From the NCBI GenBank assembly GCA_937930535.1, contig CALGKJ010000226.1, positions 1-33,895 on the forward strand: a stretch of DNA of 33,895 bases, written 5' to 3'. This document shows, piece after piece, positions 1 through 33,895 of this stretch (its first letter is position 1; the number at the start of each line of letters is the position of its first letter). The notes beneath the pieces are model-generated. The model saw only the letters and a program-made list of their open reading frames with translations. It was not told the origin of the DNA and made no database searches. The DNA is from an uncultured Clostridia bacterium (GTDB lineage: Bacteria; Bacillota; Clostridia; Lutisporales; Lutisporaceae). Both the position numbers and the translations under genes were made by a program.

Positions 1-14
1 CTAAATAATTTCAT
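1..14 (-). CDS. First codons of a gene cut by the window edge, probably mreC
   Basis: Only four codons are visible (M-K-L-F) before the window ends. The start is supported by a ribosome site (GGAGTGAGGT) five to eight bases upstream of the ATG. The gene lies about 150 bp downstream of mreB on the same strand, and mreC normally follows mreB in Firmicutes, so mreC is an inference from position only. The residues seen cannot identify the product. Confidence 0.4.
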
Positions 15-163
15 TGTAACCTCACTCCATCGATTGATACAGCCGCTTTTCAGAATACTACAGCTATTGCGTTACAATCTCTTGCGGCCTAAACATGTTT
101 ACAACAAAGTACATGGCAGCAAATAGTCCGCATACCATGTTATCATTTTATTGCAATATTTAA

Positions 164-1204
<1,041 letters not shown>

Positions 1205-1223
1205 TTAGTATCTGTTTACAATT

Positions 1224-1919
1224 CTATATGTATCCTTCTTCTTTTAAGCTTAAGTATCTGCCGTCTCCAATTATAATATGGTCAACCATTTCAATACCTA
1301 TTATTTTGCCTGCTTCTATTATTCTTTTGGTTATATTTATATCATCACTGCTTGGTGTAGGATCTCCGCTAGGATGATTGTGTGCGATAATAATACTCGC
1401 ACTTGATTTTTTAACTGCTGGTACAAACACTTCTCTAGGATGAACAATAGAAGAATTCAAGTTACCGATGGAAATATCCTCTATACTGATAAGCCCGCAC
1501 TTTATATTTAAAAGTATAGCCTTCATGTACTCTTTTTTCAGGTAACGCATATCCTCCATTAACAGCTTTGCTGCATCCTTAGGACATTTAACGAATACCT
1601 CAGTTAAACCACCTGTATTGGAAATCCTCTTTCCCAATTCCACTGCCGCTTTTAGCTGTGCTGCCTTTGCTATGCCTATCCCATTTATCTTGCTTAGCTC
1701 CTGAATAGTACAATTAGCTAGGAATCTTAATCCTTCATATTGATTTATAACTCTGTAAGACAGTGATATTGCACTTTCATTTTTTATTCCTGTTCTTATT
1801 AGTATTGCCAATAATTCTGCATTTGATAATACCTCTACACCATATTTTAATAATCTTTCCCTGGGTCTTTCGTCTGCTGGCAATTCCTTTATAGTTATGC
1901 CGCGGTTTTCATTTTGCAT
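1224..1919 (-). CDS. radC: RadC family JAB/MPN+ metalloprotein
   Basis: 231 aa, typical for RadC. An N-terminal helix-hairpin-helix region (around KINGIGIAKAAQLKAAVELG, residues 77-96) is followed by a JAB/MPN+ domain. The metal motif HxHPSGDPTPSSDD is complete, with H180, H182 and D193 as the expected zinc ligands. Despite the historical name, a role in DNA repair is not established for the family. Position between maf and mreB is a common Firmicute arrangement, so the gene probably belongs to the elongation/division operon. The start ATG has only a moderate ribosome site (AGGTG). The 98-bp space before it, between maf and radC, shows no terminator. Confidence 0.93.
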   Translation of the reverse strand: MQNENRGITIKELPADERPRERLLKYGVEVLSNAELLAILIRTGIKNESAISLSYRVINQYEGLRFLANCTIQELSKINGIGIAKAAQLKAAVELGKRISNTGGLTEVFVKCPKDAAKLLMEDMRYLKKEYMKAILLNIKCGLISIEDISIGNLNSSIVHPREVFVPAVKKSSASIIIAHNHPSGDPTPSSDDINITKRIIEAGKIIGIEMVDHIIIGDGRYLSLKEEGYI

Positions 1920-2017
1920 ATTAGCACCTGTAATCCTTTCGTATTTGTAAGCTGTATAAATAGCAATAAAGATTAATAATAAATAAATGTTGCGATTAAA
2001 TACTAAAGTAAATTACA

Positions 2018-2599
2018 CTAAAGCAGGTTGTAGCCAAGTGCTTTCATTATATTGGAAAACCTGAATATCGGAAAACCGACAACGTTAAAATAACATCCCT
2101 CTATTCCTTTAACAAATAGTGAACCAATGCCCTGTATTGCATAAGCTCCAGCCTTGTCCAGAGGTTCACCGCTGCTGATATATTTCTTTATTTCATCGTC
2201 ACTGATAGCCCGAAAATACACCTTGGTCTTCTCATACTCTGTTACAACCCTACCATCTATAGCATTTATAACAGAAACACCCGTCATAACATAGTGTTCT
2301 CTGTTACTTAGCCTTCTCAACATAGCAAATGCATCAGCATCGTTTTTAGGCTTGCCCATTATATTGTCACAGAACACTATTGTATCCGAGCCGATAACAA
2401 ATGTGTCTGTTTCGACTGTGCCTCGAATTCGGCTGTATACATCTCTTGCTTTCATATAAGCAAAATGCTTGACAAGCTCTTCTGGTTCCAGTTCAAGGCT
2501 ATTTTCTTCAAACCGGGATGGAATAACCTCAAAATTTAATCCTATTTGTGACAATATTTCCTTTCTTCTTGGTGAATTTGAAGCAAGTATTAAGCGCAT
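2018..2599 (-). CDS. maf: Maf-family nucleoside triphosphate pyrophosphatase
   Basis: 193 aa, full length for Maf/YhdE. It begins with the family signature LASNSPRRKEIL and contains GSDTIVF, KPKNDADA and DKAGAYAIQG, which line the active site. Maf proteins hydrolyse dTTP/UTP and modified nucleotides to the monophosphate plus pyrophosphate, removing non-canonical nucleotides; they are also linked to septum formation. The substrate class cannot be fixed by eye. The ATG has an AGAGGTG ribosome site. It starts 19 bp after DUF4321 and precedes radC and mreB. Confidence 0.93.
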   Translation of the reverse strand: MRLILASNSPRRKEILSQIGLNFEVIPSRFEENSLELEPEELVKHFAYMKARDVYSRIRGTVETDTFVIGSDTIVFCDNIMGKPKNDADAFAMLRRLSNREHYVMTGVSVINAIDGRVVTEYEKTKVYFRAISDDEIKKYISSGEPLDKAGAYAIQGIGSLFVKGIEGCYFNVVGFPIFRFSNIMKALGYNLL

Positions 2600-2618
2600 A
2601 TAACACCTCTTATAATTT

Positions 2619-2879
2619 TTACATTTTCCTATAAATAAATATTGATGCTATTATACCCAGTACACCAAACATATTCAGCTTTATCCCCAAACCGAAGGTT
2701 AACTTGAATATTCCTAGATTCCAGGTGTGAGGAGTTACTTCAATATGATAACCATACTTTAGGATTGGTATATAGCCTCCTAGCAGCTCTCCTAAAAAAC
2801 CGCCTATTACTATACCAACTAATAATAGCAATACTAAAAGCCAAGTTCTTCTATTATACCCTCTTGCCAAAATATTCAT
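2619..2879 (-). CDS. DUF4321 small membrane protein
   Basis: About 86 aa. Two hydrophobic segments are visible: WLLVLLLLVGIVIGGFLGEL and, at the C terminus, LNMFGVLGIIASIFIYR. They are joined by a short loop with IPILKYG. This matches the pattern of DUF4321 proteins commonly found just before maf in Clostridia; function unknown. Start choice is uncertain. A GTG at 2903 has no ribosome site. The ATG at 2879 directly abuts AAAGGGG, too close for normal spacing. A TTG at 2870 lies 9 nt from that AGGGG and is the best-spaced start. I report the ATG, knowing the TTG may be correct. Confidence 0.75.
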   Translation of the reverse strand: MNILARGYNRRTWLLVLLLLVGIVIGGFLGELLGGYIPILKYGYHIEVTPHTWNLGIFKLTFGLGIKLNMFGVLGIIASIFIYRKM

Positions 2880-2910
2880 CCCCTTTAATGGATTATTGTA
2901 CACAGTTCTA

Positions 2911-2939
2911 AGTTTATCATTTTACCATTTTTACTTCAA
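2911..2939 (-). promoter_or_regulatory. Putative sigma-A promoter for DUF4321-maf-radC-mreB
   Basis: On the minus strand, TTGAAG and TAAACT are separated by 17 bp. Each matches four of six consensus bases. Transcription from here would begin close to the rejected GTG of DUF4321, which supports one of the internal starts. The hexamers are modest for such an AT-rich region. Confidence 0.35.
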
Positions 2940-2958
2940 CTATTTTGACATTTTTTAT

Positions 2959-3006
2959 TATAGAGAAACAACTTCATAATTTAATGCTTCCTTTTGTTTC
3001 TCTATA
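2959..3006 (+). repeat. Palindromic dispersed repeat, copy A
   Basis: A perfect 11-bp inverted repeat (TATAGAGAAAC / GTTTCTCTATA) encloses a 26-nt spacer. Its first 27 bases closely match sequences at 13029-13055 and 29760-29786. It lies between the rnf terminator and the DUF4321 promoter and has no run of T, so it is not a simple terminator. Confidence 0.6.
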
Positions 3007-3072
3007 GGATATATATTGGCTTTTTTCTTTGATTCAAAAATATTATATCAATTCTATTATTTTGTATACAGT

Positions 3073-3106
3073 AAAAGCTGTGAGATAATGTTACCTCACA
3101 GCTTTT
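3073..3106. terminator. Bidirectional rho-independent terminator after rnfB
   Basis: AAAAGCTGTGAG pairs perfectly with CTCACAGCTTTT across a 9-10 nt loop, giving T-runs in both directions. It begins two bases after the rnfB stop and closes the rnf operon on the minus strand. Confidence 0.88.
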
Positions 3107-3108
3107 GA

Positions 3109-4086
3109 TTATTTCATTTCTATAGCTTTCTTGGGACACTTGGCGTGACATGCACTGCAACCGACGCATTTATCTGAAACTATTTTATGCTTACCCTTAA
3201 GTTCTCCTTCAATAGCTTCAAAATTGCAATGCTTCTTACATATCGTACAGCCTATACATTTTTCATCATTGATATGTGCCTTTTTTCTGTTTTCAAAATT
3301 AGCATATATTGTCTTAGTGGGACATGCTTCAGCACACATCATACAATTTGTACATTTAGAATAATCTACTTTGGCAATATTATTTTCAAATATTATTGCA
3401 TCAAATTTACATGTCTTAACACATTTTTGACATGATATACAGCCTGTTTTGCAAACCTCATTAACTGCCTTTCCCTTTTCTACATTTTTACATAAAACTC
3501 TAACCTGCTTAGATATAGGAACAAGCTCAATAACATTTTTGGGACATACCTCAATACATTTTTTACATGCAGTGCATTTTTTTTCATCTACTAATGCCAC
3601 ACCATTTACCACGTGTATTGCATCAAAGGGGCATGCCTTAACGCATGTACCCAAGCCTGTACATCCATATTTACAGCTTTTTGAACCTCCTGCAAGAAGT
3701 TCAGCAGCTTTACAGTCGTGTATTCCCTGATATTCATATTTTTCTTTAGCACTATTTTTATCACCGCAGCAAACTACTCTTGCTACATGCTTTTCAGTTA
3801 CATCGGCAGTTACCCCCATAACCTGTGCCAACTGGTTAACCATTTCTGCGCCACCTACAGGGCAGGCGGTTATAGGTGCTTCTCCTTTTACTATTGCATC
3901 AGCAAATGCATCACAGCCTGCATAACCGCAGCCACCGCAATTGGCACCTGGTAAATGCCCTCTAATATCTGTAACTCTGGGATCAACTTCCACGGCAAAC
4001 TTTTTTGAAGCAAAAGTAAGTACCACGCCGAAGAATATAGCCAAACCACCAAGAGTCAAAGTAGGCCACAGTATACCACTAAACAA
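3109..4086 (-). CDS. rnfB: Rnf complex subunit B, polyferredoxin
   Basis: 325 aa from the chosen start. RnfB is thought to be the entry point for electrons from reduced ferredoxin in the Rnf ferredoxin:NAD+ oxidoreductase. An N-terminal membrane helix (about residues 5-27) is followed by the Fes-type cluster motif ANCGGCGYAGC...CP (C50, C53, C58, C75). Six further Cys-rich ferredoxin motifs follow, including CTACKKCIEVCP, CTNCMMCAEACP and CVGCSACHAKCP. This is the long clostridial form with many clusters. Start: a GTG at 4095 sits directly against AAAGAG, whereas the TTG at 4086 is six bases after AGAGGTG, so I chose TTG. Last gene of rnfCDGEAB, 129 bp after rnfA, an unusually wide gap that carries the 19-bp repeats. 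Confidence 0.93.
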   Translation of the reverse strand: MFSGILWPTLTLGGLAIFFGVVLTFASKKFAVEVDPRVTDIRGHLPGANCGGCGYAGCDAFADAIVKGEAPITACPVGGAEMVNQLAQVMGVTADVTEKHVARVVCCGDKNSAKEKYEYQGIHDCKAAELLAGGSKSCKYGCTGLGTCVKACPFDAIHVVNGVALVDEKKCTACKKCIEVCPKNVIELVPISKQVRVLCKNVEKGKAVNEVCKTGCISCQKCVKTCKFDAIIFENNIAKVDYSKCTNCMMCAEACPTKTIYANFENRKKAHINDEKCIGCTICKKHCNFEAIEGELKGKHKIVSDKCVGCSACHAKCPKKAIEMK

Positions 4087-4174
4087 GACAATCACCTCTT
4101 TCTACAATATATACCTTACTATACCACCTTTACAGGATGTACTGACTAAGTAGTATGTCTATTCAGATAAGATC

Positions 4175-4231
4175 TCATTATTGAAATAATGCGTCATTAT
4201 TGAAATAAGGCGTCATTATTGGAATAATGAC
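4175..4231. repeat. Triple 19-bp palindromic tandem repeat at the rnfA/rnfB junction
   Basis: Three consecutive 19-bp units occupy 4175-4193, 4194-4212 and 4213-4231. The core is CATTATTGAAATAATG, itself a dyad (CATTATT-GA-AATAATG), followed by a GCG or GAC spacer. Units differ at one to three positions. The third unit supplies the last codons and stop of rnfA. No T-run follows, so it is not an ordinary terminator. It could act as an operator, an RNA-processing or stability element, or a block tuning rnfB expression. Confidence 0.85.
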
Positions 4232-4797
4232 AGACCACTAAAGCCTAAAAATGCTATGGATAGCAAGCTGGCAGTAATAAGTGCTATAGGAAATCCTTCC
4301 AGGGCCTTTGGAATCGGCGCTGTCTCAAGTCTTTCTCTCACACCTGCAAACAATACGATTGCCAGTGTAAAGCCCAGTGCTGCACCTATTCCATTTATTA
4401 AGGTCTCTATAAGATTATATTTTTCTTGTATATTTAGTATTGTAACACCCAGTACCGCACAGTTTGTTGTTATTAGGGGCAGATATACCCCTAGTGCTTG
4501 ATACAATGTGGGACTGGTCTTTTTAATTACCATTTCTACAAACTGAACCAACCCTGCAATAACTAATATAAAAGCAATAGTCTGCATATACCCAATGCCC
4601 AGAAGATCTAATACAAATATCTGCACCAGCCAAGTTATAACAGATGCCAAGCCCATTACGAAGGTTACGGCAAGACCCATTCCTAATGCGGTTTCAACCT
4701 TCTTTGAAACTCCAAGAAAAGGGCATATCCCAAGAAATCTTGAGAGGACAAAGTTATTTACCAGTATTGCACTTATCAAAATAGCAGCTATTTTCAT
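4216..4797 (-). CDS. rnfA: Rnf complex subunit A, integral membrane
   Basis: 193 aa, full length, with about six hydrophobic segments. RnfA and RnfE are inverted homologues that form the membrane core and are known to hold an iron-sulfur cluster between them. The two expected half-site motifs are present: [16 protein letters not shown] with C25, and [10 protein letters not shown] with C113. The ATG has a strong AGGAGGGGG ribosome site and lies 13 bp after rnfE. It is the only rnf gene here starting with ATG. The last codons (SLFQ and stop) fall inside the 19-bp repeat array. Confidence 0.96.
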
Positions 4798-4810
4798 TTA
4801 TGTCCCCCTC

Positions 4811-5407
4811 CTAACTCTTTTTCTTAGCAGTCAACTTATTAACTGCTGCTATGGTAAGACCCAAAACAAGGAATCCTCCTGGCGGAAGTATCATTATCAA
4901 TGCGGGATCAAAGCCCTCACCAAATAGCTTTATTCCAAAGAAAGTTCCTGCTCCCAGTACCTCTCTGAATGTACTTATTATTACTAACGCAATAGTAAAA
5001 CCAATACCCATACCGATAGCATCCAATATTGAAGCTGACGGCTTGTTTTTTGAAGCAAATGCTTCTGCCCTTGCAAGTATTATACAGTTAACAACTATAA
5101 GAGGTATAAATATTCCTAAAGCTTTATCCAGTTCCGGTGAAAAAGCTTGAATTAGCATCTGAACAACCGTTACAAATGAAGCAATAATAACTACATAAAT
5201 GGGTATTCTTACTTCGCTTGGAACGATTTTGTTAATTAGTGATATAATTAAATTTGAACCAATAAGTACAACCGTAGCAGCTATACCCATGCCAATACCG
5301 TTAAATACCGCGGTAGTTACTGCAAGTACTGGACACATGCCAAGTACAAGTCTTAGTACTGGATTTTCATTTACAATTCCATTTGTAAGTACCTTTAACT
5401 GTTTCAC
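4811..5407 (-). CDS. rnfE: Rnf complex subunit E, integral membrane
   Basis: 198 aa, with about six membrane segments. It is a homologue of RnfA and its partner in the membrane core of the ion-pumping ferredoxin:NAD+ oxidoreductase. Family motifs are [17 protein letters not shown] near the N terminus and [18 protein letters not shown], each supplying a conserved Cys that matches those in RnfA. The start is GTG, preceded by GGAGGTG with a five-base spacing. It is 20 bp after rnfG and 13 bp before rnfA. The C terminus is lysine-rich (TAKKKS), consistent with a cytoplasmic end. Confidence 0.96.
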
Positions 5408-5427
5408 AATATCACCTCCAAAACTTT

Positions 5428-5991
5428 TTATTTGTTACTCAATTCATTTGCAGCTGCCATAGCCTGATTTACTCCTACTGTTACAGCATTAGAGGTAATA
5501 GTAGCACCTGCAATAGCTACAACTTCATTTTCTTTTGGAGTTCCGTTTTTTATTACTGCTATATCACTGTCCCAAGTCTTTTCTTGATATTGTCCTTCAA
5601 ATTGAGGGTTAGCGGCATTTTTACCCAAACCTGGTGTCTCAGTATTATTACCAACGCTTATTCCCTGAACAATTCCATTGATATCCACGCCGACTATTAT
5701 CTCTATCGGACCTGCATAGCCTTTAGAAGTAACCTTTACAGCATAGCCTACAAGCTCTCCGTTTGACTTGCCTTCATAAATTTCATCTACCATTGCAAGA
5801 CTCGGGTTACTATATTCAACTTTATTAAACTCTGTTGCGACAGGAAGTACTGTCTGTCGTGCTTCATCATTTGCCTTTGCTATTTGTTCTTGAATCTTTC
5901 CTGAGGTAAAGGAGTTAGTAAAACCCAAAAGTGTAGCGGCTATTAAGCAAACTAATACAAGTATTCCTGTAAGTCTTATATAATCACGCAC
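5428..5991 (-). CDS. rnfG: Rnf complex subunit G, FMN-binding
   Basis: 187 aa. One N-terminal membrane anchor ([18 protein letters not shown]) precedes an extracytoplasmic FMN-binding domain. In this family ApbE attaches FMN covalently to the Thr of a Dxx(S/T)GAT motif. Here the motif reads [10 protein letters not shown], so Thr164 is the predicted attachment residue, but the Asp and Ser/Thr positions are Val158 and Ala161. [11 protein letters not shown], a conserved substrate-side loop, is intact. The start is GTG, 8 bp inside the end of rnfD, with a GGGAGGTG ribosome site, so it is translationally coupled to rnfD. No apbE gene is visible in the window. Confidence 0.93.
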
Positions 5992-6937
5992 TTTTCTTCA
6001 CCTCCCCGAATTTCTTAGGCATTGTATATCTGTCAATAAGAGGAGTAGCAACGTTCATTAGTAATATGGAATAAGATACTCCTTCTGGATACCCTCCATA
6101 GAACCTGATAACTGCCGTGATGACTCCACATCCTATACCCATTATTATTTGCCCTTTAGCAGTCATAGGTGATGATGAATAATCGGTGGCCATGAAGAAG
6201 GCTCCAAGGAATAAACCACCAGCAAATATGTGATATACCGCCATATTCATATCAAGTCCGCTAAACAGAAATGCTAAAATACCAACTGTACCAATAAAGC
6301 TTGCTGGTACTCTATAATTGATTACACCTCTAAGCATTAAATACAAACCGCCCAAAAGCAGCAGTGCCGCTGAGGTTTCTCCTATACATCCACCCACATT
6401 GCCAACAAATAAATCCATTATACTTGGCAGCGGCTGACCCACAACTTCTGTGCCTTTTGCCAATGCAAGGGGAGTAGTCGTAGTTATAGCATCTATCCCT
6501 GGAGTAATCCATGCTGTCATTTTTTGGGGCCATGAGGCAAGCAGCATTGCTCTTGCCGCCAAAGCAGGGTTAATAAAATTGTGTCCTACTCCTCCAAAGC
6601 ATTGCTTTACTATTGCAATAGCAAATATTGAACCAATAGACACCATCCAAAGGGGGGCTGTCGGCGGTACATTAAAGGCTACTAATATACCTGTAACTAC
6701 AGCACTTAAGTCATTTACTGTAATGGGTCTTTTCATAATACTTTGCATTGCTGCCTCAGCAGCAACGGCAGATAATACAGCAACTATCGTTATTAGTAAT
6801 GCATTTAACCCAAAATACCATACACCGGCAATCAAGGCAGGCAGCAGTGCAATTACTACGTCTAGCATAATCCTCTTAGTGGATTCACCTGACCTGATAT
6901 GAGGTGATGATGAAACTACATATTTTCTGCTTTCCAA
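5984..6937 (-). CDS. rnfD: Rnf complex subunit D, integral membrane flavoprotein
   Basis: 317 aa, with roughly eight to ten hydrophobic segments. RnfD carries covalent FMN and lies on the electron path next to RnfG; it is homologous to NqrB. The characteristic N-terminal SSSPHIRSGEST, the FGGVGHNFINPALAARAM segment and the flavin site DAITTTTPLA are visible, with Thr155 the predicted attachment residue. The start is TTG, with GGGAGTGAT about nine bases upstream. It begins 15 bp after rnfC and overlaps rnfG by 8 bp. Confidence 0.95.
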   Translation of the reverse strand: MESRKYVVSSSPHIRSGESTKRIMLDVVIALLPALIAGVWYFGLNALLITIVAVLSAVAAEAAMQSIMKRPITVNDLSAVVTGILVAFNVPPTAPLWMVSIGSIFAIAIVKQCFGGVGHNFINPALAARAMLLASWPQKMTAWITPGIDAITTTTPLALAKGTEVVGQPLPSIMDLFVGNVGGCIGETSAALLLLGGLYLMLRGVINYRVPASFIGTVGILAFLFSGLDMNMAVYHIFAGGLFLGAFFMATDYSSSPMTAKGQIIMGIGCGVITAVIRFYGGYPEGVSYSILLMNVATPLIDRYTMPKKFGEVKKSA

Positions 6938-6952
6938 ACTTTATCACTCCCA

Positions 6953-8299
6953 TTATTTATTTTGAGCCAATTGAGATTTTCTTCTTTTTGCCATTATTTC
7001 ACGTTTTGCAACCCTTATAGAATCAACAAGAGGTCTTTTGGCAGGGCACACAAAAGAACAGCTTCCGCACTCAATACAGTCCAATGCATGATGTGATTCA
7101 GCTTGCTCGAATTTATCCTGTAGAGCATATGCACTTAAATTGATAGGCATCAGGTTTATGGGACATACATCCACACATTTTCCGCATCTAATACAATTGG
7201 AAGGCTCAGGTAATCTGGCTTCCGCTTCACTTAGTATCAGTATCCCCGATGTACCTTTAACTACAGGCACATCCAAAGAGAATTGTGCTATACCCATCAT
7301 TGGGCCTCCTGAAATGATCTTTCCTATGCTATCAGTTAATCCTCCGCACTGCTCTATTACGTCTCTAAAGGATGTACCTATTTTAACCAATAGATTCTTA
7401 GGAGTTTTTACACCTTTGCCAGTTATAGTAACAATCCGTTCAACTAGCGGCATTCCAGTCCTGATAGCATCTGCAATAACCGCTGCTGTGCCCACATTGT
7501 TAACTACAACGCCAACATCTGCCGGAAGTCCTCCTGATGGAACCTGCCGCTTTGTGCATGCATATATTAACTGCTTTTCTGCTCCCTGAGGATATTTAGT
7601 GCGCAGCCCAACCACTTCTATTTCTGGTGCTGCTTTTGCTGCATTAAACAGAGCTTCAATAGCATCGGGCTTGTTATTCTCAATTCCTATATATCCCTTA
7701 CTAACTCCCATGGATTTCATAAGTGCCTGCAATCCAAAAACTACTTTTTCTGGATGCTCAAGCATTAATCTATGGTCTGAAGTAAGATAAGGTTCGCACT
7801 CAGCTCCATTTAATACTATAGTATCAACCTTTTTCCCCGGAGGAGGCGATAACTTAACATGAGTCGGAAATGCAGCACCACCCATCCCAACAATACCAGC
7901 TTCTTTAATTATGGTTTTTATGTGGTCTGCTGATAATTGTTCCAATCTTCCTTTGGGGACAATGCCTTCATATAGAGTATCCTCCATGTCAGATTCAATC
8001 ACTATGCAGGTTACCTTGCCTCCACCTGAGTAAAGTCTTGCTTCTATGGCAACTACCTTGCCTGATACGCTTGAATGAACAGGTGAAGAAACGAAGCCTT
8101 TAGCTTCACCAATTTTTTGTCCCAGCTTTACTTCGTCACCCACTTTAACAATAGGCTCGCATGGTGCTCCAATATGCTGCTGCATAGGTATAACTATAAC
8201 TCTAGGTGAATTTGCTTTCTCTACAAGCAGCTTTTCTGTCGCCTTCTTGCTGTGAGGTGGATGAGTTCCGCCCTTAAAGGTCAACGTTCTAATATTCAA
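6953..8299 (-). CDS. rnfC: Rnf complex subunit C, NADH-binding
   Basis: 448 aa, the usual length for clostridial RnfC. It is the peripheral NAD(H)/FMN subunit, related to NuoF. The N-terminal TFKGGTHPP signature leads into the nucleotide region GMGGAAFPTHVK (138-149) and NGAECEPYLTSDH, then an SLBB-like section. Two [4Fe-4S] sites follow: CIRCGKCVDVCP (C369, C372, C375, C379) and CIECGSCSFVCP (C408, C411, C414, C418). The start is TTG behind AGGGGTGAG. It is the first gene of the rnf operon, transcribed away from a 567-bp regulatory region. I see no convincing -35/-10 pair close to it. Confidence 0.96.
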   Translation of the reverse strand: MNIRTLTFKGGTHPPHSKKATEKLLVEKANSPRVIVIPMQQHIGAPCEPIVKVGDEVKLGQKIGEAKGFVSSPVHSSVSGKVVAIEARLYSGGGKVTCIVIESDMEDTLYEGIVPKGRLEQLSADHIKTIIKEAGIVGMGGAAFPTHVKLSPPPGKKVDTIVLNGAECEPYLTSDHRLMLEHPEKVVFGLQALMKSMGVSKGYIGIENNKPDAIEALFNAAKAAPEIEVVGLRTKYPQGAEKQLIYACTKRQVPSGGLPADVGVVVNNVGTAAVIADAIRTGMPLVERIVTITGKGVKTPKNLLVKIGTSFRDVIEQCGGLTDSIGKIISGGPMMGIAQFSLDVPVVKGTSGILILSEAEARLPEPSNCIRCGKCVDVCPINLMPINLSAYALQDKFEQAESHHALDCIECGSCSFVCPAKRPLVDSIRVAKREIMAKRRKSQLAQNK

Positions 8300-8553
8300 A
8301 ATTACTCACCCCTTAAATAAAATAATAGTATTTTAATATAAGTATTTCTATATAAATACCGATAAGGATTCTACATCTACCAAAGGTAAGAAATGGTATT
8401 TATATTTGACAGAACACGAACATATCGACTGCTTGACGTAGATTCTCAACGTGTTCTATATAATTATGTTTTGATTTTTAAGCCAGTTATACACATCTTT
8501 AAATTTTATTCGACGCGTGTATACAAAATCCTTTAGCCCTATTTTCATTTAGA

Positions 8554-8588
8554 TAATTAATTATTTAACAAAAAATTGAACAGTTCAA
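8554..8588. promoter_or_regulatory. Possible Rex-like operator plus adjacent 13-bp dyad
   Basis: TAATTAA-TTAT-TTAACAA at 8554-8571 matches 12 of 14 fixed positions of the Rex consensus TTGTTAA-N4-TTAACAA. Rex is the NADH/NAD+-sensing repressor of fermentation genes in Firmicutes. Immediately after it, TTGAAC-A-GTTCAA (8576-8588) is a perfect dyad. The sites are about 270 bp upstream of rnfC, and AT-rich sequence makes chance matches likely. Confidence 0.3.
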
Positions 8589-8744
8589 CAGAAATTTTAA
8601 CTAAAAAACCAGCTTTACAATATTGTTGTTTTACACAAAAGTAGAAATTTCAAGCTTTGTTTCTTTATTATTCTTCTAATAAGCATATTAATATGCCGCT
8701 GGAAATTGTTTTATTTTAGATAATATGTTTTAATTTCATGAATT

Positions 8745-8813
8745 ATGTAAATACTATTTATATCAAAACCCTAATTAAAGAAAGTCAATGTAGGACTTTA
8801 AAAGTATTTACAT
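8745..8813. repeat. Nested inverted repeats upstream of DUF3189
   Basis: ATGTAAATACT (8745-8755) and AGTATTTACAT (8803-8813) are perfect inverted repeats 47 nt apart. Inside them AAAGTC (8781-8786) pairs with GACTTT (8794-8799). The element ends 53 bp before the DUF3189 start and could be a leader structure or a spaced operator. Confidence 0.5.
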
Positions 8814-8866
8814 GAATATAGCTATAAGCATTAATTAAATTCTTTTATACAACAGAGGTGAGTAAG

Positions 8867-9391
8867 ATGATAATAATCTATAACTGCTATGGTGGTACAC
8901 ATTCCTCCATATTATCCTCTGCAATACATCTTGGTCTTCTTCCCAAGGATAGAATTCCAAGCAAAAAAGAAATACTGGAACTTAAGTATTTCAATAAGCT
9001 TACTTATAAAGATATGGGGCGCCTTATTTTTCACGGAATTGATGAGGATGGCAATAAAGTGTACACAATAGGAAGAGGAACTTCAAAGGCGCTGATCCCA
9101 GCTATGAGAAACCTGACAAGTGAGTTTCATAATGTTTATAAAATAAATGACACCTTTGCTTTTATAAACTGCTCACCAACCGTCCCTCCAACCATGACCA
9201 TCGGCGGCTTCTTTTCGAGAGGCTTAAAAATAAATGTTATCGGTGTCCCCTTACTAGCTATGGGGGCTCGAAAAAACTATTTTAAAACAATTGAATTGGT
9301 TGAAAAAACTAAAAAACTGTGCCGTGATAAATACCCAGAATATACAATTATTGATTTAGATGCAAAAGGTCGCCTAAGCTTATTGAACTAA
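8867..9391 (+). CDS. DUF3189 family protein
   Basis: 174 aa from the ATG. It opens with IIYNCYGGTHSSILSSAIHLGLLP, the typical start of DUF3189 proteins, and continues with ELKYFNKL and VIGVPLLAMGARKNY. No membrane segments or signal peptide, so probably cytoplasmic. The function is unknown; the family is found mainly in anaerobic Firmicutes. A GTG nine bases upstream lies inside the ribosome site AGAGGTGA, so the ATG five bases after it is the better start. It is a single plus-strand gene between the rnf and NADH-subunit operons. Confidence 0.85.
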   Translation: MIIIYNCYGGTHSSILSSAIHLGLLPKDRIPSKKEILELKYFNKLTYKDMGRLIFHGIDEDGNKVYTIGRGTSKALIPAMRNLTSEFHNVYKINDTFAFINCSPTVPPTMTIGGFFSRGLKINVIGVPLLAMGARKNYFKTIELVEKTKKLCRDKYPEYTIIDLDAKGRLSLLN

Positions 9392-9525
9392 TATACTCAT
9401 ACTGCACTCAACTCGCATGTACGTTTTATAGTATACTAGCGTATGCAGAAAATTGCACTGATAATATATAGCATATAATGCAAGCTCTGCAAGCTTAGAC
9501 GACCTTTAATTAATTATTTAACGAA

Positions 9526-11319
9526 TTATTGTTTTACTATTGCCTTGAATGGACATTTTTCCAAACATACTCCGCATTTAACGCACTTAGCACTGTCAAT
9601 TACATATGGAGTCTTTGGTTTTCCTGAAATACAAGAAACTGGACACTGTTTAGCACAGATTCCGCAGCCCTTACATTTTTCTTCAATAACAAAGTACTTA
9701 GCAAGCCCTTGACATACGCCTGCTGGACATTTTTTATCCTTAATATGAGCTTCATATTCGTCTCTGAAATACGTTAATGTTGACAATACAGGGTTTGGTG
9801 CCGTTTGCCCCAATCCGCATAAAGAAGCATTTTTTATAGTGTGTGCTAGAGTTTCCAGCATTTCTATATCGCCTTTTTCGCCTTTGCCTTCTGTAATTTT
9901 GTCAAGTATTTCAAGCATTCTCTTAGTACCTTCACGGCATGGTGTACATTTTCCGCAGGATTCATCAACTGTAAAGTCAAGGAAGTATCTTGCTATGTCA
10001 ACCATACAGTTATCTTCGTCCATTACGATAAGTCCGCCTGAACCCATCATTGAGCCAAGAGCTATAAGGTTATCATAATCAATTTCTACATCCAGATGCT
10101 CTGCTGGTATACATCCGCCTGAAGGTCCTCCTGTTTGCGCAGCTTTATATTTCTTACCGTTAGGTATTCCTCCGCCGATTTCAAATATAACCTCTCTCAT
10201 TGTTGTACCCATTGGTATTTCAACAAGACCTGTGTTATTTATTTTTCCACCTAATGCGAATACTTTTGTACCCTTTGATTTTTCTGTACCCATGCTTGCA
10301 AACCACTCTGGACCATTAAGGAATATTTGTGGAATATTTGCATAAGTTTCAACGTTATTTAATATTGTTGGTTTTCCAAATAGACCTTTTACTGCCGGGA
10401 ATGGAGGTCTTGGTCTTGGCATACCTCTTTCGCCTTCGATAGAAGCAATAAGCGCGGTTTCCTCTCCGCATACGAAAGCTCCTGCACCAAGTCTTACTTC
10501 CATATCAAACTTAAAGCCTGTTCCAAGTATATTATCACCAAGCAAACCATATTCTCTTGCTTGATTTATTGCAATTGTAAGACGTTTAACAGCTATTGGA
10601 TATTCAGCTCTGCAATATACGTAACCTTGGTCAGCTCCTATTGCATAAGCTGCAATCGTCATAGCTTCAATAATTGCATGAGGGTCTCCTTCCAATACGC
10701 TTCTGTCCATGAATGCACCTGGGTCTCCTTCGTCAGCATTACATAGAACATATTTCTTGTCGTTAACTGATTTTGATGCAAACTCCCATTTCAAACCAGT
10801 TGGGAATCCGCCGCCCCCTCTTCCTCTTAAGCCGGAACGTTTAACAACATCGATTACTTCTGCTGGTGTCATTGTAGTAAGTACCTTCTCTATAGCTTTA
10901 TAGCCGTCAAAAGCTATATATTCATCTATATTTTCAGGATTGATAACACCGCAGTTTCTTAGTGCAACTCTAACCTGCTTCTTATAAAAATCAACTTCAT
11001 TTATTGATTTGATTTTATCTTCTGCAACTGTCTCAGCATATAGAAGTCTCTTTACTACTCTACCCTTTAAAAGGTGCTCTTTAACGATTTCTTCTACATC
11101 TTCTGGTTTAACCTGACTGTAGAATGATGCTTCTGGATATATTATAACAATTGGTCCTAAAGCGCAAAGACCGAAGCAACCTGTTCTTTCAACAACTACT
11201 TCATTTTCAAGACCATGCTTTTTTAATTCAGCTTCAAAATTTTGTGCGATTCGCTCGGAACCAGCAGAGTTACAACCTGTACCCTTGCAAATCATAACAT
11301 GGGAACGATACATTTCCAT
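9526..11319 (-). CDS. hydB: NuoF/HydB-type NADH-binding flavin iron-sulfur subunit
   Basis: 597 aa, matching HydB/HndC of multimeric NAD(P)-dependent [FeFe] hydrogenases rather than plain NuoF. Domain order: N-terminal thioredoxin-like [2Fe-2S] domain (C11, C16, C48, C52); FMN/NADH fold with RGRGGGGFPTGLKWEF (165-180) and NADEGDPGAFMDR; SLBB region; NADH-dehydrogenase [4Fe-4S] site SCGKCTPC (C455, C458, C461 with C501); and a C-terminal two-cluster ferredoxin (C549-C559 and C579-C589). It oxidises or reduces NAD(H) and passes electrons to the other subunits. ATG behind AGGAGG. Last gene of its operon; a HydA gene, often next, is not present. Related subunits also serve formate dehydrogenases. 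Confidence 0.92.
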   Translation of the reverse strand: MEMYRSHVMICKGTGCNSAGSERIAQNFEAELKKHGLENEVVVERTGCFGLCALGPIVIIYPEASFYSQVKPEDVEEIVKEHLLKGRVVKRLLYAETVAEDKIKSINEVDFYKKQVRVALRNCGVINPENIDEYIAFDGYKAIEKVLTTMTPAEVIDVVKRSGLRGRGGGGFPTGLKWEFASKSVNDKKYVLCNADEGDPGAFMDRSVLEGDPHAIIEAMTIAAYAIGADQGYVYCRAEYPIAVKRLTIAINQAREYGLLGDNILGTGFKFDMEVRLGAGAFVCGEETALIASIEGERGMPRPRPPFPAVKGLFGKPTILNNVETYANIPQIFLNGPEWFASMGTEKSKGTKVFALGGKINNTGLVEIPMGTTMREVIFEIGGGIPNGKKYKAAQTGGPSGGCIPAEHLDVEIDYDNLIALGSMMGSGGLIVMDEDNCMVDIARYFLDFTVDESCGKCTPCREGTKRMLEILDKITEGKGEKGDIEMLETLAHTIKNASLCGLGQTAPNPVLSTLTYFRDEYEAHIKDKKCPAGVCQGLAKYFVIEEKCKGCGICAKQCPVSCISGKPKTPYVIDSAKCVKCGVCLEKCPFKAIVKQ

Positions 11320-11360
11320 TTATATTTACCTCCTAACAGTTTCTTACTGTAGCTTTCATA

Positions 11361-11726
11361 TTAATCTTCTGAACCTATTGTATATTCATCAACAACCTTA
11401 CCCTGCATAATGTGTTCATTTACTATTCTTAATGCTTTAGAAGGTGTTACTTTTACGTATGTTACCTTTTCTTCATTTGGTCTATATACTTCAACTATAG
11501 GCTCAAGTCTGCACATTCCAATACAGCCAGTCTGAGTAACTGCTACATCAGAAAGATTGTTTTTCTTAACTTCGTCCATTACTGTTAAAAGAACTGGTCT
11601 AGCTCCTGCTGCAATACCGCATGTAGCCATACCAACAACAACTCTTGTTCCTGTTCTTTCTTTTCTTATATTAATAGTATCAAGGGTTCTCTTTCTTATT
11701 TCCTCTAACTCTTTTATAGATTTCAT
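11361..11726 (-). CDS. Thioredoxin-like ferredoxin, HndB-type
   Basis: 121 aa. The motifs MATCGIAAGARPV (C36) and QTGCIGMCRLEP (C68, C72) place it in the HndB/thioredoxin-like [2Fe-2S] family found in bifurcating hydrogenase operons. Only three Cys are present instead of the four needed for a canonical [2Fe-2S] site, which is common in this subfamily, so cluster binding is uncertain. The ribosome site GGTGGAGGG is encoded by the final codons of the upstream ATPase gene, whose stop is two bases before this ATG, so the two are coupled. hydB follows 41 bp later. Confidence 0.85.
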   Translation of the reverse strand: MKSIKELEEIRKRTLDTINIRKERTGTRVVVGMATCGIAAGARPVLLTVMDEVKKNNLSDVAVTQTGCIGMCRLEPIVEVYRPNEEKVTYVKVTPSKALRIVNEHIMQGKVVDEYTIGSED

Positions 11727-11728
11727 TA

Positions 11729-12295
11729 TTATATCCCTCCACCTAAATTACTAAGACCTTCTGCTATATAATCTTTAATCCAGTTTAAAATGTCTGGTTC
11801 TGTTAAAGGCACTTCACTGCCGAGTAATTTTTTCACTTCTCTTGTATCAAAACAGAACTCTGATAAACTGGACTTTTTATTTATAATTATGTGTTTATAT
11901 AGAAAGTCTGTATAAGTACTGCACAGAATAAGACTGATTAGTGTCTCAGCCATGCTACCGATTGGTACTCTATCTATATGGCTGTGTTTAAAAACAGCTG
12001 TTAGATTTGTACCTACGTTAACTTCAGAAGAAATTGTTAAATCTCCATCGCATCTTTGACATGCAGCAAGCATCAAGGGTATACCAAGACCAACTTTTCT
12101 GCTGGTTCTGCTAGTAACAAAAGGATCCTTAACTTTTGCAAGAAGCTCCTTATCCATGCCATGACCATTATCATTTATCTCAATGGTAAGCCAGTCAGCA
12201 GCTAAATCTTCTTTAATAACAATTTCTGTTAGTGTAGCACCTGCTGAAATAGAGTTCTGCACTAAATCCAGTATATGAAGTGAAAGTTCTTTCAT
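11729..12295 (-). CDS. GHKL-fold ATPase, histidine-kinase-like without H-box
   Basis: 188 aa. The N-box DLVQNSISAGA, G1 box DNGHGM and G2 box GLGIPL are clear, so it should bind ATP in a histidine-kinase-type fold. There is no phospho-acceptor His domain and no membrane segment. The C-terminal half (about residues 100-188) has no motif I recognise. Proteins of this type sit between the NuoE and NuoF genes of clostridial hydrogenase operons; their role is not settled. It starts two bases after the hydC stop with no good ribosome site, suggesting translational coupling. Confidence 0.85.
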   Translation of the reverse strand: MKELSLHILDLVQNSISAGATLTEIVIKEDLAADWLTIEINDNGHGMDKELLAKVKDPFVTSRTSRKVGLGIPLMLAACQRCDGDLTISSEVNVGTNLTAVFKHSHIDRVPIGSMAETLISLILCSTYTDFLYKHIIINKKSSLSEFCFDTREVKKLLGSEVPLTEPDILNWIKDYIAEGLSNLGGGI

Positions 12296-12297
12296 AA

Positions 12298-12768
12298 TTA
12301 ATATTTGCTTAAAATATCAGGTACATCGTCTGGAACCAGCTTTCCGTAAACGTCTTCATTAACCGTAATTACAGGAGCTAATCCGCAGCAGCCAAGACAT
12401 CTTGTTGCTTCTAAAGTAAATTTGCCATCAGTAGTTGTATCACCAGCTTCAACATTAAGCTCTTTTTTCAATCTGTCAAGAACACCTTGTGCATCCTTTA
12501 CATAACAAGCAGTTCCCATACATACGCTGATTGTAAACTTTCCTCTAGGTTTTAGGGTAAATCTTGAATAGAAAGTTGCAACTCCGAATATTTCTGCCAT
12601 TGGGATATTCAATTCTTCGGAAATTCTCTTTTGCGCTTCTTCCGGCAGGTAACCAAAAAGCTCCTGTGTATCATTAAGTACAGGCATTAGTGCTCCTGGT
12701 TTTTGCTTGTGCTCGTTTATTATATGATCTAACTTGTCCATTTTTTCTTTAAAGGTCATTTCAGCCAT
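12298..12768 (-). CDS. hydC: NuoE/HydC-type [2Fe-2S] subunit
   Basis: 156 aa from the chosen ATG. It is a thioredoxin-like [2Fe-2S] protein of the NuoE family. N-terminal helices with LMPVLNDTQELFGYLP and the conserved FGVATFYSRF precede the cluster ligands in SVCMGTACYV and TRCLGCCGLAP (four Cys, C-x4-C and C-x3-C). It would transfer electrons within the bifurcating enzyme containing HydB. An upstream in-frame start would add 21 residues, but GGAGGG lies nine bases before this ATG, so the shorter form is preferred. First gene of its operon, with a good promoter just upstream. Confidence 0.93.
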   Translation of the reverse strand: MAEMTFKEKMDKLDHIINEHKQKPGALMPVLNDTQELFGYLPEEAQKRISEELNIPMAEIFGVATFYSRFTLKPRGKFTISVCMGTACYVKDAQGVLDRLKKELNVEAGDTTTDGKFTLEATRCLGCCGLAPVITVNEDVYGKLVPDDVPDILSKY

Positions 12769-12802
12769 TAAAGAGTTCCCTCCTTCAAAATACATGATAC
12801 TA

Positions 12803-12831
12803 AATATATCTAATTGACAGAAATTTATCAA
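12803..12831 (-). promoter_or_regulatory. Sigma-A promoter of the hydC-hydB operon
   Basis: On the minus strand TTGATA and TATATT are exactly 17 bp apart, each five of six to consensus. The expected start is about 12796, leaving a leader of roughly 28 nt before the hydC ATG. A TTGTTAA half-site (12876-12882) lies about 45 bp upstream of the -35; a full Rex dyad is not present. The rest of the 322-bp gap (12769-13090) is AT-rich with homopolymer runs and no gene. Confidence 0.7.
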
Positions 12832-13028
12832 TTAAATAGTTCCAAAGAATATTGTAACATAAATAAATTATTTTTTTAACAAAAACTTTTACTTTTTGTG
12901 TAGTTTTTTTTGTTTTTTTGTAGATAAAGCCAAGTCAGCAAAGCTTCAGCCAATATATTAATATGAATTTATACTGTTTTATAGAACGGACTAAATAAAA
13001 TATTCTGATTAACCGCTGCTTATTATTC

Positions 13029-13055
13029 TATAGAGAAGCAACTTCAAAATTAAAT
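13029..13055 (+). repeat. Dispersed repeat, copy B (one arm only)
   Basis: TATAGAGAAGCAACTTCAAA and the next seven bases match the end of the lytic transglycosylase repeat at 29760-29786 at 25 of 27 positions, and copy A similarly. No matching second arm is visible. It lies 35 bp beyond the 3' end of the PHP gene. Confidence 0.55.
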
Positions 13056-13090
13056 TTTTCTTCAGCTTTTAAAGACTGTATATCTATATG

Positions 13091-13807
13091 CTACTCCAGA
13101 TTGTCCAGACTTTTAAAAAGCTCGCTTACACTGAGACAATCCATATCTAAAAAAAATTCTCTCTCATTCATATCCCATAAATAATGAGCGTCAGATGATA
13201 TTATATAATTATATTTTTTCAAAAAAGCCCATTTATTCATTAGTTTTTCTGGTGGATTTTTCTTGGAATATTCCACAGTCTTTACCTTTAAGGCTGGTGG
13301 AATAAAACCTAGATTGCTTATAATACTAAAGCCTTGCTTGTCAACATGTGCAGGTATACATATTCCTCCCAATCCTCTCACTAAAACAAATACGTCATTT
13401 ACTGAAAGTACTGTTGAGGAAAGCAAAAGCTTTTCTTCTTTTCTTATTACCTGATCCTCTGCATCATATACTATCTGCCTTCCAAACACTTCTTCGTTGT
13501 TTTTAATGTTTGGAAGGCTGTTATAAACTATTTCATCAAATCTTTGTGCATTTTCCAGCTTTTTGAACAAGCATATTATGTGGACATCCTCTTTAGTCTG
13601 TACCTCCATACCTGGTATTACCATTAGTCCGTTTTGTACTGCAACCTCCATAACTGCCGGCAGGTTTGCACATGAATTATGGTCTGTTATGGCTATTATA
13701 TCCAAGCCTTTAAGCAATGCCATGTTGACTATGTTATTGGGAGTCATATCCTCATCACCGCATGGCGATAATGCAGTATGAATATGAAAGTCAACTGCAA
13801 ATTCCAT
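13091..13807 (-). CDS. PHP-domain metal-dependent phosphoesterase-like protein
   Basis: 238 aa. PHP-domain metal ligands are visible in order: HIHT (H8, H10), TDHNS (D42, H43), E68, H76, PAHVDK (H154) and SSDAH (D206, H208). The active site therefore appears complete, and the protein should be a cytoplasmic phosphoesterase of the TrpH-like type; its substrate is unknown. It starts one base after the stop of the DRTGG gene and is the last gene of the hydrogenase-like sensor operon. PHP genes are often found in this context in anaerobic Firmicutes. In this position it may act as an output or nucleotide-processing component, which is inference. Confidence 0.88.
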   Translation of the reverse strand: MEFAVDFHIHTALSPCGDEDMTPNNIVNMALLKGLDIIAITDHNSCANLPAVMEVAVQNGLMVIPGMEVQTKEDVHIICLFKKLENAQRFDEIVYNSLPNIKNNEEVFGRQIVYDAEDQVIRKEEKLLLSSTVLSVNDVFVLVRGLGGICIPAHVDKQGFSIISNLGFIPPALKVKTVEYSKKNPPEKLMNKWAFLKKYNYIISSDAHYLWDMNEREFFLDMDCLSVSELFKSLDNLE

Positions 13808-13808
13808 G

Positions 13809-14147
13809 CTATTTACCTATTCCCATTTCATTAAAAGCAGTTGCAAGCTGATATGCACTTAATGAGCATGAGAGTACTGGTATATTCTCTTCGTCTGCTT
13901 TTACAATTGTATCCTCATCAATTTCAATTCCCTCAGGCACAATTATGCAGCCTAGCTCCAGCAATGATGCTACTGCAATAACATTTGAATGTGTCATTAC
14001 AGTAATCCATGCATCACCCTTTTGTGCATGTGACATAACCCAGCTTAACAAATCACAAATATATACACCTGTTATATCATTTTCAAGTCCATTACCTCCA
14101 GCAGCTACCTTTAAATTCAACTTTTCACATATATCTCTTAGTTTCAT
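13809..14147 (-). CDS. DRTGG-domain protein 1
   Basis: 112 aa, a single small domain: MKLRDICEKLNLKV...ITGVYICDLLSWVMSHAQKGDAWITVMTH...LLELGCIIVPEG. This resembles the DRTGG domain, which also occurs in phosphotransacetylase-associated and CBS-containing proteins. Its ligand is unknown; nucleotide binding has been suggested. No membrane segment or signal peptide. It lies 15 bp after the hydrogenase-like gene and one base before the PHP gene. A second, divergent DRTGG protein is encoded in the same operon (15971-16321). Confidence 0.8.
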   Translation of the reverse strand: MKLRDICEKLNLKVAAGGNGLENDITGVYICDLLSWVMSHAQKGDAWITVMTHSNVIAVASLLELGCIIVPEGIEIDEDTIVKADEENIPVLSCSLSAYQLATAFNEMGIGK

Positions 14148-14162
14148 TTTATCACCTCTATA

Positions 14163-15443
14163 TTAATTTCTTTTTTTATTTCTAAAGTTTTCCATTGTTT
14201 TAACCAGGCACACTGACCTAGGGTTTTCACCTCTTACGATATCCTCCGCAAATGCCTTGCAGGTGGGAGCACCGCATACACCGCAATCCAAGCCAGGCAG
14301 ATACTTGAGGATTTCTTTTATCATTTCCATTTTCTTAATAGACTTGGTTATATCGTTATCCAGCCGCATTATTGATCTTGGCTCTATTTCGCAGGTTAGC
14401 CTTATCAATCCATCCTCGTACATCTTTATAGAATTGTCTATATATTCTTTGGAATATTCTGCAGGCGGCAGACTTTTCGCCAAGGTTCTGATTCTGTTTC
14501 GTGATATAAAGGAGTTTTCTATTGTTAATGGACCTCCTACGCAGCCCCCTAGACAAGCGACGCCTTCAAAAAACTCCAAGCCGTCAAGTTTATCCATTTC
14601 TATTTCTTCAAGCACTTTAATTACTTCACTTATCCCATCAACTGCAAGATAGTTCTCTATTCCAAGTGCTCTGGACTGTCCTCCAATAATAGGCCATAAT
14701 ATAGAGCTTGAGTTGCTTCTTACTAACTGTTCCTTACAGCTGCCGCCAAGATTTCTAAGTATCTCGCCGAAAACCGCTTTCATAGAAACAACTCCATCAA
14801 CATATGAACGTTCGATTCCAATGGGATTTCTTATACTGGTCACTCTTGCTGTGCAGGGTGATATAAAAATTACACCTATATCCTTTATATCCAGTCCCAG
14901 CCTCTTTGATACTTCGTGCTTGGCGATTCTCGCTGTAACCTCAATAGGTGTCTCAATATCAATAATATTAGGCAGCAAATCTGGAAACCTGATTTGTATT
15001 AGACGCAATATTGCGGGGCAGCTGGAGTTAATCAGCGGCTTTTCATGCTTTTTATTTAATATATGGTTTGCAATTACAGTAGTAATGGCTTCTGATCCTG
15101 TAGTTGCCTCATAAACCTCATCAAAACCTAGATTTTTTACAGCCGATAACATTTGTGCAATACTTGTTTTACTTGGAAACTGCCCATATAGCACTAACGA
15201 AGGTATGGCAATTGTGTACTTAAACTTCTTTATAATATCTAAATAATTATCTGCAATTGCACTTTTTGCGTGGTTAGGACATATTCTAATGCATTCTCCG
15301 CAATCTATACACTTTTCTCCTATTATTCTTGCCTTTCCATCCCTTAATCTAATTGCTTCTGTGGGACATACCTTAAGACAACTTGTACATCCAATGCATC
15401 TGTCCTCTTGTAATATAACTGAATGGAAGTACTTATTGTCCAT
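14163..15443 (-). CDS. [FeFe]-hydrogenase-like iron-sulfur protein, probable redox/H2 sensor
   Basis: 426 aa. Domain order: two-cluster ferredoxin (C16, C19, C22, C26 and C45, C48, C51, C55); [FeFe]-hydrogenase large-subunit H-cluster domain (about 75-325); C-terminal Fes-type [4Fe-4S] motif LDCGVCGAPTC (C387, C390, C395, C412). The H-cluster Cys ligands are retained: C142 (NSSCP), C197 (SPCTAR), C297 and C301 (VACLGGCVGG). The usual proton-transfer Cys before C142 is Ser141, and the lysine of PCxxK is Arg200. These changes match sensory (group C/D-type) hydrogenases rather than catalytic ones. No PAS domain. ATG directly follows the stop of the RsbW-like gene. A signalling role is inferred. 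Confidence 0.85.
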   Translation of the reverse strand: MDNKYFHSVILQEDRCIGCTSCLKVCPTEAIRLRDGKARIIGEKCIDCGECIRICPNHAKSAIADNYLDIIKKFKYTIAIPSLVLYGQFPSKTSIAQMLSAVKNLGFDEVYEATTGSEAITTVIANHILNKKHEKPLINSSCPAILRLIQIRFPDLLPNIIDIETPIEVTARIAKHEVSKRLGLDIKDIGVIFISPCTARVTSIRNPIGIERSYVDGVVSMKAVFGEILRNLGGSCKEQLVRSNSSSILWPIIGGQSRALGIENYLAVDGISEVIKVLEEIEMDKLDGLEFFEGVACLGGCVGGPLTIENSFISRNRIRTLAKSLPPAEYSKEYIDNSIKMYEDGLIRLTCEIEPRSIMRLDNDITKSIKKMEMIKEILKYLPGLDCGVCGAPTCKAFAEDIVRGENPRSVCLVKTMENFRNKKRN

Positions 15444-15875
15444 CTAATCACCCGCTTTCAAAAGAATCTCCATCGTAATAGTTGTACCCTCTCCATATAC
15501 TGATTCAACAGTAAACCTATCTGTACATTTTTTCATATTCGGAAGTCCCATACCTGCTCCAAAGCCCATTTCACGCACTTTTTCGCTGGCAGTAGAATAT
15601 CCTTCCTGCATTGCAAGCTCAATATTCGGAATACCAGGTCCTCTATCTCTGGCGGTAACTTTAATGGAATTTGGATCTATTTCCAATTCAACCTGTCCTC
15701 CAACAGAATGTATTACTATATTCATTTCTGCTTCATAGGTAGCTATTGCTATCCTCCTAACAATAGCAGAATCAATCCCCAACTCTCTCAATGTTCTTTT
15801 AATATTGCTGGAAGCCTCTCCTGCTCTAACGAAGTCATCCTTTTCCACATCAAAAGTGTATTTCATAAACTCCAT
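15444..15875 (-). CDS. RsbW/SpoIIAB-like serine kinase-type ATPase
   Basis: 143 aa from the chosen ATG. It is a single GHKL ATPase domain of the anti-sigma-factor type: N-box EAEMNIVIHS, G1 box DRGPGI and G2 box GAGMGLPNMKKCTDRF. Family members phosphorylate anti-sigma antagonists and bind sigma factors; no sigma factor or antagonist gene is next to it here. An upstream in-frame start would encode the ribosome site GGAGG itself, so the ATG at 15875, eight bases after it, is preferred; a GTG one codon earlier is also possible. The stop abuts the ATG of the hydrogenase-like gene, so the two are tightly coupled. Confidence 0.86.
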   Translation of the reverse strand: MEFMKYTFDVEKDDFVRAGEASSNIKRTLRELGIDSAIVRRIAIATYEAEMNIVIHSVGGQVELEIDPNSIKVTARDRGPGIPNIELAMQEGYSTASEKVREMGFGAGMGLPNMKKCTDRFTVESVYGEGTTITMEILLKAGD

Positions 15876-15970
15876 CACATTATCCTCCAAAACCATTTAT
15901 TATGTTAATAAATCAACGTAGGTTAATAAAATTCACTTATTATGCTGCTTTTTAGTATCCTAATAAACAG

Positions 15971-16321
15971 CTAGTCAAGATTTATTCCCTCTAATCCATT
16001 ACAAAAAAGCTTTCCAGATGCTGTATACATTGAGTCTTTAGTCGTAAATAATATCATATTATTTTGCTTTGCCAAGTTCACTATATCATTTTCTGGTCTT
16101 TTACCTCTCACAAAAACAATGGCTGTCAAGTCGGCCATTTCTGCTGTTCTAATAACCTGAGAGTTAATAAGTCCTGTTAACAATATGGTTCTTCCTTTTA
16201 CATAAGCCAAAACATCACTCATAAGATCTGAACCAAAAGCGTATGAGACTTCATTTTCCAAAAATTCATCACCACATAATACTTCTGCTTTTAGTATATC
16301 CTTTATTTCGCAAAGTTTCAT
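15971..16321 (-). CDS. DRTGG-domain protein 2
   Basis: 116 aa from the ATG eight bases after GGAGGG; an in-frame extension of 24 residues upstream lacks a ribosome site and would overlap the SPOR gene. It has the same pattern as the other DRTGG protein: MKLCEIKDILKAEVLCG...AFGSDLMSDVLAYVKGRTILLTGL...AIVFVRGKRP. It probably forms a small alpha/beta domain and may bind a nucleotide-like ligand. It precedes the RsbW-like ATPase by 95 bp. Two DRTGG proteins flanking ATPase and hydrogenase-like genes suggest paired or heteromeric function. Confidence 0.8.
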   Translation of the reverse strand: MKLCEIKDILKAEVLCGDEFLENEVSYAFGSDLMSDVLAYVKGRTILLTGLINSQVIRTAEMADLTAIVFVRGKRPENDIVNLAKQNNMILFTTKDSMYTASGKLFCNGLEGINLD

Positions 16322-16389
16322 AGTTTGCGCCCTCCCATTAGTATATTTCATAACCATATATTTCATTTCAAGTTTATTTACATTTTGTA

Positions 16390-17208
16390 TCATAAGCCCA
16401 TTTCTCTTTTAAACTTTTCTACAAGCTGCAATTGGTTAAGCAAGCTGTTCTGAACATAGTAGTAGCTCTTAGCATTGTCAACTTCTATTCTAAACTCTAA
16501 TAATTCTTTTAAAAGCATTTCGTACTTTTGAGCCAGAACGTTTTTAGATTTATCCTTATCTAAATTCTCGAACACAAGTCTATAGCTTTCCAATTGACTC
16601 TCCTTGTCCAATACTTCCTGTAAAAGCTCCACATTTTCAAGCTCTGGATCTTCCAATATTTTTATACTAAGCTCTGACTTTGAGTTCAATACCTCTAATA
16701 TAACCACATCAGCTTTATTCGCTGTATTTACAAATTCACCATCTTCACTTATATATATCGGATTATTGTTAGGAATATTCTTAGAAGTGTTTATTTCTAC
16801 TATTGCATTTTCGACACTAAGATTAGCAAGTGTCTTTTTTGCAGCCCTTGCTGCTTCCTCCTTAGTAAATACTCCAAATATTACTATAAATCCTTTTTCT
16901 TTTAATATAAAAGCGTTAAGCTTTTTTTCTTTAACAGCATCTATGGTTTTTGCAGCTTCCTCATAAGTATCATGTCGGCTTATTTCTATTCTGTAAAGTT
17001 TAAAGGATTTGTTGCCGATTAAATAATTAAAGGCAGTTTTTGAATTGTTAGACTTATTATTAATAAAATTGAGATTTCCATTATATATATTTACTACTAC
17101 AATGGAAGTAATTATTGCTGCTACTGGTATAAATATAAAAAAATTTGCAAAGATACCTACAGACTTTTTACGTTCTTTTTGTTTTTGGTAAGTTCTTTTA
17201 ATTCTCAT
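16390..17208 (-). CDS. SPOR-domain single-pass membrane protein
   Basis: 272 aa from the ATG. A basic N terminus (KRTYQKQKERKK) is followed by one membrane helix (about residues 15-41, FFIFIPVAAIITSIVVVNIY). Outside is a SPOR-like region (about 68-140) with YRIEISRHDTYEEAAKTIDAV and FIVIFGVFTKEEAARAAKK. The C-terminal third is charged and probably helical. SPOR domains bind denuded peptidoglycan at division or spore septa. An upstream in-frame TTG would overlap the GGGGAAGTGG ribosome-site region, so the ATG is preferred. First gene of the sensor operon by position, preceded by a good promoter. Confidence 0.75.
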   Translation of the reverse strand: MRIKRTYQKQKERKKSVGIFANFFIFIPVAAIITSIVVVNIYNGNLNFINNKSNNSKTAFNYLIGNKSFKLYRIEISRHDTYEEAAKTIDAVKEKKLNAFILKEKGFIVIFGVFTKEEAARAAKKTLANLSVENAIVEINTSKNIPNNNPIYISEDGEFVNTANKADVVILEVLNSKSELSIKILEDPELENVELLQEVLDKESQLESYRLVFENLDKDKSKNVLAQKYEMLLKELLEFRIEVDNAKSYYYVQNSLLNQLQLVEKFKREMGL

Positions 17209-17278
17209 AAGTCCACTTCCCCACAAAGTGATATATAGGGCTTTTATAGATAAAAGCTACAATGAAGTTGTTCTTTAT

Positions 17279-17307
17279 ATTATACTTCAATATGCTTCGC
17301 AGTACAA
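17279..17307 (-). promoter_or_regulatory. Sigma-A promoter of the SPOR-to-PHP operon
   Basis: On the minus strand TTGTAC and a perfect TATAAT are separated by exactly 17 bp. The predicted start is near 17272, about 64 nt before the SPOR-protein ATG. No internal terminator is visible between 17208 and 13091, so it may drive all six genes. Confidence 0.7.
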
Positions 17308-17401
17308 ATTAATTTTTACAGAATTATACATACTATAATTTTATAATAATTATTGATAGTGAAAAAAGTTTGTATTAAAATTAAGTAAAGGAGTGAAATA
17401 G

Positions 17402-17980
17402 ATGTCTTCAATGCTGAATAACATACTAAGACAAAAACTAATGCAAATACAAAGCCAATTGCCTCCATATGTAAAAATTATAAAGGACAAACCCTTTAAT
17501 TTTGAAAATGTATTAAGTGATGAAATTAGTCCTGATAACCTGACACAAACTGAATTAGACTCTGTTTCATCAAATTATTATAATAATATTGATTATAAAG
17601 GTGATTACAGTGAACTAATTGAACAGGCATCAAAAAAATACAATATAGGCAGTAATATTATAAAGGCAGTAATCAAAGCTGAATCGAATTTTAAACCCAA
17701 TGTTGTTTCTACAGCAGGAGCTATGGGGCTTATGCAATTAATGCCTGGCACAGCCGAAGGGCTTGGTGTAAAAAATGCCTTTGATCCTGCGCAAAATATC
17801 GACGGAGGCGTTCGCTACTTAAAGTCCATGCTTAAGGAATTCGGTGGTAATCTTGAACTTGCCTTGGCTGCGTATAATGCCGGACCCGGCAATGTTAAAA
17901 AATATGGAGGAATACCGCCATTTAAGGAGACTCAAGATTACGTTAAAAAAATCATGGGATACTTACGTAATAAAGTGTAA
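17402..17980 (+). CDS. Lytic transglycosylase, SLT domain, no signal peptide
   Basis: 192 aa. The C-terminal half (about 68-188) is a Slt70-like domain: catalytic Glu in IKAESNF, then [23 protein letters not shown] and [12 protein letters not shown]. Such enzymes cleave peptidoglycan between MurNAc and GlcNAc, forming anhydroMurNAc. The N-terminal 65 residues are polar with no signal peptide or membrane helix, so export would need another route. The start has AAGGAG eight bases upstream. It is transcribed divergently from the SPOR-protein operon and ends at a strong terminator, so it is a single-gene unit. Confidence 0.88.
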
Positions 17981-17984
17981 ATTT

Positions 17985-18017
17985 AAAAATAACTCCTCAT
18001 TTAGCGGAGTTATTTTT
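17985..18017 (+). terminator. Rho-independent terminator of the lytic transglycosylase gene
   Basis: AAAAATAACTCC and GGAGTTATTTTT form a perfect 12-bp stem with a 9-nt loop and T-rich end, five bases after the stop codon. The A-rich 5' arm means it may also act on the convergent GNAT transcript. Confidence 0.88.
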
Positions 18018-18054
18018 ATTTTGCTTAAATACCGAGTCCAAAAGAAATTTAATA

Positions 18055-18585
18055 TTAAATATCCTTTTTCATTATAATAAAATCCTCAGTATTATTATTT
18101 AATCTAATATATTGCTCAATAGTTCTTAAGTAGTCGAATCCAAGGTTTTGCCAGAACTTTTTGCCAACCTTGTTGCCTGCAATAATCCCAATATATATTC
18201 TTCTGACATCGTAGGATTTATTTAGAAGCTGCATTATTGAGCCAATTGATCTTTTTCCTATTCCTTTTTTCTGATAGCTGCTGTCAATAAGTATAGATGA
18301 AATCCATGCTTCCTCATTGTTTTCATAATCAATTCTGCCCTTAATTACACCTATAAGATCATAAATAGCACTATCTCTTAAAAAAACACCAGTAAAGAAC
18401 TCATGACTATTTACAAGCACCTCAAGATATTTTTCATTAATGTCGTTTAAGGACATTGGCAAATCAATTCCTGTGGCATAAATATTCAGTTCATTTTGAT
18501 TATACAGCTCAAGTACTTTTTCAAGATTTTCCTTTCGGATATCTCTAAAAACTAAATTGTCACTTTCTATGTTGATTTTTAACAT
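18055..18585 (-). CDS. GNAT-family N-acetyltransferase
   Basis: 176 aa, a single GNAT domain. It has the N-terminal LVFRDIRKENLEKVLELY, the acetyl-CoA loop in SSYQKKGIGKRSIGSI (motif A, Q/RxxGxG/A) and the C-terminal GNKVGKKFWQNLGF typical of the fold. The acceptor substrate cannot be inferred. The ATG follows AAAGGTGA. It is probably a single-gene unit convergent with the lytic transglycosylase. The 252 bp upstream are AT-rich and contain no gene. Confidence 0.88.
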   Translation of the reverse strand: MLKINIESDNLVFRDIRKENLEKVLELYNQNELNIYATGIDLPMSLNDINEKYLEVLVNSHEFFTGVFLRDSAIYDLIGVIKGRIDYENNEEAWISSILIDSSYQKKGIGKRSIGSIMQLLNKSYDVRRIYIGIIAGNKVGKKFWQNLGFDYLRTIEQYIRLNNNTEDFIIMKKDI

Positions 18586-18792
18586 AAAATCACCTTTGCT
18601 TAAAAAATACTATAATTTAGTACTGCTTAATTTTTTATATTTTTTTACCAGACTAAACAAATATATTATGTTAATCTAATAAAAACACAACCTTAAGTGT
18701 GGTTCTATTCTAAAATATAGTATTCTACATACACTATTAAAATCCTCTTTTCATTATTTTACATAGTCCTTGTATTTATCCAACTGACCATA

Positions 18793-18833
18793 AAAAAATA
18801 ACCAGATAATATTGCTGTTCCTGGTTATTTTTT
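18793..18833. terminator. Rho-independent terminator after the alcohol dehydrogenase
   Basis: AAAAAATAACCAG and CTGGTTATTTTTT form a perfect 13-bp stem with a 15-nt loop. On the minus strand a T-run follows, four bases beyond the dehydrogenase stop. Confidence 0.88.
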
Positions 18834-18837
18834 CAAA

Positions 18838-19971
18838 TTAATTTCTATATATATCTGTTAATAGCTGCTTCATTTCCTCTTTGGATATACTTACAGGATT
18901 AACTCTTGTTGATCCTTTTAAAGAATTTTCTGTTAATACCTCCAAATCTCTATCAAAGACTTCTCTGGAAATTCCCATATTTGTAAAGCCTTTTGGTATT
19001 CCTAATATTTCATTTAATTCAACTACTGCTTGTATAAAATCGTCCTTTTCAATTCTTTTAGCAAGATATTTAAGTTTGTTTTTTACTTCTGTGTCCTTTG
19101 AATTAAATTTTAGAACATAGGGCAGCACTACGGCATTTATTAAGCCATGTCCCAGATTATACATGCCTCCTATTGAATGTGCTATTCCATGAGCCATACC
19201 AAGTCCAACATTTGCAAAGGCACTTCCTGCCATACACTGATAATTATGCACCTTTTGTCTGCTTTCAATATCCCCCTTTAAATAAGATAAAGGCAGGTAT
19301 TTAAATAGTCCTTCAATTGCACCAGAAGCAAGACATTCAGTAAAATCATCCAAATTTTTATTAATATAACATTCAACTGCATGTGTCATGGCATCCATTC
19401 CTGTCTCCGCAGCAATATGAGCAGGCATAGTAAGTGTAAGTTTGGGATCCAATATGGCTATATCTGGTATAAATGCCTTTGACCTTAAACCAAGCTTTAT
19501 ATTTTCAGATTCATATGTAATTACGGCTGATTTGGTTACTTCAGTACCAGTGCCTGAGGTAGTAGGTATTGCAATAAATTTAGTTGACTTCCTATACTCT
19601 GGTATTTCGCCTGTCTTAACCTTTTCAAAATCTAAATCAGGATAGTCATAAAACAATGTCATTACCTTGGCAGCATCAATAGCCGAACCACCCCCAACAG
19701 CAATAACGCTATCGGGGTTAAAATCTCGCATTACGCTAAGCCCATCCATTACCTCCTTAGTAGTTGGATTCTGCTTAATGCCAGAATAAACGCAATACTT
19801 TATACCAGCGTTTTCTAATAGCTGTTTCATTTTATCTATAGTGCCATATTTGAAGGTTGAGCCTTCTCCTGTTATTATTATAACTTTAGAAGTATTAAGC
19901 TTTGTTATGTATTCCAAGGAATTACTGCCTGTAACAATAAGCTCTCCATGAAGCTTTATTTCCTTCATCAT
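18838..19971 (-). CDS. Iron-containing (group III) alcohol dehydrogenase
   Basis: 377 aa, usual length. It is an NAD(P)-dependent Fe-ADH fold. The dinucleotide loop GGGSAIDAAK, PTTSGTGTEVT and the metal site GMDAMTHAVE, with later His ligands in GMAHGIAHSIGGMYNLGHG, are intact. Members reduce aldehydes such as butyraldehyde or acetaldehyde during fermentation; the substrate here is not determinable. The gene starts with two consecutive ATG codons that overlap the stop of the upstream 58-aa Cys-rich gene (sequence AAATGATG), so the two are co-translated. GGGGGAAG precedes the start. Confidence 0.92.
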   Translation of the reverse strand: MMKEIKLHGELIVTGSNSLEYITKLNTSKVIIITGEGSTFKYGTIDKMKQLLENAGIKYCVYSGIKQNPTTKEVMDGLSVMRDFNPDSVIAVGGGSAIDAAKVMTLFYDYPDLDFEKVKTGEIPEYRKSTKFIAIPTTSGTGTEVTKSAVITYESENIKLGLRSKAFIPDIAILDPKLTLTMPAHIAAETGMDAMTHAVECYINKNLDDFTECLASGAIEGLFKYLPLSYLKGDIESRQKVHNYQCMAGSAFANVGLGMAHGIAHSIGGMYNLGHGLINAVVLPYVLKFNSKDTEVKNKLKYLAKRIEKDDFIQAVVELNEILGIPKGFTNMGISREVFDRDLEVLTENSLKGSTRVNPVSISKEEMKQLLTDIYRN

Positions 19972-20144
19972 TTACTTCCCCCGATATTTTTGAAAATTTT
20001 TTCAAGCAAAGTCTTTTTAGGACTTCTCCTACAGTATACCTTATATTTACTTGTTTTGTGATGTTCAATACATTCACTGCATTTTCCGTGTCTTTCGCAT
20101 TTAATCTTCGGACATACACAAGCATTATCAGACTTATGGCTCAT
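19968..20144 (-). CDS. 58-aa Cys-rich small protein, translationally coupled to the alcohol dehydrogenase
   Basis: 58 aa with an excellent ribosome site (GGAGGG, five to six bases before ATG). Cys residues at 9, 11, 16, 22, 25 and 38 and His at 19, 28 and 29 are arranged as CVCP-x3-C, RHGKCSEC and HH, ending in YCRR. The pattern suggests a zinc-ribbon-like or other metal-binding fold. I recognise it as similar to small uncharacterised clostridial proteins, but I know no function. It overlaps the dehydrogenase start by 4 bp, so it is probably expressed with it. The C terminus is basic (SPKKTLLEKIFKNIGGSK). Confidence 0.8.
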   Translation of the reverse strand: MSHKSDNACVCPKIKCERHGKCSECIEHHKTSKYKVYCRRSPKKTLLEKIFKNIGGSK

Positions 20145-20171
20145 AATATCCCTCCTGACTTAGAAAAATAG

Positions 20172-20200
20172 TCTATATAAGTTTATTATAAAAATTGCAA
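20172..20200 (-). promoter_or_regulatory. Putative promoter for the Cys-rich protein and dehydrogenase
   Basis: On the minus strand TTGCAA and TATAGA lie 17 bp apart, about 28 nt upstream of the small gene's ATG. Matches are four and four to five of six. Confidence 0.45.
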
Positions 20201-20245
20201 TAAATATATTACATTATCGTAAGTGTGTTATGCGATTTATATTCG

Positions 20246-20298
20246 ATAGAAAGCAAAAGAAAGTACTTGCTAAATGTAAATTATTTATTGCTTTCTAT
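20246..20298. repeat. 11-bp inverted repeat in the divergent intergenic region
   Basis: ATAGAAAGCAA (20246-20256) and TTGCTTTCTAT (20288-20298) are perfect inverted repeats with a 31-nt spacer, within the 424-bp gap between the Cys-rich gene and the metallophosphoesterase gene (20145-20568). I see no other gene in that gap; TTTCTATATA recurs three times in it. Confidence 0.45.
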
Positions 20299-20568
20299 AT
20301 AGCACTTTTTTTAAGACTTTTGATATCAAAGATCTTATATAGCAAAAAGTAAAATCCTCATTATTTTTTAATTCAAAGTGTATATTTATTAGATTTTAAT
20401 ATGGATTATTTGTCACTTTCTATATATAATCATATTGTACGTTACTTTCTTGGGACTAAATATAGCAGTTCGTAGCCACATTATGTAAATTTCTAATAAT
20501 TATGCTTACTATAGGATTTTCTATATATATGTGAAAACAAAATTATAAAGATAAAAGGTGAAGCCAAA

Positions 20569-21156
20569 ATGAAAATTCTTGTACTATCAGACTTAGAGGC
20601 TCCTTATATATGGGATCACTTTAATCCTCAGAGATTCAGTGATATAGACCTTATTATATCCTGCGGTGACTTAAAGGCTGAATATCTTTCCTTTGTGGTA
20701 ACCATGATAAAAGCACCCTTGTTTTATGTTCACGGCAACCATGACCATGATTATTTGATAAATCCTCCTGATGGATGTATTTGTATAGACGATAAGCTGA
20801 TATTGTATAACGGTATCAGAATAATGGGGCTTGGCGGCACACAAAACTATAACAACGGCCCATTTCAATACTCAGAATTTCAAATGAGTAAACGTATTAT
20901 GAAGCTGTATCCGAAGCTTCTCATTAACAAGGGGCTGGATATACTAGTGTCTCATGCACCTGCCTATGGGCTGGATGATGGCAGTGATCTATGTCATAGA
21001 GGCTTCAAATGCTTTGTAAAGCTGATGAACAAATATTCGCCCTCTTACTTTATACATGGTCATCAGCATCTTAATTATCATAACCGCCAAAGAGATTCAG
21101 TATATAATAATACAACCATAATAAATGCCTATGGATACTTTATATTCGAATTCTAG
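20569..21156 (+). CDS. Calcineurin-like metallophosphoesterase
   Basis: 195 aa. Metal-binding motifs are complete and in order: LSDLEAP, SCGDLKAEYL, HGNHDHDY, SHAPAYGLDDG and HGHQHLNYH. It should be a cytoplasmic binuclear-metal phosphoesterase of the YfcE-like/Icc-like type. The substrate is unknown. The ATG has AAAAGGTGA eight bases upstream. Its TAG stop shares the palindrome CTAG with the stop of the convergent BMP-domain gene, leaving no room for a terminator between them. Confidence 0.9.
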   Translation: MKILVLSDLEAPYIWDHFNPQRFSDIDLIISCGDLKAEYLSFVVTMIKAPLFYVHGNHDHDYLINPPDGCICIDDKLILYNGIRIMGLGGTQNYNNGPFQYSEFQMSKRIMKLYPKLLINKGLDILVSHAPAYGLDDGSDLCHRGFKCFVKLMNKYSPSYFIHGHQHLNYHNRQRDSVYNNTTIINAYGYFIFEF

Positions 21157-23102
21157 CCGTTTGTTATTATGGATTTTATAAGCATATCCTGTGGAAGTGT
21201 TATATCTATGGAAACTGGCAGATTACCCTCTACATTGTCAACGAACCAATCCATACTTAATATTTCATCATCGTCTGCCTTTTCATCTTCTTGTATTCTA
21301 AGCACCTTTTTTTGATCATAAATTGGTCCTGTAAAGGGGTGAAATTCATTTTGTATTATTGACTTTTTCATTAAAGCTACCAGCTTTTTAACATCTGATG
21401 GAACTATGTTGCTTAAAGGCAATATATCTACTACTCCAGCGTTCATACCCCACCAGAAATTCTCAAGCTTTGGAGTGCTGCTCAGAAGCTCAAAAATCAC
21501 CTTCCAGGTTCCACTTAGAATATTTCTAATCAGCTTTTCATAAAATATACCCCAATTGCATATTACAGATGTTAAAAATCTATCTGGTGCAAACTTGCTC
21601 ATATCACATATATATCCTATAGAGTAAACGCCGTATTCCTGTGCAACCTCCTGAGGTGCTGGGGAATTTTGATGCTGACTGATAACATCTGCACCAGCTC
21701 TTACCAACTGCAAGGCGGCTTCTCTGGCATGTGTATAATTGTCCCACATATTAGTCCATATAACCTTTACTACTGCTCGTGGATTAACCATTTTTACACC
21801 TAAAGCAAAGGCATTTATACCACTAATTATTTCAGGTATGGGGAAGGCAGCCACATATCCTATTATGTTTGACTCAGTCATGGCTCCAGCAACAAGTCCT
21901 GACAAAAACCTTGGCTCATATACTCGTCCAAAATAAGTGCTCATATGCTTGTAGGTTCTTGTTCCTGAGCAATTTAAAAATTTTACGTTAGGAAACTCTA
22001 TAGCTGCTTTTAATGTGGCATTAGCAAAGGTAGGACAGGTTGTGAATATCACATCATTATCCCCTTGAGCCAGCTCTTTTATAAAATCATATGAGTCACC
22101 GCTTCCATGCATTTTCTCAACATAGTGTGTTTCAATATAATCTCCCAAAATTCGCTGTATATACTGTCTTCCCTGCTCATGAGCGTTGCTCCAGTTTGTT
22201 TCTCTGCATGTATTGGCATACGCAAAAGCTATTTTTAACTTTTTACTTGGTGTGACAAGGTTTGTTATTTTTGATATAACATTGGATGCCGCTGCAAGTC
22301 CAATGTGCTCCTTTACGTTCTCCGGCTCAAGCTCTTTAATGAATTCCCTTATAATAGGCTTCAGCTTCTTCTCATCTATTTCAGTGGGTAAGCCGTATAT
22401 TTTTATGTATTCCAGAAAAGCATCACCTGTTGTCAGCTCAAGCTTTTTTCCGCCTACCTCATGGTAAATACTTCTAAATGGTATATATAAGGAATTGATA
22501 AAGTATTTATTTCTTTCTATGTCAATTGGTGGAACAAACTCTGACAGATATTTCTCCAGTTCTGAAAACGAACCTTCCTTGGAAAACCAGATACAGTTAA
22601 TTTTATTGCGGCTGTAAAAATCCATAAACTCATAGTATATTCTGATGTCCTGAGCCTGATCATCCTTTTTCGGTATAAGCCTTATTACTTTTGCAGCTAT
22701 GGAAAAGCCGTCCATATACTTTAAGATGCTTACCCTCTTATTTCCCTCAACTACATAAAACCAGTTCAGATACTCATAAACCTGTATTGGATCACTAATC
22801 CCTTCTGTAATATGCCAATCCATCAATCTGCACCACTTTATAGCAAACTCGCTGTCTTCGTCCAGAAGGGGCATAAAACTGCGTGAGAATGCAATACTTC
22901 TTGAATGCGAATAGGTTCCCACTATCTTTTGGAGAGGTATTTCAACCAAATCCAATGTAATTTCTGAAACTATTTCTGTATTATTGATTATGCCTTGCAA
23001 GGTATTAAGATATCCATTCTCACCTTTGGATACACAGGCTGCATATTCTTTTTTGGCTGCCCTGCGGGCATTTCTATATTCATCAATAAATGATTCGCTC
23101 AT
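21153..23102 (-). CDS. ParB-like domain fused to BMP-type ligand-binding domain
   Basis: 649 aa from the ATG eight bases after AAAGGG. No signal peptide or lipobox, so cytoplasmic. The N-terminal part contains a ParB/sulfiredoxin-like stretch, with DPIQVYEYLNW then VVEGNKRVSILKYMDG. From about residue 285 it is a BMP/PnrA-type periplasmic-binding-protein fold, with KIAFAYANTCRETNWSNAHE, VIFTTCPTFANATLKAA, RFLSGLVAGAMT, IGYVAAFPIPEIISGINAF and GADVISQHQNSPA. Secreted BMP proteins bind nucleosides for ABC importers; an intracellular fused version suggests ligand sensing instead, which is inference. No ABC transporter gene is adjacent. Confidence 0.82.
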   Translation of the reverse strand: MSESFIDEYRNARRAAKKEYAACVSKGENGYLNTLQGIINNTEIVSEITLDLVEIPLQKIVGTYSHSRSIAFSRSFMPLLDEDSEFAIKWCRLMDWHITEGISDPIQVYEYLNWFYVVEGNKRVSILKYMDGFSIAAKVIRLIPKKDDQAQDIRIYYEFMDFYSRNKINCIWFSKEGSFSELEKYLSEFVPPIDIERNKYFINSLYIPFRSIYHEVGGKKLELTTGDAFLEYIKIYGLPTEIDEKKLKPIIREFIKELEPENVKEHIGLAAASNVISKITNLVTPSKKLKIAFAYANTCRETNWSNAHEQGRQYIQRILGDYIETHYVEKMHGSGDSYDFIKELAQGDNDVIFTTCPTFANATLKAAIEFPNVKFLNCSGTRTYKHMSTYFGRVYEPRFLSGLVAGAMTESNIIGYVAAFPIPEIISGINAFALGVKMVNPRAVVKVIWTNMWDNYTHAREAALQLVRAGADVISQHQNSPAPQEVAQEYGVYSIGYICDMSKFAPDRFLTSVICNWGIFYEKLIRNILSGTWKVIFELLSSTPKLENFWWGMNAGVVDILPLSNIVPSDVKKLVALMKKSIIQNEFHPFTGPIYDQKKVLRIQEDEKADDDEILSMDWFVDNVEGNLPVSIDITLPQDMLIKSIITNG

Positions 23103-23290
23103 ATAATCAACCCTTTCAAAAAGGAAATAAACATTAATAAATTTATTACATTTTATCTGATGTTTGCTCTTTAAACAAGTATTTTTTTGCATAAGTGTTT
23201 AAGTGCCATATGCACTACTAATTATACTACAATAATCTGGATATAGTTCTATATAAATTTTTATCTTTACAAAAACTTTGTATGTAACAC

Positions 23291-23351
23291 TTTAGTTGCT
23301 TGCTCATATATTGTTATTGGACAAGGAACAACATATGAGCAAGCAACTAAA
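23291..23351. repeat. Very long hairpin (24 of 25 bp)
   Basis: TTTAGTTGCTTGCTCATAT (23291-23309) pairs perfectly with 23333-23351. After one mismatch, TTGTT pairs with AACAA around an 11-nt loop. It lacks a downstream T-run in either orientation and overlaps the T-run of the neighbouring minus-strand terminator. It lies in the 442-bp gap between the DUF6440 and BMP genes (23103-23544), which contains no credible gene. Confidence 0.75.
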
Positions 23352-23382
23352 AAAAGTGCCCTGCTGCTATAGCAGTGGACAC
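23349..23382 (-). terminator. Rho-independent terminator on the minus strand
   Basis: Reading minus strand, GTGTCC pairs with GGGCAC (one G-T pair) and CTGC with GCAG across a small interior loop, followed by seven T. It would end transcription coming from the DUF6440 gene, about 160 nt downstream of that stop, or could form an attenuator ahead of the BMP-domain gene. Confidence 0.6.
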
Positions 23383-23472
23383 CTTTTAAATATTTGAATG
23401 GTTGAGCATAGTATAAATCACTGAATATGGAATTATTTAATCTAAATAGATACCCTCTCACTAACCTCTTAT

Positions 23473-23510
23473 AACTACGGTGTTATGCAGCTATCTGCAA
23501 GCTCGTAGTT
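23473..23510. repeat. Stem-loop with inner hairpin downstream of DUF6440
   Basis: AACTACG (23473-23479) pairs with CGTAGTT (23504-23510), with an inner GCAG-CTAT-CTGC hairpin. On the plus strand it is followed by TTCTTTT. It could be a terminator for plus-strand transcription or part of a structured leader on the minus strand. Confidence 0.45.
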
Positions 23511-23544
23511 TTCTTTTGTTTAATTTCCCCAGCCCGCTTTATGT

Positions 23545-23748
23545 CTAAGCCTCTTTCTCAACTGGCGTTATAATTGGTTCTCCGTTTTGGTTAATCAAAA
23601 TTGTAGTGCTTAATCCATTGACACCTTGAGTAATAAGGTAGTTAACGCCTGTATGCATATCCTGAACTACGGTAAAGCTGGTTAAACCAATAGTATCCTC
23701 ACTTATTAGCTTAAATCTTTTATCCTTTTTAGGCTTACTTCCAAACAT
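23545..23748 (-). CDS. DUF6440-like small protein
   Basis: 67 aa from the ATG behind GGGGGGAG. The sequence KDKRFKLISEDTIG...FTVVQDMHTGVNYLITQG...ILINQNGEPI is the pattern of DUF6440 proteins, short soluble beta-rich proteins of unknown function in Firmicutes and their phages. An upstream in-frame start would put the ribosome site inside the gene and is less likely. It is monocistronic by position. Confidence 0.75.
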   Translation of the reverse strand: MFGSKPKKDKRFKLISEDTIGLTSFTVVQDMHTGVNYLITQGVNGLSTTILINQNGEPIITPVEKEA

Positions 23749-23824
23749 ATTCTCCCCCCTTTCCATGGAGCATTAAGTCTGATATACTCTTTAGAGTACA
23801 AAAAATATCCAGGAGTTGATAGTA

Positions 23825-24007
23825 TTGTGTAAAGAAAATAAGTTATTTTTTAAAAAGAGCTTTGATTACGAAGAAGATGATTATGATCGCTACAAGAATC
23901 TAAATAAAAGCAATAGCAAGGATAAAAGCTTCACCAATAAAGCCAACTTTAAGAAAATCGAGTTTGATTATGAAGAAGATCCTTATGAGCCTGAAAAAAA
24001 CAGATAA
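23825..24007 (+). CDS. Small acidic protein with an internal duplication
   Basis: 60 aa from a TTG nine bases after AGGAG; another TTG nine bases upstream overlaps the ribosome site. The sequence is highly charged and likely disordered. A motif repeats: SFDYEEDDYDRYKN near the start and EFDYEEDPYEPEKN at the C terminus. I do not recognise a family. The 128 bp that follow hold only the chemoreceptor terminator. Moderate confidence that it is a real gene, resting on the ribosome site and the duplication. Confidence 0.5.
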   Translation: MCKENKLFFKKSFDYEEDDYDRYKNLNKSNSKDKSFTNKANFKKIEFDYEEDPYEPEKNR

Positions 24008-24135
24008 AGCTGTGATTTCCAAGCTTTGAAAATATGCAGCCTTCTTTCAAATTATACATTTTTTATATACACTTTACAAGCAACAAAGGTTTGGAGTATC
24101 TTATAACTTCGACGGAAATAGCTCTTAGTATATGT

Positions 24136-24185
24136 AAAAAAGGAGCTGTCTGGAATAAGAAATGATTTCTATTCCAGACAGCTCC
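24136..24185 (-). terminator. Rho-independent terminator of the chemoreceptor gene
   Basis: GGAGCTGTCTGGAATA pairs perfectly with TATTCCAGACAGCTCC, and the stem continues past a bulged base to a tight loop. Reading minus strand it ends in six T. It lies 13 bp after the chemoreceptor stop. Confidence 0.92.
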
Positions 24186-24198
24186 AATACTTTTATTT

Positions 24199-26190
24199 TT
24201 AGTACTTAAATCTAGATATATTTTCCTGCATTTCCTCTGCTAGTCTAGCAAGGGATTCGCTGGCATTTGAAATCTCTTCCATAGCCCCAGTTTGTTGTTC
24301 TACTGACTCGGACGCATGTTGAGCACCCTCTGCATTATTCTCTGCTATATTAGATAGATTTTTTATTATTTCAATAATTTCATTCTTTTTGTTTTCCATT
24401 TCAATTCCTGATCGGTTTAAGTCCTCAATAACCTTTTTCATATTTTCAATTGAGCTTGCTATTCCTTCAAACTTTTCATTTGTCGCTTCTACACTACTTG
24501 TCTGTGACATAACAACTTTTCCAACACTATTCATAGTTTTTACTGCATGATCGGTTTTGCTGGTTAAATCCTGAATAACTGCTGTTATTTCACCTGTAAA
24601 CGCATTTGATTTTTCCGCAAGCTTTCTTATTTCGTCAGCTACAACCGCAAAGCCTCTTCCGGCTTCTCCTGCTCTAGCAGCTTCTATAGCTGCGTTTAGT
24701 GCCAATAGATTTGTTTGCTCTGCTATGCTTTTTATCATTTGGCTGGCATTTTCTATTTTCTCAGCTCTTTCATTGGTACTCATTATGATTTCATGTACTT
24801 CCCTTGATGCATTACTATTAATTTCAGTTTTTTCTACTAAGTCTTTTAGAATCTCAAAACCATCATCCTTTAACTTATTAACTTCATCAGCAGATGAATT
24901 TAGCCCCTTCATATATTCTAGATTTTTTTCAATAATACCGCCTAGCTGACTTACATAGAATACACCTTTTTCAGTGTCGGCAGCTTGATTAGCAGCTCCT
25001 TTTGCAATATCATCAATGGCTACAGCTACTATGTTTGCCGCTGCAACTGACTGCTGGCTTGTAGCTGTCAGCTCCTGTGATGAGGATGCAACCTGTTGAG
25101 AACTATCTGCAATATTTGCTATAAATGCTTTTAAACTATCCAATATATTCTGAAATGATAGAGCCAGCTTTCCTATCTCGTCTTTTCTTAATAATAGTTT
25201 TTTCGGTAAGCTGCTTGTTATATCCAACCTAGCCAGTTTCTCATTATAACTCATTATCTGTTTTATTGGTCTTGTTATAAAATTAGATACCATTAAGGAC
25301 AATCCAACCATAACAAGTGAAATTAAGAGTATTAACATTGCAAAAGCCTTATAAAGACTGGTTACTTTTCCTAACAAGAGACTCCTAGGTATCTCTACAA
25401 CCAATTTCCAGTTTAAAGTGTTATCAATTTTAGTGTAGAACAGATAAACACTTTCTCCATTAATTTCAGCCTCTATTATTCCATTGTCATTTTTTAAAAT
25501 CTCAGTATTATGCTTATTGAGTTCCTTATAAACTCCTTCAGTACCCTCTGCTATATTTTCTTTCATTGCAACATCAGTGTTTCTATGAGCTATAATCATG
25601 CCTTGGTTATTGACTATCCATCCAAATCCCTTTTGTTCAATACTAATGCTATCTGATATTGAAGTAATCTTACTCAAAGGTAATGCTGCTGATATAACAC
25701 CAACTTTATTTCCTTGATAGTCCTTTATTACTTGGGCAACAGAAACTATTATGTTTCCTGATGATTTAGCTAAAAATGGATTTGTAACATAGCTGTCCAG
25801 CCCATTTTGAAAGATCTCTTTCATGTATGGACTCGTTGATAAGTCAAGCGTCGCTCCTGTGGTAGCCCAAGCTTTTCCGTCAGGTTTAACCAACGCTAAA
25901 GATTCATATGCACTATCCTTAGTTACTCTTTTTAAAAATTCCTGAGATGCTTCAACATTCATTTCTTTAAGAGTATCATACTCTGCAATATGCTTTATTT
26001 CACTTATACGTGCTGCAATATACTCTGAAACTGTTTTCGCATTTGACACTACTACTTCATTGCTCAAGACCTCGGAAATATCCTTTAGTGAAGTTCTGGT
26101 AAAATTTGATAGCAATAAACCAGAGAGGACGAACAACACTATACTGATGATGGAAAATACAATAGTAATTTTGGAACTTAGTTTTTTCAT
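24199..26190 (-). CDS. Methyl-accepting chemotaxis protein with Cache sensor
   Basis: 663 aa from the ATG; an upstream GTG would contain the ribosome site AGGAGTG. Membrane helix 1 (about 8-30) precedes a Cache-type extracellular sensor (about 35-265) with [22 protein letters not shown] and [14 protein letters not shown]. Helix 2 (about 275-300), HAMP (about 300-355) and a long coiled-coil signalling domain follow. The conserved hairpin tip [30 protein letters not shown] is interrupted here only for brevity: its core residues [11 protein letters not shown] are intact. It should signal to CheA via CheW. The ligand is unknown. It is a single-gene unit; no che genes are in the window. The 331-bp upstream gap (26191-26521) holds only the degV terminator. 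Confidence 0.95.
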
Positions 26191-26460
26191 ACTTAATTCA
26201 CTCCTCACATAAATTAGCTATTCCAGATGTTCTGTATAGCTTGTATAACTAAAGTGCTACTCACTCTATACTTATGTATCTTCCATAGCTGTCTTCTTTA
26301 GAAAATCATATTTGGTTTACATAATATATCTCTAATATATATTCGACACTGTTGGCTTTTTACCTTCTCATTTAGAATTTATTGAATGGTATATTTTATA
26401 ACATATTTGTTAATATTTTATAGTTACAAATCGACTAATGTATATAATTTAATCCGTCAA

Positions 26461-26498
26461 AAAATAAATGACTACCTAAACTGTGTCTAGGTAGTCAT
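26461..26498 (-). terminator. Rho-independent terminator after the DegV gene
   Basis: ATGACTACCTA pairs perfectly with TAGGTAGTCAT across a 9-nt loop, and reading minus strand it is followed by TTTATTTTTT. It starts 23 bp after the DegV stop. Confidence 0.88.
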
Positions 26499-26521
26499 AA
26501 CTTCATTATGATATATTTTTC

Positions 26522-27475
26522 CTACTGCTTATTTGCATACTTTTTTAGAAATTCATTTTTCTTTTGAATAAGCCCATTTACTTCATTGATTAACAGATTG
26601 TCTTTCATATGATCTTTTTCAGCGAAATACATTGAGATAGCACCTAATCCCACATGGGTCCCAACAGCAACCCCCATTTGCATAATAAAAATATCACCAG
26701 TAAAGTCAGATTCATTTATTACTTTTAGCTTTAAGTTCTCAGCATAGGTTATATCCGAAGTATAGCCGATAATAATAAAATCCGTAAGCTCAGGGTCGTT
26801 TCTTTTGATAAACTCTGTAACATAATGCTGCAGTACTTTCTTTCGTCCTCTTTCTTTTGCTACAATTGAACCCTTACCTTTTTTCATTGACATAATTGGT
26901 TTAAGCTTCAACAGTTTCCCAATAAATGCACTGGCATTGGTAAGTCTGCCGCTCTTTATCAGATGATCCAAGTCGTCCACTGATAGAAAATGTTTTATAT
27001 TAGTTTTATAGGTTTCATTAAAATCTACAAGTTCTTCAAAGCTAGCACCATTTTCTATTAATCTTGCACTTTTTATTATTAGCCAACCGCTTCCATGACT
27101 CATGCATTTCGAATCTACTATATGAATTTTTATTTTTGAGTCAAGGCTTTCCTCATAAAAATAGTCTTTTGCAATTACTGCCGATTGATACGAACCGCTT
27201 GTACCACTTGACATACAAATACATAGTATTGAGTCATATCCTTTTTCAACAGACTGCCTCATTATATTTAAATAGTCTACAGGACTTGGCATTCCAGTTG
27301 TCGGTTCTTTCGCAAGCTCCTCAATGATGCTGTAGAAATCATCCGGTTTAATATCTATTCTATCTTTATATACCTTATCATCTATACTTATAGTAAGGGA
27401 CGCCAAGCTAATATCATATTTATCCAGTATTTCCTGAGATAAATCACAAGTAGAATCAGCAATAATCTTTATCAT
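26522..27475 (-). CDS. DegV/FakB fatty-acid-binding family protein
   Basis: 317 aa from the ATG six bases after AGGAGG; an in-frame 15-residue extension has no ribosome site. Family signatures are IKIIADSTCDLS at the start, GMPSPVDYLN, MSSGTSGSYQSA, VDSKCMSHGSG and SGRLTNASAFIG. DegV/FakB proteins bind a fatty acid in their core and present it to the FakA kinase for acyl-phosphate synthesis. No fakA is in the window, so the biological role here is inferred from family only. Probably monocistronic. Confidence 0.92.
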   Translation of the reverse strand: MIKIIADSTCDLSQEILDKYDISLASLTISIDDKVYKDRIDIKPDDFYSIIEELAKEPTTGMPSPVDYLNIMRQSVEKGYDSILCICMSSGTSGSYQSAVIAKDYFYEESLDSKIKIHIVDSKCMSHGSGWLIIKSARLIENGASFEELVDFNETYKTNIKHFLSVDDLDHLIKSGRLTNASAFIGKLLKLKPIMSMKKGKGSIVAKERGRKKVLQHYVTEFIKRNDPELTDFIIIGYTSDITYAENLKLKVINESDFTGDIFIMQMGVAVGTHVGLGAISMYFAEKDHMKDNLLINEVNGLIQKKNEFLKKYANKQ

Positions 27476-27653
27476 ATTTTTCCTCCTATTTTTCAAGAAT
27501 AATATTATACAAGTCACCATAAATATTTTACATAATAATCAGGCGAGAATATTTCCGGAAGATAATTTTGCACCCTCCTGAATAAAAATTCATATTTATA
27601 TCACATATTTTAACATAGACTTTATTTCTTTAAAATGAAAACTTGTACTAATG

Positions 27654-27691
27654 GCAAAAAATAAAAAACTACTGAATACTCACTCAGTAGT
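27654..27691 (-). terminator. Terminator downstream of tRNA-Leu
   Basis: ACTACTGA pairs with TCAGTAGT across an 8-nt loop, and on the minus strand it is followed by TTTTTTATTTTTT. It begins 12 bp after the tRNA 3' end. Confidence 0.88.
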
Positions 27692-27703
27692 CGATATTCA
27701 ATA

Positions 27704-27787
27704 TGGTGCGATCGATGGGACTTGAACCCATACGGTGTAACCACACGCCCCTCAAACGTGCGCGTCTGCCAGTTCCGCCACGATCGC
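27704..27787 (-). tRNA. tRNA-Leu (anticodon GAG)
   Basis: 84 nt including an encoded CCA. The acceptor stem GCGATCG/CGATCGC pairs fully, and the discriminator is A. The D-arm has GGCGGAACTGGCAGAC, the anticodon stem CACGT/GCGTG encloses loop TTGAGGG with anticodon GAG, and a long class II variable arm (TGTGGTTACACC) precedes the T-arm ATGGG-TTCAAGT-CCCAT. It reads CUC and CUU codons. It has its own consensus promoter and terminator, so it is a single-gene unit. Confidence 0.97.
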
Positions 27788-27837
27788 ATTTGTTTGGAAG
27801 TACTTAAGACATAGTGTCACCGTACATCACAAAGTAT

Positions 27838-27866
27838 ATTATATATATAAATATATAATGTGTCAA
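27838..27866 (-). promoter_or_regulatory. Consensus sigma-A promoter of tRNA-Leu
   Basis: A perfect TTGACA and a perfect TATAAT are separated by exactly 17 bp on the minus strand. The predicted start is near 27831, about 44 nt upstream of the mature tRNA 5' end. Confidence 0.92.
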
Positions 27867-27911
27867 TATATATTTGATTTGCAACTATGGATATTTTTGT
27901 TTTTATATCCC

Positions 27912-29555
27912 CTACTTGCCTTGTTTGGAAATAAACCATTTATTAATATTGCGAAACTGATTAAAGGAATCTGGTTGTATGTCGCCTTTAACCTTATTTC
28001 TTACAACTATTGCACCCTCTCTGAAAAATAAGCTTATGCATGGCACTTCCTCAACAAAGCCATCTTGAATTTTTTGATATATTTCTTTTCTTCTATTATC
28101 ATCTGTAACTGTATGTGCCTGATACAGCAAATCATCAAAATCTGTGTTGGAGTAGGAGTAATAGTTTTTGCCCAGAGCTATCTGTGTGCTGTGAAATGCA
28201 AAGGATAGATCCTGAGTAAATGCAAGATTATATCCTGTTAGAACAGCATCAAACTGTTTACTTTCAAGGGCAAGCTTGGTATCTGCATAAGTAAAATACC
28301 TGATGTTTACTGAGAAGCCGATTTCCTCAAGATATTTTTTTATATCCTCAGCGGCCTTTTTTCTAAACTCATTTTCTGAGTTTGTTGTCAGGGTAAATTT
28401 CAAAGTTTGTGTTGCTCCATCAACATTGCGCTCCAGAATCTTATCGCCGTTTGTATCCGAAAAGCCCGCTTCTTTCAAAAGCCTTTCTGCATCGGTCTTA
28501 CTATGCATAATACTCCTTCCAGCTTTATCATAAAGCCATGAGGAGGGATTGATGGGTGCATCAACTATAACAGCATTGCCTAATAAATATTTATCCACAA
28601 GCACTCTTCGATTAATGGCGTGAAGCATAGCTTTTCTGACATTTTTATCGGCGAAAATGGGGTTATTATGGTTAAGTCCGATAAAATCATAGTACATGGA
28701 AATATACTCATAAGCACTTACATCCTTTAACTCTCTATACTTTTCCCAATCATAGGATAAAGTATTTAGTATATCCAACTCCTTAGTCTGAAATGCTGTA
28801 GAAAAAGCCTCCACATCATTTACAAACATTACCTTTAGATTTTGTATATAGGGATTGGATATAGCTTCTCCATTTGAATTCTTAGACAGCTTTACCCATT
28901 TATCATTTTGTTCTAGCTCCATATGCTTAAGCCTGCTGTATTGTGATATTTTGTATGCTCCACTGCTGACAGGAACGATACCAGTCCCTTTGCCAAAGCT
29001 ATGCTCAGGTATTATTGGAATAGTCAGCATATCAACAGCATACGTAAAAGGCTGATCGAATATTATACTTATATTTTTTGTATCAATAGCTTTATAGGAG
29101 TATATGTGCTCTAGATTGCTTTTATATATGGAAGCTGCGGACGCTTTTATAGTATCCAGAGAGTATATTACATCCTTAGCAGTTATGGGCTGATTATCAC
29201 TCCAATAGATATCGTCTCTTAGCTTTATCCTATATTCTGATGTTCCCTCTATAAAATCCCAGCTTTGTGCAAGCACAGGCTTTATTTTTAGTTTTTCATC
29301 ATACTCCAGCAAGCGTTCAAACAGCAAACAGGATATGTCTGCAAAACTTTTGCTGTCACTTGTCAACGGATTTAATTCCTTTGGCTCTATTGTGCCTATT
29401 ATCATAGTACCCCCAAGGGTAGGCTTCTCGTCAACCACTGTTATTTTTGATTCATCTTCAGGCTCAATATCCTCCTTGGTACATGATGTAGCAGAAAAAA
29501 CAAGCATAGCAGCTAAAAGCATGCATAGAAATTTCCTTAGTATATTTCTAATCAT
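27912..29555 (-). CDS. Peptide/nickel-type ABC transporter substrate-binding lipoprotein
   Basis: 547 aa. A signal peptide with lipobox SATSC (lipidated C25) precedes an SBP_bac_5 (OppA/DppA-like) domain: GGTMIIGTIEPKELNPL, LAQSWDFIEGTSEYRIKLRDDIYWSDNQPITAKDVIYSLD, then AMLHAINRRVLVDKYLLG. It should capture peptides or similar solutes outside the membrane for an ABC importer. No permease or ATPase gene lies next to it, so it is an orphan in this window. The ATG has only a weak ribosome site. The tandem hairpin repeat lies between it and the upstream lytic transglycosylase gene. Confidence 0.92.
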   Translation of the reverse strand: MIRNILRKFLCMLLAAMLVFSATSCTKEDIEPEDESKITVVDEKPTLGGTMIIGTIEPKELNPLTSDSKSFADISCLLFERLLEYDEKLKIKPVLAQSWDFIEGTSEYRIKLRDDIYWSDNQPITAKDVIYSLDTIKASAASIYKSNLEHIYSYKAIDTKNISIIFDQPFTYAVDMLTIPIIPEHSFGKGTGIVPVSSGAYKISQYSRLKHMELEQNDKWVKLSKNSNGEAISNPYIQNLKVMFVNDVEAFSTAFQTKELDILNTLSYDWEKYRELKDVSAYEYISMYYDFIGLNHNNPIFADKNVRKAMLHAINRRVLVDKYLLGNAVIVDAPINPSSWLYDKAGRSIMHSKTDAERLLKEAGFSDTNGDKILERNVDGATQTLKFTLTTNSENEFRKKAAEDIKKYLEEIGFSVNIRYFTYADTKLALESKQFDAVLTGYNLAFTQDLSFAFHSTQIALGKNYYSYSNTDFDDLLYQAHTVTDDNRRKEIYQKIQDGFVEEVPCISLFFREGAIVVRNKVKGDIQPDSFNQFRNINKWFISKQGK

Positions 29556-29581
29556 TTAATCTCGCCATCCTCTGTATTATT

Positions 29582-29785
29582 ATAGATAACCAACTCTAAA
29601 GCTCAAAATTCTTTTCGCTAAGAGTTGCTAATCTATTTGTGAGAAACAACTGGATATATTTAATTTTGTAGTTGTTTCTCTTAATAGATAACCAACTCTA
29701 AAGCTCAAAATTCTTTTCGCTAAGAGTTGCTAATCTATTTGTGAGAAACAACTGGATATATTTAATTTTGTAGTTGTTTCTCTAT
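29582..29785. repeat. 102-bp tandem direct repeat, two copies, each with two hairpins
   Basis: Units 29582-29683 and 29684-29785 are identical over the first 99 bp. Each contains an imperfect dyad (ATAGATAACCAACTCT with AGAGTTGCTAATCTAT, 14 of 16) and a perfect 11-bp dyad (GAGAAACAACT with AGTTGTTTCTC). No T-run follows, so they are not terminators. The second unit contains the last seven codons and stop of the adjacent lytic transglycosylase gene; the first is noncoding. Confidence 0.95.
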
Positions 29786-30349
29786 AGTCCATTTGTACAG
29801 CTTTTTATATATCTTATAATTTTTTCTCACTCTCTCTACAAATTCGCGGGTCTCCTTAAAGGGTATCAGATCTAGCGTAGTGCCGCTGGGGCTGAACCTT
29901 TCATCCTTAAGCCACTTGTCTACATTGCCCATACCTCCATTGTAAGCAGCTAAAACCAGCTTATAATCACTTTGATAGTATTTACAAAGATGCTTTAAAT
30001 ACCAGCATCCAAGCATTATATTAACCTCTGGATCATAAAGCATGTTATCGTTATAATTTTCAATTTTGAGCTTTTCAGCTATCCATCTTCCAGTTGCTGG
30101 AGTAACCTGCATCAATCCCCTTGCACCTTTTCTTGATTCAGCAAAGGCATAAAAATTACTCTCGGTTTTTATTACTGCTGCTACCAGCGGTGCGTCAATA
30201 TCATACTTTTCAGAGTACTTAACTATAATTTTTTCAAAACGCAGCGGATACAAAAGCTTCAAAACCTGAGGTATACTATAAAAGATAAAATATACAATTC
30301 CCAATATAATAAAAAGCCTTATTATTCTGCTTAAACCTTTTATACGCAA
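29762..30349 (-). CDS. Membrane-anchored lytic transglycosylase, SLT domain
   Basis: 195 aa. An N-terminal membrane helix (IIRLFIILGIVYFIFYSI) acts as anchor or signal. The Slt domain follows: catalytic Glu in IKTESNFYAF, ARGLMQVTPATGRWIAE, INIMLGCWYLKHL-type segment and VLAAYNGGMGNV. It cleaves peptidoglycan outside the membrane. The start is TTG, eight bases after AGGGGAG and three bases after the coaE stop, so it is coupled to coaE. The C-terminal codons (IEKQLQN) come from the 102-bp repeat element, so the end of the protein was probably defined by that element. Confidence 0.9.
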   Translation of the reverse strand: MRIKGLSRIIRLFIILGIVYFIFYSIPQVLKLLYPLRFEKIIVKYSEKYDIDAPLVAAVIKTESNFYAFAESRKGARGLMQVTPATGRWIAEKLKIENYNDNMLYDPEVNIMLGCWYLKHLCKYYQSDYKLVLAAYNGGMGNVDKWLKDERFSPSGTTLDLIPFKETREFVERVRKNYKIYKKLYKWTIEKQLQN

Positions 30350-30352
30350 TTA

Positions 30353-30952
30353 TTAATCTCCCCTAGTTACCTTATTCCATATTTCTCCTATAAATTTTCT
30401 TACTTCCGATATAGGCTTATTATTATCTATTATTATATCTGCATATTCCATTCTCTGCTCATTGGTAAGCTGTGCTTTGATTCTGTTTATAGAATCCTCA
30501 TATGCAAATTTATCCCTCTCCATAAGCCGCTGTATCTGAGTTTCTCTATTTACTGTTACCATCCATACCTGGTCAACATATCTGTGCAATCCCATTTCTA
30601 TTAGTATTGCAGCATCTACAACTACGACCCTGCACATATTCTTTCTTAAAAGCTCTATTTCTTGTCTGACAAGTCTCACAATTTCAGGGTGAGTTATGCT
30701 ATTTAGTATATTTAGCTTTTCTTTATTAGAAAATACCATATTTCCAAGCTTTTTCCTATTTATATCTCCATTAGGCATTAAAATATCCTTACCAAAGCAC
30801 TGGATTATTTTCTCATATGCCTGCTCTCCCTTGCTTACCACCTTGCGTGAAATAATATCAGCATCAATTATGACTGCCCCAAGCTCTTTTAATATCTCTG
30901 ATACTGTGCTTTTCCCACTGGCTATGCCACCTGTCAATCCAATAACTCTCAT
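30353..30952 (-). CDS. coaE: Dephospho-CoA kinase
   Basis: 199 aa from the ATG behind GGGGTGA; an upstream in-frame start lacks a ribosome site. It has the P-loop GLTGGIASGKST at the N terminus, then IDADIISRKVV, DAAILIEMGLH and MERDKFAYEDSINRIKAQL, all typical of CoaE. It phosphorylates dephospho-CoA at the 3' hydroxyl, the last step of CoA synthesis, in the cytoplasm. It lies 68 bp downstream of polA and just before the lytic transglycosylase gene, an order common in Clostridia. Confidence 0.96.
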   Translation of the reverse strand: MRVIGLTGGIASGKSTVSEILKELGAVIIDADIISRKVVSKGEQAYEKIIQCFGKDILMPNGDINRKKLGNMVFSNKEKLNILNSITHPEIVRLVRQEIELLRKNMCRVVVVDAAILIEMGLHRYVDQVWMVTVNRETQIQRLMERDKFAYEDSINRIKAQLTNEQRMEYADIIIDNNKPISEVRKFIGEIWNKVTRGD

Positions 30953-31020
30953 TTTATCACCCCACATATTTTGCTGCAAGTATTTGTGTAAAATAAATTG
31001 ATGGTTGCTTCCTATAAATA

Positions 31021-33633
31021 CTATTTTGCTTCGTACCAGTTTTTCCCTAGGTTAACATCTACGGTCAGTGGCACTTTAAGCTCATATGCCTCTTCCATGC
31101 ACTTTTTCACTAAAGCTTTAACTATTTCTACTTCGGTCTTGTGAGTTTCAACTATAAGCTCGTCGTGAACCTGTAGAATAAGCTTTGACCTCAGTTTTTT
31201 ATCAGTCAATTCTTTATATACCTTTACCATAGCTATTTTAATAATATCTGCTGCACTTCCCTGTATGGGTGTATTCATTGCCATTCGCTCGCCGAAGTTT
31301 CTCTGTATTGCGTTCTTAGAGCTAATTTCAGGTATGTATCTCATTCTATTCATTATTGTTGTAACATATCCTTTTTCCTTAGCTTGTGCTACTATCTTAT
31401 CCATATAGATTTTAATTCCTGGATATCTGTTAAGATAATTGTCTATATACATCTTAGCTTCTTTTTTAGTTATGTTCAAATCCTTTGATAAACCAAAATC
31501 ACTGATTCCATATACTATACCAAAGTTTACAGCCTTTGCCCTTGAACGCATAATAGGAGTTACCTCATCTATGGGTACCCCAAAAACCTCCGAGGCTGTT
31601 CTTGTATGTATATCCTGATTTTTTACAAAGGCATCAATAAAGCTAGGGTCATCAGATATATGGGCAAGAACTCTAAGCTCAATCTGTGAGTAATCTGCAT
31701 CAACAAGTATATAGTCATCATTGGTTGGAATAAATACCTTCCTTATCTGTCTGCCATTTTCGGTTTTGATAGGAATATTTTGAAGGTTTGGTTCAGTGCT
31801 GCTTAATCTTCCGGTTGCGGTAACTGTTTGATTTAACTTGCTGTGTATCTTTCCCGTCACAGGATTAATTATGTTAATCAGTCCATCAACATATGTAGAT
31901 TTAAGCTTTACCAATTGTCTGTATTCCAATATTTTTTCGATTATTGGATGTTTTTCAATTAGTGCCTCCAATACTTCTACATCTGTAGAATAACCAGTTT
32001 TGGTTTTTTTGATTACTGGCAGTCCCAGTTTATCAAAAAGTATTGCACCTAACTGCTTGGTAGAATTAATATTAAACTGTTCTCCTGCTTCAAGATAAAT
32101 ACTATCTGTCAAGGAATCTATTTGAGTCGAAAACTCTATTGACAGCTTTTCCAGCATAGATTTATCCACCTTAAAGCCTTCCTGCTCCATATCTGCTAAA
32201 ACGCTTACCAAGGGCAGTTCAATTTGGTAGTATAAATCCAGCATATTAAGTTTTTTCAGCTCCTCATGCAGCCTGCTGTTAAGCTCAAAAATAGCTTTTA
32301 CGCCACCGCAATAGCTGTTTATAGTATCAGCACCCTTGCCTTGATAATTTTCTATTTGTATTCCACATATTTCAAAGTAAATATCACTAAGACTATAATT
32401 ATTCTTTGAAGGATTCAGTACATATGCCGCTATCATTGTATCAAAGCTTACGGGTTTCATGTCTATTCCAAGCTGTTTAAGCACAAGTATATCCTGCTTT
32501 ATATCATGGCTTATTTTATCTACAGCTTCATCCTCCATAAGCTCCTTCACGTAGTCTATAGCCGTATCATCCATTTTAAAATAGCATTGCCTCTCATCTA
32601 TGCAAGCAAATATATAGCTATCTGCTTTATTAGTATTCCAGCATATTTTAAATGCCAGCTGTCCTTTTTCTCTGACCTTGTTCACAAAAGCTTCTATAGT
32701 CTTTGAATCTGTAAACTCAACTATATTCAGAACCAAGCTTTCCTGTTCTTTCACTTCCCCGTTTGGCATAGGCAGCTTATCTATAAGATTTTTAAACTCC
32801 AGTTCGCTATATATTTCATAGAGTTTTTGCAGGTCGCACTCTTTAGCTTTAAAATCATCAAGCTGTACATCTACAGGAACATCCCTGATAATAGTTGCCA
32901 GTTTTTTTGAGAATATGGCTTGCTCTTTATATTGAATCAGATTTTCTCTAACCTTATTCTTCTTTACTGTCTCTGCATTATTAAGAACCTCTTCAAGCTT
33001 ATCAAACTGTTTAATAAGATCCAGTGCAGTTTTTTCCCCAATTCCCGGTACTCCCGGTATATTATCAGATGCGTCACCCATCAAGCCCTTCATATCTGCA
33101 ACCTGATCCGGTCTTATTTCATAGTCCTCCATAAGCTTTGCTTCATCATACTTAACAGTATCTGTAATTCCCTTTTTGGTTATAAGTACATTAACATTAG
33201 TGCTAATAAGCTGAAATGCGTCTCTGTCACCTGTGACTATTATGGTTTCAATTTTATTTGAATCCCCAAACATAGATAGTGTCCCAATAATATCATCTGC
33301 TTCATAGCCATCAAGCTCAACCTGTTTAATATTCATGGCTTCAATAACTTCCTTTAGTACCGGTATCTGTTCAGCCATTTCTGGAAGCATTTTTTTCCTG
33401 TTTGCCTTATAATCTGAGTATTCCTGATGTCGGAAGGTAGGAGCTTTTCTATCGAAAGCTATGGCTATATATTCAGGCTTCATCTCTCCAAGCAGCTTAT
33501 TCAGCATATTAATAAAGCCATAAATAACATTGGTGTGAAGCCCCTTTGAATTAGCAAAGTGCTGCGGTACTGAATGGAATGCTCTATGCATTAAGCTGTT
33601 ACCGTCGATTAGAATTAATTTTTCTTTTTTCAT
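31021..33633 (-). CDS. polA: DNA polymerase I
   Basis: 870 aa from the ATG eight bases after GGAGGGG; a 26-residue in-frame extension lacks a ribosome site. Domains: 5'-3' exonuclease (about 1-285: ILIDGNSLMHRAF, GYEADDIIGT, GDASDNIPGVPGIGEKTA), central 3'-5' exonuclease-like region (about 300-470), and polymerase (about 480-870) with motif A DYSQIELRVLAH, motif B RSRAKAVNFGIVYG and motif C QVHDELIVE. The central domain lacks the DxE catalytic pair at its start (reads FKICWN), so proofreading is probably absent, as in other Gram-positive Pol I. It repairs DNA and removes Okazaki primers. It is the first gene of polA-coaE-slt. Confidence 0.97.
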   Translation of the reverse strand: MKKEKLILIDGNSLMHRAFHSVPQHFANSKGLHTNVIYGFINMLNKLLGEMKPEYIAIAFDRKAPTFRHQEYSDYKANRKKMLPEMAEQIPVLKEVIEAMNIKQVELDGYEADDIIGTLSMFGDSNKIETIIVTGDRDAFQLISTNVNVLITKKGITDTVKYDEAKLMEDYEIRPDQVADMKGLMGDASDNIPGVPGIGEKTALDLIKQFDKLEEVLNNAETVKKNKVRENLIQYKEQAIFSKKLATIIRDVPVDVQLDDFKAKECDLQKLYEIYSELEFKNLIDKLPMPNGEVKEQESLVLNIVEFTDSKTIEAFVNKVREKGQLAFKICWNTNKADSYIFACIDERQCYFKMDDTAIDYVKELMEDEAVDKISHDIKQDILVLKQLGIDMKPVSFDTMIAAYVLNPSKNNYSLSDIYFEICGIQIENYQGKGADTINSYCGGVKAIFELNSRLHEELKKLNMLDLYYQIELPLVSVLADMEQEGFKVDKSMLEKLSIEFSTQIDSLTDSIYLEAGEQFNINSTKQLGAILFDKLGLPVIKKTKTGYSTDVEVLEALIEKHPIIEKILEYRQLVKLKSTYVDGLINIINPVTGKIHSKLNQTVTATGRLSSTEPNLQNIPIKTENGRQIRKVFIPTNDDYILVDADYSQIELRVLAHISDDPSFIDAFVKNQDIHTRTASEVFGVPIDEVTPIMRSRAKAVNFGIVYGISDFGLSKDLNITKKEAKMYIDNYLNRYPGIKIYMDKIVAQAKEKGYVTTIMNRMRYIPEISSKNAIQRNFGERMAMNTPIQGSAADIIKIAMVKVYKELTDKKLRSKLILQVHDELIVETHKTEVEIVKALVKKCMEEAYELKVPLTVDVNLGKNWYEAK

Positions 33634-33691
33634 TAAATGCCCCTCCACATATATCTCAATAGTTTGATTATATTTTTCACAATTTATTTGT

Positions 33692-33721
33692 ATTATAACT
33701 ATTATTTCCACTCAAATTCAA
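33692..33721 (-). promoter_or_regulatory. Sigma-A promoter of polA-coaE
   Basis: On the minus strand TTGAAT and a perfect TATAAT are 18 bp apart. The predicted start is near 33685, about 52 nt before the polA ATG. Confidence 0.65.
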
Positions 33722-33895
33722 AAAACCCTTCATATAGTAAAAAAAACTGTATTTAAATATCATATGCGTTAACTTAAGCCAAGTTATACCAATATGCTGT
33801 AAATATAACTTTTCGGAAGTTGTTTACATCCACGAAGCCTAACCCGAGAGGCAGCACAGTAATTTATATGAAATACCTCAATATAATAAGCATCA
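33722..33895. other. Region upstream of polA, no gene seen
   Basis: No supported gene. AAGTTATA (33781-33788) and TATAACTT (33804-33811) are perfect inverted repeats, and GCCT-AACCCGAG-AGGC forms a small hairpin near 33837-33852. The window ends before any upstream gene is recognisable. Confidence 0.4.

Follow-up and report, generated by a model that had tools for sequence, protein, structure and literature searches.

Analysis of the window, that is the whole stretch of 33,895 nucleotides from an uncultured Clostridia bacterium, revealed a group D [FeFe]-hydrogenase (HydS) encoded together with four small signalling companions, and this core was near-universal among the group D loci sampled, which is the new addition of this work. 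On balance we hold it moderately probable that the six genes of the window operon make up the sensing half of a group D [FeFe]-hydrogenase cluster, in which an H2 or redox sensor acting through RsbW-type partner switching would adjust the neighbouring hydC unit. The placement and biochemistry of group D, and the position of its genes upstream of bifurcating hydrogenases, are already published (PMC3561251, PMC3608648, PMC8163306); added here are the five-gene core, the optional SPOR protein, a correction to a published flanking gene, the odd lineage of the window, and the hydC promoter with its palindrome.

Six minus-strand ORFs were found between 13091 and 17226, confirming, coordinate for coordinate, the six same-strand genes of the preliminary description. 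The gene for a SPOR-type single-pass membrane protein (16390..17208; ATG at 17208, alternative TTG at 17226) is followed by those for DRTGG-domain protein 1 (DRTGG1; 15971..16321, PF07085 7.2e-9, the true start probably being the ATG at 16321), an RsbW/SpoIIAB-like GHKL ATPase (15444..15896, HATPase_c 2.6e-11), HydS, a group D (M2e) putative sensory [FeFe]-hydrogenase carrying Q256 and R200 (14163..15443; two Fer4 domains, Fe_hyd_lg_C and a C-terminal FeS motif), DRTGG-domain protein 2 (DRTGG2; 13809..14147, PF07085 4.5e-8) and a PHP-domain predicted metallo-phosphoesterase (13091..13807, PF02811 1.1e-10). The DRTGG, HATPase, Fe_hyd_lg_C and PHP domains proposed earlier scored above the Pfam cut-offs, while the SPOR copy of the window fell below (E 0.03). 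Tight spacing, also proposed earlier, was found between RsbW and HydS (0 bases) and between DRTGG2 and PHP (1 base), but the remaining gaps measured 15 to ~74 bases. The candidate promoter of the sensor operon, TTGTAC-17-TATAAT (17279..17307, minus strand; TATAAT at 17279-17284 and TTGTAC at 17302-17307), is present exactly as described; its -35 hexamer, however, matches TTGACA at just 3 of 6 positions and the consensus scan did not list it. Searches for RNA families found none in window positions 8000-18500.

The cluster extends past 13091 on the same strand, a part on which the preliminary description was silent, with hydC (NuoE-type; 12298..12768, ATG at 12768, PF01257 2.2e-52), a second GHKL ATPase (11729..12295, HATPase_c 2.7e-14, conserved D10, N14, D42, G44 and G46), a 2Fe-2S thioredoxin-like ferredoxin (11361..11726, NF041612 1.8e-11, under that model's cut-off) and hydB (NuoF-type; 9526..11319, PF01512 and PF10589). 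No hydA follows hydB, and this absence had likewise gone unmentioned. Past hydB lie a convergent DUF3189 gene (plus strand, 8858-9391) and then an rnf operon (4216-8299); these occupy the expected place of hydA, and the same arrangement was seen again in relatives.

Profiles were made from the window proteins and neighbourhoods were read in 80 loci plus further relatives; because loci were picked by HydS similarity, the counts hold for the group D sample taken here. The gene-neighbourhood search suggested in the preliminary description showed that the DRTGG-RsbW-HydS-DRTGG-PHP core recurs complete in 71 of the 79 loci with room for it, so that the arrangement is far beyond chance and the linkage of HydS to the RsbW-like ATPase, the two DRTGG proteins and the PHP protein is conserved. 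DRTGG2 and PHP were jointly absent in seven of the eight exceptions, and this loss was concentrated in loci without a nearby hydB (Fisher p 0.0006, which overstates the association because only about three events are found on the tree). Eight loci carried the full core with no hydB nearby, and the core is therefore a self-contained module. Median gaps of 0-13 bases within the core, against 150 between PHP and hydC, suggest two transcription units.

Other genes were found beside the module in some lineages. A Rex gene lies directly upstream of RsbW or DRTGG1 in L054 and L111 (both Pfam-checked) and in L102 (by sequence likeness), a sensor kinase and response regulator adjoin RsbW in L077 and L097, and in L069 (5924-7153) the product of the gene immediately before DRTGG1 is a partial match to the nickel-dependent hydrogenase family. 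The HydS modules of L096 (recorded as Syntrophorhabdales), L106 (Deltaproteobacteria) and L045 (Sumerlaeota) were placed among Bacillota rows of the tree, which points to horizontal transfer or to an error of binning.

The ATP site of the RsbW-like ATPase is intact, with E55 (the catalytic Glu), N59, D84, G86, G88 and G111-G117; over 89 loci E55, N59, D84 and the glycines were conserved, the ATP-site residues at 0.99-1.00. Its nearest solved structures are those of SpoIIAB (1til/1l0o), and it shares with the SpoIIAB/RsbW kinases the GHKL fold, the N-box Glu and Asn, and the G-boxes. Unlike those systems, the window operon contains no STAS antagonist and no sigma factor, which is why the protein is called RsbW-like and not RsbW; its partners would be the DRTGG proteins. 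Conserved residues were D56, S59 and T73 in DRTGG1 (numbering of the 140-aa ORF) and D32, S35, W47, T49 and N55 in DRTGG2. The metal ligands of the PHP protein (H8, H10, D42, H43, E68, H76, H154, D206 and H208) were conserved at 0.99-1.00 in 80 loci. Residues 14-16 of this protein, Ser-Pro-Cys after the HxH motif, were invariant in 80/80 loci and are a possible redox or metal site.

Neither a helix-turn-helix nor a STAS protein is encoded in the five-gene core, which therefore lacks a route to DNA. A core lacking a DNA-binding output would also be expected if the genes served local redox housekeeping and had no part in signalling, both GHKL ATPases being chaperone-like and the PHP and DRTGG proteins acting in nucleotide metabolism; DRTGG domains are indeed found in pyrophosphatases too, although the match is weak. 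The resemblance of the RsbW-like ATPase to anti-sigma F kinases, together with the loci in which Rex or a response regulator joins or replaces RsbW, makes this explanation unlikely in our judgement.

The sensor-type hydrogenase proposed earlier proved to be of group D (M2e), the class of TamHydS from Thermoanaerobacter mathranii, a slow, H2-responsive enzyme judged putatively sensory (PMC8163306, PMC10407848, PMC11803613). HydS consists of an N-domain with two [4Fe-4S] sites, an H-domain and a C-terminal Cx2Cx4Cx16C motif (C387-C390-C395-C412), with no PAS domain. The H-cluster Cys 142, 197, 297 and 301, Ser141 and Arg200 were all as first reported; proton-transfer Cys299 is absent (S141) and the Met353 position carries the Ser/Thr typical of group D (S195). 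The window HydS is 42-52% identical to group D members from other families, against ~33% for the next class, and was placed with group D by this gap in similarity scores and by trees that held group D rows only. The group C (M2f) proteins TmHydS, HfsB and Ruminococcus albus HydS also have a putative sensory role and, like the window HydS, usually lack Cys299, but group C carries a PAS domain that the window HydS does not.

Positions were transferred from TamHydS through the HydS of Thermoanaerobacter wiegelii (L046), which matches TamHydS at 13/13 checked positions and can be aligned with the window HydS over its full length. TamHydS and the window HydS are alike in domain plan, loss of Cys299, Ser/Thr at Met353, C-terminal [4Fe-4S] motif and a place upstream of hydCB(A). 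They differ in that the window has Ser for Ala137 (S141), Gln for Glu252 (Q256), Ile for Ser249 (I253) and Arg for the PCxxK lysine, and its cluster lacks hydA. Of the four residues of the alternative proton relay proposed for group D, two are kept (D265 as D269, E289 as E293), while those at E252 and S249 are changed. E252, E289 and D265 are reported as highly and S249 as moderately conserved in group D, but not as defining the class (PMC10407848), and for this reason the window HydS was filed as a variant group D member.

The HydS of T. wiegelii is flanked by the RsbW-like ATPase and DRTGG2, the latter matching DRTGG and no helix-turn-helix family. Judged by its position in this close relative, the gene beside TamHydS that the literature gives as an AraC regulator appears to code for a DRTGG protein without a helix-turn-helix. 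The literature search returned no paper tying DRTGG proteins to hydrogenases and one paper containing both words; Calusinska 2010, the likeliest source, lay outside the search.

Loss of the proton-transfer Cys and replacement of the PCxxK lysine had both been taken as marks of groups C/D. The first is such a mark; the lysine, on the contrary, persists in 76 of the 93 group D loci (Arg in 17), and Arg200 is therefore peculiar to the window lineage and one other. The Tam252 residue, whose change the preliminary description had passed over, is Glu in 74, Gln in 17 and Ala in 2 of these loci. The Arg loci are the same 17 as the Gln loci, namely the Lutispora family and L068. All the relatives of L068 (G062-G066) have Gln. 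Two of them, G064 and G065, combine it with Lys and an in-cluster hydA; the other three, G062, G063 and G066, carry Arg and lack hydA immediately downstream. The G066 hydCBA genes follow on the same strand after ~16 kb, and the L068 contig ends in hydC. By parsimony on the tree, the Gln change and the Lys-to-Arg change have two origins each. A rule tying hydA loss to the Lys-to-Arg change was discarded, since 14 loci without a nearby hydB retain Lys; the two co-occur.

Gln256 and Arg200 could weaken H2 activation in the window HydS. In a variant of the sensor reading that leaves the module untouched, HydS of this lineage would not turn over H2 at all, sensing redox by its [4Fe-4S] clusters alone or only binding H2. 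Such a protein would fit the Gln, Ile and Arg found at Tam E252, Tam S249 and the PCxxK lysine, the Lys-to-Arg change in two separate lineages, and the loss of much activity in TamHydS E252 variants (PMC10407848). Against it, HydS retains the full set of four H-cluster Cys as well as Tam E289/D265, the maturases HydEFG are encoded in the genome, and Arg is still able to hydrogen-bond; we consider the variant improbable, though it carries appreciable weight.

To judge from its upstream sequence, the hydC operon has its own promoter, with an extended -10 (TGTTACAAT; 12851..12856, minus strand) that was listed by the promoter scan. What the PHP-hydC gap keeps in Lutisporaceae is mainly an AT-rich -35 region with this extended -10, a 20-bp palindrome and the ribosome site. 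The palindrome, ATTGAYA-N6-TRTCAAT (12813..12832, minus strand), is a candidate operator on the grounds of its conservation; it begins roughly 10-20 bases past the extended -10 in Lutisporaceae gaps and lies inside the TTG-extended reading of hydC, upstream of ATG 12768. It was perfect in 18 of 56 PHP-hydC gaps and in none of the shuffled gaps. The 18 comprised 16/16 recovered gaps of the window family, whose shared ancestry means that the evidence is the contrast with diverged flanks, plus L130 and L131 from other families; most lineages outside the family lack it.

The window palindrome is the sole non-coding exact copy in the genome. A palindrome regulon was rejected, as the only other exact copy in the genome falls within a helicase-like gene and relatives have 0-2 other copies each. 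Several loci have C/A at one of the paired positions, which argues against an RNA hairpin. Rex was set aside, since matches to its box near the operon (8 at <=3 mismatches) were as frequent as expected (7.9), and IscR was dismissed as regulator: the one-mismatch site before iscR resembles the -35 of its promoter, and relatives have no palindrome there.

With hydA gone from the cluster and hydB and hydC still adjacent, HydS might itself be the metabolic hydrogenase subunit for HydB and HydC. This is quite improbable: elsewhere HydS and hydA share a cluster in 33/56 loci, a group A6 HydA is encoded in the genome, the window HydS lacks Glu at the Tam 252 relay position, and group A enzymes are about a thousand times faster than TamHydS (PMC11803613). 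Standalone group A hydA of Lutisporaceae adjoins the formate dehydrogenase alpha gene in G000, G003, G005 and G016, and hydEGF in G000, G001 and G005. The HydA from this locus is the probable partner, in trans, of HydB and HydC in the window family.

At L135 2484-7194 (contig C117 of G000), a group A6 hydA adjoins the formate dehydrogenase alpha gene, with hydE-hydG-hydF divergent; the same genome has a second, complete hydC-fd-hydB-hydA set at L136 7950-12444 (contig C69). The formate dehydrogenase alpha gene of the window genome is split by an in-frame TGA in the context CARL(U)HASTVAGL, at the usual selenocysteine position, and this TGA is probably read as selenocysteine.

The SPOR-like protein has a single N-terminal hydrophobic segment. 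The window copy reached 15.1 bits against PF05036 (cut-off 21) and the L104 copy 35.5 bits, while 19/19 aligned family members matched this model (E up to 0.1; best 1.5e-12). Its gene stands directly before DRTGG1 or the core in 20/93 loci, Thermoanaerobacter included. The protein is thus a genuine but optional operon member, as had been claimed in part; the accompanying link to division or sporulation found no support apart from the SPOR domain itself.

In the partner-switching sensor that we favour, HydS would read H2 or the ferredoxin/redox state through its H-cluster and three accessory [4Fe-4S] sites, with slow turnover, and would pass its state to the RsbW-like ATPase by protein contact. 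The ATPase probably exchanges one DRTGG partner for another and may phosphorylate one of them, and the PHP protein, together with DRTGG2, may be the hydrolase by which the signal is reset or passed on. The neighbouring hydC-ATPase-Fd-hydB unit, which has its own promoter and the conserved candidate operator, would be tuned by this output, the SPOR membrane protein serving as an optional accessory. Regulatory [NiFe]-hydrogenase is a slow H2-sensing enzyme that signals to the ATPase HoxJ, as is proposed here for HydS, although the metal site and kinase type are unrelated. That pair is named in the TamHydS work, whose authors asked by what route a PAS-less group D hydrogenase signals (PMC8163306).

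More tentatively, and in a reading that we rate as rather unlikely, the system may be a new kind of partner switching, with an RsbW-type kinase working on DRTGG instead of STAS proteins and a PHP reset, the sensor having been retuned (E252Q, Lys-to-Arg) in Lutisporaceae and the G061 family as hydA moved away from the sensor cluster. The four near-universal companions with intact active sites are concrete candidate partners of the sensor, and reassigning the TamHydS flank to DRTGG would remove an apparent mis-annotation. At the proposed proton relay and at the cofactor lysine, the window lineage offers naturally occurring variants.
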